From: Actinomyces israelii DSM 43320 | GTDB taxonomy: Bacteria > Actinomycetota > Actinomycetes > Actinomycetales > Actinomycetaceae | NCBI RefSeq assembly: GCF_000711965.1 | Contig: NZ_JONS01000002.1 | Coordinates: 124,001 to 188,000 of the forward strand | Direction of reading: 5' to 3' | DNA length: 64,000 nucleotides | Part shown: positions 1 through 64,000 of the stretch, one piece after another | How positions within the stretch are numbered: the first letter of the stretch is position 1 | Layout of the letters: every line of letters starts with the position of its first letter | Notes under the pieces: model-generated | Told to the model about the DNA's origin: nothing | Seen by the model: only the letters and a program-made list of their open reading frames with translations | The model's database searches: none | Translations under genes and position numbers: made by a program

Positions 1-8
1 CCGGCCAT
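1..8 (-). CDS. Start of an unidentified gene (5' end only)
   Basis: Only an ATG and part of the following codons lie inside the window. The call rests on a textbook ribosome binding site, AGGAGG, five bases before the ATG, and on its position about 60 bases downstream of the aldose epimerase gene on the same strand, which suggests the same operon. No function can be read from what is visible. Confidence 0.55.
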
Positions 9-68
9 GACTACCTCCTGCGCCTCGGGCGGCCGGTCAGCCGCGTCGCCGACCGCCGCGGAAGGGCC

Positions 69-1052
69 TCACTCCTCCTCGCGCAGCGAGTAGGCGAAGG
101 AGTGGGACTGTCCGGCCTGAAGCTCGACCAGGTCGCGCCCGCTGTTGAAGGCGTCGGGAGGGCAGGTCATGGGCTCCACGGCGACGCCCCGGCGCCCCAG
201 GTGCTCGGCGGTGTAGATCTGCACCCACGGCGCCTCGGCGCTCATGACCACGGTGCGGCCCGCCTCTCCACCGGTCAGGCGGGCCTCCCAGGGGCCCTGG
301 GGCAGGCCCGTGTAGGCGTTGTCGGTCGCGATCCGCCTCACCAGGCGGCCGGCGCGCCAGTCCCAGTCGGTGCCGGTGATGTCGCGCTCGCCGGCCGGCG
401 CCATGCGCCCATCGACGTCGAGGACCCGCGCGGCCGGCACCTGCAGGATGCACTCGTCCAGCGGGACGGACCGGGTCAGGTAGGGGTGGAAGGAGACGCC
501 GTAGGGAGCCGGCGCGAGGCGGCCATCGGCCTCGGGGGCGCCGACGGCGCCCGGTGCCGGTGACGCGCCCGCCCCGAGGCTGGTGGTGGTGGCCGTCACG
601 GTCAGCCCGGTGCGCGCGTCCAGGGAGAAGCGCACGCCGACCCGCAGGCTCCAGGGGTAGGCGTACGAGCCCGGCAGCGTCAGCTCGAGCGCGACCGACG
701 GCGCCGGGTTCGCCGGGCCGCCGCCGGCGGCCCCGGCCCGGGTTCCTTCGCCCGTGGCGACGACGTCGAAGTCGGCCCAGCCCACCAGGCCGTGCAGGGC
801 CGAGCCGGTCTCGGGCTCGTTGCAGGGCACCAGGTAGCTCGCACCCCAGTAGGTGTAGCGCGCCCCGACGATCCGGTTGGGCCACGGCGCCAGGGTCTTG
901 CCCTGCCAGGCCCCGGGCAGCGAGGCCTCGGCGTCGAAGGGGATGATGAGGTCGTCACCCGCCTTGCGCAGGTGGACGAGTGTGGCGCCGGCAGTGGCGA
1001 TGCGGGCCGCGTAGTCGCCGGCGGTCAGGTCGATGAGTTCTCCATTGATCAT
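69..1052 (-). CDS. Aldose 1-epimerase (galactose mutarotase family)
   Basis: This 327-residue protein would interconvert alpha and beta anomers of free aldoses in the cytoplasm, feeding them to isomerases or kinases. It begins MINGELIDLTAGDY and carries family signatures: an early APWPNRIVGARY segment, an NEPETGSALHGLVGW stretch with the conserved histidine, and FHPYLTR in the middle. A longer upstream reading frame exists, but its N-terminal 60 residues are arginine- and proline-rich, unlike the family, so the internal ATG is preferred. It lies at the end of an arabinoside transporter and arabinofuranosidase cluster, separated from the permease gene by a repeat-rich gap of about 410 bp, so it may have its own promoter. 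Its sugar is inferred from neighbours only. Confidence 0.85.
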   Translation of the reverse strand: MINGELIDLTAGDYAARIATAGATLVHLRKAGDDLIIPFDAEASLPGAWQGKTLAPWPNRIVGARYTYWGASYLVPCNEPETGSALHGLVGWADFDVVATGEGTRAGAAGGGPANPAPSVALELTLPGSYAYPWSLRVGVRFSLDARTGLTVTATTTSLGAGASPAPGAVGAPEADGRLAPAPYGVSFHPYLTRSVPLDECILQVPAARVLDVDGRMAPAGERDITGTDWDWRAGRLVRRIATDNAYTGLPQGPWEARLTGGEAGRTVVMSAEAPWVQIYTAEHLGRRGVAVEPMTCPPDAFNSGRDLVELQAGQSHSFAYSLREEE

Positions 1053-1178
1053 GCGTGCCGTCCAAGGTGGTGGTCGAGGTAGCGGCGGGTGCGCTCCCGC
1101 GCAATACGGCCTACCGTACGGCACCGGGCCGGTGCGCGCTCGCCGTGGGACCGCCCGGCGCCGGCCGCCCCCCTTCGC

Positions 1179-1212
1179 CGAGATCGGTCCGGTTCCGCAC
1201 CGAGATCGGTCC
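1179..1212 (-). repeat. Dispersed 22-bp-period repeat, copy 1
   Basis: CGAGATCGGTCC occurs twice exactly 22 bases apart. Read on the minus strand, the array is ACCGATCTCGG units ending in CGAAGGGG, the same polar layout as the other copies in the window. Confidence 0.8.
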
Positions 1213-1274
1213 ATGGCTCCCGGCCGGCGCATGCCGCGCGCCCCAGGGCCCCGTCTGCCCGGAGTCGGTCCTCC

Positions 1275-1412
1275 AGGGTCCGCGCCCGAGGGGCGGACCT
1301 CATCCTCGGGGACATCCAGAGGCTCTGGGCCGACCAGGGTCCGCGCCCGAGGGGCGGACCTGCAACCTCGGGGCCCGACCGCGACCGGGTCCGACAGCGT
1401 GGAGCGGACCTG
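1275..1412. repeat. Triplicated GGTCCGC hairpin repeat
   Basis: Two identical 26-base elements, at 1275-1300 and 1336-1361, each form a hairpin with arms GGTCCGC and GCGGACC around a GCCCGAGGG centre. Each is followed by CCTCGGGG. A degenerate third copy at 1387-1412 keeps the GGTCCG and CGGACC arms. The copies sit just past the 3' end of the permease gene, so they could end or stabilise that transcript; no T-rich tract follows. Confidence 0.7.
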
Positions 1413-1463
1413 CGACCGCGCGGGCCGAGCGAGGGCCGGGCGAGGGCCGGCGGCCCCGCCGGC

Positions 1464-2387
1464 TCACTGGCCTCCCAGACCCGTCGTGGCGACGGCCTTG
1501 ATGATCTGGCGCTGGAAGAGCATGAACAGGATCGTCAGGGGCAGGGCGGCGATCACGGCCGCGGCCATGGTCTGGGCGTAGATGACCCCGTAGGCGTTCT
1601 TCACCGTGGACAGCCCGACCGGCAGGGTCATCAGGTCGGGATTGTTGGTGATGATGAAGGGCCACATGAAGTTGTTCCACGCGCCGATGAACACGAAGAT
1701 CGCCACCGCGGTGACGATGGGCCGGGAGGTCGGCAGGATGACGTTCCAGAACAGCCTCCAGTTCCCGGCGCCGTCCACGCGCGCCGCGTCCTCGATCTCC
1801 TGGGGCACCTGGTCGAAGTACTGCTTGAAGATGTAGACCATCATCGGCGCGATGGTCTGGGGAAGGATGATGCCGGCGAAGGTGTCGACGGCCCGCAGAA
1901 GGACCATCTCCTTGAACAGCGGGACAATGAGGATCTGGCCGGGCACCATGATGAGGGCGATGGTGGCGGCGAACAGGAGCCTGCGCCCCTTGAAGACCGT
2001 GCGGGAGAAGGCGTAGCCGGCCAGCGCGCAGATGACGACGGTCAGCGCCGTGACCAGGCAGGCCACCAGGAGCGTGTTCCACATCCAGGTGAAGACCTCG
2101 CCGCGGGAGAAGACGATCCGATAGTTCTCCAGGGTGAAGCCGCCGTCGGGCAGCCACCTCAGCGGAAGGGACTGCGCCTGCACCTCGGTCTTGAACGAGG
2201 TGTCCACCGCCCAGGCCAGCGGAAGCAGCCAGCCGAGGGCGAGCAGCGCGAGGATCGCGAAGGCGACCGCGCGCGCCGCCCGGCTGCGGCCCAGCAGAAG
2301 GCCGCGGGTGCGCCTGGTCTCCGCCCGGCGCTCGGCCCGCGAGCGGGTGCGATGGCTGCGGAGCTGGAGAAGGATGTCAGCGCTCAT
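1464..2387 (-). CDS. Sugar ABC transporter permease, MalG type
   Basis: This is the second membrane subunit of an ABC importer for oligosaccharides. The 307 residues start with a basic cytoplasmic tail, followed by about six membrane segments. The ATPase-docking EAA loop is visible as IEDAARVDGAGNWRLFW, followed by a conserved proline. It overlaps the end of the upstream MalF-type gene by 11 bases, consistent with translational coupling. The transporter has no ATPase gene here. Known relatives in Actinomycetota often share an MsiK-type ATPase encoded elsewhere, which I assume here too. Linkage to a GH51 arabinofuranosidase suggests arabino-oligosaccharides as substrate; that is inference. Confidence 0.9.
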   Translation of the reverse strand: MSADILLQLRSHRTRSRAERRAETRRTRGLLLGRSRAARAVAFAILALLALGWLLPLAWAVDTSFKTEVQAQSLPLRWLPDGGFTLENYRIVFSRGEVFTWMWNTLLVACLVTALTVVICALAGYAFSRTVFKGRRLLFAATIALIMVPGQILIVPLFKEMVLLRAVDTFAGIILPQTIAPMMVYIFKQYFDQVPQEIEDAARVDGAGNWRLFWNVILPTSRPIVTAVAIFVFIGAWNNFMWPFIITNNPDLMTLPVGLSTVKNAYGVIYAQTMAAAVIAALPLTILFMLFQRQIIKAVATTGLGGQ

Positions 2388-3309
2388 TGGACGTGTCCTT
2401 CCGGGTGCGGGCGATAAGTCGCGGGGCCACCGTGACGAGGATGATGACGGCGAAGAAGATGTAGGACATCGCCGAGGCGTAGCCCATCCGGTAGTTCGTG
2501 AATCCGGTGTCGTAGATGTACTGGAGGATCGGCCGGGTCGAGCCCTCGGGGCCGGAGCCTCCGGAGAAGGCGATGAACATCTGGTCGAAGATCTTCAAGG
2601 AGGCGATGACCTGGAGGGTGACCACCAGGACCGTGGTGCCGCGCAGCTGGGGCAGGGTCACCGACCACAGCTTGCGCCAGAAGCCGGCGCCGTCGACCTC
2701 GGCGGCCTCGTAGAGGAGGTCGGGAATCGCCTGCAGGCTCGACAGGTAGAGCAGGAAGTTGAATCCGACCGTCCACCACACGGTGAGGATGACGATGGAC
2801 CACATGGCGACATCGACGTCGGTGAGCCACCCGACCGCGTCCAGCCCGAGCTGCTGGAGCCAGTAGTTGACGAAGCCGACGTCGGAGTTGAACAACCAGG
2901 TCCAGACCTGGACGACGACGGCGACGGGCAGCAGGTAGGGGGCGAAGAAGGCCAGGCGCCAGAACCACTGCCCGGGGATGCCGATGTAGACCAGCAGCGC
3001 CATGACCAGGGCCAGGAGCACCAGTGGGATCGTGCTCATCACGGTGAACAGGATCGTGTGCCACAGGGTGGTCCACATGGTGGCGTCGCCCATGGCCTCG
3101 GCGTAGTTGCCCAGGCCGATCCAGCCGCCGTTGCCCATGAGCGACTGCTCGGTGAAGGACAGCCACAGCCCGTAGGCGACGGGGATGACGAGGAAGATGA
3201 GGGCCACCAGGATGAAGGGCGCGAGGAAGGGCAGGCCCGAGCCGAGGCGCCTGACCGTCCGCGCGGAGGCGGCGTCGCGCTCGAGCCGAGCGGAGACACT
3301 GGTTGCCAT
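2377..3309 (-). CDS. Sugar ABC transporter permease, MalF type
   Basis: This is the first membrane subunit of the same importer, 310 residues with about six membrane spans. Its EAA loop reads LYEAAEVDGAGFWRKLW. The ATG giving MATSVSARLE is chosen because AGAGGAA lies just upstream; a longer reading frame adds about 97 arginine-rich residues that do not fit the family. It follows the binding-protein gene by 17 bases and overlaps the MalG-type gene, so the three form one operon. Confidence 0.9.
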   Translation of the reverse strand: MATSVSARLERDAASARTVRRLGSGLPFLAPFILVALIFLVIPVAYGLWLSFTEQSLMGNGGWIGLGNYAEAMGDATMWTTLWHTILFTVMSTIPLVLLALVMALLVYIGIPGQWFWRLAFFAPYLLPVAVVVQVWTWLFNSDVGFVNYWLQQLGLDAVGWLTDVDVAMWSIVILTVWWTVGFNFLLYLSSLQAIPDLLYEAAEVDGAGFWRKLWSVTLPQLRGTTVLVVTLQVIASLKIFDQMFIAFSGGSGPEGSTRPILQYIYDTGFTNYRMGYASAMSYIFFAVIILVTVAPRLIARTRKDTSNER

Positions 3310-3326
3310 GAGTGGGTTCCTCTCTG

Positions 3327-4682
3327 TCAGGCGGGCGGGTTCTGGGCCAGGGCGTGGTTGAGGCGGTCGATGAGGCCGTCCACGGCCTGCTCGGGCGTGA
3401 TCGAGCCGGACAGCCAGCACGCCTGCATGACCTCCGAGACCCGGGACTGGAAGTCCGAGCCGGAGCCGGTGAACCAGGCGGCGGGCTCGAAGACGGCCTG
3501 GCCCATGACCTCGGCGTAGTGCGACTGCGGCTCCAGGGCCCGGTAGGCGGCGGACTCGGTGATCCTGAGGTTGGCCGGGGTGTGCCCGCCGTCGGCCCAC
3601 TCCAGGGAGCCGTTCAGCATGCCGGCGACGACCTCGTAGGCGGCCTCGCGCCTGTCCTCATCGACGCTCGCCTGGTGGGGGAGCACGAAGACGTGGCAGT
3701 CGCCGAAGGAGGCCGGGGTGCCGAAGACGGCGGGCATGGGCATGGCATCGAAGGGGACGCCCGCCTTGAGGAAGGACTGCAGCTCCCAGTTGCCCATGAA
3801 GGTGATGCCCGTGCGCCCGGTGGAGAAGGAGGCGACGGCGCCCCCGTAGTCCAGGTCGGGCGCGGCGATCTCGCTGTCGAGCATGTCCTTCACCAGCTGC
3901 GCGACCCCGATAGCGGCGTCGCGGTCGATCTGCGCCGGCTGCCCCGGGGTGAGCGTGCAGGTGGCCCCCGTCTGGGCGTACAGGCCCCAGAACATGCGGC
4001 AGACCTGCGCCCCGTCGCCGGTGTAGCCGTAGGACATGCCCTGGCCGCCGGTGACCTCGGCCAGAGCGCGCCCCGCGTCCAGAAAGGCCTCGGGCGAGCC
4101 CAGGCCGGTCAGCCTGCCCCTGGCGTCGAGCAGGCCCGCCCTGCCGCACAGGTCGGTGTTGTAGAACAGCAGGAATGCGTGGAAGTCCAGCGGGATGGCC
4201 ATGAGGCGGCCGTCGACCAGGCACTTGTCCCACAGCAGGTCGGGGAACATGTCCCGGGTGACGCCGTGGTCCGCCAGGCGGTCGGTGTCCCAGGTGTCGA
4301 GCAGCCCGCCGGGGGCGTAGCCGACGACCCGGGTGGCGTGCATGACGGCCAGGTCGGGTGAGCGCCCGCCGACCGAGGACATGGCGAGCTTGGTGTAGTA
4401 GGGCCCGCCCCAGGTCAGGACGACGGGGTCGATCTCGATGTCGGGGCTCTGCCGGCCGACGGCGTCCATCATCGACTGGAAGACGCCGCCGTCGCCGCCG
4501 GTGAACAGGTGCCACAGCTGGATCCGGGTCCGGCCGCCGGCCGACGCCGGGGAGCAGCCGCCCAGAAGTGGGGCGCAGGCGAGCGAGGCGCCCCCCAGGA
4601 GCGCCCCGGCCAGCAGACTGCGCCTGCTGGGACCGTCGGGCAGCCCTCCTGACGGCGGCAGTGCCCACTTCCTTCGTTTCAT
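3327..4682 (-). CDS. Sugar-binding lipoprotein of ABC transporter (family 1)
   Basis: This 451-residue extracellular binding protein captures the sugar and delivers it to the two downstream permeases. The N-terminus has SRRSLLAGALLGG followed by a lipobox ending LLGGC, so it is a lipoprotein. The paired arginines suggest possible Tat export. After the anchor the mature protein starts with RIQLWHLFTGGDGG, typical of family 1 solute-binding proteins. The start is fixed by AAGGAGG a few bases before ATG. It lies 59 bases downstream of the arabinofuranosidase gene. The ligand is probably an arabinose-containing oligosaccharide, from context only. Confidence 0.88.
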   Translation of the reverse strand: MKRRKWALPPSGGLPDGPSRRSLLAGALLGGASLACAPLLGGCSPASAGGRTRIQLWHLFTGGDGGVFQSMMDAVGRQSPDIEIDPVVLTWGGPYYTKLAMSSVGGRSPDLAVMHATRVVGYAPGGLLDTWDTDRLADHGVTRDMFPDLLWDKCLVDGRLMAIPLDFHAFLLFYNTDLCGRAGLLDARGRLTGLGSPEAFLDAGRALAEVTGGQGMSYGYTGDGAQVCRMFWGLYAQTGATCTLTPGQPAQIDRDAAIGVAQLVKDMLDSEIAAPDLDYGGAVASFSTGRTGITFMGNWELQSFLKAGVPFDAMPMPAVFGTPASFGDCHVFVLPHQASVDEDRREAAYEVVAGMLNGSLEWADGGHTPANLRITESAAYRALEPQSHYAEVMGQAVFEPAAWFTGSGSDFQSRVSEVMQACWLSGSITPEQAVDGLIDRLNHALAQNPPA

Positions 4683-4741
4683 CACTGACCTCCTTGTCAA
4701 CGATCTGCACCAATGGGGAGGGCGCCCGGCCGCGAAGCGGG

Positions 4742-6277
4742 TCAGGCGAGCTCGACCGCGAGCCAGCCGGCCGGCGGCAGGACGGTGGTGAGCGTGGAGC
4801 CGGCGAGCTCGACCGGGTGCGCCACCGGGACGACGACGTCGGGCGCGTCCGCGGTGTTGACGGCGTCGAGGTCGTCCGGAGCGAGGATCTGCGCCGCGAC
4901 GACCCGGCTCGCCCCCAGGCCCCCGAGAGCGGCGCTCACCTCCACGGGCTCGGTCAGGGACCGGTTGAGGGCGAGCAGGCAGCCGCGGCCGGCGCCCGCG
5001 CCGTCGGCGTCCCAGGTGGCGACGGCGTCGAGCTGGTCGACCTCGCCGTAGCGCTCGGTACGGGTGGGGGGGCTGGCGACGACGGCGTCGTAGGCGGTGC
5101 CGCGGGCGATGCGCGAGGCGATGGCGAAGGGGTGGAAGATGGTCTGGCGCCAGGCCCTCCCGCCGTGCGCGGCGGGCTCGGTCATAATGGGCCCGATGAC
5201 GTTGACCAGCTGGGCCAGGCTCGCGGCCCTGACCCGGTCGGCGTGCCGCAGCAGGCAGATGAGCAGCCCGCCGACGACGAGGGCGTCGGCTCCGGTGTAG
5301 ACGTCCTCGATGCGCGGTGCGGCCTCGGGCCAGTCGTCGGGCGCGAAGCCGTGCTCGACGGCGTTCCAGGCCGACAGGCGCCACACGTTCCACTCATCGA
5401 CGCTGATCTTGATCCTCTTGGCGGAGCGGTGCTTGGCGCCGACGGCGTCGGCGGTGGCGATGACCCCGTCGATGAAGCGGTCGAGGTCCACGCCGGCGGC
5501 CAGGAAGCTGGCGCGGTCCTGGGCGTCGGGGTCGACGTAGCGGTGGAGGCTGATGTAGTCGACCTCGTCGTAGGCCAGGTCGAGGACGGTGCGCTCCCAG
5601 TCCCCGAAGGTCGGCATCTCCCAGGCGGAGGACCCGCAGGCGACCAGCTCGAGCCCCTGGTCGACCATGCGCATGGCGCGGGCCGTCGACAGGGCGAGGT
5701 GGGCGTAGTCCTCGGCGTTCTTGTGCCCGACCTGCCAGGGGCCGTCCATCTCGTTGCCCAGGCACCACATGCGCACGTCGTAGGGCTCGGCGCGCCCGTT
5801 GGCGCGGCGCAGGTTGGCGCAGGCGGTGTCGGCGCGGCCGTTGACGTAGTCCAGCAGGTCCACCGCCTCGCTCTCGCCGCGGGTGCCGAGGTTGACGGCC
5901 AGCATGGGCTCGATGCCGGTCTTGGCGCACCAGTCCATGAACTGGTCGGTGCCGAAGGCGTTGGTCTCGGTGGTGTGCCAGGCGAGATCGAGACGGCGCG
6001 GCCGCTCGACCGCGGGGCCGACGCCGTCCTCCCACCGGTAGCTGGACACGAAGTTCCCGCCGGGGTAGCGCACAGTGGTCACGCCGAGCTCCCTGACCAG
6101 CTCCATGACGTCGCGGCGCAGGCCGGCCTCGTCCGCGCTCGGGTGGTCGGGCTCGTAGATGCCCGTATAGACGCAGCGACCCATGTGCTCCACGAAGGAG
6201 CCGTACACGCGGGGGTGGATCCGGCCGATGGGGCGGTCGGGATCAATGGAGATGCGGGCCTTGCGCGAAGGCGTCAT
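4742..6277 (-). CDS. abfA: Alpha-L-arabinofuranosidase, GH51
   Basis: This enzyme releases L-arabinofuranose from arabinan or arabinoxylan fragments by a retaining mechanism. The 511 residues match the usual family length of about 500. The acid/base glutamate is in WCLGNEMDGPW (E176) and the nucleophile in ISVDEWNVW (E295). The N-terminal RYPGGNF substrate motif is also present. No signal peptide is visible, so it acts on imported oligosaccharides in the cytoplasm. It leads the transporter operon and is divergent from a LacI regulator. The product would go to the araA isomerase encoded about 6 kb away. Confidence 0.93.
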   Translation of the reverse strand: MTPSRKARISIDPDRPIGRIHPRVYGSFVEHMGRCVYTGIYEPDHPSADEAGLRRDVMELVRELGVTTVRYPGGNFVSSYRWEDGVGPAVERPRRLDLAWHTTETNAFGTDQFMDWCAKTGIEPMLAVNLGTRGESEAVDLLDYVNGRADTACANLRRANGRAEPYDVRMWCLGNEMDGPWQVGHKNAEDYAHLALSTARAMRMVDQGLELVACGSSAWEMPTFGDWERTVLDLAYDEVDYISLHRYVDPDAQDRASFLAAGVDLDRFIDGVIATADAVGAKHRSAKRIKISVDEWNVWRLSAWNAVEHGFAPDDWPEAAPRIEDVYTGADALVVGGLLICLLRHADRVRAASLAQLVNVIGPIMTEPAAHGGRAWRQTIFHPFAIASRIARGTAYDAVVASPPTRTERYGEVDQLDAVATWDADGAGAGRGCLLALNRSLTEPVEVSAALGGLGASRVVAAQILAPDDLDAVNTADAPDVVVPVAHPVELAGSTLTTVLPPAGWLAVELA

Positions 6278-6316
6278 GGGGTCCTCCTGTGGGTGGCGGC
6301 CGTTCCGTCAGGAGCA

Positions 6317-6370
6317 ATGCTCACCCATCTGATTCATCGTTGTCAACACCTGAAGTCCTGGTCATATACA
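6317..6370. promoter_or_regulatory. Divergent promoter region between abfA and LacI gene
   Basis: The stretch is locally AT-rich. Towards abfA, TTGACA on the minus strand (6346-6341) is followed after 18 bases by a weak GAGCAT. Towards the regulator, TTGTCA (6340-6345) is followed by TATACA at 19 bases. CATCGTTG occurs at 6336-6343 and again at 6418-6425 and may be part of an operator. I found no clean palindrome. Confidence 0.4.
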
Positions 6371-6464
6371 ATACATCGCCGCCATTGCAGGCGTAAGTGA
6401 GAACCCCGCCCATAAGACATCGTTGAATATGCCCTCCGGCATGCCCCCCGTTAGGATTCGTCAC

Positions 6465-7490
6465 ATGACCAGCACGCTGACCGACGTCGCAGCACGCGCC
6501 GGCGTGTCGCCGAAGACGGTCTCCAGGGTCGTCAACGACGAGCCCGGCGTGTCACCCGCGACTCGGGCCCGCGTCGCCGCCGCCCTGAAGGAGACCGGCT
6601 ACTCCCCCGACCCCGCGGCACGATCCCTGCGCACCGGCCGCTCGGGCGTCATCGGCCTGGCCGTGCCCGAGCTCGGGCAGCCCTTCTTCGCCGAGATCGC
6701 GGACCGGATCGCGGCCTGCGCGCGACGGCGCGGCCTCGCCGTCGTCATGGGCGTGACCGGGGAGCGGGGCGAGGGCGAGGCGGATTTCTTCGCGCGCAGC
6801 ACCGCCCTGGACGGCGTGATCCTGTACTGGCAGGGCCTGTCCCCCCGGGCGCTCGCCCAGGAGGCGCAGCGCTGCCCGCTGGTCCTCCTCGGCGAGAACG
6901 AGCACGCCGAGGCTGACCGCGTCACCATGGACAACGAGCGCGGCATCGACCTGGCGCTGGCGCACCTGACGGCCCTGGGCCGCGAGCGCATCGCCGTCAT
7001 CGGGGTTCCCGACCCGGCGCTCCGCAGCCACGCCGCCGGCAGGGCCCGCGCCACGGCCTTCCGCACCGCCGCCGAGCGGCAGGGCGTCGCCGTCGACGAG
7101 CGCCTTCTCATCGCCTCGGCGGAGTGGCGACGTCCGGACGGCGCGGCGGCCGTCAGGCGCCTGCTGGCCTCGGGCCTCCCCTTCGACGCCCTGATCGCCT
7201 TCAACGACGGCCTCGCGCTGGGCGCGCTGCGCGCCCTGGCGGGCGCCGGGGTGCGCGTGCCGGACGACGTCGCCGTCACCGGCTTCGACAACCTGGAGGC
7301 CTCCCGCTACTCCGTCCCCTCCCTGACGACCGTCTCCCCCCGCCTGAGCGCCTACGCCGACGACGCGGTGGACCTGCTGGCCGCGCGGATCGAGGACGCC
7401 GGCGCGCCGGTGCGGACCCTCGTCGAGGGCGTGGCCCTGCTGCCCCGCGACTCCACCATCGGAGGTGACGCGCCGTGGCGGCCCAGGTGA
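6465..7490 (+). CDS. LacI-family transcriptional regulator
   Basis: This 341-residue repressor-type protein has an N-terminal helix-turn-helix, LTDVAARAGVSPKTVSRVV, a hinge helix, and a periplasmic-binding-like sugar sensor domain (GVIGLAVPELGQPFFAEI onwards). The ATG giving MTSTLTDV is preferred over an earlier ATG because the family starts a few residues before the HTH. It is divergent from the arabinofuranosidase operon, which it probably controls. Its last 16 bases overlap the start of a second LacI gene. The effector is not readable from sequence; arabinose or an arabino-oligosaccharide is the contextual guess. Confidence 0.88.
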   Translation: MTSTLTDVAARAGVSPKTVSRVVNDEPGVSPATRARVAAALKETGYSPDPAARSLRTGRSGVIGLAVPELGQPFFAEIADRIAACARRRGLAVVMGVTGERGEGEADFFARSTALDGVILYWQGLSPRALAQEAQRCPLVLLGENEHAEADRVTMDNERGIDLALAHLTALGRERIAVIGVPDPALRSHAAGRARATAFRTAAERQGVAVDERLLIASAEWRRPDGAAAVRRLLASGLPFDALIAFNDGLALGALRALAGAGVRVPDDVAVTGFDNLEASRYSVPSLTTVSPRLSAYADDAVDLLAARIEDAGAPVRTLVEGVALLPRDSTIGGDAPWRPR

Positions 7491-8497
7491 CGATGCGGCA
7501 GGTCGCGGACCTGGCGGGCGTGTCGGCCAAGACGGTCTCCAACGTCATGCGCGGGACGGGCGGCGCCTCGCAGGCGACCCGCGAGCGCGTCCTGGCCGCG
7601 GTGCGGGAGCTCGGGTACCGGGTCAACCCGCGGGCCGCGGCCCTGCGCTCGGGCAGGCACGGGGCGATCGCGCTGGCCGTGCCCACCCTGCAGCAGCCCA
7701 CCTACGCGCTCCTGGCGGCCGAGCTCATGCGGGCGGCCGAGCCGGTCCCGGTCGTCCTCGAGCTGACCCGGGCGGAGCGGAGCACCGAGCTGGCCCTCCT
7801 CCAGGGCTCGTGGCGCAGCCGGTGCGACGCCCTCGTGCTGGTCCCGCGCGGTACGGACCCGGCCGCGCGGGCGTACGAGGACGCCGACGACGCCGTCGTC
7901 CTCATCGCCGACGACGGCCCCGCGGGGCTGACCCGGATCACCTGCCCGCCGCGGGCGCAGGGCGATCTCGTCGCACGCCACCTGAGCGGCCTGGGGCGGC
8001 GCCGCGCCGCCGTCCTGGGCATCACCGACCCGGCGGACCGGTGGACCGAGGCCTGCGAGGCGTCCCTGCGGCGGGCGGGCCTGGAGGTCCCGCCGCAGGC
8101 GGTGATACGGCTGGCCGAGCCCGACGGCGTGCGCGGCGGCGTCGAGGCCGTCACGCGGCTCCTGCACCAGGGCTCGGACGTGGAGGCCGTCGTCTGCCAC
8201 AATGACGCCATCGCCTCGGGAGCGCTGAGCACCCTGCTGCGGCGCGGGGCGCGGGTGCCCGAGGACGTCGTCGTCATCGGCCGGGGGGACACGGAGACCG
8301 CCGCCTTCGCGACCCCGCCGCTGACCAGCGTCTCCTGCGCGGCCGAGGCCACCGCGGCCGCGGCCATGGCCCACTTCCGGGCGCGACTGACGGACCCGCT
8401 CCCCCGGCCGCGCACCATTGAGGTCGCCCCGGCCCTCACGGTCCGCCGCTCCTCATCGCCCACGCCTTCAGAGCCCTCAGGGTCCTCAGGGTCCTGA
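7475..8497 (+). CDS. Second, tandem LacI-family regulator
   Basis: This 340-residue protein carries the HTH MRQVADLAGVSAKTVSNVM and a sensor domain. A GTG start is inferred: GGAGGT lies eight bases before it, inside the preceding regulator gene, giving a 16-base overlap and probable translational coupling. An ATG six codons on is the alternative. The sensor domain is divergent: it lacks the usual NPFF/QPFF phrase after the first beta strand and reads VPTLQQPTYALL. It precedes a GH2 glycosidase gene on the same strand by 57 bases, so it may control that gene. Confidence 0.85.
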   Translation: MAAQVTMRQVADLAGVSAKTVSNVMRGTGGASQATRERVLAAVRELGYRVNPRAAALRSGRHGAIALAVPTLQQPTYALLAAELMRAAEPVPVVLELTRAERSTELALLQGSWRSRCDALVLVPRGTDPAARAYEDADDAVVLIADDGPAGLTRITCPPRAQGDLVARHLSGLGRRRAAVLGITDPADRWTEACEASLRRAGLEVPPQAVIRLAEPDGVRGGVEAVTRLLHQGSDVEAVVCHNDAIASGALSTLLRRGARVPEDVVVIGRGDTETAAFATPPLTSVSCAAEATAAAAMAHFRARLTDPLPRPRTIEVAPALTVRRSSSPTPSEPSGSSGS

Positions 8498-8501
8498 GGG
8501 C
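8473..8501 (+). terminator. Hairpin at end of tandem LacI genes
   Basis: Arms GCCCTCAGG and CCTGAGGGC form a perfect 9-bp stem that includes the stop codon region, with an 11-base loop. No T tract follows, so it may attenuate read-through into the GH2 gene instead of stopping transcription fully. Confidence 0.4.
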
Positions 8502-8554
8502 CGCCTCCGACCAGCACGCCGACACGACCCGTCATCCGACCGAAAGGACGCACC

Positions 8555-10567
8555 ATGGCCGACACCGCCAGCTCCACGGACCGGTCCGCCGATCCCTCCG
8601 GGGGCCATCCCTTCCCCCAGCTGCGCCGCTCCCACTGGTGCAGCCTGGACGGCCCGTGGAGCTTCGCCTACGACGACGACGAGACCGGCCTGGAGCGGGA
8701 CTGGCCCTCCTGCGGCGTCAACGAGCGCACCATCGCCGTGCCCTTCCCGCCCGAGAGCGAGCGCTCCGGAGTCGGGGACACCGGCTACCACCCCGTCGTG
8801 TGGTACTCGCGCACGCTCGCCACCGCCGACCTGGTCCGCGCGGGCCGGCCGGCGCAGGGCGAGCGGGTGCTGCTGCACTTCGGCGCGGTGGACTACCGGG
8901 CGAGCGTGTGGATCGACGGCCAGCTGGTGGGCGAGCACGAGGGCGGGCACGTGCCCTTCGCCCTCGACATCACGCGCGCCCTGCCCGACGGCGGCGAGGA
9001 CGCCCTGCTCGTCGTGCGGGCCGAGGATCGGCCGCTGGACGCCGGCCAGCCGCGCGGCAAGCAGGACTGGCAGCCCGAGCCGCACAACATCTGGTACTCG
9101 CGCACGACAGGCATCTGGCAGAGCGTCTGGCTGGAGGCGGTGCCGCGCACCGCGATCGCCGAGCTCGCCTGGACGCCGAGCAGGGCCTGCGACGCCGTCG
9201 AGCTCGCGGTGACCACGACGCGCCCGGTCCCGGCGGGCTCGCGGATCACCGCCCGGCTGACCATCGAGGGCCACCTGCTGGCCGAGGCGACGGCGAGGCT
9301 GCCGGAGACGACGACGGCGGGGCTGACCATCGACCTGCGCGAGCAGGTGCACGGCCAGCACTACGAGAAGCTCCTGTGGTCGCCCGAGCACCCCCGGCTC
9401 ATCGGGGCCGAGGTCATGCTCGCCCCCGCCAAGGCCCCGCTCACCGGCGGGCGGGCCGCGACGGTCGCGCCGGGCTCGGTGCCCGACGTCGTCGCCTCCT
9501 ACCTGGGGCTGCGCTCGGTGGGCACCCGGCACCGCCGCTTCCTGCTCAACGGCCGCCCCTACTACGTGCGCGCCGTCCTTGAGCAGGGCTTCTGGCCGGA
9601 CTCGCACCTGGCGGCGCCCGACGACGGGGCCCGCCGCGACGAGGTCGCCCTGATCAAGCGGCTCGGCTTCAATGCGGCGCGCCTCCACCAGAAAATCGAG
9701 GACCCGCGCCTCCTGTACTGGGCGGACCGCCTGGGCCTGCTCCTGTGGGGCGAGATGCCGGCGTCCTACGAGTTCACGACGCAGTCGATCACCCGCCTGG
9801 TGGCGGAGTGGGGAGCGGCGGTGCGCCGCGACCGCTCCCACCCGAGCATCATCACCTGGGTGCCGATCAACGAGAGCTGGGGCGTGCAGCACCTCGCCCA
9901 CCGCCCCGAGCAGCGGGCCCTCAGCCGGGCGCTGGCCGACCTCACCCGCGCGATCGACCCGTCCCGCCCGGTGGTCTCCAACGACGGCTGGGAGCACACC
10001 TGCTCGGACATCATCTCGATCCACGACTACGACGCCGACGACCTGGCGGTGACGCTGCGCTACGCCGAGGAGGACAGGCTGGAGGCGCTCCTGGCCGGCC
10101 TGGGCCCGGCCGGGCGGAGCATCACGGTGCAGGGCCCGGTGGACCGCGAGGCGCCGGTGATGGTCACGGAGTTCGGCGGCATCCGCTACCTCCCCGACGG
10201 CGAGCGGACGGACGGCGGCGAGGGCGCTGCGGGCGCTACGAACGGCAGGGCCGCTGCAAGCAGTGCGGGCGCAGGGGGTGCCAGGAGCGCTGCAGGCGCC
10301 GAGGAAACCGGCACGAGCGAGGACTGGGAGGATGAGGAGGACGAGACCACCTGGGGCTACACGACCGCCGACGGGCCGGAGGACTTCGAGGCGCGGCTGC
10401 GCCGGACCTTCGGCGCGCTCCAGGCGAGCCCCCACCTGGCCGGCTTCTGCTACACCCAGCTGACCGACACCATGCAGGAGGCCAACGGCCTGGCCGACGC
10501 GTACCGCCGCCCCAAGATCAGCGCCAAGGTGATCCGCGAGATCGTCAGGACGCCGGTCACCTCCTGA
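8555..10567 (+). CDS. Glycoside hydrolase family 2 enzyme
   Basis: This 670-residue cytoplasmic glycosidase has the family layout: an N-terminal jelly-roll (LDGPWSFAYDDDETGLERDW), an immunoglobulin-like domain, and a TIM barrel. The acid/base is E440 in WVPINESWG and the nucleophile E539 in VMVTEFGGIRY. There is no signal peptide. The start follows AAAGGA at good spacing. An unusual low-complexity segment rich in Gly, Ala, Ser and Glu, about residues 549-607, is inserted just after the nucleophile, before TWGYTTADG. Specificity cannot be read: GH2 includes beta-galactosidases, beta-glucuronidases and arabinopyranoside-active enzymes. Placement between arabinose genes favours an arabinose- or galactose-containing substrate. 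Confidence 0.88.
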   Translation: MADTASSTDRSADPSGGHPFPQLRRSHWCSLDGPWSFAYDDDETGLERDWPSCGVNERTIAVPFPPESERSGVGDTGYHPVVWYSRTLATADLVRAGRPAQGERVLLHFGAVDYRASVWIDGQLVGEHEGGHVPFALDITRALPDGGEDALLVVRAEDRPLDAGQPRGKQDWQPEPHNIWYSRTTGIWQSVWLEAVPRTAIAELAWTPSRACDAVELAVTTTRPVPAGSRITARLTIEGHLLAEATARLPETTTAGLTIDLREQVHGQHYEKLLWSPEHPRLIGAEVMLAPAKAPLTGGRAATVAPGSVPDVVASYLGLRSVGTRHRRFLLNGRPYYVRAVLEQGFWPDSHLAAPDDGARRDEVALIKRLGFNAARLHQKIEDPRLLYWADRLGLLLWGEMPASYEFTTQSITRLVAEWGAAVRRDRSHPSIITWVPINESWGVQHLAHRPEQRALSRALADLTRAIDPSRPVVSNDGWEHTCSDIISIHDYDADDLAVTLRYAEEDRLEALLAGLGPAGRSITVQGPVDREAPVMVTEFGGIRYLPDGERTDGGEGAAGATNGRAAASSAGAGGARSAAGAEETGTSEDWEDEEDETTWGYTTADGPEDFEARLRRTFGALQASPHLAGFCYTQLTDTMQEANGLADAYRRPKISAKVIREIVRTPVTS

Positions 10568-10612
10568 GGGCGCGGGAGGCGGCGCCTCGGAAAACGGCCC
10601 GCCGGCCCCGGA

Positions 10613-12130
10613 TCAGGCGCCCTGGGCCAGGTGGTGGTAGACCTGGTTGAGGCGCAGGGCCTGGGCGAAGGCGCGCGCGGTGGTGGCGCCGTCGATGACG
10701 GCCAGCTCCAGGCCGGCGATATCGGCCAGGTCGGCCCAGGCCTCCAGGCCGGAGGCGGTGTCCATGACGGTGTGGTGGGCGGCGCCGGCCAGCATCCAGC
10801 ACTCGGCGGAGGTGGCGAGGTCCGGGGAGGGCTCCCACACGGCCCGGGCCACGGGCAGGTTGGGCAGCGGCTCGTCGGGGCCGACGATCTCGACGACGTT
10901 GGCGGTCAGACGGAAGCGCTCGCGCAGATCGGACATGGCCACGACGACGGCGGGGCCGGGGTCGGCGTCGAAGACCAGGCGGACCGGGTCCTCGCGGCCC
11001 CCGATGCCCAGGGGGTGGATCTCCAGGCGCGGCCTGGCGGTGGTCAGGGTCGGGCAGATCTCGAGCATGTGGGCGCCCAGGATCTTCTCCCTGCCCGGGG
11101 TCATCTCGTAGCAGTAGTCCTCCATGAGGGAGGCGCCGCCGGCCAGCCCGTGGCCCATGACCTTGGCGGCGCGTACGAGGAGGGCGGTCTTCCAGTCGCC
11201 CTCGGCGCCGAAGCCGTAGCCGGCCGCCATGAGCCGCTGGACGGCCAGGCCCGGCAGCTGGCGCAGCCCGCCGAGGTCCTCGAAGGTGGTGGTGAAGGCG
11301 GTGGCGCCGTGAGCCTGAAGGAAGCGGCGCATGCCGGCCTCGATGCGGGCGCCGTAGCGCAGGGAGTCGTGGCGCTCCCCGCCGGGGGCCAGCTCGTCGG
11401 CGACGTCGTAGGCCTGGAGGTACTCCGCGACCAGGGCGTCGATGCGGGCCTCCTCGACGGAGTCGACGACGGTGACCAGGTCGTTGACGCCCCAGGTGTT
11501 GACCGAGGCGCCCAGGCGCAGCTCGGCCTCGGTCTTGTCCCCCTCGGTGACGGCGACGCCCCGCATGTTGTCGCCGAAGCGGACCAGGCGGGTGCGGTGC
11601 AGGGCGTCCCAGCCGGCGGCGGCGCGCGCCCACGTGCCGATCTTGTTCCGGGTGGCCGGGTGGGCGGCGTGGCCGACGACGACCTTGCGCCGCCGGCCGA
11701 GGCGGGTCAGGAGGTAGCCGAACTCGCGGTCGCCGTGGGCGGCCTGGTTGAGGTTCATGTAGTCCATGTCGATGGTGGACCACGGCAGCCGCTCGGAGTA
11801 CTGGGTGTGGAGCTGGAGGAGCGGCTCGTCCAGGGCGTCGATGCCCGCAATCCACATCTTGGCCGGGGAGAAGGTGTGCATCCAGGCGATGACGCCGATG
11901 CAGGCGTCATCGGCGTTGGCGGCCAGCATGGCGGCCCGGATGGCGTCGCGGTCCTTGAGGACCGGCTTCCACACGATCGGCACGGGGACGGCGTCGGCGT
12001 CGTCGAGCCAGGCGGCGACCTGCCGGGACTGGTCGGCGACCTGGGCGAGAGCCTCCTCGCCGTAGAGGTCCTGGGAGCCGGTGAGGAACCAGATCTCCTT
12101 GCCCTCGAAGGGGCTGGGCGCAGCGGTCAT
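10613..12130 (-). CDS. araA: L-arabinose isomerase
   Basis: This enzyme converts L-arabinose to L-ribulose in the cytoplasm. The 505 residues match the family length of about 500. It starts with [17 protein letters not shown], the characteristic N-terminal signature, and carries [11 protein letters not shown] with a catalytic glutamate and [10 protein letters not shown] with another. The ATG follows AAGGAGA. A longer open frame upstream is not family-like. It is transcribed alone, convergent with the GH2 gene, from a promoter holding a perfect palindromic operator. Ribulokinase and ribulose-phosphate epimerase genes are not next to it; either the FGGY kinases in this window act instead or araB and araD lie elsewhere. 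Confidence 0.95.
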
Positions 12131-12163
12131 GTGCGGTCTCCTTGCGGCAGGGCGGATACTCCT

Positions 12164-12193
12164 ATTGTGAACGTTCACATCGCAGAACGTCAA
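12164..12193 (-). promoter_or_regulatory. araA promoter with palindromic LacI-type operator
   Basis: TGTGAACGTTCACA at 12166-12179 is a perfect 14-bp palindrome with a central CG, as LacI-family proteins prefer. On the minus strand TTGACG (12193-12188) and CACAAT (12169-12164), 18 bases apart, form a plausible -35/-10 pair, so the operator covers the spacer and -10. Repression by one of the LacI proteins near abfA is likely but not shown. Confidence 0.75.
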
Positions 12194-12497
12194 CCTTTGC
12201 GTCGCGGCACCCGCCCGCAGAGCGCGACCGGCGTCCCCGCACACATCTGGAACCTCTACGAGACCCGCGACCGGGAGGCGTAGCGCAGGATCGGCACTGA
12301 TCGCACGGATCAGTACGAACAGACCAGGGTCTTCCCCTGAGCCGCCTCCGCAAGCACGGCTTCATCACCGCTGGGCACGGGACAAAGCAGCTGCTGCCCG
12401 CGGGCCCCGGAGCCCGCCCCGCCCGGCCCGCTCCCTGAGGCGAACGCAGGTGGATCGCGGCGCCCGGCGGACTCTTCGGGCCGACTCCGGCGCGGAG

Positions 12498-12583
12498 ACG
12501 AACCGAGCTCGGCCAAGGGTCTGCGGACCCGGGCGCCGGGGCGCGCCGCTTTCGTCGAGATCGGTCGTACTCCGGCTCGACGA
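12498..12583. repeat. Dispersed repeat, copy 2 (hairpin form)
   Basis: CTTTCGTCGAG (from 12549) and CTCGACGAAGG (to 12583) face each other across 13-16 bases. The first arm continues into ATCGGT, so it is a terminal unit of the dispersed repeat. A weaker ACCGAGCTCGGC unit lies at about 12502-12513. Confidence 0.65.
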
Positions 12584-12659
12584 AGGGGGTGGCGAGGACC
12601 AGGAGGCAGCGGTGGGGCGCGGCGTCCGAAGGCCCGAGTCCAGCGCGCCGCAATGTGGC

Positions 12660-12850
12660 GAGCCGGCGCTAGCGTTGGAGGTGCCACTACCCGCCATCGA
12701 GCAGCTCGCAGAGGAACTCGGCGTCGCGCCCAGCATCGTCCTGGCCAGGCCCAGCAACCTACTCGCGACTACGGCTGGGGCACGCCCCGAGAGGCACCGT
12801 CGAGATTGGCGCGCTCGCCTCACCAGCCGCCTGAGAGAACCAGCGGACTG
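12660..12850 (+). pseudogene. Possible Tn3-family transposase N-terminal remnant
   Basis: One plus frame reads EVPLPAIEQLAEELGVAPS. After an apparent frameshift a second reads RDYGWG, and the first frame resumes with RPERHRRDWRARL. In this order the pieces resemble the N-terminal region of Tn3-type transposases, where a conserved LAEQLG phrase is followed by YDW-GR--K-HR. Nothing convincing continues downstream, so only a scar remains. The match is from memory of the family pattern and could be chance. Confidence 0.35.
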
Positions 12851-12942
12851 GACGTCCGGACACCCTGCTGACACCGCTCATCCAGGCGACGGCGCGGACA
12901 CGACGGCCCCGCGAGCACCGAGGGCCACCGCAGCTCGCTTCA

Positions 12943-12972
12943 TTGACACAAACAGTTCATTCGTTATTGAAT
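12943..12972 (+). promoter_or_regulatory. MFS operon promoter with ATTCG-TTAT-TGAAT operator
   Basis: TTGACA at 12943-12948 is followed after 18 bases by TTGAAT (12967-12972). The inverted repeat ATTCG-TTAT-TGAAT at 12959-12972 overlaps the -10. The same operator shape, ATTC followed by one base, four bases and TGAAT, occurs before the FGGY kinase gene and the frameshifted binding-protein gene, suggesting common control. Confidence 0.6.
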
Positions 12973-13033
12973 AAAGATAATCATCCGGACGGTCGCCCTC
13001 CCGCCCCGCTCCGGCATCGGTCAAAGGAGTCCC

Positions 13034-14473
13034 ATGTCCACCCCGTCCACCACCGCGCCCGATCCCCTGCTCGAGGAGCCATCACGTCCCGGCACGTCCG
13101 CGAAGTACCTCGGCGGTCGCCCCTACTACCAGTACCTCATCTCCTTCATCATCGCCTCGGTCTTCCTGTACTCCTGCTACGCGGCCATGGCCTTCATCCT
13201 GCTGCCCAACTCCGTGCAGACCATCGAGTTCCAGCACTACTTCACCGGCACGAGCGTCCAGGACGTCAACGCGGTCCAGGAGCTGACCAACCTCAAGCAG
13301 TCGATCGAGGCCGGCACGACCACCGCCACCGCCGACCAGCAGATCCTGCTCGACAAGCTCGCCGCCTATGACGCCGCGCGCGCCAAGTCGATCTCATACA
13401 TGATGATGATCGGCTCACTGTTCACGCTCTTCGCCCAGCCGATCGTCGGGGTCATCTCCGACCGCTGGCGCTCGGCCCTCGGACGGCGCGCCTTCTGGAT
13501 CGTGGCGGGCGCCATCGGCGGCGCCACCTTCATGGTGGGCCTGCGCTACTCCAGCTCGATCGCCCTGCTCACGGTCTTCTGGACCGTGGGCCAGGTCTCC
13601 CTCAACTTCATGCAGGCCCCCCTGTCGACCACCGTGGCCGACCGCGTGCCCGAGAACAGGGTCGGCATGGTCTCCGGACTGTCCGGCGTGGGCATGATGG
13701 GCGGCTTCACCGGCGGCAGCGTGGTGGCCGGGCTGCTCATGAACCGTCTGGGCCTGAACACCTACTTCGTCTTCGCCCTGGCCGTGGTCGTCGGAGCCCT
13801 CCTGTTCGTCACCCTCGCCAAGGACCGTTCCTCCAAGGACCTGGACGTCGCCCCCTTCGACTGGATCGGCTTCTTCAAGGGCTACGCCGTCCCCATGCGC
13901 GACCACGACTTCCGCTGGACCTGGGTCGCGCGCTTCTTCATGTTCTTCGGCTACACCGCCATCTCCAACTACGTGGTCTACATCCTCCAGTCCCACATGC
14001 AGCCGGCCCTGTCCGCGGCCGAGGCGAACACCACCTACGCGGGACTGTCCTCCGCGGCCCTGCCCGGCCAGCTGCTCATGATGCTCGTCGCCGGCAGGCT
14101 CTCCGACAGGGTCGGGCGCCGCAAGCCCTTCGTCATCGGCTCGTCGGCCTTCATCGCGGCGATCATGCTCATCCCGATCCTTGTGCCCACGCTCCCGGCC
14201 TTCTACGTGTTCTTCATCCTGCTGGCCGCCTCCTACGGCATGTACATGGCCGTGGACGTCGCCCTGTTCATCGACGTGCTGCCCGACAAGGAGGCCGCCG
14301 GCCGCGACCTGGGGGTGGCCAATGTCGCCTCCAACATCGGTCAGATGCTCGCCCCGGTCGCCGCCGGCCAGGTCGTCGCCCTCACCGCCGGCTACAGCTC
14401 GCTGTTCATCATGTCGATCATCGCCGTCGCCATTAGCGCCGTCGCAATCATCCCCGTCAAGAAGGTCAAGTAA
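13034..14473 (+). CDS. MFS sugar transporter
   Basis: This 479-residue membrane carrier has about twelve predicted spans. The cytoplasmic loop between spans 2 and 3 shows the MFS signature GVISDRWRSALGRRAFW, and a second one, GRLSDRVGRRKPF, appears in the C-terminal half. An unusually long loop of about 60 polar residues follows the first membrane span (NSVQTIEFQHYF onward). AAAGGAG precedes the ATG. It begins an operon with a nucleoside hydrolase-like gene and a carboxylesterase gene, so the cargo may be an esterified or N-linked glycoside. Substrate is unknown. Confidence 0.85.
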   Translation: MSTPSTTAPDPLLEEPSRPGTSAKYLGGRPYYQYLISFIIASVFLYSCYAAMAFILLPNSVQTIEFQHYFTGTSVQDVNAVQELTNLKQSIEAGTTTATADQQILLDKLAAYDAARAKSISYMMMIGSLFTLFAQPIVGVISDRWRSALGRRAFWIVAGAIGGATFMVGLRYSSSIALLTVFWTVGQVSLNFMQAPLSTTVADRVPENRVGMVSGLSGVGMMGGFTGGSVVAGLLMNRLGLNTYFVFALAVVVGALLFVTLAKDRSSKDLDVAPFDWIGFFKGYAVPMRDHDFRWTWVARFFMFFGYTAISNYVVYILQSHMQPALSAAEANTTYAGLSSAALPGQLLMMLVAGRLSDRVGRRKPFVIGSSAFIAAIMLIPILVPTLPAFYVFFILLAASYGMYMAVDVALFIDVLPDKEAAGRDLGVANVASNIGQMLAPVAAGQVVALTAGYSSLFIMSIIAVAISAVAIIPVKKVK

Positions 14474-14565
14474 CCGCACGCCGTGCGGGGCGGGGCGCAC
14501 CGTCGCACCGGCCCCGCGCAGCATCGCCGCCCCACCCGCGCAACCCGCACAATGAGGAGCCCAGC

Positions 14566-15633
14566 ATGACCGCTGAACCAGCCGCACCGACAACGCCGAC
14601 AACGCCGACAACGCCGACAGCATCCGCAGTCCCCACCGCCCCCAGGACCTGGGCCCATGGGACCCGGCCCTGGCTGCCCGAGGCGGACCGCCTCGAGGGC
14701 GTCCGCCCCCGCACCCGGGTCATCGTCGACAACGACTTCGCGGGCGACCCCGACGACCTTTTCCAGCTCGCCCACCACCTGCTCGTCGAGGGCACCGAGG
14801 TGCGCGGCGTCGTCGTCTCCCGCCTGAGGGAGGACGACGCCTGGAACCGCACCGGCTCCTCGATCCGGGCCGGCCGTGAGCGCGTCGAGGGCCTGCTCGC
14901 GGCGATGGGTGTCACCGGCGTCGACCTGTACGACGGCGATGACCGCGGCTTCGACGCCCACGACGGCCCCACCGACGCCTCGCGCTTCATCGTCGCCGAG
15001 GCCATGCGCGACGACGACCGCCCCCTGTATCTGGTGGCCGGCGGGTCGCTCGGCGACGTCGCCCGCGCCCTCAGGTCCGAGCCGGCCATCGCCGAGCGCC
15101 TCACGCTCATCTGGATCGGGGGCTCGGAGCACGCGGGGCTCGCGTACGCGCCCGAGGGCGCCACGACCCTGGAGTACAACATGGCGCTCGACGTCGCCTC
15201 CGCCATGTACGTGTTCAACGAGACCGACGCCCGCATCTGGCAGATGCCCCGCGACGTCTACCGCTCGGCGGCCGTGTCCCTGCCCGTCATCCGCCGCGGC
15301 TGCGCGGCCGCCGGGGCGCTGGGGGGCTACCTCCTGGCCCAGCTGGGCGGGGTGCGCTCCATGGTCGCGGGCACGGGCGCGCACCCCGGCGCCACCTACG
15401 TGCTCGGGGACCAGCCGCTGGTGCTCCTGTCCTCGCTGCAGACCACCTTCGAGCCCGACGCCTCCTCCTCCTACTACGACGTCGTGCCCACGCCGCAGCT
15501 GGCCGAGGACGGTACCTACCGCTACCCGCAGGACACGCGCCCCATGCGCCGCTACCGGCGCATCGACAACAACCTGCTCTTCGACGACATGTTCGCCTCC
15601 TTCGCCGCCCTGGCCGACTGGCTTGAGGAGTGA
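14566..15633 (+). CDS. Nucleoside hydrolase-like protein
   Basis: This 355-residue protein resembles calcium-dependent nucleoside N-ribohydrolases, which cleave N-glycosidic bonds of ribosides. The N-terminal metal cluster appears as VIVDNDFAGDPDDLF, in place of the usual DTDPGxDDA, followed by a Rossmann-like core with LVAGGSLGDVARAL. The longer spacing in the aspartate motif marks a divergent subgroup, so the substrate may not be a classical nucleoside. A threonine-proline tail of three 9-bp repeats precedes the domain. GAGGAG lies before the start. It is sandwiched between an MFS carrier and an esterase gene in one operon. Confidence 0.72.
   Translation: MTAEPAAPTTPTTPTTPTASAVPTAPRTWAHGTRPWLPEADRLEGVRPRTRVIVDNDFAGDPDDLFQLAHHLLVEGTEVRGVVVSRLREDDAWNRTGSSIRAGRERVEGLLAAMGVTGVDLYDGDDRGFDAHDGPTDASRFIVAEAMRDDDRPLYLVAGGSLGDVARALRSEPAIAERLTLIWIGGSEHAGLAYAPEGATTLEYNMALDVASAMYVFNETDARIWQMPRDVYRSAAVSLPVIRRGCAAAGALGGYLLAQLGGVRSMVAGTGAHPGATYVLGDQPLVLLSSLQTTFEPDASSSYYDVVPTPQLAEDGTYRYPQDTRPMRRYRRIDNNLLFDDMFASFAALADWLEE
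14590..14616 (+). repeat. Three 9-bp tandem repeats in coding sequence
   Basis: ACAACGCCG is repeated three times without change and encodes a Thr-Thr-Pro tail at the N-terminus of the nucleoside hydrolase-like protein. Copy number could vary between strains without breaking the frame. Confidence 0.75.
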
Positions 15634-15643
15634 GGCCGGGATC

Positions 15644-17239
15644 ATGTACAACTCCGCTGTCGTGACCACCGTCCACGGGCCGGTGCGCGGCCGGGTTGCG
15701 GGCGGCGTCGCCTCCTTCAAGGGCATCCGCTACGGGGCGGACACGGCCGGCTACCGCTTCTGCCCGCCGCGCCCGCCCGCGCCGTGGACCGAGCCCGCAG
15801 GCGCCTTCGAGTTCGGCCCCACCGCGCCCCAGGACCACCCCGACACCGGCACCGACCGGGCGGCCGACCCCTTCCTGCAGATGATCGGACTGACCGACAG
15901 CCTGCCGGAGTCCGAGGACTGCCTGTTCGTCAACGTCTGGACGCCGGGCACGACGGCCCGGGCGCGCGATGCGGGCCGGCTGGCGACGCCCCGGCCTGTG
16001 CTCGTGTGGGTCCACTCCGGGGGCTACTCGGACAACTCGGGCTCCTCGCCGTCGATCGACGGCGCCCGCCTGGCGGCCGAGCACGACCTGGTCGTCGTGA
16101 CCTTCAACCACCGCCTGAACGTCCTGGGCTACATGCAGGTGGTCGACCCGACCGCCGAGCCGGGCTCCCCCTACGCGGTCTCCGGGAACGTCGGCCAGCT
16201 CGACATTGTGGCCGCGCTGGAGTGGGTCCGGGACAATATCGCCGCCTTCGGCGGGGACCCGGGCAGCGTGACGCTGGCCGGCCAGTCCGGCGGGGCCATG
16301 AAGATCTCGCTGCTGCTGGCCATGCCCGCGGCCCAGCCGCTCTTCCACCGCGCGATCCTCCAGTCCGGCACGGCGGTGCGCGCCCTCGCCCCCGCCGAGG
16401 CGCTGGCCGCCGCGGGACGCCTGCGCGCGGCGGCCGGACTCGCCGACGACGCCGGCCCCGAGGCCCTGGCAGGGCTGGCGCTGGCAGACCTCATGCGCGC
16501 CTACAAGGCGGTCGCGACGGGCATGACGGACTTCGGCCCGGTGGTCGACGGCGTGGTGGTGCCGCACCAGCCCTTCTCCGCCGCCTCCGTGGCCCTCAGC
16601 GGGGACAAGCCGCTCATCATGGGCGACATGGACACCGAGGCGGCGCTGTTCCTGTCCGGGCGGCGGGAGGCGCTGACGGCCCTGGGCCGGGAGGGGGTCG
16701 TCGCCCGGCTGGCCCGCGCCGTCGGGGAGGACACGGCCGACCGCCTCGTGAGGGCGATCGAGGCGCACCGCCCCGGTATCGGCCCCTACGAGCTGGCGGT
16801 GCAGGTCGTCTCCGACGGCATCTTCGCCGGGCCCACACGTGCGGGCGCCGAGGCGCGCGCCACGGGGGCCCACGCGCCGACGTGGCGCTACCGCAACCTG
16901 CTGCGCACAGCGGCCATGGACGGCGCGCTCATGAGCCCCCACGAGCTCGATGTCGCCCTGACCTTCGGCAACATCGAGGCCGCGGCCGGGCTCAACGGCG
17001 GCACGGACGGGGCCCGCGCGGTCTCGCGGGTCCTGAGGGCGACGTGGGCCGCCTTCGCGCGCAGCGGGGACCCAGCCAACGCGACGATCCCGACCTGGCC
17101 GGCCTACGACGGCGAGCGGAGGGTACTCCTCATCTCCCCCACCCCGCGCGTGGCCGATGGCGACGTCGACGGTGCGGCCCTGGCCGTGGCCGGAGGGCTC
17201 TCGGACCGGATGATCGACTGGTTCGGCGTCTTCAGCTGA
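15644..17239 (+). CDS. Type-B carboxylesterase
   Basis: This 531-residue alpha/beta hydrolase would cleave carboxylic esters. The nucleophile is S215 in LAGQSGGAMK. The early FKGIRYG and EDCLFVNVWTP phrases and VWVHSGGYSDNSG oxyanion region are typical of the type-B family. A histidine in MSPHELDVALTFGN fits the catalytic base position. There is no signal peptide, so it works inside the cell. The ATG giving MYNSAVVTTVHGPVRG lies 10 bases after the preceding stop; a longer frame overlapping the previous gene is a shadow. With the MFS carrier and the nucleoside hydrolase-like protein it suggests intracellular deacylation of an imported glycoside. Confidence 0.87.
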   Translation: MYNSAVVTTVHGPVRGRVAGGVASFKGIRYGADTAGYRFCPPRPPAPWTEPAGAFEFGPTAPQDHPDTGTDRAADPFLQMIGLTDSLPESEDCLFVNVWTPGTTARARDAGRLATPRPVLVWVHSGGYSDNSGSSPSIDGARLAAEHDLVVVTFNHRLNVLGYMQVVDPTAEPGSPYAVSGNVGQLDIVAALEWVRDNIAAFGGDPGSVTLAGQSGGAMKISLLLAMPAAQPLFHRAILQSGTAVRALAPAEALAAAGRLRAAAGLADDAGPEALAGLALADLMRAYKAVATGMTDFGPVVDGVVVPHQPFSAASVALSGDKPLIMGDMDTEAALFLSGRREALTALGREGVVARLARAVGEDTADRLVRAIEAHRPGIGPYELAVQVVSDGIFAGPTRAGAEARATGAHAPTWRYRNLLRTAAMDGALMSPHELDVALTFGNIEAAAGLNGGTDGARAVSRVLRATWAAFARSGDPANATIPTWPAYDGERRVLLISPTPRVADGDVDGAALAVAGGLSDRMIDWFGVFS

Positions 17240-17265
17240 TCGACGCGGCGCCGCTCCCGGTCCGG

Positions 17266-17353
17266 ACCGATCTCGACGCGGAACCGGACCGATCTCGACG
17301 CGGAAGTGAACCGATCTCGACGCGGAAGTGAACCGATCTCGACGGAAGGGGAG
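17266..17353 (+). repeat. Dispersed 22-bp-period repeat, copy 3 (four units)
   Basis: Four units start at 17266, 17288, 17310 and 17332, exactly 22 bases apart. Each begins ACCGATCTCGACG; the first three continue with CGGAA plus four variable bases and the last ends GGAAGGGGAG. Units 2 and 3 are identical. It lies between two convergent operons, so it could also end transcripts, but single units are not self-complementary. Confidence 0.9.
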
Positions 17354-17432
17354 GCCGCCGGGAGCCGCGCAGAGGCTGAGCAGCGGGGGGCGACGCCAGT
17401 ACGCCGTCTCCCGCTGCTCGGGCGTCTGGGCG

Positions 17433-18437
17433 CTACGCCGCCGGGCCGGCCACCAGCTCGCGGGCGACGGCGATGATGCCGTCGGCGGAGATGCCCCAGT
17501 GGTCCATGAGCCAGGCCTCGGAGCCGGTGGGGGCCCACTCGTCGGGGACCCCGATCCTCCTGACCGGCACTGGGCACCGCTCCGTCACCAGCTCGGCGAC
17601 GGCGCCACCGAGGCCGCCCTTGACGGTGCCCTCCTCGACGGTGATGATGCGGCCGGTCTCGCGCGCGGCCGCGAGGACGGCGCCCTCGTCGAGCGGCTTG
17701 ACCACGGGGACCGACAGGAGCCTGGCGCGCACGCCCTCGGCGGCGAGCCGGTCGGCGGCATCGACGGCCCGGTGCACCGTGACCCCGTTGGCGATAATCG
17801 TCAGGTCCGCGCCCTCGCTGCCCGCGCCACCTTCGCCGCCCCCGCGCAGGACGGTGGCCCGGGGCGTGAAGACGTAGTCCTCGCCGTGGAGGGCCGGGAC
17901 CTTCATGCGCGAGACGCGGATGTAGGCGGGGCCGTCGAGCTCGGAGTACGCCCAGCGGACGGCGCCGGCGGTCTCGGCCGGGTCAGCGGGGACGATGACG
18001 GTCATGCCGGGGATGGAGCGCATGATCGACACGTCCTCCGCGCTGTGGTGGGTGGAGCCGAGCGGGCCGTACGCCAGGCCCGGGGACTGGGCGCACAGCA
18101 GCATGTGACGGTGGGAGTAGGCGGCGTCGATCTTGATCTGCTCGGTGGCGCGGGCGGACAGGAAGGAGCCGGCGCAGGAGACGACGGGGATCTTGCCGCC
18201 GTTCTCCAGGCCCGCGGCCACGCCGACCTGGTTCTGCTCGGCGATGCCGACGTTGATGAGGCGACTCGGGAGCTCCTCGTGGAAACCGCCCAGGTTGGAC
18301 GAGCCGATGGAGTCGTTGGTGACGATGACGAGGCGCTCGTCGGCCCGGGCGATATCGGTCAGGGTGGCCGCGTAGGCCCTGCGGCAGTCGTGCAGGGGGG
18401 CTTCCGGGACGGTGCGGGTGGGGGTGCGCGTGCTCAC
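17433..18437 (-). CDS. Transketolase-like protein, C-terminal subunit
   Basis: This 334-residue protein is the pyrimidine-binding and C-terminal half of a split thiamine diphosphate transketolase. It contains INVGIAEQNQVGVAAG, with the cofactor-activating glutamate, and LCAQSPGLAYGPLGSTHHS. The start is GTG overlapping the TGA of the N-terminal subunit gene by four bases, preceded by GGAGG; no in-frame ATG fits. Split transketolases occur in sugar-specific operons. With the FGGY kinase and TIM-barrel isomerase upstream, the closest known layout is the D-apiose pathway, where such a pair acts on apulose 4-phosphate. That assignment is inference. Confidence 0.85.
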   Translation of the reverse strand: MSTRTPTRTVPEAPLHDCRRAYAATLTDIARADERLVIVTNDSIGSSNLGGFHEELPSRLINVGIAEQNQVGVAAGLENGGKIPVVSCAGSFLSARATEQIKIDAAYSHRHMLLCAQSPGLAYGPLGSTHHSAEDVSIMRSIPGMTVIVPADPAETAGAVRWAYSELDGPAYIRVSRMKVPALHGEDYVFTPRATVLRGGGEGGAGSEGADLTIIANGVTVHRAVDAADRLAAEGVRARLLSVPVVKPLDEGAVLAAARETGRIITVEEGTVKGGLGGAVAELVTERCPVPVRRIGVPDEWAPTGSEAWLMDHWGISADGIIAVARELVAGPAA

Positions 18438-19312
18438 TTGAGTGCCTCCAGCTCTGACAGGGCGCGGGTAGCCTCCTCCTCGGTGGGCAGCCGGTGGTGC
18501 CACGGGACCGAGTCGGACATGAAGGAGATCGGGTGGCCCTTGTGGGAGTGGGCGATAATGAACGTCGGTCTCCCGGAGGCGGCCGGGACGCGCGCGAAGA
18601 CGTCCAGGAGCGCCCCGTGGTCGTGGGCGTCGACGTGGGCGACCTCCCACCCGAAGGCGCGGGCCTTGTCGTCCAGGGGGGCGAGGTCATTGGTGTCCTC
18701 GGTGGTGGCGCCCTGCTGGAGGTGGTTACGGTCGGCGACCGCGCACAGGTTGTCCAGCCTGAACTGGGCGGCGAGCATGAGGGCCTCCCAGTTGGAGCCC
18801 TCCTGGAGCTCGCCGTCGCCGGTCAGGACGAAGACGCGCCTGGGAGAGCCGTCGATCCTGGCCGCCAGGGCGTCGCCGACGGCGATGGGCAGGCCGTGCC
18901 CCAGCGGCCCGGTGCTGGCCTCGACGCCGCGCACCTTGGTGCGGGCGGGGTGGCCGTTGAGGCGGGAGCCGGGCTGGACGAAGGTGCCGAGCTCGGCCGC
19001 GTCCAGCAGCCCGGCCGCGGCGAAGGTGGTGTACAGGGCGTTGGCGGCGTGCCCCTTGGACAGGATGACGCGGTCGCGGTCCGGGTCGTCGAGGTTGTCC
19101 GCGGTGATGTTGGCCTCGTGCAGATAGAGCGTGGCCAGCACGTCGATGATCGAGAGCTCGCCGCCGATGTGCCCCATGCCGGCGTTGACGACATTGGACA
19201 GGTCCTTGCGGCGGATGAGGCGGGCCCCCTCCTTGAGGTGAGCGATCACCTCCTGCCTGCCGGCCCCAGGCGGCGTGCGCCCGATGACGGGAAGGTCCAC
19301 GTGGAAGCTCAT
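18434..19312 (-). CDS. Transketolase-like protein, N-terminal subunit
   Basis: This 292-residue protein is the pyrophosphate-binding half of the split transketolase. It shows NAGMGHIGGELSIIDVL near residue 45, the ILSKGHAANALY motif, GPLGHGLPIAVGDALA and the thiamine diphosphate motif GDGELQEGSNWEAL. It overlaps its partner by four bases, so the two are made in equal amounts. It follows the TIM-barrel isomerase gene by 25 bases. See the partner entry for the pathway proposal. Confidence 0.88.
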   Translation of the reverse strand: MSFHVDLPVIGRTPPGAGRQEVIAHLKEGARLIRRKDLSNVVNAGMGHIGGELSIIDVLATLYLHEANITADNLDDPDRDRVILSKGHAANALYTTFAAAGLLDAAELGTFVQPGSRLNGHPARTKVRGVEASTGPLGHGLPIAVGDALAARIDGSPRRVFVLTGDGELQEGSNWEALMLAAQFRLDNLCAVADRNHLQQGATTEDTNDLAPLDDKARAFGWEVAHVDAHDHGALLDVFARVPAASGRPTFIIAHSHKGHPISFMSDSVPWHHRLPTEEEATRALSELEALK

Positions 19313-19337
19313 GATGTGTCTCCGTATCTTGTGGGTC

Positions 19338-20321
19338 TCAGGCCATGCAGCCGAGCAGGGCGTCCTGGACCAGGCGCTGGGCGGCCAGCGGGTCCTGGCG
19401 CCTCTGCGCCTCGGCGAGGGCCTCCTCGTCGAGGCGGTCCAGGGCCCGGTGCAGGGCCTTGAGGAAGCGGATGGAGGTCCTGGCGTTGTCGACGACGTCC
19501 TCGCGGAAGGGGAACTGGTCGAGCTGCCACACGCCCTCCCAGCCGTTGACGCGCAGGGTGTGGAAGAACTCGAGGGCCTCGGTCATGTGGACGGTGCCCA
19601 CGACCATGTCGTCGTCCCAGCCGCGGTAGTTGTCGTTGACGTCCATGCCCCACAGCAGGCCGTGGTCGATGAGGAGCTGGGCGGCCTCGGCCGGGGACTC
19701 CCCGCCGAACAGGGCGTGGCCGAAGTCGAGCAGGACGCCGACGTTGTCCACGCCCATGGCCTGGATGCCGAGCACGGTCTTGGCCGCGGAGGACCAGAAC
19801 ATGTGGGTGCGGGGCTCGCGCGGCTTGTACTCGATGACGAGCTTCAGGTCCGGGTTGGCCCTGGCCAGGTCCCGCATGCCCTCGACGGCGAGGCGGCTGA
19901 GCTCCTTGTAGTCGACCTGGAAGGGGTAGTCGAAGCCGTCCTGGCCGGGCCAGATCTTGACGTAGCGGGCGCCGAGCTCGCGCACGGCGTCGGCGGCGCC
20001 CTGCATGATGGCGCGGGCCGACTCGCGCTTGGCGGGGTCGGGGTTGGTGAAGGCGCCCATCTGGTGCTCGCGCAGGTAGATGTCCGGGGTGACGCCGATG
20101 GCCTTCAGCCCGGTGCGCTCCAGGGCGGCCTTGACGTCGGCGGTGGTCAGCCCGCCGGTGAAGGGGTAGTTGAGGTCGACGTAGCTGATGTCGCCGACCT
20201 CGGCGGCCAGCTCGATCTGCTCGATGGTGGAGCGGGGGTCGCCGTAGCCGTCGACCGCGTAGCGGTCCACGTAGGTGGCGAAGTTCCACAGGCCGGCTCC
20301 GAAGACGGGTTCATCGGACAT
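19338..20321 (-). CDS. TIM-barrel sugar isomerase (xylose isomerase-like), possible D-apiose isomerase
   Basis: This 327-residue protein belongs to the sugar phosphate isomerase/epimerase TIM-barrel superfamily. It has [19 protein letters not shown] with a metal-binding glutamate, [19 protein letters not shown] with aspartate and histidine ligands, and [14 protein letters not shown]. It sits between an FGGY kinase gene and split transketolase genes. That combination is known from the D-apiose route: isomerase to apulose, kinase to apulose 4-phosphate, then transketolase. L-rhamnose or xylose isomerase-like roles are possible alternatives. Family confidence is high, substrate confidence low. 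Confidence 0.8.
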
Positions 20322-20388
20322 AGTGAGTCATCTCCATGTGCATATTGGTGGTGAGGGTGTGCGGGAGTGGACGGGTGGCTGGGGCCGT

Positions 20389-21846
20389 TTACCGGGGCGG
20401 GACGAGACGGGACCGGGCCAGGGCCCGGCCCCACCGGGAGCGCGCCGCCGCGCGCGCGGGCTCGTCGAGCGCGGGCCGGTAGCGTCGTCCGGCCCCGCCC
20501 TCCGGCGCGGGCAGGTCCCAGCCGAGACGGGTGAAGCCCATCAGGGCGGCCCCCAGGGCCGAGACCTCCGCGTTCGCCGACACGACGACGTCGCGGCCCA
20601 GCAGGTCCGCCTGGGTCTGCATGAGCAGGCGGGAGGCGGTGGCGCCGCCGTCGGCGTGCAGGACGGTCAGGTCGCCGGCCCCGAGGGCCTCGACGACGTC
20701 GGCGATCTGGTGGGCGACGGACTCCAGGGCCGCGCGGGCGAGGTGGCCCCGCTCGGTGGCTGCGGTCAGGCCCGCGACCAGGCCGACGGCCCGGCGGTCC
20801 CACCAGGGGGCGCCCAGGCCCGTGAAGGCCGGTACGAGGCTGGTGCCGGCGGAGTCGGGGACGGCGGCCGCCAGCTCGTCGAGCGCGCGCCCGGGGGTGA
20901 CGCCCAGGAGCCGGGCGGTCCAGTCCATGGCGGTGCCGGAGGCGACGATATTGCCCTCGTGGCCGTACATGGGCCTATCGGTCAGCCACGCCAGCGTGGT
21001 GGACACGCCCGGGCGCACGGACCGGTCGGCCCCGGAGGGCACCATGACCGACGAGCCGGTCCCGTAGGTCGCCTTGCCCTCCGAGGCGGTGCGGCAGCCG
21101 TGCCCGAACAGCGCGGCGTGGGAGTCGCCCAGCACCCCGACGATCGGCACGCCGTCGGGCAGGGCGTCCAGGCCCGCAGTGGCGCCGAAGTCGGCGTTGG
21201 AGGCCACGATCCGCGGCAGGCGCGCGGCCGGGACGCCGAAGAGCGCGCACATCTCCTCCGACCACTGGAGCGTGGCGAGGTCCATCAGAAGGGTGCGCGA
21301 GGCGTTGCCCGCCTCGATGACGTAGGAGTCCTGGCCGCTCAGGCGGGCCACGAGCCAGGCGTCAATGGTGCCGATGCGCGCGTGCCGGGCGTCGTCGGGC
21401 ATCGCGGCGCCGACCCGGTCGAGCAGGTAGCGCATCTTGGGGGCGGAGAACATGGGGTCCAGGCTCAGGCCCGTTGCGGCGGCGACGGAGAGCTCGCGCT
21501 CGGGCGAGCGCAGCCAGTCGCAGAACTCGGCCGTGCGCGAGTCCTGCCAGCCAAGCACGGGGCCGAGGGCCCGCCCGCTGCGGGCGTCCCAGCACACGAC
21601 GGACTCGCGCTGGTTGGAGATGGTGATGCCCTCCGGCGCTCCCCCGACCCCGTCCAAGCAGGCCGCTATGGCCGCGCTCTGGGCGCGCCAGATGGCCTCG
21701 GCGTCCTGCTCGACCCAGCCGGGCTGCGGGTAGGACACGGGCACGGGGGCGCTTCCGGCGGCGAGGACCGTGCCGTCGTCGGCGACGGCGAGGGCCTTGG
21801 CATTGGTGGTGCCCTCGTCGAGGGCGAGCACGTAGGGCGTGGTCAT
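20389..21846 (-). CDS. FGGY-family carbohydrate kinase
   Basis: This 485-residue kinase phosphorylates a keto-sugar or polyol with ATP. The N-terminal phosphate motif is LALDEGTTNAKALAVADDG; later signatures are WQDSRTAEFC and YGTGSSVMVPSGADRSVRPG, with LHADGGATASRLLMQTQADLL in the C-terminal lobe split here as LHADGGATASRL then LMQTQADLL. The ATG overlaps the stop of a small upstream frame as ATGA. It is the first full enzyme of an operon running through the TIM-barrel isomerase to the split transketolase. Xylulose or glycerol kinase annotation would be the default, but the dedicated xylB elsewhere in the window and the context favour a different pentulose such as apulose. Confidence 0.85.
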   Translation of the reverse strand: MTTPYVLALDEGTTNAKALAVADDGTVLAAGSAPVPVSYPQPGWVEQDAEAIWRAQSAAIAACLDGVGGAPEGITISNQRESVVCWDARSGRALGPVLGWQDSRTAEFCDWLRSPERELSVAAATGLSLDPMFSAPKMRYLLDRVGAAMPDDARHARIGTIDAWLVARLSGQDSYVIEAGNASRTLLMDLATLQWSEEMCALFGVPAARLPRIVASNADFGATAGLDALPDGVPIVGVLGDSHAALFGHGCRTASEGKATYGTGSSVMVPSGADRSVRPGVSTTLAWLTDRPMYGHEGNIVASGTAMDWTARLLGVTPGRALDELAAAVPDSAGTSLVPAFTGLGAPWWDRRAVGLVAGLTAATERGHLARAALESVAHQIADVVEALGAGDLTVLHADGGATASRLLMQTQADLLGRDVVVSANAEVSALGAALMGFTRLGWDLPAPEGGAGRRYRPALDEPARAAARSRWGRALARSRLVPPR

Positions 21847-21980
21847 GACGCGGCCTCGGCATTCTCGGGCGACATGGCGGTCTCGCCGAAGAAGCGCGCA
21901 GCGGCGACGGCGATCGCCGAGACTTCCACGGCCGTGATGCCGCCCTGAGGGCGCACACGGCGCGCTGCGCGTGTTCCCAC
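21843..21980 (-). CDS. Small coupled ORF upstream of FGGY kinase
   Basis: A 45-codon frame starts at GTG with AGGGAGG eight bases upstream and ends in an ATGA overlap with the kinase start. The predicted peptide begins MGTRAARRVRPQGG and contains a helical, alanine-rich stretch ITAVEVSAIAVAAARFFG. I do not recognise a family. It could be a leader peptide that couples translation to the kinase, or a real small protein. Absence of the frame in relatives would argue against a protein role. Confidence 0.4.
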   Translation of the reverse strand: MGTRAARRVRPQGGITAVEVSAIAVAAARFFGETAMSPENAEAAS

Positions 21981-22040
21981 TACGAGCGCCTCCCTGCTCT
22001 GAGTCGGTGCAGGCGCGACGGCTCGCGCCTGTTTGCATAT

Positions 22041-22069
22041 TAATTCATTATTGAATGGATTGTTGACAA
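22041..22069 (-). promoter_or_regulatory. FGGY kinase operon promoter with ATTCA-N4-TGAAT operator
   Basis: On the minus strand TTGTCA (22069-22064) and GAATTA (22046-22041) are 17 bases apart. Between them lies the perfect inverted repeat ATTCA-TTAT-TGAAT at 22043-22056. The promoter of the ABC binding-protein gene has the same architecture: a GAATTA -10, 17-base spacing and the operator in the same place. Confidence 0.65.
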
Positions 22070-22165
22070 TCATGCTCCCACGCGCTCCTCATGTCAAGAG
22101 CCTCGCCGATCCGGACCCGGCGGAGCTCGTAATCACGCCGTGCACCGAGCCCCCCCTCCGGCCCC

Positions 22166-23059
22166 TCAGCCCTTGACGGCTCCGGTGAAGGCGCCGGAGA
22201 CGAAGTAGCGCTGGAACAGCAGGTAGACGAGGAGGACCGGAACCGCCGTCATGACGATGAATGCGTTGAGCGGGCCGTAGTCGGTGCCGTGCTGGGCGGA
22301 GAAGCTCTGGACGGCGAGCGGGACGGTGGCCATCGTGCTCGACTGGAGGATGGTCGAGGCCATGGCGTACTCGTTCCAGGTGGCGACGAAGTCGAGGACG
22401 AAAAGAGCCGCCAGGGTCGGTTTGACCAGCGGGCAGCAGATCTGCCAGAAGATCCGGAAGGTGGAGGCGCCGTCGAGGCGGGCGGACTCCTCGATCTCGT
22501 CCGGGACGGCCCGGAAGGAGCCGTACATCATGAAGATCTGGTAGGGCACGCCGAAGGCGAGGTAGGGCAGGATGAGGCCCGCATAGGTGTCCAGCATGTC
22601 CGCCCTGAGAAGCAGCTGGAACATGGGTCCCAGGGCGATCTGGATCGGGACCATGGAGCCGACGGCGAAGAGGGCGACGACCCACTTGGCCCTCGGCATA
22701 CGGATGCGGGCCAGGGCGTAGGCCGCGAGCGCGGCGAGGAAGAGCCCGAGGGGCACCTTGATGACGGCGACGAGGAGGCTGTTGGAGCCCGTGATCCACA
22801 GGTCGCCGGTCCTGGCGGCGTCGATGTAGTTCTGCCACAGCCACTCTTCGGGCAGGCCGAGCGTCGAGCCGCCGGCCAGGTCCGCCTTGCTCTTGAAGGA
22901 GGTCAGGGCCATCACCGCGAAAGGCACGAGCCAGAGCAGGGCCATGACGGCCAGGGCGGCCCACAGGCCGACGGCGGCCCAGTCGCGCCGAGGGCGGGGC
23001 CCCGGGCGTGAGGCGGCGCCCGCGCCCGGAGGCGCGGCGTCGGCGGGTATGGCGGGCAT
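22166..23059 (-). CDS. Sugar ABC transporter permease, MalG type
   Basis: This 297-residue inner-membrane subunit has six predicted spans and the docking loop EIEESARLDGASTFRIFW. It starts one base after the MalF-type gene ends, so the pair is tightly coupled. The cognate binding protein upstream carries a frameshift, so the whole importer may be inactive in this strain. The neighbouring putative apiose genes, which share its operator, are the best hint at cargo. Confidence 0.9.
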   Translation of the reverse strand: MPAIPADAAPPGAGAASRPGPRPRRDWAAVGLWAALAVMALLWLVPFAVMALTSFKSKADLAGGSTLGLPEEWLWQNYIDAARTGDLWITGSNSLLVAVIKVPLGLFLAALAAYALARIRMPRAKWVVALFAVGSMVPIQIALGPMFQLLLRADMLDTYAGLILPYLAFGVPYQIFMMYGSFRAVPDEIEESARLDGASTFRIFWQICCPLVKPTLAALFVLDFVATWNEYAMASTILQSSTMATVPLAVQSFSAQHGTDYGPLNAFIVMTAVPVLLVYLLFQRYFVSGAFTGAVKG

Positions 23060-23060
23060 G

Positions 23061-23981
23061 TCAGTCGTCTCCCTTCATGGACCAGGCCAGGTAGGGGACG
23101 ACCAGGCACAGCGACAGGACGAGCAGGACGGTGGCGACGGCGCCGCCGGCTCCGAAGTTGTGGTTGGAGAAGGACTGCTGATAGGACCACAGGGCGAGCA
23201 CCTGGCTCGACTGGGCGGGCCCTCCCCCGGTCATGCCGACGACGAGGTCGTAGACCTTGAGCGAGTTGATAATGGTGAGGATGACGACGACGATCGTCGT
23301 CGGGCGCAGCGCGGGCCAGGTGACATGGCGGAAGACCTGCCATCGCCCCGCGCCGTCGACCCTGGCGGCATCGACGAGCTCGGCGGGGACCGCCTGGAGG
23401 CCGGCGAGGAAGAGCACCATGTTGAAGCCGACGCCCTGCCAGACTGAGGCGATGAAGATGGAGTAGAGGGCCGTCTTCGGGTCGCCCAGCCACTCGTGGC
23501 CCAGGGCGTGGAGGCCGACGGCGTCGAGCCCCTGGTTGACGACCCCGAGGGTCGGGTTGTAGATCCACCGCCAGACCGCCGCCACGGTGATGGAGGCGAA
23601 GACGCTGGGGATGTAGAAGACCGAGCGGAAGACGTTGCGCCCCCAGATGCGCCGGTTGAGCGCGAGCGCCATGAGGAGGGAGAGCACCATGGGGATGGCG
23701 ACGGAGAGGACCACCCAGATCATGGAGTTCCTCAGGGCCGTCCAGAAGACCGTGTCCCGGGTGAGCAGGTACCGGTAGTTCTTCAGGCCGGCGAACTTCT
23801 GGGCCTGGGAGGTGTACCCGGACCAGGAGAAGAGGGACAGGCGCACCGAGTCGATCATCGGGTACAGCAGGAAGACGCCGTACAGGACCAGCGCGGGGGC
23901 GAGGTAGGGAAGGGAGCGCAGCGCCCGGTGCCGCCCTCCGGCGCGCGCCCCGGCGGGCGCCGGAGATGCTGTTGCTGTCAT
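23061..23981 (-). CDS. Sugar ABC transporter permease, MalF type
   Basis: This 306-residue membrane subunit begins with a short basic tail and LPYLAPALVLYGVFLLYPM, the usual first span. Its docking loop reads LVDAARVDGAGRWQVFRHV. It lies about 60 bases after the binding-protein gene in the same operon. No ATPase gene is nearby. Confidence 0.9.
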   Translation of the reverse strand: MTATASPAPAGARAGGRHRALRSLPYLAPALVLYGVFLLYPMIDSVRLSLFSWSGYTSQAQKFAGLKNYRYLLTRDTVFWTALRNSMIWVVLSVAIPMVLSLLMALALNRRIWGRNVFRSVFYIPSVFASITVAAVWRWIYNPTLGVVNQGLDAVGLHALGHEWLGDPKTALYSIFIASVWQGVGFNMVLFLAGLQAVPAELVDAARVDGAGRWQVFRHVTWPALRPTTIVVVILTIINSLKVYDLVVGMTGGGPAQSSQVLALWSYQQSFSNHNFGAGGAVATVLLVLSLCLVVPYLAWSMKGDD

Positions 23982-24040
23982 GAGAAGACCTTTCGCTGAG
24001 CCGGCGGAACGGAGGACTCGCGCCGCCCCGCCGGTGCCGA

Positions 24041-25304
24041 TCAGGCGTTGGCGTCGATGAACTTCTGCATGGCGGGGCCGGCCTCGGAGGGCCGCATGTC
24101 GCCGATGAGGACGGCGTTCTGGATGCGCCAGTACTCGGTGGTCTCGTCAAGGTTGAGGGCCTGGTCGTAGTTGTTGTACATCCTCTCGGAGGACGTCAGG
24201 ATCGGCGGCCACAGGGCGTCGAGCGGGTTGGCGTCGGAGGCCTCGACGTCCTTGTTGACGCTCACGGCGGCCCAGGCCCCTCCGCCGCTCCGCATCTGGT
24301 CGGCAGAGGTGATGAAGTCGAGGAAGGAGGCGGCGAGATCGACCTTGTCGGTGTTGGCGTTGACGTAGAAGCCCTCGCCGAAGCCGTAGAGGCGGCCGGT
24401 GCCGGTGGGGAAGGGGAAGATGCCGACCCTGCTGACATCCATGCCGTTGTCCGCGCACTGGGCGTCATACCAGGTGCCCTCAAGGGCCATGGCGGCCTGG
24501 CCGTTCCAGAACAGGAGGTTCGAGTCGTCGTTGGACATGGACATGTAGCCGGTGTTGATGTAGCTGTCCGCCCACTTCTTCAGGTCGGTGAAGGCCGCGG
24601 TGACACCGGGCTCGGTGTCCCAGCCCTTCTTGTCGGTGACGAGCGCCCGGGCGACGTCGGCGCCGCACCTGGTCTCGATGAGCGAGTCGAGCAGGCGCAT
24701 GACGTGCCAGTTGACGGTGCCGCCGAACTCGATCGGGGTGATGCCGGCCGCCTTGAGCCTGTCGCACGCGGTGACAAGCTCGTCGTAGGTGCCGGGCACG
24801 GCGGTGATGCCGGCCTGCTCGAACAGGGTCTTGTTGTAGTATGAGGGCCTCGCCCTGCAGCGTCCAGGGCACGCCGTGGTAGCCGCCGTACTGGGTGATG
24901 CCGGCCAGCGAGGCGGGGGTGAAGCGGTCCTTCCACCCGTACCTGTCGTAGTACTCGGTCAGGTCCAGGCTCATCCCGGCCTCGACAAGGGAGCCGCCGA
25001 GGCCGGGGCCCTCCCAGTACCAGTAGATGTCGGGGCCGGCCTTGGTGCCCGACACCTGCCGCATGGACTCCTTGAGCTCATCGGTGGAGTGGGTCTGGTA
25101 GGTGACGGTGACCCCCTCGTTGGCGCCCTGGAAGGCCTCGACGAGACGGTCCATGTCCTTCTTCTGGGAGTCCTCCAGGGCGCCGACCCATACGGTGAGG
25201 GCGCTCTCGCCCCCTGACGAGGAGCCGCCCTGACGGCCGCAGGCGCCGAGGGCGCCGGCGGCGAGAAGGGCGGAGCCGAGGGCGTGACGGCGGTTAAGCA
25301 TCAT
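24041..25304 (-). pseudogene. Sugar-binding lipoprotein gene with a frameshift
   Basis: The two halves of a family 1 solute-binding lipoprotein lie in different frames. The N-terminal part has MMLNRRHALGSALLAAG and a lipobox ending GALGAC, and runs to PWTLQGEAL. The rest resumes as YYNKTLF and continues through PGTYDELVTACDRLKAAGI to the natural end. One extra base at about 24842 between CTC and TACTAC explains the break; removing it restores a normal protein of about 420 residues. It is either a recent mutation that disables the importer or a sequencing error, since the rest of the gene looks intact. GGAG precedes the double ATG. Confidence 0.85.
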
Positions 25305-25713
25305 GTCTTCTTCTCCGTTGTTGAGTCGATGCGGCTTCCTTGCCGCTTGGGACGGGAGGAACCGGTCGGCGGACGCCGGGACGGCGGATGCGGGTGCAGT
25401 CGTCGACGACAGAGGGGCGGGCGCGTGGAGCCGCGAGAGCAGCCTCGGCCCAGAGCGCGGCGTCAGGACGCCGGATCTTAAAGGTGCCCGCCATTGGACC
25501 TCCATGAAAGTGAATGGTAATTCCACCTTGAATGACTACATGTTAAGCGTAACGCCTGGTGAGTCGCGTTCCAAGCCCATCTGCCCGCGTCGGGACCATC
25601 TCGACGTCCGCCCTGCCGAGAACCGGGCATGATCCTGCATCGATCGCGCCATTGCCGGGCGCCCGCCGCATCCGGCTCCGGGACTGCGCCCGCTGCGAAG
25701 CGGCGATGAGGAC
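25305..25713. other. Intergenic region upstream of binding-protein gene
   Basis: No gene is visible here. The region carries the promoter and operator listed separately, plus a degenerate single unit of the dispersed repeat, ACCATCTCGACG, at 25595-25606. Confidence 0.6.
25518..25546 (-). promoter_or_regulatory. ABC binding-protein promoter with ATTCC-N4-TGAAT operator
   Basis: On the minus strand TTAACA (25546-25541) is followed after 17 bases by GAATTA (25523-25518). The near-palindrome ATTCC-ACCT-TGAAT at 25520-25533 overlaps the spacer and -10. It matches the kinase operon promoter in motif, spacing and placement, so one regulator probably governs both. Confidence 0.6.
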
Positions 25714-26754
25714 TCAGGCCCGGAGAGAGGGCGCTGCGCCGCCCACGGTGGACTCGCGCACCACGAGCTCGGGCCTCACCCGCGGGCGGAGGGCCTCCCG
25801 GCCCCCGGCGCGGGCGACGGCGGCCACGAGCCCGGCCTCGCCCACCGCCTCGAAGTCGACCCGCGCGGTCGTGAGCGCCGGGATGAGAAAGCGGGCGTCG
25901 GGCATGTCATCGAAGCCGGCGATGATGTAGTCCTCGGGCGCCCGCCGCCCGCGCCGGGCCATACCGGTCATGAATCCGAGGGCGATCTCGTCATTGCCGG
26001 CGAAGACGGCGGAGAAGCCCTCAAGCGGAGCCCGAAGGGCGCACTGCGCCCCGGATCGCGCGTCCCACTCCTCGGCCTCCAGGGCCGGCAGGGGCATCGC
26101 GCCGGCGGCCGCCAGGGCGTCGCGGTAGCCGCGCAGGCGCGCACGCGCCTGCTGCCTGTCCAGGGGGCCGGCGACGTGGAGGATCCGGCGGTGCCCCAGG
26201 GCTAGGAGGTGCTCGACGACCATCCGGGCGCCGTCGCAGGAGTAGCCCCCCACGGCGTCGGAGGCGTCGTCGTCGAGCTCGGCAATGGTGACGACGGCGG
26301 TGGCGGAGCCGACGTGCTCGGCAACGGCGGCCAGGCTCGGGTAGGGCGAGGCGAGGACGAGGGCGTCGACCCGCATGGACAGGAAGCCGTCGACCTCGCC
26401 GAGGACCTGCGCCATGAGCTCCTCCGAGTCGGCGGGGTCCTGCGCCATATGCGTTGTCATGACCGTCTGTCCGAGCTCGCGGGCGGCCCGGTAGAGCCCG
26501 GTCATAATGGATGTGTTCCCGTAGTTGAGCGGCCCGAGGAGTACGACGCCGATCATGTTGGTCTGCGTGGCGCGCAGCTGGACGGGCAGCCGGTTGCGCA
26601 CATAGCCGAGCTCGTTGACCGCGGCCTCGACGCGTTCGCGCGCCTCGTCCGAGACATAGCCGTCGTTGAAGTAGCGCGAGACGGTCTGGGCGGAGACGCC
26701 GGCCAGACGACCGACGTCGGTCATACTCGGGCGTCTGCCCGCACCGCGTGGCAT
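25714..26754 (-). CDS. LacI-family transcriptional regulator
   Basis: This 346-residue regulator has the HTH MTDVGRLAGVSAQTVSRYF and a sensor domain starting NMIGVVLLGPLNYGNTS. GGAG lies seven bases before the ATG. It is encoded upstream of, and on the same strand as, the frameshifted ABC transporter, and is a prime candidate for reading the ATTCn-N4-TGAAT operators, although those lack the central CG most LacI proteins prefer. The effector is probably a pentose or its derivative. Confidence 0.87.
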   Translation of the reverse strand: MPRGAGRRPSMTDVGRLAGVSAQTVSRYFNDGYVSDEARERVEAAVNELGYVRNRLPVQLRATQTNMIGVVLLGPLNYGNTSIMTGLYRAARELGQTVMTTHMAQDPADSEELMAQVLGEVDGFLSMRVDALVLASPYPSLAAVAEHVGSATAVVTIAELDDDASDAVGGYSCDGARMVVEHLLALGHRRILHVAGPLDRQQARARLRGYRDALAAAGAMPLPALEAEEWDARSGAQCALRAPLEGFSAVFAGNDEIALGFMTGMARRGRRAPEDYIIAGFDDMPDARFLIPALTTARVDFEAVGEAGLVAAVARAGGREALRPRVRPELVVRESTVGGAAPSLRA

Positions 26755-26862
26755 CCCTCGCTCCTGTCCCGCCCCCGGCGGCCATCCCGGTAGCGCGCCC
26801 GAGGACTCGTCAAGCGGCTACGACGCCATGCTACCGAGCGGAGGGCGTCGGGCGGCCACGGC

Positions 26863-27822
26863 TCAGCCGTCGATCAGCGCCCGGGCGCTGTGGACGTCGG
26901 TGATCAGGACATTGACCCACTGCCCCAGGAGGGCGCCGCGAATGGCCGCGTGCTTGCGGCCGCCGCCCGCCGCCGCTACGCGCCGGGGAATGGCGCGCAG
27001 CTGCTCGGCGCTCGCGCCCACCAGGCGCTCATCATAGCCGCTGGCCACGGGCCGGCCCTCGGCGTTGAAGAAGCGCAGGCACACGTCGCCCACCGCACCC
27101 GCCTCGCTGAGCTCCGCCGCGTCCGCCTCGGTGATCATATTGCCCGACTCGCGCAGCAGCGCGGAGGGCTCCAGGCTGCCGATGCCCATCAGCGACATGG
27201 TGACAGTCGGGAGCAGGCCCAGGACGTGCCGCACCGAGGCGTCGTCGGCGAGCTGCTCGGCGGCGCCGGCGGAGCCGAGGACCGCCGGGGAGGGGAAGAA
27301 GACCGCCTCGGCGCCTGTGGCGCGCGCGAGCAGGTCGATCAGACGGGTCGCCTTGACCTGCACCCTGGGGTTGCCGACCCCGCCGAAGAGCTGGATGACC
27401 TTGTGCGCCACCGGCGTGCGGAAGGGGGGAAGCTGCTGCATCGCGGCCAGCCAGGTGGCGCTCCACGACGACAGGCCGATAATGTCCCCGCCCGTCAGGG
27501 TGGTCTCGAGATAGGTCGACGAGGCGGAGGCCAGGGCGGCCTCGATCTCCGCCTCCTCCCGGCCGGAGTCGACGACGACGCACTCGGCCAGCCCGTAGCG
27601 CTGCTCGAGCGCCTCCTCCAGATCGGTGTAGGTGCCCTCGGGCGCGGAGACCACGGTGCGCACGACGCCCTCCTTGGCCGCCCGCTTCAGAAGACGGGAG
27701 ACTCGCGGCTGGGAGACATGGAGCTCGGAGGCGATATCGGTCTGGCGCATGCCGAGCTCGTGGTACATCCGCGCGATCCTGACCATGAGTCGCAGCTGCG
27801 TCGTGTCAGCACGGGTCGGCAT
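26863..27822 (-). CDS. SorC/DeoR-type sugar-binding transcriptional regulator
   Basis: This 319-residue regulator has an N-terminal sigma-like HTH (MRQTDIASELHVSQPRVSRLL) written here as MRQTDIASELHV then SQPRVSRLL, and a C-terminal sugar-phosphate-binding domain with GGVGNPRVQVKATRL and SGYDERLVG. Proteins of this family usually respond to phosphorylated sugars. The ATG giving MPTRADTTQ is chosen because GGAAGG precedes it; an ATG nine codons earlier has no such site. It could sense the product of the FGGY kinase and is the alternative candidate for the ATTCn-N4-TGAAT sites. Confidence 0.87.
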   Translation of the reverse strand: MPTRADTTQLRLMVRIARMYHELGMRQTDIASELHVSQPRVSRLLKRAAKEGVVRTVVSAPEGTYTDLEEALEQRYGLAECVVVDSGREEAEIEAALASASSTYLETTLTGGDIIGLSSWSATWLAAMQQLPPFRTPVAHKVIQLFGGVGNPRVQVKATRLIDLLARATGAEAVFFPSPAVLGSAGAAEQLADDASVRHVLGLLPTVTMSLMGIGSLEPSALLRESGNMITEADAAELSEAGAVGDVCLRFFNAEGRPVASGYDERLVGASAEQLRAIPRRVAAAGGGRKHAAIRGALLGQWVNVLITDVHSARALIDG

Positions 27823-27993
27823 GGGCGAAGGTCCTTCCGGGCGGGTCATCTGACGACCCGCATGTGTCAGGGGTCGCGTGCAAGCCTAGATGATCGACTC
27901 CACGGGGCGCGGTGCGGTGTCGGTCGATGTCGGCCCCCGGGGTCCCGGGGAGCCGGCAAAGGCCCGGCTGCGGGCGCCCGCGAGTCCCCTTGA

Positions 27994-28053
27994 ACCGATC
28001 TCGGCGCGGCACCGAACTGATCCCACCGAGCCGATCCCGGCGAAAGGGGGTGG
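27994..28053 (+). repeat. Dispersed 22-bp-period repeat, copy 4 (degenerate)
   Basis: A clear 22-base unit starting ACCGATCTCGGCGCGG at 27994 is followed by a shortened unit, ACTGATCCCACCGA, and a terminal unit, GCCGATCCCGGCGAAAGG. The order, with a terminal CGAAAGGGG, matches the other copies. Confidence 0.75.
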
Positions 28054-28219
28054 GCGGGGTCGGGCGGGCTCAGTCGTAGACTGCGTGCGCCACCGTGCCC
28101 CCGAGACCGCCCGGCCCCGGCAAGACCACGGGCGCCGCAAGCCCTGAAGGGCTCGTGGAGGACCACGACGCGAGCGGCGCCGCCCGCGTCCCGGCAGGGG
28201 GCCGCCGTCACCAGGTACG

Positions 28220-28630
28220 GGTGCGCCTGCAGCGGTCGTCCCCGCCGCTGATCGCCGCGTAACCGGCGACCTGCGTCGTGCGCGGAAGGCGATACGGCGT
28301 GGGCCGCTCTGTCCGCAGTCGTGGACGCGGTCGCGTCGCACGGTGTGGCCGCCGAGCAGCTCCTTGGACCAGCCGACCCGCCGGGCGGAGAAGACGGCTC
28401 AAGCCGGTACTGGTAGCCGGGCTTGTCCAGGCGCTCGGTCGCCCGGCTCGCCCCGGAGGAGCTCTCCTTGCCCAGGGATGTCGATGTGGTGGGGCGCCGG
28501 ATAGAACACCGAGCGGCACGCATCGACCTCGACCAGGCTCTCACTCGGGTCCGCGCCCTGGAAGCCGGCCCGCACCGTCGTCGTGTCCTCGCCGACCTGT
28601 GCGTACCAGACGTACCGGATCCGCTCCGGG
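28220..28630 (-). pseudogene. Remnant of a GH120-type beta-xylosidase (beta-helix)
   Basis: Fragments in different minus frames match, in the right order, a right-handed beta-helix beta-xylosidase of family GH120. They are YVWYAQVGEDTTTVRAGF and QGADPSESLVEVDACRSVFY (28623-28477); SLGKESSSGASRATERLDK followed by PGYQYRLE (to 28398); then, after loss of one base, VFSARRVGWSKELLGGHTV and RRDRVHDCGQ; and finally TPYRLPRTTQVAGYAAISGG then DDR. At least two internal deletions and frameshifts separate them, so no active enzyme is made. It sits beside the xylose genes, which fits an ancestral xylo-oligosaccharide function. Family recognition is from remembered sequence patterns. Confidence 0.75.
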
Positions 28631-28639
28631 CCGCGCGCG

Positions 28640-29035
28640 GGCTCGCGACCCCGGTCCGCTGGTCGACATTCTCGGTGCGCAGCGCAGGAGCGCTCTCCTC
28701 CGCTCGGCCTGTGACGCGAGTGGAAGGTCACGAGGCACCAGGCGAGGGCCGGGGCCGCGTACCAGGTCAAGGGGCCGCTGCGAGGTCCTGGCCTCGGTGA
28801 ATAGCCGGCGTCGGCGAGCGTGCCGCCGACCATCTGCCAGCGGGAAATTACGATAAAACTTATCGTCCGCCGTGGCCGTGCGCGGCTCCACCGCGGCCCC
28901 GGGGCGGGTGCGGGGCCGGGTCGGGCGCCTGCTCGCGCAGCTCCCGGGGCGCGGCGGGCAGGACGGTCTGTGCGCTCTGCGTCCTACCTCCGAGTCGTGG
29001 CGGAGGCCGCCGGCGCGGCGGCCCCGGCCGCGGGC
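28640..29035. other. Intergenic region with no recognised gene
   Basis: This stretch probably holds further decayed 5' sequence of the GH120-like remnant, but I could not align it. Nothing else is supported. Arginine-rich open frames on both strands have no domain or ribosome binding site. Confidence 0.5.
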
Positions 29036-30499
29036 TCAGGCCCCCTGGCTGCGGGCGACGAGGGCGGCCGCGGCGTCATAGGCGGCCCGGACCTCGGGTG
29101 CGGGCTCGGCGGTCAGGTGCTCGACGCCGGCGATCTCCCAGGCCGGCGGCTCCTCTCCTCCGGCCAGGACCCAGGCGGCCTGCCGGGCGGCCCCGATGGC
29201 GACGTACTCGTCGGCCGGCGGCACGTCCACGGGCACGCCCAGGACCGCCGGGGCCAGCTTCCTGGCGCTGACCCACTTCACCCCGCCGCCCACGAGGCTC
29301 ACCGCCTCGATCGCGACGCCCTGGGCGCGCACGGCGTCCAGGCAGGCGCCCATGAGACACAGCAGGCCCTCCACGCTCGCGCGCGCGTAGTTCGCCGGGG
29401 TCAGGCTCGCCAGAGTCATGCCGGTCAGGACTCCCCGGGACTCGGGCAGGTTCGGGGTGCGCTCGCCCTCGAGGTAGGGCACGTGCACCAGGCCGGCGGC
29501 CCCGGGAGCGGCGGACAGGGCCAGCGCGTCGAACTCGTCGTAGGTCACGCCCAGGACCCGCTTGGCGGCGTCGAGGACGCGGGCGCCGTTGAGGGTGCAG
29601 GCCAGCGGCAGGAAGGCGCCGGTCGCGTCGGCGAAGCCGGTGACCAGGCCGCTCGCGTCGTGGGTGGGTGTGGCCGACACGGCGGCGACGACGCCGGAGG
29701 TGCCCAGGGACACGCTCGTCTGGCCGGGGCGCAGGCCCAGGCCCAGGGCGGCGCCGGCGTTGTCCCCGCAGCCGGGGCCGAGGGCCAGGTGGTTCAGGCC
29801 GCGCCCGTCGACGTCGTCCCCGCCCCGGGCGGCGGCCTCGCGGGGGCCGATGACGCGCGGCAGGACGATGCGCTCGGCCTCCTCCTGGCTCACGCGCAGG
29901 GCCCGGGCCAGCAGGTCGCGCCGGTAGGTGTTCGTCACGGCGTCGAAGTAGCCGGTGCCCGAGGCGTCGGAGCGGTCGGTGGTGAGGGTCTCCAGGGACG
30001 CCGCCCCGGACAGCCTCCAGGTCAGCCAGTCGTGCGGCAGGCAGACGGCGGCGACGCGCCGCGCGTTCTCCGGCTCGTGGTCCGCCAGCCAGCGCAACTT
30101 GGTAATGGTCAGGGAGGCCACCGGGACGCTGCCGACGGCGTCGGCCCAGGCGGCGCGGCCGGCCGGCTCGTCGCCCTCGCCCAGCTCGGCGATGAGGTCG
30201 CGGGCGGCGGCGGCCGAGCGGGTGTCGTTCCACAGCAGGGCGGGGCGGATGACGCGTCCGTCGGCGTCGAGGACGACCATGCCGTGCTGCTGGCCGCCCA
30301 CGCTCAGGGCGGCGACGTCGTCGAGGCCGCCGGCGGCCTCGATCGCCTCCCCCAGGGCCCGCCACCACTGATCGGGGTGGACCTCGGTGCCGTCGGGGTG
30401 GGAGGCCCTGGCCTGGCGCACGAGGCCGCCGGTGGCGGCGTCGCGGACGACGATCTTGCAGGACTGCGTCGAGGAGTCGACGCCGGCGACGAGGGTCAT
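29036..30499 (-). CDS. xylB: Xylulokinase
   Basis: This 487-residue FGGY kinase makes D-xylulose 5-phosphate. It begins [19 protein letters not shown], the classical xylulokinase start, with [22 protein letters not shown] and [12 protein letters not shown] following, and [12 protein letters not shown] in the ATP site. GGAAGGAA precedes the ATG. A very long open frame extends upstream through xylA in another frame and is not real beyond this start. It lies 110 bases after xylA and is probably co-transcribed with it under the ROK repressor. Confidence 0.95.
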
Positions 30500-30609
30500 G
30501 GTGTTCCTTCCGCGGTGAAGGTGGGTGACGAAGCTGGGCTGGCGACCGGGCGGACGGGGGCGCTGGGGCGACGACGCCGGTAGGCGCCGCCGCCCCGGCG
30601 CGCGGGCCG

Positions 30610-31791
30610 TCAGCCGATGAGGTGCTGGACGGCCTTCTCGTAGAGGTCCACGTAATGGTAGTCGCGGGCGGCGGCCGCGGCGGTGTCGAAGTCCTCGTAG
30701 GCGGAGCGGTCGGCCAGGAGGTCGTCCAGGGTCTCGCCGGCGGCGAGGGTGGGCTCGCCGAGCTCGTAGACGCCCGAGCGCCTGAGCGCCTCCTGGACCT
30801 CGGGGTCGGCGCGGAAGGCCCGGGCCTTGTCGGCCAGCTGGAGGTACATCTCCATGTTCGCGGCGGCCGACTCCCACACGCCCTCCATGCCGTCGGTGCG
30901 CGAGGGCTTGTAGTCGAAGTGGATGGGGCCCTCGTAGCGGGGGCCGCCGCCGGGGAAGCCGTTGACGAGCAGGTCGACGGTGAAGAAGGCCGACAGCAGG
31001 TCGCCGTGGCCGAAGACGAGGTCCTGGTCGTACTTCAGTCCCTTCTGGCCGTTGAGGTCGATGTGGAAGAGCTTGCCAGCGTTGAGCGCCTGCGCCAGGG
31101 CGTGGGTGTAGTTGAGGTTCGCCATCTGCTCGTGGCCGACCTCGGGGTTCAGTCCCACGACGTCGCCGTTGTCGAGCTCGGCGATCAGGGCCAGGGCGTG
31201 CCCGACCGTGGGAAGGAAGATGTCGCCGCGGGGCTCGTTGGGCTTGGGCTCCAGGCCGATCCTGAGGTTGTAGCCCTTGTCCTTGATGTAGCCGGCGACG
31301 GTGTCCAGGCCCTCCTTGTAGCGGTCGAAGACGGCGTTGAGGTCCTTGGAGGAGTCGTACTCGGCGCCCTCGCGGCCGCCCCACATGACGAAGGTCGTGG
31401 CGCCGAGCTCGGCGGCCAGGTCCACGTTGCGCAGGATCTTGCGCAGGCCGAAGCGGCGGATGGAGCGGTCGTTGTTGGTCAGGCCGCCGTCCTTGAAGAT
31501 GGGATGGGTGAAGGTGTTGGTGGTGACCATCTCGATGGTCAGGCCGGTGGCCTCGACCGCGTCCTTGAGTCTGGCGACGATCTTGTCGCGCTCGGCGTCG
31601 GTGGCGTCGAAGGGGAAGACGTCGTTGTCGTGGAAGGTGATGCCCCAGGCGCCGAGCTCGGCGAGCCTCTCGGTGTACTCCCAGGGGCGCAGGGCGGCGC
31701 GGGTCGGCTCGCCGAAGGGGTCGGCGGCGAGCCAGCCGACCGTCCACAGTCCGAACGAGAACCTGTCTTCCCTGGTGGGCTTGCGAACCAT
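30610..31791 (-). CDS. xylA: Xylose isomerase
   Basis: This 393-residue enzyme isomerises D-xylose to D-xylulose and fits the short, actinobacterial type of the family (about 390 residues). Signature segments include [11 protein letters not shown] with the catalytic histidine, [20 protein letters not shown] with metal and substrate glutamates, [15 protein letters not shown], and [16 protein letters not shown] with aspartate ligands. AAGGAGG precedes the ATG. It is the first gene of the xylAB unit, divergent from the ROK regulator. Confidence 0.97.
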
Positions 31792-31816
31792 GTGCTCCTC
31801 CTTGAGTCAGGATTTG

Positions 31817-31858
31817 TTTGTTGGCAAAACTATACTGTTCCGGCCAGTACCGGGTCAA
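31817..31858 (-). promoter_or_regulatory. xylA promoter and XylR-like operator
   Basis: On the minus strand TTGACC (31858-31853) and TATAGT (31834-31829) are 18 bases apart. Immediately downstream, TTTG-TTGG-CAAA at 31817-31828 forms a perfect 4-bp inverted repeat inside GTTTGTTGGCAAAAC, resembling known XylR operators of the ROK family with GTTTGTT and AAAC half-sites. It would cover the transcription start. Confidence 0.7.
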
Positions 31859-31884
31859 GGGGCGCCCGCGGCCCGCGCCCGTCC

Positions 31885-31968
31885 TTTCGCCGAGATCGGT
31901 CGTATTCCGGCTCGAGATCGGTCCGTGAACCGATCTCGGTGCGGAACTGAACCGATCTCGACGAAAGG
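31885..31968. repeat. Dispersed 22-bp-period repeat, copy 5 (palindromic)
   Basis: Two units point one way (CGAGATCGGT at 31891 and 31913, 22 bases apart) and two the other (ACCGATCTCG at 31929 and 31951, again 22 apart). Both outer ends carry the terminal form, CCTTTCG and CGAAAGG, so the whole element is a large inverted repeat. It lies between xylA and the divergent ROK gene. Confidence 0.88.
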
Positions 31969-32037
31969 AGCCGGCGCTGTCGCGAGAGCGGTTCCTCTGC
32001 AGGGGTGGCCGACGAGGCCATCGGGTAGGGTCAGGAC

Positions 32038-33303
32038 GTGGCACGAAGCACAAAGACGGCGCCGTCCCCGAAGTCCCGCTGCACTCCCGACAACAACGGC
32101 TCATCCGGAACCCCCTCGGCCCGCCAGTCCAGCCTGCGCACCTCGAACCTGGCTCTGCTCGCCAGCCGGGTCTTCGCCTCCCCCGGCCCCGTCTCGCGCG
32201 CCGCTGTCGCCACCGCAACCGGAATGACCCGCTCGACGGCCTCACGGCTGGCCGACGAGCTCGTCGCCACGGGCATCCTGGCCGAGCTGGCCCCGACGCC
32301 CACGGCCGGCCCGGGCCGTCCGGCAGTGCCGCTGACCCCGGCGTCGGGGACGTTCATCGCCATCGGCCTGGAGGTCAATGTCTCGCGCATGGCCGTGCGC
32401 GCCATCGACCTGTCGGGGGATGTGCTCGCCGAGCGCCTCGTCGTCGACGACTTCTCCTCGTCCGACGCCCACGAGGTCCTGGGGCGCCTGGCCTCCCTGC
32501 TCGAGCCACTGACCGCTCTCGGCCCCGTCAGATCGGCGCGCATGGTTGGCGCCGCGCTGGCGCTGCCGGGGCTGGTGAGCGACGGCGTCCTCCTGCGCGC
32601 CCCCAACCTCGGCTGGGCCGGCATCCGTCCCGCAGAGATCCTGGCCCCCACCCTGGGGCGCCTCGGCACGAGCCTCGTCGTCGGCAATGAGGCCGATCTG
32701 GCCGCGCTCACCGCCGCCAGGCTGCGCCCCGGCGCCCCCGGGGAGCACCGCGACTTCATCTACCTGTCCGGGGAGGATGGCATCGGCGCCGGGATCGTGC
32801 GCGACGGCGAGGCCTGGCTGGGCGCCAACGGCTTCGCCGGGGAGATCGGCCACATCCAGGTGGATCCGCAGGGACCCGAGTGCGGCTGCGGGAACCACGG
32901 CTGCCTGGAGCGCTTCGCGGGGCGGCGCTCGATCCTCGCCGCCGCCGGCCTGCCCCCCGGCGCCGACCCCGAGGACCTGCGGAGGGCCTACGACGACGAC
33001 GCCTCGCCCCACCACCAGCAGGCCCGAGACGCCGTCGCGGCTGCGGCCCGCGCGCTGGGCATCGCCCTGAGCGCCGCCATCAACATCCTCGACATCCCGG
33101 CCGTCGTCCTCGGCGGCCACCTCGCCCCGCTGACCGGGCTCCTCGCCCCGTCCCTCCAGGAGAGCCTCGACCACCGCGTGCTGGCCTCGCGCTGGTCAGC
33201 CCCGCAGATCCTGCCGGCCCCCGAGGACGAGACCCCGGGGGCGACAGGGGCGGCCTGGTCCCTGCTCGAGGGAGTGATCGCGGCCCCGGCCGCCTGGGCC
33301 TGA
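32038..33303 (+). CDS. xylR: ROK-family repressor, probably XylR
   Basis: This 421-residue regulator has an N-terminal winged HTH ([19 protein letters not shown]) and a ROK kinase-like sugar domain. The zinc-binding ROK motif reads [12 protein letters not shown], preceded by [19 protein letters not shown] start is chosen, with TCAGGAC shortly upstream, because the next in-frame ATG falls inside the HTH. It is divergent from xylA, whose promoter has a XylR-like operator, so xylose-responsive repression of xylAB is likely. It ends at a hairpin shared with convergent kdgK. Confidence 0.88.
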
Positions 33304-33319
33304 GGCCCCGCGTGCCGGC

Positions 33320-33337
33320 TGCCGGCACCCGCCGGCA
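33320..33337. terminator. Bidirectional hairpin between xylR and kdgK
   Basis: TGCCGGC and GCCGGCA form a perfect 7-bp stem with a four-base loop in the 48-bp gap between convergent genes. Further GCCGGC copies nearby allow alternative pairings. No T tract is present. Confidence 0.5.
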
Positions 33338-33351
33338 CCGGCTGCCGCTGG

Positions 33352-34482
33352 TCAGCGCTGGACGCGGGCGTTGCCGCCGGCGGCGAGGCGCTGGACCTCG
33401 GCGAGGGTGGCCATGGTGGTGTCGCCGGGGGTGGTCATGGCCAGGGCGCCGTGCGCGGCCCCGTACTCCACGGCGGTGGCCAGGTCGCCGAGCTCCATGA
33501 GCCCGTAGATCAGGCCCGAGGCGAAGGAGTCGCCCCCGCCGACCCGGTCGAGGATCTCCAGGCCGGGGCGCTGGACTGAGCGCACGAACCCGGTCCGGGG
33601 CGACCAGGCGATAGCCGCCCAGTCGTTGACGGTGGCCGTGCGCACCTGGCGCAGGGTGGTGGCGACGACCCCGAAGCCGTCGAACTCGGCGACCGCCCGC
33701 TCGATCATGGCCTCGAAGGCGCCGGCGTCCAGCCTGGACAGGCCCTCGTCCACGCCGTCGACCTCGAAGCCCAGGCAGGCGGTGAAGTCCTCCTCGTTGC
33801 CGATCATGACGTCCACGTAGCGGGCCAGGCGCCGGTTGACCTCGCGCGCCCGCTCGATCCCCCCGACGCCCTTCCACAGGCTGGGCCGGTAGTTCAGGTC
33901 GTAGGACACCACCGTGCCCGCCCGGTGGGCGGCGTCCATGGCCGCCTCGGCCACCTCGGCCGCCTCCGGCGACAGGGCCGCGAAGATGCCGCCGGTGTGC
34001 AGCCAGCGTACGCCCAGCCGCCCGAAGAGGCGGTCCCAGTCCACGTCCTGGGGCCGCAGCCGGCTGACGGCGGTGTGCCCGCGGTCCGAGACCCCCACCG
34101 CGCCGCGCACCCCGTAGCCGCGCTCGGTGAAGTTCAGCCCGTTGCGCGCGCTGCGGCCGATACCGTCGTAGGGCGCCCACACGATCCGCGGGTCCACACC
34201 GCCGGCCAGGATGAGGCTCTCAATGAGACGGCCCACCTCGTTGTCGGCCAGGGCGGTGACCACCCCCGCCCGCATGCCGAAGCACCTCGACAGGCCGCGG
34301 GCGACGTTGTACTCCCCGCCCCCCTCCCAGACCTCGAAGCGCCGGGCCGTGCGAATGCGCCCCTCCCCCGGGTCCAGGCGCAGCATGACCTCCCCCAGGC
34401 AGACCACGTCGTAGCGGCACTGCGCGGCGGGCCGCACCGCGACCGGCCCCCCACCAGAAGCAGGACCAGCAGCAGCGCTCAT
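33352..34482 (-). CDS. kdgK: 2-keto-3-deoxygluconate kinase (PfkB family)
   Basis: This 376-residue sugar kinase would phosphorylate 2-keto-3-deoxygluconate. It has VVCLGEVMLRLDPGEGRIRT and GGGEYNVARGLSRCFG at the substrate end and the ATP-site motif DRVGGGDSFASGLIYG with the catalytic aspartate. The ATG overlaps the stop of the eda gene as ATGA, and GAAGGAGG precedes it. It closes the uxuB-uxuA-eda-kdgK operon, supplying the substrate for Eda. Confidence 0.9.
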   Translation of the reverse strand: MSAAAGPASGGGPVAVRPAAQCRYDVVCLGEVMLRLDPGEGRIRTARRFEVWEGGGEYNVARGLSRCFGMRAGVVTALADNEVGRLIESLILAGGVDPRIVWAPYDGIGRSARNGLNFTERGYGVRGAVGVSDRGHTAVSRLRPQDVDWDRLFGRLGVRWLHTGGIFAALSPEAAEVAEAAMDAAHRAGTVVSYDLNYRPSLWKGVGGIERAREVNRRLARYVDVMIGNEEDFTACLGFEVDGVDEGLSRLDAGAFEAMIERAVAEFDGFGVVATTLRQVRTATVNDWAAIAWSPRTGFVRSVQRPGLEILDRVGGGDSFASGLIYGLMELGDLATAVEYGAAHGALAMTTPGDTTMATLAEVQRLAAGGNARVQR

Positions 34483-35159
34483 CGGCCGGCCTCCTTCGCG
34501 ATCGCCACGGCCCGGGCGCACAGGCGGGAGACCTCATCCCACCGGGCGGCGGCCACAAGGTCCCTGCTCACCATCCACGACCCGCCGCACGCCGCGACCT
34601 GGGGAACGGCCAGGTACTCGGCCAGGTTGCCCGCGCTCACGCCCCCGGTCGGCACGAACCGCACCCGGGGGAAGGCCGCCGACAGGGCCCTGACGGCCGA
34701 CGGGCCGCCCAGAGCGGAGGCCGGGAAGAACTTGACCGTCCTGATTCCCAGCTCCAGGGCCGCCATAATCCACGACGCGTCCGCGCACCCCGGCAGCACC
34801 GGCACCCCCGCGTCCTGCGCGCAGCGCACGACCTCGACCGACAGGCCCGGAGACACCAGGTACCGGGCGCCCGCATCGATGGCGGCCTCGGCCTGAGCCG
34901 CGTCGAGCACCGTCCCGGCCCCCACCACCAGACCCTCGACCTCGCCCATGACACGGATCGCCTCCACCGCGGCAGCGGTACGGAAGGCCACCTCGGCCGT
35001 CGCAATGCCGCTGGCCACCAGGGCCCGGCCAGCACCCACCCCCTGCGCGGCGGAATCGACCACCACTACCGGCACCACCGGGTTGGCGGCCAGAAGCTGA
35101 TCGAGCTGATCGCGCGCGGCCTCGGCGTCCTCAGTGATCCGGCTCGTCATGCTCGTCAT
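34479..35159 (-). CDS. eda: KDPG/KHG aldolase
   Basis: This 226-residue class I aldolase splits 2-keto-3-deoxy-6-phosphogluconate into pyruvate and glyceraldehyde 3-phosphate. The Schiff-base lysine is in RTVKFFPASALGG, the catalytic glutamate in ATAEVAFRT, and the phosphate site in RFVPTGGVSAGNLAEYL. Length fits the family. It overlaps kdgK by four bases and follows uxuA by 25. Confidence 0.93.
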   Translation of the reverse strand: MTSMTSRITEDAEAARDQLDQLLAANPVVPVVVVDSAAQGVGAGRALVASGIATAEVAFRTAAAVEAIRVMGEVEGLVVGAGTVLDAAQAEAAIDAGARYLVSPGLSVEVVRCAQDAGVPVLPGCADASWIMAALELGIRTVKFFPASALGGPSAVRALSAAFPRVRFVPTGGVSAGNLAEYLAVPQVAACGGSWMVSRDLVAAARWDEVSRLCARAVAIAKEAGR

Positions 35160-35184
35160 GACTGATACTCCTCCCCGAGCGCGC

Positions 35185-36264
35185 TCAGGCGCGCATCTTG
35201 AGCTTGGCGGTGGCCTCGAAGAGGCCGTTGAGGTAGGTGGCGCCCAGCGCCCGGTCGTAGAGCGGATATCCCGGACGGCCCGTCTCCCCCCAGATCATGC
35301 GACCGTGGTCGGGACGGACGTAGACGTCCGGCACGGTGTCGTGGAGGGCCTCGATAATGGCGGCCATGTCCAGGTCGCCGGCGGCGGAGAGGTGCGGCGC
35401 CTCCTGGAAGTGCCTGTCCCCGAGGTGCTTCACGTTGCGCACGTGAGCGGCTGCGATCCGGCCCCGTTCCCCGAACTCGCGGAAGATCGCGGGAACGTCA
35501 TTGTCCGGGTCGGAGCCGAGCGACCCGGAGCACGGGCACAGAGAGTTGGCCTCGGAGTCGACCATGCGCACAATGCGGTCGAGGTCGTCTCGCGTGTTGC
35601 AGATGCGGGGCAGGCCGAACAGGTCCCAGGCGGGGTCGTCGGGGTGGACGGCCATCCGGATGCCGACCCTCTCGCAGGTTGGGATGATGCCCTGGAGGAA
35701 GTAGCGGTAGTTGTCCCGCATCTGCTCGCGCGAGACGCCCTCGTAGAGGGAGAGAACCTCGTCGAGCCGGCTCAGGCGCTCCGGCTCCCAGCCGGGCAGG
35801 GTGAGCCCGCCCGAGTCACGGGCGGTGCGCTCGACGATCTCGCGCGGCGTCATGCCCTCGACCTCGGCGTGGTCGTAGTACAGGCAGGTGGAGCCGTCCT
35901 CGTTCACGTGGGCGAGCTCGGTGCGCAGCCAGTCGAAAACGGGCATGAAGTTGTAGATGACGACCTCGACGCCGAAGGCCGCCAGGTTCTCCAGGGTTGC
36001 GCAGTAGGCGGCGATGTACTCGTCGCGGCTGGGAAGGCCCAGCTTAATGTCCTCGTGGACGTTGACGGACTCGATGACCCGGCACTCCAGGCCGCCTGCC
36101 CTCACCCGGGCGATCAGCTTCTCGATCTCGCCTCTCTCCCAGACCTCGCCGGCGGCGTACTGGTCGAGGACGCCCATAATGCCGGTCATGCCGGGAATCT
36201 GGCGGATGTACTGCAGGGGGATGGGGTCGTAGGCCTCCCCGTACCAGCGGAAGGTCATGTTCAT
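35185..36264 (-). CDS. uxuA: Mannonate dehydratase
   Basis: This 359-residue enzyme dehydrates D-mannonate to 2-keto-3-deoxygluconate. It has the family features [54 protein letters not shown] with metal ligands, and [17 protein letters not shown]. The ATG overlaps the uxuB stop as ATGA, with AAGGAGA upstream; a second ATG lies two codons on. A longer upstream frame is a shadow of uxuB. Confidence 0.95.
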
Positions 36265-37862
36265 TGCGGAAGCGTCTCCTTGTCGAGGGTGGCGCGCACG
36301 GCGCCGGGGCCGGAGATGAGGCGGGAGAAGAGGGCCTCGACGCTCCCGGCCACGGGCGTGGCGGTGAGGTCGAGCCCGAAGAGCTCGGGGTCGGACAGGA
36401 TGGGCGCGAGCGCGCGCCGGGCATCGACCGGCTCGCCGAGCCGGATCCCGGCGACGTGGGCGTGGAGCTCGTCGTACAGCGGGTCCGAGGAGGGCTCGAA
36501 GGGGGCGCCGTCGTCGGCGATGCCCGTGAGATAGCGGCACCACAGGGCGATGACCAGGGGGATCGACCGCAGCCCGCCCATGTCCAGGCCGCGGTCGCGG
36601 TACCGCAGGAGGGTCTGGCCGAAGCGGATCGGCATCTTCTGAGAGGTGTCCATGGCGATGCGGGCGGGGTCGTCCGGCAGGTAGGGGTTGGTGAAGCGGG
36701 TCTGAAGGACCTCGGTCAGGAAGCTCTCGGGAGACACGACGCCGGGGTCCGAGACGACGGGGAGGCCCTCCTCCCAGCCGAGGCGGTGGACGAGGGCGGC
36801 CAGGGCGGGGTCGCGCATCTCCGCGTCAATGGTCGGCATGCGCAGGAGGCAGCCGGCGATGGCGAGCGCCGTGTGGAGCGGGTTGAGGCAGGTGGCGACC
36901 TTCATGCTCTCGAACCTGTCGCACACCTCGCGGGCGACGATCTGCGCGCCGGCCTCCTCCAGGGGCGGGCGCTCACCGGCGAAGGCGTCCTCGATAATGA
37001 GGTACTCGGTCGGCTCGGTGTTGACGAATCCGGCCAGCGGGGTGCGATCGGGCGCCTGCAGACCCATGTCGGTGAAGCCGAGTCCTGTGAGCGCCTCGGC
37101 GACGGCCTCGCTGGGGCGGGGGGTGATCTTGTCGATGACGGAGATCGGGAAGGCGACCCTGGACGGATCCTCGATCCAGGCGGGGAATCCCTCGTCGGCG
37201 CTTCCGGCCCGCGCCCAGCCGCGGGCGATCGTGGTGACGGAGTCACGGAGCTTGTCGCCGTTGTGGCTGAAGTTGTCGCAGCTCAGGAGGGTGATCGGGG
37301 CGCCGCCGGCCTCGTAGCGGGCCAGGAGGAAGGAGGCGACCAGGGCCATGGTGTGCCCCTGGCGGGCTCGGGGGCCGGAGGCGGCCGTGACGGCCTCCTG
37401 GAGGTCGCCGGCGGAGTCGGCGACGGCGTAGCCCTTCTCGGTAATGGTGAGGGACACGAGGCTGACGCCGGGGTCGGCGGCCAGCGCGAGGAAGCGGGCG
37501 CGGTCGTCGGGACGGCTCACGGCCAGGCCCTCGCTCACGCCGGCGACCGCTCGCAGGTCGCGGCTGCCATCGGGTCTGAGGGTCACCGACAGCGTGAGCA
37601 GGTCGTGCGCGGCGAGCTGGACGTCAAGGCCGGTGGGCCGCCGGGGGGCCACGACTGCGATCGGCCAGTGCCGGCCGGAGGCGAGCAGGTCCTCGGCGAT
37701 CCGGGCCAGGAAGACGCGGAAGATGTTGCCCGGCCCAATGTGCAGCCAGCGGGGCCGCTCGCGGCCGGAGGCCTGCATGGCGGCGACGTCGAAGGCGGGC
37801 GTGACGACGCCGGCCGCCTCGAGGGCCTCCCCGTCGCGGAGCCCGTCAATGGTGAGTCTCAT
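36261..37862 (-). CDS. uxuB: Fructuronate reductase (mannitol dehydrogenase family)
   Basis: This NAD-dependent long-chain dehydrogenase of 533 residues reduces D-fructuronate to D-mannonate. The nucleotide site reads [17 protein letters not shown], followed by [10 protein letters not shown] and [14 protein letters not shown]; the catalytic lysine region is [14 protein letters not shown]. The ATG is used here; an in-frame TTG two codons earlier lies at better distance from GAGGA and could be the real start. It heads the uxuB-uxuA-eda-kdgK operon, and a direct-repeat motif shared with the uid promoters lies 155 bases upstream. Confidence 0.93.
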
Positions 37863-38016
37863 GCGCAACCAGTCCTCATTGATGGTTCGTAGTGGTTCCA
37901 GGTGACCCTTCTGAGCGGTCCGGGGCTCGTCAGGGCCGGGGCCGCCCCGCGGGGCGCCGTCGAGCCGCCCTGCGGGGACGGCTCAAGTCTCCCGCCGCCG
38001 CGGCCCGGGCCCCCGG

Positions 38017-38033
38017 TGTTGACAGAAGTTGCC
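38017..38033 (-). promoter_or_regulatory. Hexuronate direct-repeat motif upstream of uxuB
   Basis: Read towards uxuB, the sequence is GGCAACT-tct-GTCAACA, two heptamers at a 10-base period. It matches two motifs in the uidB-uidA gap with the same polarity relative to the gene they precede. Confidence 0.5.
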
Positions 38034-38061
38034 ACACCCCATCACTCCGCCCGGCAGCCGC

Positions 38062-38928
38062 TCAGTAGCCGATGGATCGCAGGTATGCCCGGGAGTCGGC
38101 CAGGCAGTCGAAGGGGTCCCTCCCGTAGGTCAGGTCCTGCTCGATGAGGAGGTACTCGGCCCCGGCGGCCGCGGCGGCGGGCAGGAGCACGGGCCAGTTC
38201 ATATTGCCCTGCCCGACCTCCGCGAACTCGATGATGTTGACGAACCTGTCGTAGCCCTCCGCGACCCTGCCGGCGTCGAAGAGCTCGAGGGCCTCGTGCG
38301 GCAGGGCGGTGACCCGGTAGTCCTTGACGTGGATGAGTCTGCAGACCCCGGTGTAGGCGGCGAGCATGTCCAGCGGGGCCATGCCGCCGCGCTGGACCCA
38401 GTGCAGGTCCACCTCGAAGTGCAGGTCCGGGGCGACGCGGCGGACGATGTCGAAGATGCGCTCGCCGTCGAAGGCGTGCAGGTCCACGTGGTGGTTGTGG
38501 TAGCACAGGGTGATGCCCTCTGCCTTCAGACGGACGGCGTACTCGTCGGCCTCGCCCGCCCAGGCCTCGACGGCCTCCTTGGAGACCATGGCGGAGAAGT
38601 CCATCATGCCGATGCGCGCGAAGCGGCACCTCAGGCGCCGGCAGTCGGCGACGAGCTTGTCGAAGCCGGTGTCGAGGGTGTCCATGTCTCGGCCCTCGAC
38701 GTGCCGCAGGCCCGTGGACAGGGCGGCGACCTCGATGCCGAGCTCGTCCGCCCCCCGCTCCAGGTCGGCGGCGACAGCCTCGGTCATGGGAATCTGGGAG
38801 ACCTCGACGGCGTGCAGGTCGAGGTCGGCCAGACGCTCCAGGATCGGCCACATGCCCTCGGCGGCCACCTGGTCCTTGAGCATCATCATCTGGGCGCCGA
38901 GGACCGGCGCGGCGGGGACAGCGGTCAT
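38062..38928 (-). CDS. TIM-barrel sugar isomerase/epimerase family protein (first)
   Basis: This 288-residue protein belongs to the AP-endonuclease-2-like TIM-barrel superfamily. It carries ITLCYHNHHVDLHAFDG, HFEVDLHWVQRGG with metal ligands, and LIHVKDYRV. Such proteins next to oxidoreductases of the Gfo/Idh/MocA family can be isomerases, epimerases or keto-sugar lyases. It ends the operon that starts at the GPH carrier and includes two such oxidoreductases, one base after the first of them. Exact reaction unknown. Confidence 0.8.
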   Translation of the reverse strand: MTAVPAAPVLGAQMMMLKDQVAAEGMWPILERLADLDLHAVEVSQIPMTEAVAADLERGADELGIEVAALSTGLRHVEGRDMDTLDTGFDKLVADCRRLRCRFARIGMMDFSAMVSKEAVEAWAGEADEYAVRLKAEGITLCYHNHHVDLHAFDGERIFDIVRRVAPDLHFEVDLHWVQRGGMAPLDMLAAYTGVCRLIHVKDYRVTALPHEALELFDAGRVAEGYDRFVNIIEFAEVGQGNMNWPVLLPAAAAAGAEYLLIEQDLTYGRDPFDCLADSRAYLRSIGY

Positions 38929-38929
38929 C

Positions 38930-40093
38930 TCAGGCGCGCTCCTCGAAAAGGCCCTCGGCGGCGATGCGCCTGTTGAGCTCGGTCAGGTAGGCGTCCTCGT
39001 CGAGGTCCGCGATGGACACCTCCCTGCCCGTCCAGCTGGACAGGTGGATGGCGTTGGCCAGGCGCACGCCGTGGATGCCGTCGCCCCCGGGCGCCAGCAG
39101 CTCCTCCTCGCCGCGCACGGCGGCGGCGAAGTTGCGCAGGACCTCGCAGTGCTGCTCGCCCCACACGGAGCGGTACTCCCTGGTCTCCACGCTCATGAGG
39201 TCGGCGGGGTCGAAGCCGCCCTTGAACATCTCCCGGACCTGCTCGACGCTCATCCGCTCGGAGATGGCGCGCTCGTCGTCCTTGAGGCGGGTGATGGTGA
39301 CGACGGCGGAGTCGTCGACGACGACCTTGCCCCTGTCGCACAGGATCTCCAGGCGGTCGGTGCCGGCGAGGTCGTGCGTGGAGGTGATGAAGGAGCCGGT
39401 GGCGCCGCCGCCGAAGTCGACCAGGGCACTGACCTCGTCCTCCACGGCGATGTCGCGGCGGAAGCCGAACTGGCACTTGGCGAACACGGACAACGGCACT
39501 CCGCACACCCACTGCCACAGGTCGAGCTGGTGGGGGGCCTGGTTGACCAGGACGCCGCCGCCCTCCCCGCCCCAGGTGGCGCGCCAGTCGGACTGCTCGT
39601 AGTAGCCCTGGGGCCGCCACCAGGTGGTGATGGTCCAGGTGGTGTGGCGCAGCGCCCCGAGCTCGCCGGAGGCCAGCAGGGCCCGCAGGTCCTTGTACAG
39701 GGGGTTGGTGCGCTGGTTGAAGAAGACGCCGAAGACGAGGTCGGGCCTGGCGGCGGCGACATCGATGAGCTCGCGGGCCTGCCGGGTGTACACGCCGACG
39801 GGCTTCTCCACCAGAGCGTGCACCCCGTGCTCGAGGGCGTGGATGCCGACCTCGGGGTGGAGGTAGTGGGGGACAGTGGTGACGACGGCGTCGACGTCGC
39901 CGGAGGCGATCATCTCCCTGTAGTCGGTGTAGAAGGGCGCGTCGAGGGCGTCGGCCGCCTCCTTCTTCTCCGGCAGGATGTCGCACACGGCGCCGATGCT
40001 CAGGCCGGGCACGCGCCCGGCGGAGATGAACCGGGCGTACATGCCGCCCTCGGTGCCCAGGCCGATAATGCCGAGGCGGACGATGTCAGTCAT
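38930..40093 (-). CDS. Gfo/Idh/MocA-family oxidoreductase (first)
   Basis: This 387-residue NAD(P)-dependent dehydrogenase has the Rossmann start VRLGIIGLGTEGGMYARFI and the family EKP motif in HALVEKPVGVYTRQARELI. The C-terminal substrate domain includes GGGVLVNQAPHQLDLWQW, with the usual histidine and aspartate. AAGGAG precedes the chosen ATG; a longer frame adds eight residues. It lies 20 bases after a second oxidoreductase gene. Substrate is probably a sugar, sugar acid or glycoside. Confidence 0.88.
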   Translation of the reverse strand: MTDIVRLGIIGLGTEGGMYARFISAGRVPGLSIGAVCDILPEKKEAADALDAPFYTDYREMIASGDVDAVVTTVPHYLHPEVGIHALEHGVHALVEKPVGVYTRQARELIDVAAARPDLVFGVFFNQRTNPLYKDLRALLASGELGALRHTTWTITTWWRPQGYYEQSDWRATWGGEGGGVLVNQAPHQLDLWQWVCGVPLSVFAKCQFGFRRDIAVEDEVSALVDFGGGATGSFITSTHDLAGTDRLEILCDRGKVVVDDSAVVTITRLKDDERAISERMSVEQVREMFKGGFDPADLMSVETREYRSVWGEQHCEVLRNFAAAVRGEEELLAPGGDGIHGVRLANAIHLSSWTGREVSIADLDEDAYLTELNRRIAAEGLFEERA

Positions 40094-40113
40094 GGATGGG
40101 GCTCCTTGGTCTC

Positions 40114-41142
40114 TCATTCATCGCAGGTGGTCGGGGGCAGGCCGGCGGCCCTGTAGACGGCCTTGGCCATGAGCAGGCACGCCATGGCCTGGGCCGGGCC
40201 GATCCAGAAGGGCTCGGGGTCGTCGAGCCGGCTGTAGAAGTCGCGGATGAGCAGCTCGTGGCTCACCCCCCAGTAGGAGCGGCCCCGAGAGCCGGCCGTG
40301 CGCTCCTCGTGGCGCTCGACGCGCCCGTCGCGCCAGCGGACCTCCAGGCCGTCGCGCAGGACGACGCAGGCCCGCTCGCAGTCGAGCTCGAGCTCGACGG
40401 GCCGGTGGGCCGAGAGGTTGACGGTGCCGTAGAAGCAGGTGGTGGCGCCATCGGCGTGCGTGAAGCGCGCGCAGGCGGTGTCCTCCACCTCGGAGACGGC
40501 GCTGAACTTGTCCGTCGAGACGCTGCCCTGAACCTCGACGACGTCGCCCAGCAGCCACTGGATGAGGTCGAGGGTGTGGGGCGCCTGGTTCATGAGCAGC
40601 CCCCCGCCAGCGCGCTCCCACAGGCCGCGCCAGGGCTTGGCGGGGTAGTAGCCGGGGGAGCGGCTCCAGGCGACTGTGGCGTAGGCGCCGCGGACCGCAC
40701 CGAGCGCCCCGGAGTCGAGCAGGCGCCGCAGCTCGACGGAGGAGACGTTGTAGCGGTTCTGCAGGCAGACGGCGATCTTGGGGGCGTCCGGGCCCAGACG
40801 GTCCTGGAGGCGGGCGACGGCGTCGACCAGGCGCCGGGCCTGACGAGTCGTGTGGGCGACGGGCTTCTCCTGGATGACGCCCGCGCCCGCCCCCAGGGCC
40901 GCGAGCGCGACGTCGACGTGGGCGTCGTGGGGCGTGGTCACGTGCACGACGTCGGGGCGGACGGCCTCGAGCAGCTCGCCGACGGCGGCGAAGCCGGGCG
41001 CGCCGGTGCGCTCGACGGCCGCCGCGAGCGCGCCCGGGTCGGTGTCGCACACCCCGACGAGCTCGACGGCGTCGATCGCCTCGATGGCCTGGAGGTGCAC
41101 CGCGGCCACGTCCCCGCAGCCGACGATCGCCGCCGTGGTCAT
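40114..41142 (-). CDS. Gfo/Idh/MocA-family oxidoreductase (second)
   Basis: This 342-residue dehydrogenase starts TTAAIVGCGDVAAVHLQAI, a Rossmann fold, and has IQEKPVAHTTRQARRLVDA with the EKP lysine and GGGLLMNQAPHTLDLIQW in the substrate domain. It is a paralogue of the next gene, and the pair may carry out an oxidation and a later reduction. It starts seven bases after the TIM-barrel gene; a long upstream frame overlapping that gene is a shadow. Confidence 0.88.
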   Translation of the reverse strand: MTTAAIVGCGDVAAVHLQAIEAIDAVELVGVCDTDPGALAAAVERTGAPGFAAVGELLEAVRPDVVHVTTPHDAHVDVALAALGAGAGVIQEKPVAHTTRQARRLVDAVARLQDRLGPDAPKIAVCLQNRYNVSSVELRRLLDSGALGAVRGAYATVAWSRSPGYYPAKPWRGLWERAGGGLLMNQAPHTLDLIQWLLGDVVEVQGSVSTDKFSAVSEVEDTACARFTHADGATTCFYGTVNLSAHRPVELELDCERACVVLRDGLEVRWRDGRVERHEERTAGSRGRSYWGVSHELLIRDFYSRLDDPEPFWIGPAQAMACLLMAKAVYRAAGLPPTTCDE

Positions 41143-41149
41143 GGTCGTC

Positions 41150-42019
41150 TCAGTCCGTCTCGACGCCGGCCCGGGCCAGGAGCGTCTGGAGGGCGGCGTG
41201 GGCGCGCGTGAAGCTCTCGGGGCCGGACAGGGCGCCGTAGGCGTCGAAGCGGCCCAGGTGCGGCTCGAGGGAGAGGAAGCCCGCGTAGCCGCAGTCCTTG
41301 AGGGCCGCGATGAGCTCGGGCCACTGGCCGTCGCCCTCGCCGCAGGGGGTGACCTCGCCGATGTCGTCGGCGTCGACGGGGAACCTGGCGTCCTTGCAGT
41401 GGATGTAGTCGGTGTAGCGGTGCACGAGCGGCCACGCCTCGTCCATGGGGCGCACCCCGCACTGGACGTAGTTGGCGGGGTCGAAGACGGCCCGGTAGGA
41501 GGGCGAGTCGACGGCGGCGAGCAGGTCGGCGACGCGGCCGGGGACGTCGCCGTAGATCTCCTTCTCGTTCTCGTGCAGGAGGGTCGCGCCGCCGTCCCGG
41601 GCGACCTCGACCATGGCGCGGGTGCGCGCAATGACCTCGTCGCGGTGGCGGGCGGGGTTCTCGCCGGCGGGAATGAAGAAGGAGAAGACGCGGATGCGGG
41701 GGGTGGCGAAGAAGCGGGCGACCTCAACGGCGCGGCGGGTGCGCTCCAGGTGGGGGGCGAAGGGGTCGGTGATGCGGATCTTGCCCAGGTCCGAGCCCAC
41801 GCAGGACAGGGCGATGCCGGCGGCGTCGAGCGCGTCCCTGATCCGCCTCAGCTCGGCGTCGGTGAGGTCGAGGATCTTGGTCAGCTGCACGCTGCGCAGC
41901 TCGATGTGCCTGATGCCGAGCTCGGCGAGCAGGGCGACCTGCTCGCCGAGGTCGGGACTGATCTCGTCGGCGAATCCCGTCATCGTCCAGGCGGGCGTCA
42001 TGGGGCTCACGGGTGTCAT
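41150..42019 (-). CDS. TIM-barrel sugar isomerase/epimerase family protein (second)
   Basis: This 289-residue protein is related to IolE and hydroxypyruvate isomerase-like TIM barrels. Metal-site segments include ATLLHENEKEIYGD, AVFDPANYVQCG and YIHCKDARFP. AAAGGAAG precedes the ATG. It differs from the first TIM-barrel protein in using HENE in place of HNHH, so the two probably have different roles. It follows the GPH carrier gene by 61 bases. Confidence 0.82.
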   Translation of the reverse strand: MTPVSPMTPAWTMTGFADEISPDLGEQVALLAELGIRHIELRSVQLTKILDLTDAELRRIRDALDAAGIALSCVGSDLGKIRITDPFAPHLERTRRAVEVARFFATPRIRVFSFFIPAGENPARHRDEVIARTRAMVEVARDGGATLLHENEKEIYGDVPGRVADLLAAVDSPSYRAVFDPANYVQCGVRPMDEAWPLVHRYTDYIHCKDARFPVDADDIGEVTPCGEGDGQWPELIAALKDCGYAGFLSLEPHLGRFDAYGALSGPESFTRAHAALQTLLARAGVETD

Positions 42020-42080
42020 GAGGTCTGCTTCCTTTCTCCATCCTTATTCCCGGTCTTCTCGCCTTCTCCCCGCGGCCGTC

Positions 42081-43544
42081 TCACTCCTCGCGCGCGACGG
42101 CGCGGCGGGCGACGAGCACGGCGTTGTTGGCGTCGACGACCTTCTTCTTGAGCGGGTAGAGGACCACCAGGGCGAGACCGACGAGGACGTAGCCGATCCC
42201 GGGCACGAGGTTGGCGAGCATGTAGACGCCATCGACAACAGGGGCTGCCTGGGCCTCACCGGCCTTGGCGGCCGCGGCGTCGAAGCCGACCCAGCCCAGC
42301 GCCCATCCGGTCAGGCCTCCCGCCAGGGCCTGGCCGAGCTTGCGCGACCAGGAGTAGACGGCGTACACGGTGCCGTCGTCGCGCTGACCGCTCTTGACCT
42401 CGTGGGAGTCGATGACGTCGGTGATGAAGGCCCACACGAGGTAGTTGAAGACCGCGGTCAGGAGGGCCACGACCGCGTAGAGGATGATCCACACGGTCGC
42501 GCTGCGGGTGTGCAGGAAGTAGGCGCCGATGAGCACGCCGCCGCCCAGGAGCATGGAGACCGCGCCGACCTCGGCCTTTCCGAAGCGCCTGGACAGCCAC
42601 GGGGCGATGACGATCAGGGCGAGCGAGGGGAGCAGACCGGCGAAGGACGCCGGGGACTGGAGCCTGCCGTTGCCGAAGTAGGACAGGAAGAGGTAGCTCA
42701 GCATCCCGTTGAGGAACATCAGCGAGACGAGCAGCAGCAGGGCGGAGGCGATGAGGCCCAGCAGGGCGCGGTTGGAGAAGACCGCCTTGAGCATGGAGCC
42801 GACGCTCAGCCCACCCTCCGATGCGGGCCTCGACACGGCGGCGACGCGCTCCTCCACGCAGAAGTAGCACACCGCGTAGCAGACGACGGCCAGGACGGAG
42901 CAGATGACGGCGCCGAGGGTCATAGCGGGGCCGTCGAGGACGGAGACGCCGTCGGCATTCGTCCGGTAGACGATAATGGGCAGGACCGTCATGATCATAA
43001 TGTTCGCCAGCGTGGCGCCCGTGGAGCGGAAGACGGAGAGCTCGGCGCGGTGGTCGGGGTTCGGGGAGACGACCGAGGACATGGAGCCGTAGGGGATGTT
43101 GATGGCCGTGTAGCACACGGAGCCCCACAGGAAGTAGGTGGCGACCATCCACGTCAGCTTCAGGCCGTAGCTTCCGAAGCCCGAGACGAAGGACATGTAC
43201 ATGAGGGCCGAGGCGACGGCGACGGGAATAGCGATGTACCTGATCCAGCGGCGGAACTTGTCGCCGGGCCCGGCGCCCGGCAGGCGGTCCACAATGATGC
43301 CCATGCCGACGTCGGTGAATCCGTCGACGACGCGGGCGCACAGCAGCAGGGTTCCCACGTGCGCCGGGCTGATGCCGACCACATTCGTGTAGAACACCAT
43401 GAAGAAGGTGGACTGGAGGGTGAAGGTGAAGTCATTTCCGAAATCACCGAACATGTAGCCGATCTTGTCTCTCAGGCCGAAGGGGCGCCTCTCCGCCGCC
43501 TCGGTCACTGGCGCCGGCGCCGATATCTGGCTCGTCATGGGCAT
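42081..43544 (-). CDS. GPH-family glucuronide/sugar transporter (UidB-like)
   Basis: This 487-residue cation symporter has about twelve membrane spans. It starts GLRDKIGYMFGDFGNDFTF, the classical GPH N-terminus, with GMGIIVDRLPGAGPGDKFR in the first cytoplasmic loop region. An ATG with GGAG ten bases upstream is chosen; a GTG nine codons earlier is possible. It is divergent from uidA, the arrangement expected for a glucuronide importer, and is followed by the two TIM-barrel and two oxidoreductase genes. Confidence 0.88.
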   Translation of the reverse strand: MPMTSQISAPAPVTEAAERRPFGLRDKIGYMFGDFGNDFTFTLQSTFFMVFYTNVVGISPAHVGTLLLCARVVDGFTDVGMGIIVDRLPGAGPGDKFRRWIRYIAIPVAVASALMYMSFVSGFGSYGLKLTWMVATYFLWGSVCYTAINIPYGSMSSVVSPNPDHRAELSVFRSTGATLANIMIMTVLPIIVYRTNADGVSVLDGPAMTLGAVICSVLAVVCYAVCYFCVEERVAAVSRPASEGGLSVGSMLKAVFSNRALLGLIASALLLLVSLMFLNGMLSYLFLSYFGNGRLQSPASFAGLLPSLALIVIAPWLSRRFGKAEVGAVSMLLGGGVLIGAYFLHTRSATVWIILYAVVALLTAVFNYLVWAFITDVIDSHEVKSGQRDDGTVYAVYSWSRKLGQALAGGLTGWALGWVGFDAAAAKAGEAQAAPVVDGVYMLANLVPGIGYVLVGLALVVLYPLKKKVVDANNAVLVARRAVAREE

Positions 43545-43690
43545 GGGATGGTGTCTCCTGTCGTATCGCACCGTTGCGTGCAGGAAGATCCGCGTCCGGA
43601 GCGGGACCGGGTCCTGGGTGAGCCGCGGGTGCGGAGGGCATCCGCGGGGATCACGCTCTAGGGTGGCGCGGGCCCGGCCCCACGCGGCGA

Positions 43691-43707
43691 AGTTGCCAGT
43701 AGTTGCA
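43691..43707 (-). promoter_or_regulatory. Hexuronate direct-repeat motif facing the GPH gene
   Basis: Read towards the GPH gene, the sequence is TGCAACT-act-GGCAACT, two heptamers at a 10-base period, ending about 147 bases before that start codon. Confidence 0.6.
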
Positions 43708-43763
43708 GGGCGCCGGCGTACTCCCGCGCGCAGTCGCTCGGAGCTCGGCGGCGCGCCGGAGTG

Positions 43764-43780
43764 CGCAACTTACGGCAACT
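43764..43780 (+). promoter_or_regulatory. Hexuronate direct-repeat motif facing uidA
   Basis: Read towards uidA, the sequence is CGCAACT-tac-GGCAACT, again two heptamers at a 10-base period, ending about 85 bases before the ATG. Confidence 0.6.
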
Positions 43781-43865
43781 TTCCCGCGTGCGCCCGCTGG
43801 GCATGTGCAATGGTGAGCGCGTCCATCCACGCCGGACGCGCTGAGCACCAGGTGAAGGAGCCTCC

Positions 43866-45650
43866 ATGCTGCCCCTCCGACAGTCCGTCTCCCGGGATAT
43901 CCGCAGTCTCGACGGCGTGTGGCGCTTCCAGCTCGACGCCGGCGAGGACGCCGGCCTCGAGGAGCGCTGGTTCGATGCCCCTCTGAGCGCGCCGCGCCCC
44001 ATGCCGGTGCCCGCCTCGTACAACGACGTGACCACCGACGTCGAGGTCCACGACCACGTCGGCCTGGCCTGGTACGAGCGCGACGTCGTCGTCCCCGGAC
44101 GCCTCGGCGACGACCGCCTGCTCCTGCGCTTCGGCTCGGTCACCCACCGCGCCCGGGTGTGGGTCGACGGCACCGAGGTCGCGACCCACACGGGCGGCTA
44201 CCTCCCCTTCGAGGCCGACATCACCGACCTCGTGGAGGCGGGCGGGACCTTCCGCCTGACCGTCGCCGTCGACAACCGCCTGACCTGGCAGACCCTGCCG
44301 CCGGGCTACCTCACCGAGGACAGCCGGGGGCGCAGGGTGCAGAGGTACTACCACGACTTCTTCAACTACGCCGGCATCCACCGCAGCGTCAGCCTCTACA
44401 CGCGCCCGGCCGTGGCCGTCAGCGACGTGACCGTGACCACCGGCTACGAGGGGACGACCGGCCGCGTCTCCTACGCCGTCGCCGCCGAGGGCGCCTCCGA
44501 GGTCTCCGTGGTGGTCCTGGACGCCGAGGGCCGCGAGGTCGGTCGCGCCCGGGGAGCCCGCGGCGAGGTCGCCATCCCCGACGTCACCCTGTGGAGGCCG
44601 GGCAGGGGTTACCTGTACACCCTCGAGGTGCACGCCGACGCCGACGTCTACCCCCAGCGCTTCGGCGTGCGCACCGTGGAGGTCAGGGACTCCCAGCTCC
44701 TCATCAACGGCGAGCCCTTCTACTTCCGCGGCTACGGACGCCACGAGGACAACCTCATCCGCGGCAAGGGGCACGACGACGTCCTCATGGTCCACGACTT
44801 CGAGCTCATGGAGTGGCAGGGGGCCAACTCCTTCCGCACCTCGCACTACCCCTACGCCGAGGAGGTCATGGACCACGCCGACGAGCGCGGTCTCGTCGTC
44901 ATCGACGAGACCGCCGCCGTGGGGCTCAATGTCGGTATCGCGGCGGGGATCCTGGGCGGCCAGTCGCAGCCGACCTTCTGCCCCGAACGGGCCGACGAGG
45001 CCACCCGCGAGGCGCACGCCGCCCAGATCCGCGAGCTCATCGCCCGCGACAGGAACCGCCCCAGCGTGGTCCTGTGGTCCATCGCCAACGAGCCGGAGAC
45101 CCACACCGAGGCCTCCCGCACCTACTTCGAGCCGCTCGTCCGAGTGGCGCGCGAGGCCGATCCGACCCGGCCGGTCGGCTACGCCAACGTCATGCTCTCC
45201 ACCCCCGACAAGGAGCGGATCATCGACCTGTTCGACGTCGTCATGCTCAACCGCTACTACGGCTGGTACGTGGATAACGGCAACCTCGACGACGCCGAGG
45301 CCCATCTGCGCGCCGAGATCGACGGGTGGCTCGCGCTGGCGCCGGGCAAGCCGATCCTGTTCACCGAGTACGGCCCGGACACCATGCCGGGGATCCGGGA
45401 CGTCTTCCGCCGCCCCTGGAGCGAGGACTTCCAGGTCGACATGCTCTCCATGCACCACCGGGTCTTCGATGACTACGACGAGATCATCGGCGAGCAGATG
45501 TGGAACTTCGCCGACTTCCAGACCGCCACGGGTATTGTCCGCGTAGCCGGGAACAAGAAGGGGATGTTCACCAGGGCCCGCGACCCCAAGCAGAACGCCT
45601 TCGTCGTGCGCGAGCGCTGGCTGGCCATGCGCGAGCGCCTGGGCTTCTGA
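43866..45650 (+). CDS. uidA: Beta-glucuronidase, GH2
   Basis: This 594-residue enzyme hydrolyses beta-D-glucuronides to free glucuronate. The acid/base is E409 in WSIANEPET and the nucleophile E501 in FTEYGPDT. The carboxylate-recognising N-K pair typical of true glucuronidases is present as N563 and K565 in AGNKKGMFTRARDPK, which separates it from the other GH2 protein in this window. SLDGVWRFQLD starts the jelly-roll. GAAGGAG precedes the ATG. No signal peptide is present, so it is cytoplasmic. It is followed by a LacI regulator and uxaC in one operon. Confidence 0.96.
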   Translation: MLPLRQSVSRDIRSLDGVWRFQLDAGEDAGLEERWFDAPLSAPRPMPVPASYNDVTTDVEVHDHVGLAWYERDVVVPGRLGDDRLLLRFGSVTHRARVWVDGTEVATHTGGYLPFEADITDLVEAGGTFRLTVAVDNRLTWQTLPPGYLTEDSRGRRVQRYYHDFFNYAGIHRSVSLYTRPAVAVSDVTVTTGYEGTTGRVSYAVAAEGASEVSVVVLDAEGREVGRARGARGEVAIPDVTLWRPGRGYLYTLEVHADADVYPQRFGVRTVEVRDSQLLINGEPFYFRGYGRHEDNLIRGKGHDDVLMVHDFELMEWQGANSFRTSHYPYAEEVMDHADERGLVVIDETAAVGLNVGIAAGILGGQSQPTFCPERADEATREAHAAQIRELIARDRNRPSVVLWSIANEPETHTEASRTYFEPLVRVAREADPTRPVGYANVMLSTPDKERIIDLFDVVMLNRYYGWYVDNGNLDDAEAHLRAEIDGWLALAPGKPILFTEYGPDTMPGIRDVFRRPWSEDFQVDMLSMHHRVFDDYDEIIGEQMWNFADFQTATGIVRVAGNKKGMFTRARDPKQNAFVVRERWLAMRERLGF

Positions 45651-45706
45651 GTCCGGTGGCGACGACGGCCCCGGGCCTCGGCGAAAGGGGGAGAGGAAGG
45701 ACGGCG

Positions 45707-46807
45707 ATGACCCGCACCGACGCCGGCAGGGCGTCCGGCTCCTCGCCCGGGCGCCGCAAGGCGATCACTATCTACGACATCGCCAAGAGGGCGGGAGTCG
45801 CTCCCTCGACCGTCTCCCGGGCCCTGTCCCGTCCGGGCCGGGTCTCCAACGAGACCTCCCAGCGCATCCACGACGCCGCCGACGAGCTGGGGTACAAGCG
45901 CACCTCCCCGCACCGCCTCGCGCACACGGCGGACGACACCTGCGTCATCGCCCTGGTGATCGCCGACGTCGGCAACCCCTACTTCAGCGAGCTCATGATC
46001 GGGCTGCAGGAGTCGGCCCGCACCAACGGATACACCGTCCTGCTCATCGACTCGCGCGAGGACGCCGTGGAGGAGAGGGCCGCCATTGAGCGCGTCCTCC
46101 ACCTGGTCGACGGGATCGTCCTGTCGGCGTCCCGGATGACGAACTCGATGATCCAGCAGTTCAACCGCGCCGCACCGGTCGTCTCCCTGAACCGGCAGGT
46201 CCCGGGAATCACCTCGATCCTGCCCGACGCGACCCGGGGCATGCGCACCGCCGTGGAGTACCTGGCCGGCTACGGGCACGCCGAGATCACCTACCTCGCG
46301 GGGCCGTCGGGGTCGTGGGCGAACGGGGCCCGCTGGGAGGGGCTGGTCCTCGCCTGCCAGGACCTCGGCCTGCGCGCCCACCGGGCGGGCCCCTGCCCGC
46401 CGACCGTCGGCGGCGGCGTGCGCGCCGTCGACGCCTGGGAGAGGCGCCCGACGACGGCGGTCATCGGCTACAACGACATCCTCGCGGTCGGCTTCATGAA
46501 GTCCGCCATCGCCCGGGGCATACGCGTACCGGAGGACCTGTCGATCATCGGGATCGACAACGCCGGCCTGTCGGCTCTCACCGAGCCGGGACTGACCTCC
46601 CTGGCCACACGATCGCGACAGCTGGGCGCGGCGGCCGCCGGGGCGATCGTCGGCCATCTGCGCCACCGCTCCCGGCCCCAGCCCCTGGTCACCACCCTGG
46701 AGATGTCCTTGCAGGTGCGCGCGAGCGTCGGCCCCGCCGCTGCACGCATCCCCGCCCGGCGCCCGCCCGCCACCCCGCACCACACGCAAAGGAGCACCCG
46801 CCGATGA
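45707..46807 (+). CDS. LacI-family regulator of the hexuronate genes
   Basis: This 366-residue regulator has the HTH ITIYDIAKRAGVAPSTVSRA, beginning about residue 20, and a sensor domain with VIADVGNPYFSELMIGL. GAGAGGAAGG precedes the ATG. Its stop overlaps the uxaC start as ATGA. The upstream gap carries a terminal-unit-like fragment of the dispersed repeat (CTCGGCGAAAGGGG). It is the obvious candidate for sensing glucuronate or fructuronate. Confidence 0.88.
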   Translation: MTRTDAGRASGSSPGRRKAITIYDIAKRAGVAPSTVSRALSRPGRVSNETSQRIHDAADELGYKRTSPHRLAHTADDTCVIALVIADVGNPYFSELMIGLQESARTNGYTVLLIDSREDAVEERAAIERVLHLVDGIVLSASRMTNSMIQQFNRAAPVVSLNRQVPGITSILPDATRGMRTAVEYLAGYGHAEITYLAGPSGSWANGARWEGLVLACQDLGLRAHRAGPCPPTVGGGVRAVDAWERRPTTAVIGYNDILAVGFMKSAIARGIRVPEDLSIIGIDNAGLSALTEPGLTSLATRSRQLGAAAAGAIVGHLRHRSRPQPLVTTLEMSLQVRASVGPAAARIPARRPPATPHHTQRSTRR

Positions 46808-48228
46808 CCCCGCAGCCCCTCGTCCTGTCCGCCGATCGGCTGCTGCCGGCGGATCCCACGACGCGCGGCATCGCCCGCGATCTTCTCGCCGAGGTGGAGG
46901 ACGCCCCGATCGTCTCCCCCCACGGGCACGTCCCGCCGGAGTGGCTGGCCGACGACGTCGTCTTCTCCGACCCGACGAGTCTCCTGCTGACCCCCGACCA
47001 CTACGCCAACCGCCTTCTGCACTCCCTCGCCGGCGTCGAGCTCGAGCGGCTGGGGGTGCCGGTGGGGACCGAGCGCACCGCCGACCAGTCGCGCGCGGCC
47101 TTCCGCCTTCTGTGCGAGAGCTGGCACCTGCTGGCCGGCACGCCCGTGCAGGCGTGGTTCGCCGAGGAGCTCCACGGCGTCTTCGGCGTGCGCGTGCAGC
47201 CCTGCGCGCGCACGGCCGACGACATCTACGACCAGATCGACGCCGCTCTTCACACCCCGGAGTTCTCCGTGCGCGCCCTGTACGAGCGCTTCGATATCGC
47301 CGTCCTGGCGACGACGGACGACCCGTGCTCCGACCTGGCCGCGCACCGCACGCTCGCGCAGGACCCGCGGTGGACCGGGCGCGTGGTGCCGACCTTCCGC
47401 CCCGACGCCTACCTCGAACCGGCGCGCGCGGGGTGGCGGGAGCTCACCGAGCGGCTCGGAGAGGCCGCCGGCCTCGACGTGTCCACCTACACCGGGCACG
47501 TCGAGGCGATGCGGGCGCGGCGCGCCTTCTTCAAGGCCAATGGCGCGGTCTCCTCCGACCACTCGCACGCCGACCCGGGGACCGAGCGGCTGACCGGGAC
47601 GGAGGCGGAGACCCTCTACGCCCGCGCCCTGGCGGGCACGCTCGATGGGCGCGACAGCGACCGGCTGCGCCGCCACATGGTCAATGACCAGGCCCGCCTC
47701 GCAGTCGACGACGGCCTGGTGATGACCCTGCACCCCGCCGTCCTGCGCAACCACGACACCGGCGCCTTCCGCCGCTACGGCGCCGACGTCGGCGGCGACA
47801 TCCCGATGGCCGTGGAGTTCACGCGCAGCCTGCGCCCGCTTCTGGACGCCTACGGCAATGCCGAGGGCTTCCACCTCATCCCCTTCACCATGGACGAGAC
47901 GGTCTACTCGCGCGAGCTCGCGCCACTCGCCGGCTGGTACCGGGGGGTGTACGTGGGCGTGCCGTGGTGGTTCATCGACGAGCCTGACGCCATGCTCCGC
48001 TTCCGTGCGGCGACGACGGGTTTCGCAACCCTCTACAAGACCTCGGGATTCATCGACGACACCCGCGCCTTCTGCTCCATCCCCGCGCGCCACGGCATCG
48101 CCCGGCGCTGCGACTCGTCCTTCCTGGCCCGGCTCGTGGTCGAGCACCGGATCACCATGGACGACGCCGTCCGGATCTCCCGCGACCTCGTCGGCCCCAT
48201 CCCCCGGCGGGCCTTCAAGCTCGACTGA
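46804..48228 (+). CDS. uxaC: Glucuronate isomerase
   Basis: This 474-residue metal-dependent enzyme converts D-glucuronate to D-fructuronate, and galacturonate to tagaturonate. Family signatures are APIVSPHGHVPPEWLADD with histidine ligands, VLATTDDPCSDLAAH, and VPTFRPDAYLEP. AAAGGAG lies upstream, and the ATG overlaps the regulator stop. It supplies UxuB, encoded on the other strand about 9 kb away. Confidence 0.95.
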   Translation: MTPQPLVLSADRLLPADPTTRGIARDLLAEVEDAPIVSPHGHVPPEWLADDVVFSDPTSLLLTPDHYANRLLHSLAGVELERLGVPVGTERTADQSRAAFRLLCESWHLLAGTPVQAWFAEELHGVFGVRVQPCARTADDIYDQIDAALHTPEFSVRALYERFDIAVLATTDDPCSDLAAHRTLAQDPRWTGRVVPTFRPDAYLEPARAGWRELTERLGEAAGLDVSTYTGHVEAMRARRAFFKANGAVSSDHSHADPGTERLTGTEAETLYARALAGTLDGRDSDRLRRHMVNDQARLAVDDGLVMTLHPAVLRNHDTGAFRRYGADVGGDIPMAVEFTRSLRPLLDAYGNAEGFHLIPFTMDETVYSRELAPLAGWYRGVYVGVPWWFIDEPDAMLRFRAATTGFATLYKTSGFIDDTRAFCSIPARHGIARRCDSSFLARLVVEHRITMDDAVRISRDLVGPIPRRAFKLD

Positions 48229-48274
48229 GCCGCCGAGGCGCGCCAGGGCCGGAAGCCAGGAACGCACCGATGAC

Positions 48275-48298
48275 GCAGGACGCCGGCCGGGGTCCTGC
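48275..48298. terminator. Bidirectional hairpin between uxaC and LacI gene
   Basis: GCAGGAC and GTCCTGC form a perfect 7-bp stem with a ten-base GC-rich loop between convergent genes. No T tract is visible. Confidence 0.5.
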
Positions 48299-48299
48299 C

Positions 48300-49358
48300 T
48301 CACGCCCGCGCGGCCCGGACGAGCCCTCGGCGCGGGTGCGGCACCGTCGTCGACTCCCCCCGGATGAACTCGGAGGCGATGACGACGGGCGAGGGCGCGG
48401 CACCGGCCCGGTCCGGGAGGTCCAGCAGAAGCTCCACCGCGGCCCTCCCGGCGGCCGTGAAGTCCTGGCGCAGCGTCGTCAGGGTGGGGGTCACGACGTC
48501 CGCCAGCGGGATCCCGTCGAAGCCGGTCACCGAGACGTCCTCCGGAACGGACAGGCCGGCCTCGTGAACGGCCCGGACCGCCCCGAGGGCGAGCTCGTCG
48601 TTCGGGCAGACCACCGCGGTGACCAGCTCCCCGTACTCCTCCAGCAGCCTCCGGCAGGCCCGGTAGCCCGCGCGCGGCTCCCACGACTCGCAGCGAACGA
48701 TCGGATACAGGGGCAGGCGGGCGTCCCGCAGCGCGTCGAGGGCCCCGACGGACCTGCGCTCCGGAGGAGCGTTGTTCGGCTGCGCCACGACGAAGACGGA
48801 GGTGTGCCCCAGCTCGACGAGGTGCTTGGTCACCTCGTAGGCGCCCCCGTACTCGTCAATGGCCACGTACGGCTTGCCCGAGGACTCTCCGGACTGCGGC
48901 GGCCCCACGTCGACCACGGGGAGGTAGTCGGGAATCCGGGAGATCGCGCTGTGCGCCAGGACGTCGTAGTCCACGACCACGACGCCGGCGGGCTGGTGCG
49001 AGGCCGTCGATGCCACCGCGTGCTCCACGGCCTTCTCGTCGTCCCGGTCGAGCACGCAGATGAGGGAGGACATTCCCGCCCTCCGAGCCCGCTGCTCGGC
49101 GCCGCTGATCGTCTGCGCGTACCCGTAGGGCAGCGTCTCGGAGGTAATGATCGCCAGGGTCTCGGGCCGCCCGGACACCAGCTGGCGCGCCGCAGAGTTC
49201 CCGAAGTAGCCCAGCTCGCGCATCACCGCCTCCACGCGGGCGCGGGTCCTATCGCTGACCTTCTGCGAGCGGCTCAGGACGCGGGAGACCGTCACCGTCG
49301 AGACGCCCGCCTCGCTTGCGACGTCGGCGATCGTGGGCCGCTTCGGGGTGGGCTTCAC
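48300..49358 (-). CDS. LacI-family regulator of alpha-galactoside genes
   Basis: This 352-residue regulator has the HTH PTIADVASEAGVSTVTVSRV and a sensor domain with LAIITSETLPYGYAQ. The start is GTG with GGAG very close; no in-frame ATG lies before the HTH. It is last in line after the two permease genes on the same strand, separated by 96 bases. It probably reads the paired ATGAT-ATCAT palindromes upstream of the binding-protein and alpha-galactosidase genes. Confidence 0.87.
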   Translation of the reverse strand: MKPTPKRPTIADVASEAGVSTVTVSRVLSRSQKVSDRTRARVEAVMRELGYFGNSAARQLVSGRPETLAIITSETLPYGYAQTISGAEQRARRAGMSSLICVLDRDDEKAVEHAVASTASHQPAGVVVVDYDVLAHSAISRIPDYLPVVDVGPPQSGESSGKPYVAIDEYGGAYEVTKHLVELGHTSVFVVAQPNNAPPERRSVGALDALRDARLPLYPIVRCESWEPRAGYRACRRLLEEYGELVTAVVCPNDELALGAVRAVHEAGLSVPEDVSVTGFDGIPLADVVTPTLTTLRQDFTAAGRAAVELLLDLPDRAGAAPSPVVIASEFIRGESTTVPHPRRGLVRAARA

Positions 49359-49454
49359 GGCTCCAGGGTATCGACCGGCAGACCGACCCGGACGTCCGCA
49401 GCGCCCGCGCGCCGCGGCGCCCGCGTTCTTGTCGGGTCCGGGCCCCGCCGGTCC

Positions 49455-50300
49455 TCACCCCTTGACCGCGCCGCTCATCATTCCGGCCATGAAGAACCTC
49501 TGCAGGAACAGGAAGACGAGCGCCACCGGCAGGACCGCAATGACGGAGGCCGCCATGAGCCCTCCCCAGTCGATGGAGTTCGCCCCCTTGAACAGCATGA
49601 TCGCGGGCGTGATCGTGCGGAAGCGGTCCTGAGAGATGAAGATGTAGCCGAACATGAACTCGTTCCACGCGTTGATGAAGGCGTAGAGGCCGACCGAGAC
49701 GATGCTGGGCCGCATCATGGGGAGGATCACTCTGCGCATCGTCTGCAGCCTCCCGCACCCGTCGATCTCCGCGGCCTCCTCCAGGGAGACCGGTATCGCG
49801 TCGAAGGCGCTGGAGAGCATGAAGGTGCACATCGGGATCACGAAGGTCGTGTACGCGAGGACCAGGGACAGCGGGGACTCGAGCAGCCCGAGATTCTTCA
49901 TCGTGATGTAGAGCGGGACGAGCAGAAGAACGCCCGGGATCATCTGCGAGACCAGCATGAAGAAGCTGGCGCATCGGACGGACCGTCTTCGGAAGAACCT
50001 GCTGAAGACGTAGCCCGCGAAGATCGCAATGACCAGCGCGAGCAGGCAGGCGGTGGCCGAGACGACGAGGCTGTTGCGGATGTACCGCAGGAAGCCGTGG
50101 TCGAGCAGGACGCTCCGGAAGCTCCCCAGGGTCGGGTGGTCGATTGTCAGGCGGGGGACGCGGGCGCGGATCTCCTCGCGCGGCTTCAATGCGGACAGCG
50201 CCATCCACACGAACGGGAAGATGCTGTAGATGACGAGGAGGGTCAGGAGGACGTAGGCGACCGCGTCACCGAGGACCCGCTGCTTCTTCATGTCGATCAA
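49455..50300 (-). CDS. Sugar ABC transporter permease, MalG type
   Basis: This 281-residue membrane subunit has six predicted spans and the docking loop LEEAAEIDGCGRLQTMRRV. A TTG start is chosen: it overlaps the previous TGA as TTGA and has GGAG eight bases before it, whereas the ATG three codons on is too far from that site. Divergence from an alpha-galactosidase suggests raffinose-type oligosaccharides as cargo. Confidence 0.88.
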   Translation of the reverse strand: MIDMKKQRVLGDAVAYVLLTLLVIYSIFPFVWMALSALKPREEIRARVPRLTIDHPTLGSFRSVLLDHGFLRYIRNSLVVSATACLLALVIAIFAGYVFSRFFRRRSVRCASFFMLVSQMIPGVLLLVPLYITMKNLGLLESPLSLVLAYTTFVIPMCTFMLSSAFDAIPVSLEEAAEIDGCGRLQTMRRVILPMMRPSIVSVGLYAFINAWNEFMFGYIFISQDRFRTITPAIMLFKGANSIDWGGLMAASVIAVLPVALVFLFLQRFFMAGMMSGAVKG

Positions 50301-51235
50301 CCCACGATCTCCTCACTGAGGCTCCGGCGCATTCTGTAGTAGATGACGAATATGAGGCTCGTCGCCGCCAGCATGATTGTGGACAGCGCGGAGGCCATAC
50401 CGACGTTGAAGTCCTGCATCGAATATCGGTAGATGAGGAGCGGAAGAGTCATGGTGGCGTAGTTGGGCCCGCCCTGAGTCATGACCCAGATGAAGTCGAA
50501 GTTCACCGCCGTCCAGATCAGGTGCATGAACACGATGATGAGCGAGGGTGAGCGCAGCTGGGGGAAGCTCACCGCCCAGAAGGACCTCCAGGCCGAGGCC
50601 CCGTCGATCTGCGTGGCCTCCTTGAGCTCGGGCGGGATCGCCTGAAGCGCAGCGAGGAAGGTGATCGTGTAGTAGGGGAAGCTCCGCCAGATGTTGACGA
50701 AGATGACGGCGGGCATCGCCCAGGCCGAGTCCCCGAGGAAGTTGACGGGCGAGTCGGTCGCTCCCGCCCGCACCAGGACGGCGTTGACGATCCCGAAGTC
50801 CGGGTTGAGCATCCACTCCCACGTCATTCCCGCCACGATAATCGGCACCAGCCAGGGGACGAAGGTCAGCGTCCTGAATACTCCCCCGCCCCGAAGGCGC
50901 CGGTTGAGGAGGACCGCGGAGCCCAGACCGAGGACATACTCGCCGACGACGGATCCGATCGTCCAGACGAGCGAGTTCCTGACAGCCCCCGAGAAATGGG
51001 GGTCGGCAAGGACGTCCGAGTAGTTCTCGGTGCCGGCGAGCCCCGAGACCGACGGATTGACGAGGTTCGAGTGCGAGAACCCGTCGACAAGGACCTTGAG
51101 GAGCGGGTAGCCGATGAGGAGGACGAGGAAGACCCAGGTCGGCAGGAGGGCCGTGGTCACGAATCTTCTGCTCGCCCTGCTCCGGGGGCTCCTACGGCCG
51201 GCCTTTCCCCGCCCCTCCGCCTCCTGCTGGGACAT
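50297..51235 (-). CDS. Sugar ABC transporter permease, MalF type
   Basis: This 312-residue membrane subunit starts with a basic cytoplasmic tail of about 30 residues. Its docking loop reads LKEATQIDGASAWRSFW. GAAGGAGAGG precedes the ATG; an upstream in-frame extension is arginine-rich and rejected. It follows the binding-protein gene by 49 bases. Confidence 0.9.
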   Translation of the reverse strand: MSQQEAEGRGKAGRRSPRSRASRRFVTTALLPTWVFLVLLIGYPLLKVLVDGFSHSNLVNPSVSGLAGTENYSDVLADPHFSGAVRNSLVWTIGSVVGEYVLGLGSAVLLNRRLRGGGVFRTLTFVPWLVPIIVAGMTWEWMLNPDFGIVNAVLVRAGATDSPVNFLGDSAWAMPAVIFVNIWRSFPYYTITFLAALQAIPPELKEATQIDGASAWRSFWAVSFPQLRSPSLIIVFMHLIWTAVNFDFIWVMTQGGPNYATMTLPLLIYRYSMQDFNVGMASALSTIMLAATSLIFVIYYRMRRSLSEEIVG

Positions 51236-51284
51236 GCCTCTCCTTCCCCCGTGCTGACGGCGCCGAACAACTCCCCCGAGGACG

Positions 51285-52559
51285 TCAGGCGTGTGCGTCA
51301 CCGGACTGCTGCAGCGAGGTGTTGATCGCCTCTGACAACCAGGTGGCCGCCTCCGCGGAGGACGTCCCCTCCTGAAGAACCATGGCCAGGGCGTCAATCA
51401 TGTTCTGCGTGACTCCGGACAATGCGATCGGCGGGTAGGTGACGCCGGTGTCGAGGAGCGCGGAGAAGTCTCTGCTCCACTTCGTGTCGGTGGATACGCC
51501 CGACAGGGCGGAGCGGTCGGCGAAGCCCGCCGTCTGCCACTCGGTGGAGGCGAACGCCCGGGCCAGCCGCGTCGCGCCGTCGAGCGCCCTGGAGGACGAC
51601 ATGACCATGAGGGGCTTGGCCTCGATGTAGGTGGCGGGCCGGCCGTCCGCGGGATGCGGAATCGGATGGACCGACACGTCCCCCATGGTGCTCGGGTTGG
51701 AGGACTCGCGCTCGGCGAGCCAGTTGCCGGTGACGTACGTGGCGGTCAGGCCCGTCGCGAAGTTCTCATCGGTCTCCTCCCAGCCGTAGGTGGACGAGTT
51801 GGGCGAGGCGGCGCCGGACCTGACGAGCGAGGCGTAGAAGTCGAAGACCTTGACGGCCCCGGCGAGCTCGTCGGGGTTGTCTCCCCAGGTGTTGCGGTAG
51901 CCGCCGCCCTCCTGCTCGGCGGCGACGGCCAGGCCGTACTGGGCCAGGTACACGAGGAGCTCCTGAGGGGCGCGCACCCCGGTGCCCGCCACCCCGTAGA
52001 AGGACGATCCTGTGGCCTGCTCGACCTTCGTGCCGGCCCCGACCACCGCGTCCCACGTCCTGGGGACCGCGACCCCGGCCCGAGCCAGCAGGTCATCATG
52101 AACGAGGTAGGCGCGCGCGGTGGTCTCGTAGGGGAAGCCGATGATCTTCCCGTCCACGGTCATCGCGGACTTGACTGTGTCACTGACCTTGTCCCTGTCC
52201 TCCCAGGAGTCCCAGGCGGAGGTGAGGTCCGCGAGGATCCCGAGCCTGTGGAGCTCGCCGACGTACTCGGGAAGCCCCCAGACGGCGTCCGGAAGGTTGC
52301 CGCCGGCGGCCGAGGCGATGAGCTTCTCGTGAAGCATGTCGTAGGTGAAGTTCGTCTGATTGACCGTGAAGCCGGTTGACTCCTCGAACTTCTTGATCTG
52401 CTCCTGGCCGGCCTTCGCCGTATCGGCGCCCTCGGTCCAGGCGGTCCACAGCTCGACGGTCCTCGAGTCGCCCTTCGATCTTCCGGCGCCGCAGGCGGCG
52501 AGGAGGGCGGGGGCGGCTACCGCGCCGCCGGCCAGTTTCAGGACAGTCCTTCGCTTCAT
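51285..52559 (-). CDS. Sugar-binding lipoprotein of ABC transporter
   Basis: This 424-residue family 1 binding protein begins MKRRTVLKLAGGAVAAPALL with a lipobox ending LLAAC. The mature domain opens with VELWTAWTEGADTAKAG. GGAGG precedes the ATG; an alternative ATG eight codons earlier is less well placed. It is the first gene of the transporter operon facing the alpha-galactosidase, so alpha-galactosides are the likely ligand. Confidence 0.9.
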   Translation of the reverse strand: MKRRTVLKLAGGAVAAPALLAACGAGRSKGDSRTVELWTAWTEGADTAKAGQEQIKKFEESTGFTVNQTNFTYDMLHEKLIASAAGGNLPDAVWGLPEYVGELHRLGILADLTSAWDSWEDRDKVSDTVKSAMTVDGKIIGFPYETTARAYLVHDDLLARAGVAVPRTWDAVVGAGTKVEQATGSSFYGVAGTGVRAPQELLVYLAQYGLAVAAEQEGGGYRNTWGDNPDELAGAVKVFDFYASLVRSGAASPNSSTYGWEETDENFATGLTATYVTGNWLAERESSNPSTMGDVSVHPIPHPADGRPATYIEAKPLMVMSSSRALDGATRLARAFASTEWQTAGFADRSALSGVSTDTKWSRDFSALLDTGVTYPPIALSGVTQNMIDALAMVLQEGTSSAEAATWLSEAINTSLQQSGDAHA

Positions 52560-52644
52560 GGGAAGCCTCCGCATGCTCGTCATTGAACAAGGCGCGCACC
52601 ACAGGTGGCCGGCGCAAGCCGGGCGGGCCGACGCATCCGACCAT

Positions 52645-52763
52645 ATGATGAACGTCGATCATTTATACGGCACATCCACACTCCTCGTCAAGTCCGTGCG
52701 ACAACGATTACTTCCCTCTTGCGCCCAAGAGCACGAGAGGACATGATGAACTACGTTTATCAT
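52645..52763. promoter_or_regulatory. Paired LacI-type operators in alpha-galactoside control region
   Basis: ATGATGAACGTCGATCAT at 52645-52662 is a near-perfect palindrome with a central ACGT. A second, longer version at 52743-52763 has the pattern ATGAT-n-AAC-nnn-GTT-n-ATCAT. Their centres are about 100 bases apart, as in repression by looping. They lie between the divergent binding-protein and alpha-galactosidase genes. Confidence 0.65.
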
Positions 52764-52816
52764 TCTCTGCCACGGCCCGTCAGGCGCTGCGGCGCCGCTC
52801 ACAAGGAGGTTGAGAG

Positions 52817-54918
52817 ATGACCCGGTTCTCCTGGGGAGGCCCCCCGCAGGGCTCTTCTTCGACTATGGGGACGACCGCCCGGTCCGTGTCAGCAGCTCAC
52901 CGCTCCCCCAGTCCGACCAGGGGCCCGCGCCCCGGGCGATGGTCGAGATCCTCGCCGTCGGGGAGGGGCGGGCGCTGACGAGCACCCGGTCGGACCGGGG
53001 GGCGCTCTCGGAGCGGCTCCGCTTCGTCTCCAGGGGGGAGCGGGACTCCCGGGGCGTCCGCACTCTGGAGATCGTCCAGCGAGACCCCCTGTCGGGTGCA
53101 CTCGTGACCACGACATTCACCCGCCATGGAGACCTCGACGCCTGGCGCGTCAGCACCGGGATCCGGAATGAGGGAGGCGCGCCCATCGTCCTGCAGATGC
53201 TGTCCTCCGTGGCCCTCAGCGGCCTGACCGGCTTTCTCGGCCCCGCACGCACGACCGAGATCTGGACCGCACGCAGCGAGTGGTGCGGGGAGAGCCGCTG
53301 GGCCGCGGCGCCGCTCCAGGGCGCCGGCGCGCTCGCCGACGCCCACCCCCGCGCGCACGGCCAGGCCCACCGGGGCGCGTACTCCTTGCAGGGAAGCTCG
53401 ACGTGGTCCTCCGGGGACCACGTCCCGGTCGCGGCGCTGGTCAACACGGACACGGGTCACGCCGTCGTGTGGCAGATGGAGGTCAACGGCCCCTGGCGCT
53501 GGGAGATCGACCCGCAGCTCGAACGGCCCGACTGGTTCACCCTGGTGCTCCAGGGTCCGGACGACCTTCACCACTCCTGGCTGAAGGCGCTCGCACCGGG
53601 CCAGGGCTTCGAGAGCGTCCCGGTCTCGCTCGCGTTCAGCGACGACGGGCTCGACGCCGCCGTCGGCGAGCTCACGCACCACCGGCGGGCCTCGCGCATC
53701 CCGGTGGCGGCCGACTCCGGCCGCCCGCTCATCTTCAACGACTACATGAACACGCTCATGGGCGACCCGACGGCGGACAGGCTCCTGCCGCTCATCGACG
53801 CGGCGGCCGAGGCCGGAGCGCAGTACTTCTGCATCGACGCCGGCTGGTACGACGACAGGGGCCACTGGTGGGACAGCGTCGGCGAGTGGCGCCCGTCGAC
53901 CACGCGCTTCGGCGACGGGGGGCTGGCCGGCGTCCTGGAGCACATCCGCGGCCGCGGCCTCACGCCCGGCCTCTGGATCGAGCCCGAGGTGGTCGGCGTG
54001 AGGTCCCCGCTCGCACGGACCCTCCCCGAGGACGCGTTCATGCACCGGGCCGGAGCGCGCATTATCGAGCACGGACGCCACCTCCTCGACCTCCGCTCCG
54101 CGAGCGCGCGGGACTATCTCACGCAGACCTTCGACCGGCTGATCAACGGCTACGGCGTGTGCTACATCAAGTGGGACTACAACGTGACCCCGGGGACCGG
54201 GCCGGACACGGGGGCGAGCAGCACCGGCGAAGCGCTGCTGGACCACGCCCGCGCCCACCTGGCGTGGTTCGAGCAGCTGCGCCGGGCCCACCCGCGGGTG
54301 ATCTTCGAGTCCTGCGCCTCCGGAGCCCAGCGCATGGACCAGGCGGTCCTCTCCCGCTACGACCTCCAGTCGACCAGCGACCAGCGGGACTACCGGCTCT
54401 ACCCGACGATCGCCGCCTCCGCCCCCATGGCCATGGCTCCCGAGCAGGCCGGGAACTGGTCCTACCCGCAGCCCGGCATGACCCTGGAGCAGATCGCCTT
54501 CACCATGGTGACGGGCCTGTCGGGCCGGCTCTACCTGTCCGGCCACCTCGATCGGCTCAGCGGCGAGCAGATGGCCCTCGTACGCGAGGGGACGAGCCTG
54601 TACCCCGGCCTCATGGCGCACCAGTCGGCCTCGGTCCCGCTGTGGCCCCTCGGGCTGCCTGCCTGGGACGCCCCCGTCGTCGTCCTCGCCACCGAGTCCG
54701 ACACCGAGACCGTGCTGTACGTCTGGAAGCGGAGCCCGGCCCTCGCGGGTACGACGATCCCCCTGCGCGGGCACGTCGACGAGGACCTCGAGGCCCGGGT
54801 GGCCTACCCGACGTCGTTGGAGCCCTGGCGCGTCACGTGGCTGCCGCGGGCGGGGTGCCTCGACATCGACTTCGAGCCCGCCGGGGAGAGCGCGCGAGTC
54901 ATCCGCCTGCGCAGGTGA
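52817..54918 (+). pseudogene. Alpha-galactosidase, GH36, out of frame near its 5' end
   Basis: The catalytic part is intact: the nucleophile aspartate in YIKWDYNVTPG (codon 54175-54177), ESCASGAQRMD, and the acid/base region LQSTSDQRDYRLYP. The problem is the start. AAGGAGG is ideally placed for the ATG used here, which reads MTRFSWGGPPQ, but the enzyme (PPAGLFFDYGDDRPVRV) continues in another frame. One more C in the run of six at 52840-52845 would join them into a protein of about 700 residues. A TTG start in the enzyme frame abuts the Shine-Dalgarno and is unlikely. The cause may be mutation, slippage-based switching or a homopolymer sequencing error. Confidence 0.78.
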
Positions 54919-55248
54919 CTCGGCGCCCGGGGGCGGATCGCCTACTAGGCTCCTCTGTCTCTTACTGTACGGGCGTAAGGAGCGTAGTAAGCAGCGCCCG
55001 GCTCACGGTCTTCTCCGGTGTTGCACATGGGAGGGCGGGGCCTCTGCGGGGCGGGAACCGGTTTCCCGCAGGATCATGCGTTTTCCCATCGGTCGTCATG
55101 TTCGACCGGCAGGCTCCCATGTGCGCTGAGGGGGGTCTGCGCACATGGGAGCCGGGTCCTGGTCGCCACCGAAAACACTCTTCCGCATGATTCCGGGGTT
55201 TCTGCCGACGCGGAGCGCGCGCGAATGTGCAACATCACCGCCCCGGGC
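54919..55248. other. Convergent gap with hairpin, no gene
   Basis: No gene is seen between the alpha-galactosidase and GH31 genes. The gap contains three copies of GCACATGGGAG or its complement, two of which build the hairpin listed below; the third is at about 55023-55033. Confidence 0.6.
55112..55153. terminator. Perfect 15-bp hairpin between convergent genes
   Basis: GGCTCCCATGTGCGC and GCGCACATGGGAGCC are exact complements, separated by a 12-base loop. Position between convergent operons suits a bidirectional terminator. The lack of a T tract and the extra copy of one arm nearby also suit a mobile or regulatory repeat. Confidence 0.6.
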
Positions 55249-57258
55249 TCAGACGCCGATGCGGGCGCCCTCCCGGCGGAAGACCGGGATGTACTCGTAC
55301 GGCGCCTCGGCCCGGATCCGCTCCCCGCCGTCAAAGGTCTGCTCCGAGTGGATCTCCGTCCACCGGACGCCCACCGGCAGGTAGACCTCGCGGCTGGTGA
55401 CGCCCGGCTCGGTCACCGGCGCGATGAGCAGGTCCGGCCCCAGCAGGAACTCGTCGTCGACCTCCCAGGCGGCGGGGTCGTCGGGGAACTGCAGGAAGAG
55501 CGCGCGCATGGCCGGGACCCCCTTCTCGGAGGCCTGCCTCATGACCTCGCCGATGTAGGGGCGCAGGCGCTCGCGCAGCTCCATGTGGGCCCGGGAGATC
55601 TCCAGGCAGCGCTCCCCGTAGCTCCACACCTCGTTGGGGCCGCCGCTCACGGGCGAGCCGAGCTCGCCACGGGGCTCGCGGTGCCCGTGGAGCCTGAACA
55701 GCGGGCAGAACGCGCCGAAGGCGAACCAGCGCGCGTACAGCTCCCGGTACGCCTCGTCCGTCGGGTCGCCGCCGTGGAAGCCGCCGATGTCGGTGGTCCA
55801 CCAGGGGATGCCGGAGATCCCGATGCTCATGCCCGCGCGCACCTGCCGGGCCAGGGAGTCCCAGGTCGGCGGGATGTCCCCGGACCACACGGCGGCCCCG
55901 TACTTGGCCTGCCCCGCCCACGCCGAGCGGCACAGCAGCACGGTGTCGGGGGCGCCGGCGTCTCGGCTGCCCTCCCAGAAGGTCCGGGCGTTGTCGCGAG
56001 GGTAGACATTCGCCACGGCCGCGCCCGGCCCGGCGTGGAAGGACAGGTTCTTCGGGTGCCCGGGGTTGAGCTCCGGCTCGCAGGCGTCCAGCCACCACAC
56101 CCGCACCCCCAGGTCGAAGTAGTTGCGCTTGACGGTCTCCCAGATGAATGCGCGGGCGCGGGGATTGGTCGGGTCGTAGAAGGCGACCGGCAGGGAGCGC
56201 GGCATCTTCTTGTCGTGGATGTCCTGGTGGAGCTCCACGCCCTGGTCGGCGCCCACCAGGAGGCCCCGCCGGACCATCTCGTCGTAGTTCTCCGACAGGG
56301 GCGAGATGGTCGGCCAGACGGAGACCATGAGCCTGACACCGAGCTCGTCGAGCTCGCGCACCATCGCCTCGGGGTCCGGGTACTCCTCGGGGTCGAACCG
56401 GTAGTCGCCCATGGCGGTCCAGTGGAAGAAGTCGGTGACGATCACCGACAGGGGCAGCCCCCGACGGCGGTACTCCCGGGCGACGTCGAGCAGCTCAGCC
56501 TGGCTCAGGTACCGCAGCTTGCACTGCCAGAACCCCGTGGCCCACTCGGGAAGCACCGGAGAGTGACCTACCGCGTCGGCGTAGCGCTCCATGATGTCGG
56601 CCGGCGTCGGCCCGGCCGTCACCCAGTAGTCGAGTCCGGGCGCGGCGTCAGCGACCCAGCGTGTGGCGTTCTCGGCGAGCTCCACGCGTCCGACCGCCGG
56701 GCTGTTCCACAGGAAGCCGTAGCCGCGGCTGGACAGGTAGAAGGGGATCATCACCTCGGCGTTGCGCTGGACGAGGTCGAGCACGACCCCCTTGTGGTTC
56801 AGGCGCCCGTGCGTGTGCTGTCCCAGCCCGAAGATCCTCTCCCCGGGGTAGGCGCGGAACCGCTGGTGGATCTCGTACAGGCCCGAGCGCTGCCCGTAGA
56901 AGACGTGCGAGCCCGGCCACCAGAAGTGCTCCCGCTCCTCGGCCAGGAGCTCGCGGCCGTCGCCGGTGCGCAGGAAGCGGAGCATGACCGCCGGCTTGCC
57001 GTCCCCGGCGTCCAGGCGGGCCTCGACGGTGAGGTTGCCGACGACGAGGTGGACGGCCTGACCGTCCTGTTCGTCCCGGCTCGCGGGCGGGCAGTCGCGC
57101 GGCCCGGGAGGGGTCTCCAGAGCACCGGCGTCCGCGGACGGGATGGCGTGCTGCGCGCAGCGCACCCGCACCGAGTCGCGACCCCACTGCTCGACGCGCA
57201 TCACCTCGTGCGCGTACCGGACCTCGAATCCGTGATCAATAGTGACGTATTCCAGCAT
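55249..57258 (-). CDS. Glycoside hydrolase family 31 (alpha-glucosidase or alpha-xylosidase)
   Basis: This 669-residue cytoplasmic enzyme has the family nucleophile in VRVWWLDACEPEL and the acid/base in AAVWSGDIPPTWDSLARQ. FGLGQHTHGRLNHKG marks the N-terminal domain. AAAGGAA precedes the ATG. It lies 39 bases after the MalG-type permease gene and is probably the last gene of that operon, so the importer probably brings in its substrate, an alpha-glucoside or alpha-xyloside. Specificity within GH31 cannot be fixed from motifs alone. Confidence 0.88.
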   Translation of the reverse strand: MLEYVTIDHGFEVRYAHEVMRVEQWGRDSVRVRCAQHAIPSADAGALETPPGPRDCPPASRDEQDGQAVHLVVGNLTVEARLDAGDGKPAVMLRFLRTGDGRELLAEEREHFWWPGSHVFYGQRSGLYEIHQRFRAYPGERIFGLGQHTHGRLNHKGVVLDLVQRNAEVMIPFYLSSRGYGFLWNSPAVGRVELAENATRWVADAAPGLDYWVTAGPTPADIMERYADAVGHSPVLPEWATGFWQCKLRYLSQAELLDVAREYRRRGLPLSVIVTDFFHWTAMGDYRFDPEEYPDPEAMVRELDELGVRLMVSVWPTISPLSENYDEMVRRGLLVGADQGVELHQDIHDKKMPRSLPVAFYDPTNPRARAFIWETVKRNYFDLGVRVWWLDACEPELNPGHPKNLSFHAGPGAAVANVYPRDNARTFWEGSRDAGAPDTVLLCRSAWAGQAKYGAAVWSGDIPPTWDSLARQVRAGMSIGISGIPWWTTDIGGFHGGDPTDEAYRELYARWFAFGAFCPLFRLHGHREPRGELGSPVSGGPNEVWSYGERCLEISRAHMELRERLRPYIGEVMRQASEKGVPAMRALFLQFPDDPAAWEVDDEFLLGPDLLIAPVTEPGVTSREVYLPVGVRWTEIHSEQTFDGGERIRAEAPYEYIPVFRREGARIGV

Positions 57259-57297
57259 ATGAATTCCTTTATCCGATGAATAGGACGAGCGTGCGTC

Positions 57298-58128
57298 TCA
57301 GGACTTCACGGCGCCGCCGGTCGCTCCCGCGGCGACGTACTTCTGGGCCACCACCAGCAGGATCGCGGCGGGCAGGGACGCCATGGTCGCCGTCGCCATG
57401 ACGGAGCCCCAGTCGGCCACGAATCCCCCGATGTACTGGTAGATGCCCAGGCTCACCGGCCTAGCGGCCGAGCTCGAGTCCAGGGTGAGCGCGAACAGGA
57501 AGTCGCTCCAGGCGAACAGGAAGCTGAAGAGCGAGGCGGTGACGAGCGCGTTCCGGCTCAGCGGCAGGACGATGGAGAAGAAGACGCGCAGGCGGCCCGC
57601 GCCGTCCACCCTGGCCGCCTCCAGGATGGAGACCGGGATGGCCGACATGAAGGCGCGGATAATGAGAATGGAGAAGGGGACCCCTAGGGCGGAGTCGGCC
57701 AGGATCAGCCCGGGAACGGTATTGAGGATCCCGAGGGTGTTGTAGGCGCTGTACAGCGCGTTGGCAATGATGATCCCGGGAATCATCTGGCTCAGCAGCA
57801 GGATGAACAGGATGGCCCCGGAGCGCCGCACCCGGTGAAGGGACAGGGCGTAGGCGGCCGGCGTGGCCACGCACAGGCACACCGCCACGGCCCCCAGGGA
57901 GACCACCAGGCTCGTGGCGAGGTTCCCGCCCTGGCCGGCAATGGCCTGCCGGTACCCGTCCAGGCCGGGACTCATGGGAAGGATCTGCAGGTCGGCGGTG
58001 GACACGCCCGGCTGGAGGGAGGCGTTGACCATCCAGTACACGGGGAAGAGCATGATCGTCAGGAACACCAGCCCCAGGACCGTGTTCACGACGGCGCGGC
58101 GGGAGCGGCGGGGGCGCGGGGCCGTCAT
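57298..58128 (-). CDS. Sugar ABC transporter permease, MalG type
   Basis: This 276-residue membrane subunit has the docking loop ILEAARVDGAGRLRVFF and about six spans. The ATG overlaps the MalF-type stop as ATGA. An upstream in-frame extension of about 94 residues is a shadow of the MalF gene. It belongs to the operon running from the binding protein to the GH31 enzyme. Confidence 0.9.
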   Translation of the reverse strand: MTAPRPRRSRRAVVNTVLGLVFLTIMLFPVYWMVNASLQPGVSTADLQILPMSPGLDGYRQAIAGQGGNLATSLVVSLGAVAVCLCVATPAAYALSLHRVRRSGAILFILLLSQMIPGIIIANALYSAYNTLGILNTVPGLILADSALGVPFSILIIRAFMSAIPVSILEAARVDGAGRLRVFFSIVLPLSRNALVTASLFSFLFAWSDFLFALTLDSSSAARPVSLGIYQYIGGFVADWGSVMATATMASLPAAILLVVAQKYVAAGATGGAVKS

Positions 58129-59096
58129 GATTCCTCCCCGGAGCGGCTGAGCCTGAGGTAGACGACGGCGAAGGCCACCGACACGAGCACCAGGACGTTT
58201 CCGAGCGCCGCCCCCTGACCGAACTCGAAGTTGGTGAAGGACAGTTTGTAGGACTGCGTCGCCAGGGTCTGGGTGGCGTTCGACGGCCCGCCGCCGGTGA
58301 GCCCCAGAATGATGTCGAGGACCTTGAGGGTGTAGACCACCCCGAGGACCAGCACCACCGAGACGACGGGCCTGAGCATCGGCCAGGTCACGTACCGGAA
58401 AGCCTTCCATCCCACGGCCCCGTCCAGGGAAGCGGCCTCGTAGAGCTCATCGGGGATGTCCTGGAGCCCGCTGTACAGAATAGTCATGTTGAAGGGAATG
58501 CCGAGCCAGATATTGACGATGATGACCGCGACCAGCGCCACGCTCGTGCTGGTCAGCCACGGCACGGCGGGAAGGCTCAGGGCGTGGAGGAGCTGGTTGA
58601 CGACGCCGCTGTCCTTGTCCAGCATCCACTTCCAGATGGCGCTGGAGACGATCATCGGCAGCAGCCAGGGCAGCAGAATGAGTGAGCGCATCACGCCGTT
58701 AAGGGGGAAGCGCCGCTTGAAGAAGACGGCGAGCGCCAGCCCGATGGTGAACTGGCCGGCGATCGAGCCCACGGTGAACAGGAAGGTGTTGAGCATTGCC
58801 GTGGAGAACACCGAGGAGGTCAGCACCGAGGCGTAGTTGCTGAGGCCCACCCACGGGGCCTCACCGGTGTAGAAGGTGGAGGTGGTGTACTCCTGGAAGC
58901 TCATTGTCACGTTCTTGACAACGGGGTACCCGAAGAACAGCGCCATGAAGGTCAGGGCCGGCAGGAGGAAGGCCCACTTGCCGAGCTCCTCCCGGCGCCG
59001 CACCGACTTGCGCGCCGCCGACCTCCCCGCCGCGGGCGTGTGCTCCTCTCTCGGGCCGCGCTGGGCGGGCCCCGCCAGGTCTGCGGCCGCCGTCAT
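58125..59096 (-). CDS. Sugar ABC transporter permease, MalF type
   Basis: This 323-residue membrane subunit has a basic N-terminal tail, then WAFLLPALTFMALFFGYPVV. The docking loop reads LYEAASLDGAVGWKAFRYV; the usual DGAG is altered to DGAV, which may not matter. It overlaps both neighbours by four bases, so three genes are coupled. Confidence 0.9.
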   Translation of the reverse strand: MTAAADLAGPAQRGPREEHTPAAGRSAARKSVRRREELGKWAFLLPALTFMALFFGYPVVKNVTMSFQEYTTSTFYTGEAPWVGLSNYASVLTSSVFSTAMLNTFLFTVGSIAGQFTIGLALAVFFKRRFPLNGVMRSLILLPWLLPMIVSSAIWKWMLDKDSGVVNQLLHALSLPAVPWLTSTSVALVAVIIVNIWLGIPFNMTILYSGLQDIPDELYEAASLDGAVGWKAFRYVTWPMLRPVVSVVLVLGVVYTLKVLDIILGLTGGGPSNATQTLATQSYKLSFTNFEFGQGAALGNVLVLVSVAFAVVYLRLSRSGEES

Positions 59097-60334
59097 GACA
59101 GGTAGTCCGTCTTGGCCGTCTCAAGGGCGGCCTGGGCGGAGGCCTTGCCGGTCAGGGCTGACTGGATGGCGTTGTAGAGGGCCTCGGCGGTCTTGGGCCA
59201 GGCCTCCCCCAGCTGCGCGGTGCGGGCCCGGCCGTTGTTGACCGACTCGACCAGCGAGGCCATCTGCGGGAGCTCCTTGAGGTAGTCCTCATCGACCTGG
59301 GAGCTGGTGGGGATCGTGTACCGCTCCGTGTTGAGGCTCAGCTGCCGGGAGGCGGAGAGCAGCTCGGACAGGAGCTCGGCCGCCTTGGCCTGGCGGTCCT
59401 TGCTGCCGGTCTGGGGAACCGTCCACACCTCGCCCCCCAGAGGGGCGACCAGGGTGCCGCCGGCCTTGGGCACCGGGATCTCGGCAACGGCCCAGCTGAT
59501 GTCGGACTTGTCGAAGGTGATGGTCTGCCACGGCCCGTTGATGACCATGGCGGCCTTGCCGGAGGTGAACTGCTCCCCGACATCGCCCTGGCCCCAGTTC
59601 AGCACGCCGGAGGAGGCCGATCCCTCCTTGACCAGGTCGACCCACAGCTGCAGGGCCCCGGCGGCGGCGGCCGAGGCGATGTCGGTCTCCTCCGCGCCGT
59701 TGGACCAGAAGAAGGGCAGGAACTGCCAGGAGCCCTCGTAGGAGGCGGCGGCGCAGAACGCAATGCCGTAGGTGTCGCCGCTGGTGAGGGTCTTCGCAGC
59801 GGCCCTGAGCTCGTCCCACGTGGTGGGGACGGACACTCCGGCGGCGGAGAGCTTGTCCTTGTTGTAGTACAGGCCGATGGTGTTCGCGCACGGCCCCATG
59901 CCGTAGAGCCTGTCCTGGTAGGTGCCGGCGCTGACGAAGCCCTGGTTGAACCCCTCTGCGCCGATCCCGAAGTCCGCCAGCGGGGCCAGCGCCCCGGTCG
60001 CGGCGATCTGCTGGAGGTCCGGGTTGTCGAGCATGAGCAGGTCGGGCAGGGTCTTGGAGGAGCTCATCTGGAGGACCTTCTGGATCAGGCCGGTACCGTT
60101 AACGCTCTCGCGCTCGACGGTGACGCCCACCTTGGAGGCGCACTCCTCGAGGACCCTCTGGAAGATACCGTTGTCGGGTTCGTCCGCGTAGTAGTCGAGG
60201 ATCTTAATGGTTGAGGAGTCCCCTGACCCACCGCTCTTGCCGCACGCGGCCAGCGGCAGCGCCGCTGCCACGAGCGCCGCGCCCTGCAGGATGCGGCGGC
60301 GGTTGATCATGAGCCTGTGCTGGATCGTGGACAT
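59093..60334 (-). CDS. Sugar-binding lipoprotein of ABC transporter
   Basis: This 413-residue family 1 binding protein has RRRILQGAALVAAALPLAAC, with a lipobox ending PLAAC and a Gly/Ser linker. The mature part opens with TIKILDYYADEPDNG. GGAG lies six bases before the chosen ATG; a second ATG eight codons on is possible. It leads the operon with two permeases and the GH31 enzyme, and is divergent from a LacI regulator. Confidence 0.9.
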   Translation of the reverse strand: MSTIQHRLMINRRRILQGAALVAAALPLAACGKSGGSGDSSTIKILDYYADEPDNGIFQRVLEECASKVGVTVERESVNGTGLIQKVLQMSSSKTLPDLLMLDNPDLQQIAATGALAPLADFGIGAEGFNQGFVSAGTYQDRLYGMGPCANTIGLYYNKDKLSAAGVSVPTTWDELRAAAKTLTSGDTYGIAFCAAASYEGSWQFLPFFWSNGAEETDIASAAAAGALQLWVDLVKEGSASSGVLNWGQGDVGEQFTSGKAAMVINGPWQTITFDKSDISWAVAEIPVPKAGGTLVAPLGGEVWTVPQTGSKDRQAKAAELLSELLSASRQLSLNTERYTIPTSSQVDEDYLKELPQMASLVESVNNGRARTAQLGEAWPKTAEALYNAIQSALTGKASAQAALETAKTDYLS

Positions 60335-60374
60335 GTCAGCTCCATTCCTCCGCCGGCAGCGATCAGACCGAGCG

Positions 60375-60382
60375 ATACGTAT
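60375..60382. promoter_or_regulatory. ATACGTAT operator candidate between transporter and LacI gene
   Basis: The 8-bp palindrome ATACGTAT with central CG lies 40 bases upstream of the binding-protein start. It is part of a direct repeat, ACGTATGCG, that recurs 12 bases on (60378-60386 and 60390-60398). This suits a LacI protein encoded on the other side. Confidence 0.45.
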
Positions 60383-60553
60383 GCGCACACGTATGCGATC
60401 GGCGCTCATGCCTTGGGCGGTGACGTGACGGGATCTCGGGCGCACGCCTCGTCGCTGCGCCTCGGGGCCCGAATGTATCGTGATAAACCTAATGGCGCAA
60501 GGCGCGGCCCTGAGCGCGGGCCTGCCCGTCAACACACCTGGAGGTCGCCCACC

Positions 60554-61576
60554 ATGCCTTCCTCGCCCACCAGCCGCGATGTCGCACACGCCGCCGGCGT
60601 CTCGCAGTCCACGGTCTCCTACGTACTCAGCGGTAAAAGATTTGTTGCACCGGAGACAAGAAAGCGGGTCCGCGAGGCGATGGCCGCACTCGGGTATCGT
60701 CCGCACGCGAGCGCGCGCGCCCTGAAGAGCAGCCGCAGCAGGATCCTCGGACTCATCGCGCCCTACCACGAGCACACCGATGCTCCCGGGCAGTACCGCT
60801 ACATCGTCTCGCTCGCGGCCGCGTGCCGGCGCCACGGCTACGAGCTGCTGGTCATCAGCAGCGAGGAGGGCGTGGAGGGCATGCACCGACTGACCGAGTC
60901 CGCGCTGTGCGACGGCATCCTCGTCATGGACGTCCGCGACCGCGACCTCCGGGTCGAAGCCGCGCGCAAGTCGCAGATCCCGTCGGTGTTCATCGGCTTC
61001 AGCCACGACGCGAACGACGTTATCGCCACCGACACCGACTTCGAGGCCATAGGCTCCGGCTGCGCCCAGAGACTTCACGACGCCGGTCACCGACGGGCCC
61101 TGGTCATCAACCCGGCCTCCGAGCACGTCAGGCCCATGGGCTTCATCCACCGCTTCGCCCGGGCGCTCAACGAGCGCGCCTCCGCGCTGGGGCTGACGCT
61201 TCAGCCCGTGGAGGTCGCCCGCGACTTCAGCTCGATGCAGGCGGCGCTGACCGCCCACCTCGCCGGCGACAGCCCCGCGGACGCCTTCATCGCCGCGCCC
61301 GCCACCTCGATAGACGACGCCATCAATGTGCTCGCGGCCAGCGGCCTCGTCCCAGGGGCCGACGTCTCGATCATCGGGGCCGGGGGCTCGGGCGACTCGC
61401 CGCACACCAGCGTGGACTACACCCACTACGACCCCGACGTCTCCAGGGTCGCCGAGACCGCCGTCGGACTGCTCGTCGACCAGCTCGACGGCCTGCTCCC
61501 GCTCTCCGGCAGGGAGCCCGAGCGCATCGCCCCGATCTTCCACCCGGGCGCATCCATGAAGAGCCCCGCGCGGTGA
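60554..61576 (+). CDS. LacI-family transcriptional regulator
   Basis: This 340-residue regulator has the HTH SRDVAHAAGVSQSTVSYVL and a sensor domain starting ILGLIAPYHEHTDAPGQY. GGAGG precedes the ATG at nine bases; a longer frame reaches into the control region and is rejected. It is divergent from the transporter and GH31 operon, which it probably represses in the absence of an alpha-glucoside or alpha-xyloside. Confidence 0.88.
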   Translation: MPSSPTSRDVAHAAGVSQSTVSYVLSGKRFVAPETRKRVREAMAALGYRPHASARALKSSRSRILGLIAPYHEHTDAPGQYRYIVSLAAACRRHGYELLVISSEEGVEGMHRLTESALCDGILVMDVRDRDLRVEAARKSQIPSVFIGFSHDANDVIATDTDFEAIGSGCAQRLHDAGHRRALVINPASEHVRPMGFIHRFARALNERASALGLTLQPVEVARDFSSMQAALTAHLAGDSPADAFIAAPATSIDDAINVLAASGLVPGADVSIIGAGGSGDSPHTSVDYTHYDPDVSRVAETAVGLLVDQLDGLLPLSGREPERIAPIFHPGASMKSPAR

Positions 61577-61592
61577 GCCCTGCGGGCGGGCG

Positions 61593-61622
61593 CTCGGGCC
61601 CGCCCCCTGGGACGGGCCCGAG
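61593..61622. terminator. Bidirectional hairpin between LacI gene and alpha-xylosidase
   Basis: CTCGGGCCCG and CGGGCCCGAG form a perfect 10-bp stem with a ten-base loop, in the 54-bp gap between two convergent genes. Confidence 0.6.
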
Positions 61623-61630
61623 GCGGGCGC

Positions 61631-63949
61631 TCAGTCGAGCCGGAGCTCGACGGTCTCGGCGCCCGCGGACGCCTCGACGCGCCGGCCGTCCGCCTCCAGG
61701 GCCCAGGGGCCCCGGGCGCCGCCGGCCGAGGCCGTGAGCGCTCCGCCGCGGCGGACCACCCGGAAGGCGACGGACGCGCAGCCGTCGTGCGCGGGCACCA
61801 CGACCTCGCGCTCCTCGCCGTCGGCCAGGGCGAAGCAGCGCAGCGTCACCCCGTCGGCCCAGTCGGCCTCGGGCCGGTCGAGCCGGGAGGAGACCGGCAG
61901 GACGCTGCCGGGCCGCACGTAGAGCGGAAGCGTGCCGACGCCGTGGCGCTCGTGCACCCACCGGGGCCCGACAACTCTCGTCCCGTCCCACCAGGAGGTC
62001 CAGGTGCCCTCGGGCAGGTAGACATCCGCCTCGCCGCCGGCATCCATGACGGGCGCCACGAGGAGGGCGTCGCCGAGCATGTACTGGGTGTCGACGTCCC
62101 AGGCCCCGCGGTCGCCCGGGAACTCCAGGAGCATGGAGCGCATGACCGGGGTGCCGTCGTCGTGGGCCTCGCCCGCCAGGCGGTACAGGTAGGGCATGAG
62201 GGACAGGCGCAGGGCGATGAAGCGGCGGGCAACCTCGACGGCCTCCTCGTCGAAGGCCCAGGGCACGCGCACCGAGCCCGACCCGTGGAGGCGGGCGTGC
62301 GAGGACAGCAGCCCGAAGGCCAGCCACCGCTTGAAGACCGCCGGGTCCGGGGTGCCCTCGAAGCCGCCGATGTCGTGACTCCAGTAGCCGAAGCCGCAGG
62401 AGCCCAGCGACAGCCCGCCGCGCAGGGTCTCGGCCATGGAGGCGTAGGTGGACTCGCTGTCCCCGCCCCAGTGCACCGGGTACTGCTGGCCGCCGGCGGT
62501 GGCGGAGCGGGCGAAGAGGACGGCCCGCCCCTCGCCGCGCCTGCGGCGGAGCAGCTCGAAGACGGTGCGGTTGTACAGGTGCGTGTAGTAGTTGTGCATC
62601 TTCTCCGGGTCGGAGCCGTCGTGCCAGGCGATGCCCCGCACGGGGATCCGCTCCCCGAAGTCGGTCTTGAAGCAGTCCACGCCCATGTCGACCAGCGCCT
62701 CCAGCTTGGAGCTGTACCAGGCGGCGGCCTCGGGGTTGGTGAAGTCGACCAGCGCCATGCCGGCCTGCCACAGGTCGGTCTGCCACACCCCGCCGCCGTC
62801 GGTCCGCACGAGGTAGCCGCCGGCGAGCCCCTCGTCGAAGAGGGCCGAGCGCTGGGCGATGTACGGGTTGACCCACACGCACACGCGCAGGCCCCTGGCC
62901 CTGAGGCGGGCGAGCATGCCGGCGGGGTCGGGGAAGGTGTCCGGGTCCCACACGAAGTCGCACCAGTGGAGGGCGCGCATCCAGAAGCAGTCGAAGTGGA
63001 AGACGCTCAGCGGCAGGCCGCGCTCGGCCATGCCGTCCACGAAGGAGGCGACGGTGGACTCGTCGTAGTCGGTGGTGAAGGAGGTCGTCAGCCACAGGCC
63101 GAAGGACCAGGTGGGGAGCATGGGCGGGCGGCCGGTCAGGGTCGTGTAGCGGCGCAGCACGTCCTTGGGCGCGGGCCCGTCGATGACGTAGTAGGCCAGG
63201 CGCTCGCCCTCGACGGAGAACTGGGTGCGGGCGACGGCCTCGGAGCCGACCTCGAAGGAGACGCCGCCGGGGTGATCGACGAGGACGCCGTAGCCGGCGC
63301 TGGTGAGGTAGAAGGGCACGTTCTTGTAGGCCTGCTCGGAGGCGGTGCCGCCGTCCTCGTTCCAGATCTCGACGCTCTGCCCGTTCCTGGTCAGCGGGCC
63401 GAAGCGCTCCCCCAGGCCGTAGACGCGCTCGCCCGGGCGCAGGGACAGCTGCTCGCGCATGTAGGCGGTGCCGTCGGGGCCGGTGACGTGGGCGACGGCG
63501 CGCGGCGGGCTGGCGGTCAGGCGCCGCCCGTCGGAGCTGAACTCGGCGGTCCACTCCGCCCCCTCGTGCACGGTGACGGCCAGGGAGCCTGCTCGCAGGG
63601 TGACGGCCCGGCCGGCCCGGCCGGCCTCGCCGGTCTCGCCGGTCTCGCCGGTCTCTATGGTCTCGACGACGCCGGTGAAGCCGGCCTCGCCGGCGACCTC
63701 GAAGCGGGGGCCGCGGTCGGGGGCGCCGCGGTGGTGGACGAGCTCGACCCTGATGACGCCGTCGGCGACGGCCCTGAACGAGGCGCTCAGGAGGCCGACA
63801 TTGAGGGTGTCCCCACGGGTGGCGACGGGGCGGACGGGGGCGTGGGCGACGACGGCGCCGTCGTCCTCGACGGCGAGGTCGCGCAGGCCGCGCGCCTTGC
63901 GGACCGCGTATCCGGCGCGGTCCATCCAGTAGCCGTTGGTGAACTTCAT
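61631..63949 (-). CDS. yicI: Alpha-xylosidase, GH31 (YicI type)
   Basis: This 772-residue enzyme removes alpha-linked xylose, as from xyloglucan oligosaccharides or isoprimeverose. It begins MKFTNGYWMDRAGYAVRKA, the typical YicI start, and has the nucleophile in DCFKTDFGERIPV and the acid/base in VHWGGDSESTYAS, both characteristic of YicI. The length equals that of the E. coli protein. AAGGAG precedes the ATG. The released xylose would enter the xylAB route. A short threonine-glycine-glutamate repeat lies at about residues 97-106. Confidence 0.93.
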   Translation of the reverse strand: MKFTNGYWMDRAGYAVRKARGLRDLAVEDDGAVVAHAPVRPVATRGDTLNVGLLSASFRAVADGVIRVELVHHRGAPDRGPRFEVAGEAGFTGVVETIETGETGETGEAGRAGRAVTLRAGSLAVTVHEGAEWTAEFSSDGRRLTASPPRAVAHVTGPDGTAYMREQLSLRPGERVYGLGERFGPLTRNGQSVEIWNEDGGTASEQAYKNVPFYLTSAGYGVLVDHPGGVSFEVGSEAVARTQFSVEGERLAYYVIDGPAPKDVLRRYTTLTGRPPMLPTWSFGLWLTTSFTTDYDESTVASFVDGMAERGLPLSVFHFDCFWMRALHWCDFVWDPDTFPDPAGMLARLRARGLRVCVWVNPYIAQRSALFDEGLAGGYLVRTDGGGVWQTDLWQAGMALVDFTNPEAAAWYSSKLEALVDMGVDCFKTDFGERIPVRGIAWHDGSDPEKMHNYYTHLYNRTVFELLRRRRGEGRAVLFARSATAGGQQYPVHWGGDSESTYASMAETLRGGLSLGSCGFGYWSHDIGGFEGTPDPAVFKRWLAFGLLSSHARLHGSGSVRVPWAFDEEAVEVARRFIALRLSLMPYLYRLAGEAHDDGTPVMRSMLLEFPGDRGAWDVDTQYMLGDALLVAPVMDAGGEADVYLPEGTWTSWWDGTRVVGPRWVHERHGVGTLPLYVRPGSVLPVSSRLDRPEADWADGVTLRCFALADGEEREVVVPAHDGCASVAFRVVRRGGALTASAGGARGPWALEADGRRVEASAGAETVELRLD
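63620..63657 (-). repeat. 9-bp tandem repeats inside the alpha-xylosidase gene
   Basis: CCGGTCTCG is repeated in tandem about four times with small changes, encoding Gly-Glu-Thr triplets in a surface-loop position of the N-terminal domain. Variation in copy number would keep the frame. Confidence 0.6.
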
Positions 63950-64000
63950 GGCGGGCTCCTTGGCAGGGGTGGTCGGCGGGCAGGCGTCCCGGCGTCCTAC
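63950..64000. other. Upstream end of window, no gene recognised
   Basis: Only the ribosome binding site of the alpha-xylosidase and unassigned GC-rich sequence are visible here. Confidence 0.5.

Follow-up and report, generated by a model that had tools for sequence, protein, structure and literature searches.

Dispersed arrays of a 22 bp unit, often in mirrored pairs, between the genes of Actinomyces israelii and related species

Repeat loci in the window

The window, that is the whole stretch of DNA analysed, is 64,000 nucleotides long and comprises positions 124001-188000 of contig C2 (NZ_JONS01000002.1) of Actinomyces israelii DSM 43320, which has a genome of 4.03 Mb. Genes in the window were predicted with a home-made codon-model gene caller. 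The array at 17266-17351 sits between the 3' ends of two convergent genes and is one of several runs of a unit with the core word ACCGATCTCG, referred to here as arms, which end in a distinct motif, the tip. The features are as follows:

1170-1212, minus strand: single arm, with tip CCCCTTCG and two cores (1179-1188 and 1201-1210) 22 bp apart
12498-12590, no strand assigned: degenerate element, made up of a drifted plus-strand core at 12502-12511 (one mismatch) and a remnant hairpin
12546-12589: the remnant hairpin, CTTTCGTCGAG / CTCGACGAAGG, containing one exact minus-strand core at 12556-12565
17266-17351, plus strand: lone arm of four units, with cores at 17266, 17288, 17310 and 17332, then the tip ACGGAAGGGG
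27994-28050, plus strand: degenerate arm, with an exact core at 27994-28003, a drifted in-phase core at 28016-28025 and the tip GCGAAAGGGGG
31882-31922, minus strand: left arm of a compact palindromic element, with tip TCCTTTCG and cores at 31891 and 31913
31929-31969, plus strand: right arm of the same element, with cores at 31929 and 31951 and tip CGAAAGGA
55012-55248, plus strand: armless copy of the repeat family alpha, described below

The two arms of the compact element at 31882-31969 are each 41 nt long and 80% complementary, with a 6-nt centre (31923-31928), and the element lies between divergent xylA-like and ROK-like genes (named by eye). The first-pass annotation of this sequence had listed five intergenic loci with units that, in the best copies, start exactly 22 bp apart. 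All five are real and lie between genes, but two of them (12498-12583 and 27994-28053) are degenerate, and the exact spacing, which holds within the arms at the 17266, 1179 and 31885 loci, does not extend to a third unit at 28030 in the 27994 locus, which is out of phase. The pairing of inverted arms and the bipartite nature of the unit had not been seen. A 61 bp tandem duplication (80% matches) at 1273-1395 adjoins the 1179 array, and there is a 9 bp tandem repeat of the GCCGGTCTC type at 63604-63665.

Copy number, period and structure of the unit

There are 12 exact copies of ACCGATCTCG in the window and 25 with no more than one mismatch, compared to 8.3 +/- 2.9 at this stringency in 100 dinucleotide shuffles of the window, none of which reach 25. 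The complete genome sequence contains 640 exact copies, 319 on one strand and 321 on the other, with the reversed word present once. The unit is therefore not absent from the rest of the genome, which would have refuted the first-pass annotation. Within a 641 kb sample of this genome (270 of the 276 kb of C1, together with C2 and C5) there are 114 exact cores, where 3 would be expected by chance. Arrays were called from an exact core and in-phase neighbours with up to two mismatches; since an exact core is demanded, species with drifted cores, such as that of genome G005, are undercounted.

With spacings of 20-26 bp permitted, the period is 22 bp in all 51 tandem pairs of the A. israelii genome, and within-array spacing on C2 and C5 is 22 bp in 61 of 62 cases. 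Nearest same-strand exact cores within 100 bp are 22 bp apart in 50 of 53 cases in A. israelii, in 38 of 38 in A. gerencseriae (G028), and in 102 of 114 in A. massiliensis (G061, after removal of overlapping loci), where the remaining 12 are at 44 or 66 bp. The phase seen in the window is kept in copies elsewhere, the exception being relatives with a 23 bp variant; other species keep the core with different spacers, the period being either 22 bp (ATGGTTATTTCT) or 23 bp (AGGTGCCATTTCT, GTGCGTAACGTCT).

The profile of the unit was taken only from units flanked by exact cores at -22 and +22, which avoids search bias (18 units from A. israelii, 16 from A. gerencseriae, and 74 from A. massiliensis after removal of overlapping loci). 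In all three species the consensus is ACCGATCTCG-N3-CGGAA-N4, a direct repeat. Conservation per position in the 10-base block is 94-100% in A. israelii, 100% in A. gerencseriae, and 89-100% (mean 98.4%) in A. massiliensis; the 5-base block is conserved at 89-100% and 94-100% in the first two species, and its last two positions are weaker in A. massiliensis (84% and 46%). The centres of the two blocks are approximately 10.5 bp apart, about one helical turn, and the units are two turns apart, which would place the conserved blocks on one face of the helix. The bipartite conservation thus strengthens what the first-pass annotation had guessed from the spacing of the cores.

Spacers are hardly more alike within arrays than between them in A. 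israelii (7.24 versus 7.51 of 12) and A. massiliensis (7.43 versus 7.20), indicating that most arrays are not fresh tandem duplications, with a slight difference in A. gerencseriae (9.08 versus 8.47). Recent tandem duplication as the source of the units is therefore unsupported in the first two species and has slight support in the third. In all three species, exactly identical spacers occur more often within arrays than between them.

The distinct terminal unit that had been described is real, with the consensus CCCCTTCGY / RCGAAGGGG following the last core in 50 arrays, at which single positions are conserved at approximately 62-96%. An arm thus consists of a tip, such as CCCCTTCG, and 1-9 head-to-tail units, nearly always of 22 bp.

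Mirrored arms and lone arms

Arms are often found as an inverted pair in the order tip, minus-strand units, interior, plus-strand units, tip, the outer tips being CCCCTTCG/CGAAGGGG. Among neighbouring arrays within 1 kb on C2, on C5, and in 67 loci from a scan of genome contigs, the minus-then-plus order is seen 33 times, compared to 2 for plus/minus, 3 for plus/plus, and 4 for minus/minus. A second, partly overlapping sample has 18 minus-then-plus pairs versus 3 in other orders. The interior is 6-10 bp in seven elements and otherwise mostly 100-650 bp, in places being made up of alpha; one interior of 934 bp (L091) contains a gene. There are 1-8 units per arm in the sampled sets and 9 in one array of genome G030, and the two arms of an element are often unequal (6/2, 2/6, 3/5). 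An early impression that both tips of one element match fell to a permutation test, which found no left/right matching in 18 paired elements (p = 0.21, positions 0-12).

Pairs account for 66 of the 169 arrays in the neighbour-order sample, leaving 103 unpaired, for 26 of 61 on the A. israelii contigs (35 unpaired), and for 8 of 17 in 200 kb of A. massiliensis (9 unpaired). The 480 kb of A. gerencseriae contig C1 carry many arrays, yet only 2 of 31 are paired within 1 kb and 29 are not.

Interiors of the paired elements

Alpha, which fills the space between the arms in places, is a repeat family in its own right. It has a palindromic core of approximately 216 bp (213-217 bp in 25 of the 27 rows in which both ends could be placed), which holds the inverted repeat CTCCCATGTGC around a G-rich centre. 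Counting pieces, there are 30 alpha matches in the A. israelii genome and at least 40 in A. massiliensis, and none were found in seven other genomes; longer matches are 76-84% identical to the query copy. With matches covering fewer than 180 query bases left out, 17 of 19 distinct copies in A. massiliensis have both arms (4 of these with an extra plus-strand array between) and 2 have one arm. For the 7 copies in A. israelii, both arms are present in 2, partial or misoriented arms in 3, and none in 2, one of which is at a contig edge and the other at 55012-55248 in the window. The central hairpin of alpha is kept, with changes on both sides in 8 of 53 pairs on one strand and 1 of 30 on the other, which makes for weak RNA covariation.

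Three alpha copies of A. israelii (L170, L174, and L176, on contigs C81, C31, and C11) are 98.6-99.7% identical, with only parts in common, and their flanks switch inside the element. As two of the three are at contig edges and the breakpoints are within the element, recent transposition was rejected for these copies; the switches suggest recombination or assembly breaks. Two more inverted-repeat families, TGTCCGYCAGAATGACATTGG and AAAAGGTGGCTCCTACGCACTTTTAA, are present in interiors of A. israelii at C2:45150-45740, C5:77540-77960, C5:103100-103720, and C5:105740-106260. Between two arms at C5:60600-61060 there is an apparent internally deleted remnant of a PIN-domain gene (by eye).

Placement relative to genes, and folding

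Only 6 of the 114 cores in the 641 kb sample are inside predicted genes and 108 are outside, though 85% of the sample is coding. Outer array ends are a median of 39 bp from gene 3' ends, with 54 of 81 within 60 bp, versus 44% if the ends were placed at random within those gaps. Next to gene starts the median is 167 bp, with 6 of 49 within 60 bp versus 23% at random, these being rough distances, as the genes were called with the home-made codon model. The crowding at 3' ends fits insertion that is tolerated outside promoters, and equally a role at gene ends. Where a gene 3' end carries an array, the local hairpins are weaker than at other 3' ends (-16.4 versus -20.9 kcal/mol; n = 20 and 174; p = 0.02). 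Divergent genes, too, flank paired elements (6 of 27 intergenic pairs). In one convergent gap that holds a compact element in A. israelii, A. massiliensis carries a plain GC-rich hairpin instead.

Single arms fold like shuffled sequence (median z -0.3 in 58 folds of 29 arms; 23 of 58 above 0 and 6 of 58 below -2), which makes it more likely that the unit itself is read as DNA. The arm at 17262-17354 folds worse than its shuffles (z +3.4 and +2.2) and the short arm at 1170-1216 slightly better (z -1.6). The compact pair at 31882-31969 forms one long hairpin on either strand (z -6.6 and -10.7), and four compact pairs on the A. israelii contigs have z of -8.0, -2.6, -6.7, and -6.3. Rfam models gave no match to the window at the gathering threshold.

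Distribution among genomes and turnover

Exact cores are most numerous in A. massiliensis (877), A. israelii (640), A. gerencseriae (433), and A. ruminicola (G063; 264). The next five Actinomyces genomes have 142, 99, 67, 65, and 57, and the other 40 of the 49 have 4-41. Twenty-two genomes of other genera yielded no tandem pairs, and a scan of genome contigs found at least 67 loci, all in Actinomyces among the matches listed. A phage or plasmid origin was discarded, searches of viral contigs, plasmids, and phages having found no match to the repeat.

Among in-phase neighbours with up to three mismatches, the exact ones number 100 of 123 in A. israelii, 76 of 80 in A. gerencseriae, and 78 of 82 in A. 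massiliensis. The corresponding figures, all from small samples, are 14 of 21 in G030 (both periods), 0 of 4 in G014, 0 of 1 in G005, 0 of 1 in A. ruminicola, and 0 of 2 in G016. Where arrays are scarce, they seem to be decaying. One place common to G030 and G014 has 9 units in the former versus 2 detectable, with some drifted, in the latter; another has 7 units versus one visible. In 7 of 8 relatives the gap that contains the 31885 element in A. israelii lacks an exact-core array; the eighth, A. gerencseriae, has a three-unit arm there. Array-bearing gene adjacencies of A. israelii are common to A. gerencseriae in 1 of 2 cases and to A. massiliensis in 1 of 6, which is a small and non-significant sample, the shared adjacencies being too few for synteny of positions to be used (18 and 37; p = 0.11 and 0.30). 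Judging by these gaps, array positions probably turn over between species. The density of arrays is uneven within A. israelii, with 11 in the 270 kb of C1, 23 in the 216 kb of C2, and 27 in the 156 kb of C5.

Search for a transposase and for traces of insertion

The first-pass annotation had proposed looking for a repeat-associated transposase of the RAYT kind. The Y1_Tnp family is absent from all 5 genomes searched (A. israelii, A. massiliensis, A. gerencseriae, A. ruminicola, and G030), the control being positive in 5 of 14 well-known genomes, and RAYT was rejected as the owner of the arrays on this basis. The Mu/TnsB C-terminal domain (Mu-transpos_C) was not found in A. israelii or the array-rich genomes, with a control that was itself 0 of 14; it is present in 1 of 49 Actinomyces genomes, G010, which has 17 cores, and a lone core is at that locus. 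The A. israelii genome has four rve matches, and no array is present at any of their loci.

A scan of 104 transposase loci (14 + 30 + 60, several overlapping, with up to approximately 1.5 kb each side), plus L283, covered for IS21, mutator, and DDE_Tnp_1 the best 30 loci of longer match lists. A MITE would share its terminal inverted repeats with an insertion sequence of its host, but array units form the ends of none of these 104 loci, which are the best matches of long lists, and IS21, Mu/Tn7, IS256/mutator-type, rve, and DDE_Tnp_1 transposases were rejected as owners among the loci scanned. Insertion sequence ends were judged by eye in L157, L330, and L340. L157 and L280 cover a single place, at which an rve insertion sequence (resembling IS481 by eye) is inside an array, and a broken DDE_Tnp_1 insertion sequence in L340 is approximately 100 bp from an element; neither is the owner. 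The rve insertion sequence, at L157 1300-2376, splits a 22 bp array. L333, L330, and L325 each contain an array, some drifted units, or a single core, with none seen at an insertion sequence end. The broken DDE_Tnp_1 insertion sequence, on contig C1 of A. massiliensis, is flanked by a 191 bp direct duplication of 99.5% identity (L345 4443-4633 and 6348-6538), by which a compact array element was copied; long duplications are a trait of IS1634. Of these two insertion sequences in A. massiliensis, one has landed inside an array and the other beside one, which makes the arrays their targets, not their ends.

No autonomous copy was found in 641 kb of A. israelii, 480 kb of A. gerencseriae, 200 kb of A. 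massiliensis, and 97 smaller loci; where a minus array and a plus array stand 0.9-4.5 kb apart in these, the genes between them look like ordinary chromosomal ones by eye. In 18 paired elements there is no clear target-site duplication (k = 3, 4, 5, 6, 8, and 9; offsets 0-23), the test being weak because the copies are old. The best 3-mer value, a 44% match at offset 12 versus a median of 23%, is one of 144 combinations.

Comparison with known repeats and elements

Tm1, a foldback (FB)-type transposon of root-knot nematodes, is described as having composite terminal inverted repeats, in which an outer motif is followed by a variable number of 13-15 bp tandem repeats, together with a transposase-coding member and 9 bp target duplications (PMC3169594). 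The distinct outer motif, tandem short repeats, unequal arms, and variable middle of Tm1, as presented there, are shared by the Actinomyces elements, and its MITE-like members and recombination-prone arms were counted as further likeness. Inverted, unequal arms of tandem repeats are found in the paired minority (66 of 169 arrays), and the distinct outer motif, RCGAAGGGG after the last core, in 50 arrays. Unlike the eukaryotic Tm1 as described, the Actinomyces arms are mostly unpaired, and neither a transposase nor a target duplication was found.

The ends of Tn7-like elements are described as defined by inverted arrays of 22 bp TnsB sites (PMC8649781). Sites of approximately 22 bp, inverted at the two ends, with the outermost a few bases inside the tip, are features that the Actinomyces arrays have in common with Tn7-like ends on this description. 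The MuA sites at the ends of phage Mu are comparable, and Tn7 and Mu sites are bipartite. Unlike these, the Actinomyces elements are tiny, number in the hundreds and carry as many as 9 units in an arm, and no Mu/TnsB C-terminal domain was found in the array-rich genomes. Membership in Tn7-like or foldback elements is not claimed, neither a transposase nor a target duplication having been found.

The BOX elements of Streptococcus pneumoniae are reported as boxA-boxB(n)-boxC, with a number of units that differs between strains (PMC3049150). From this account BOX, too, is an intergenic repeat built of modules, distinct ones at its ends and a variable number of tandem ones inside, and unlike the Actinomyces elements it is not two mirrored arrays. 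To our knowledge the BOX module lengths include no 22 bp period. Neisserial dRS3, a 20 bp repeat with fixed and free positions, is reported in almost 700 copies, is a target of phage integrase, and builds mosaic elements with longer intergenic repeat families (PMC3898611). As described, dRS3 is the inverted repeat ATTCCC(N8)GGGAAT, whereas the Actinomyces unit is a phased tandem array. REP and BIME sequences are described as high-copy intergenic repeats, also found in inverted pairs, with an associated RAYT (PMC3733652). In place of a 20-40 bp palindrome with a GTAG or CGTC tag, the Actinomyces unit is a direct repeat, its single arms fold like shuffled sequence, and RAYT, which belongs with REP and BIME in that description, is absent from the 5 Actinomyces genomes searched.

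As far as the result lists were covered, the literature searched held no description of the repeat and no named family of this form, and the part of PMC12985086 seen mentions A. israelii only in a table. Neither that literature nor the Rfam search of the window placed the unit in an already named repeat family. The arrays form a large and real family of dispersed repeats in bacteria, unusual in architecture and undescribed as far as the literature was searched.

What the arrays may be

This family has bipartite phased sites, near-confinement to intergenic regions, amplification in particular lineages, and a constrained core. Our preferred reading, tentative at a probability of approximately 0.43, is that these are non-autonomous foldback-like dispersed repeats, the arms of which are phased duplex-DNA sites for one putative protein. 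A single sequence-specific protein, perhaps a lost transposase, would bind, or would have bound, each unit as duplex DNA and would link each unit to the next and one arm to the other, in the way that TnsB or MuA acts at the ends of transposons. Such joining may have spread the repeat between the genes of a few Actinomyces lineages, probably slowly by now or no longer in most species, and the copies would now change through gain and loss of units, loss of arms, and recombination. Lone arms may be halves of former pairs or may have been copied alone. The first-pass annotation had offered a protein-binding array or a small mobile repeat family; the former gains from the same-face bipartite conservation and the latter from lineage-specific amplification and orthologous gaps without an array, neither being proved. 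That the core is far better conserved (98.4% in A. massiliensis) than alpha (76-84%) counts against transposition alone, which does not predict such a gap.

That so many arms stand alone, most markedly in A. gerencseriae, is what most weakens the foldback-like reading and what most strengthens a close rival; that only 2 of the 7 A. israelii alpha copies have both arms also speaks against the foldback-like reading. In this rival, a quite possible one, the arrays are host protein-binding sites with a chromosomal job, such as nucleoid organisation, gene insulation, or a roadblock at gene ends, where protein is lined along one face of the array and selection, not transposition, keeps the cores. 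Nearly invariant cores with freely varying bases between them speak for it, and so do spacers hardly more alike within arrays (A. gerencseriae excepted), the many arrays without a partner arm, the crowding of outer ends at gene 3' ends, their avoidance of gene starts, and the weaker hairpins of array-bearing 3' ends. Yet most Actinomyces genomes manage without arrays, few positions are common between species in the small, non-significant comparison above, and a host array needs neither mirrored arms nor alpha interiors.

That the repeats are RNA hairpins at gene ends, terminating transcription or protecting mRNA, as proposed for REP, ERIC, and BOX, is improbable. The hairpins of the compact pairs, the convergent gap in which a plain GC-rich hairpin stands in for a compact element, the both-side changes in the central hairpin of alpha, and the slightly better than shuffled fold of the short arm at 1170-1216 are all in its favour, but the single arms, which are the majority, fold like shuffles, pairs are found between divergent genes too, and a hairpin requires neither a 22 bp period nor direct repeats. 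Ten bases in hundreds of copies, equally divided between the strands, could also be a DNA uptake-like or other genome-wide recognition word, spread by biased import or gene conversion. DNA uptake sequences spread through coding as well as intergenic DNA, unlike the present core, which is nearly absent from coding sequence (6 of 114), and the strict tandem arrays make this the least credible of the explanations, with very little chance of being correct.

A bolder form of the foldback-like reading would make this the first bacterial foldback-type element, palindromic, with arms that are helically phased arrays of bipartite 22 bp sites, on which an undescribed DNA-binding recombinase would act in trans, and with species-specific spacer dialects (22 bp and 23 bp units around one conserved core); in this full form it is rather unlikely. 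Bacterial interspersed repeats are usually regarded as hairpins, and the helical-phase signature here points instead to a protein that reads double-stranded DNA at hundreds of sites. With nearly invariant putative contact bases and free bases between them, the arrays are ready bait for such a protein, and they provide a natural series, in unit numbers from 1 to 9 and in species where arrays are abundant, drifting, or rare. They would tell whether the foldback architecture arose in bacteria too, and the variable unit counts might serve in the typing of Actinomyces. Near position 10399 of L205 (G030:C1:3055399), a 9-unit array is directly 3' of a coding sequence that retains its stop and 3' flank in G014, which looks as though the end of the gene had been joined to the array by a deletion in G030.
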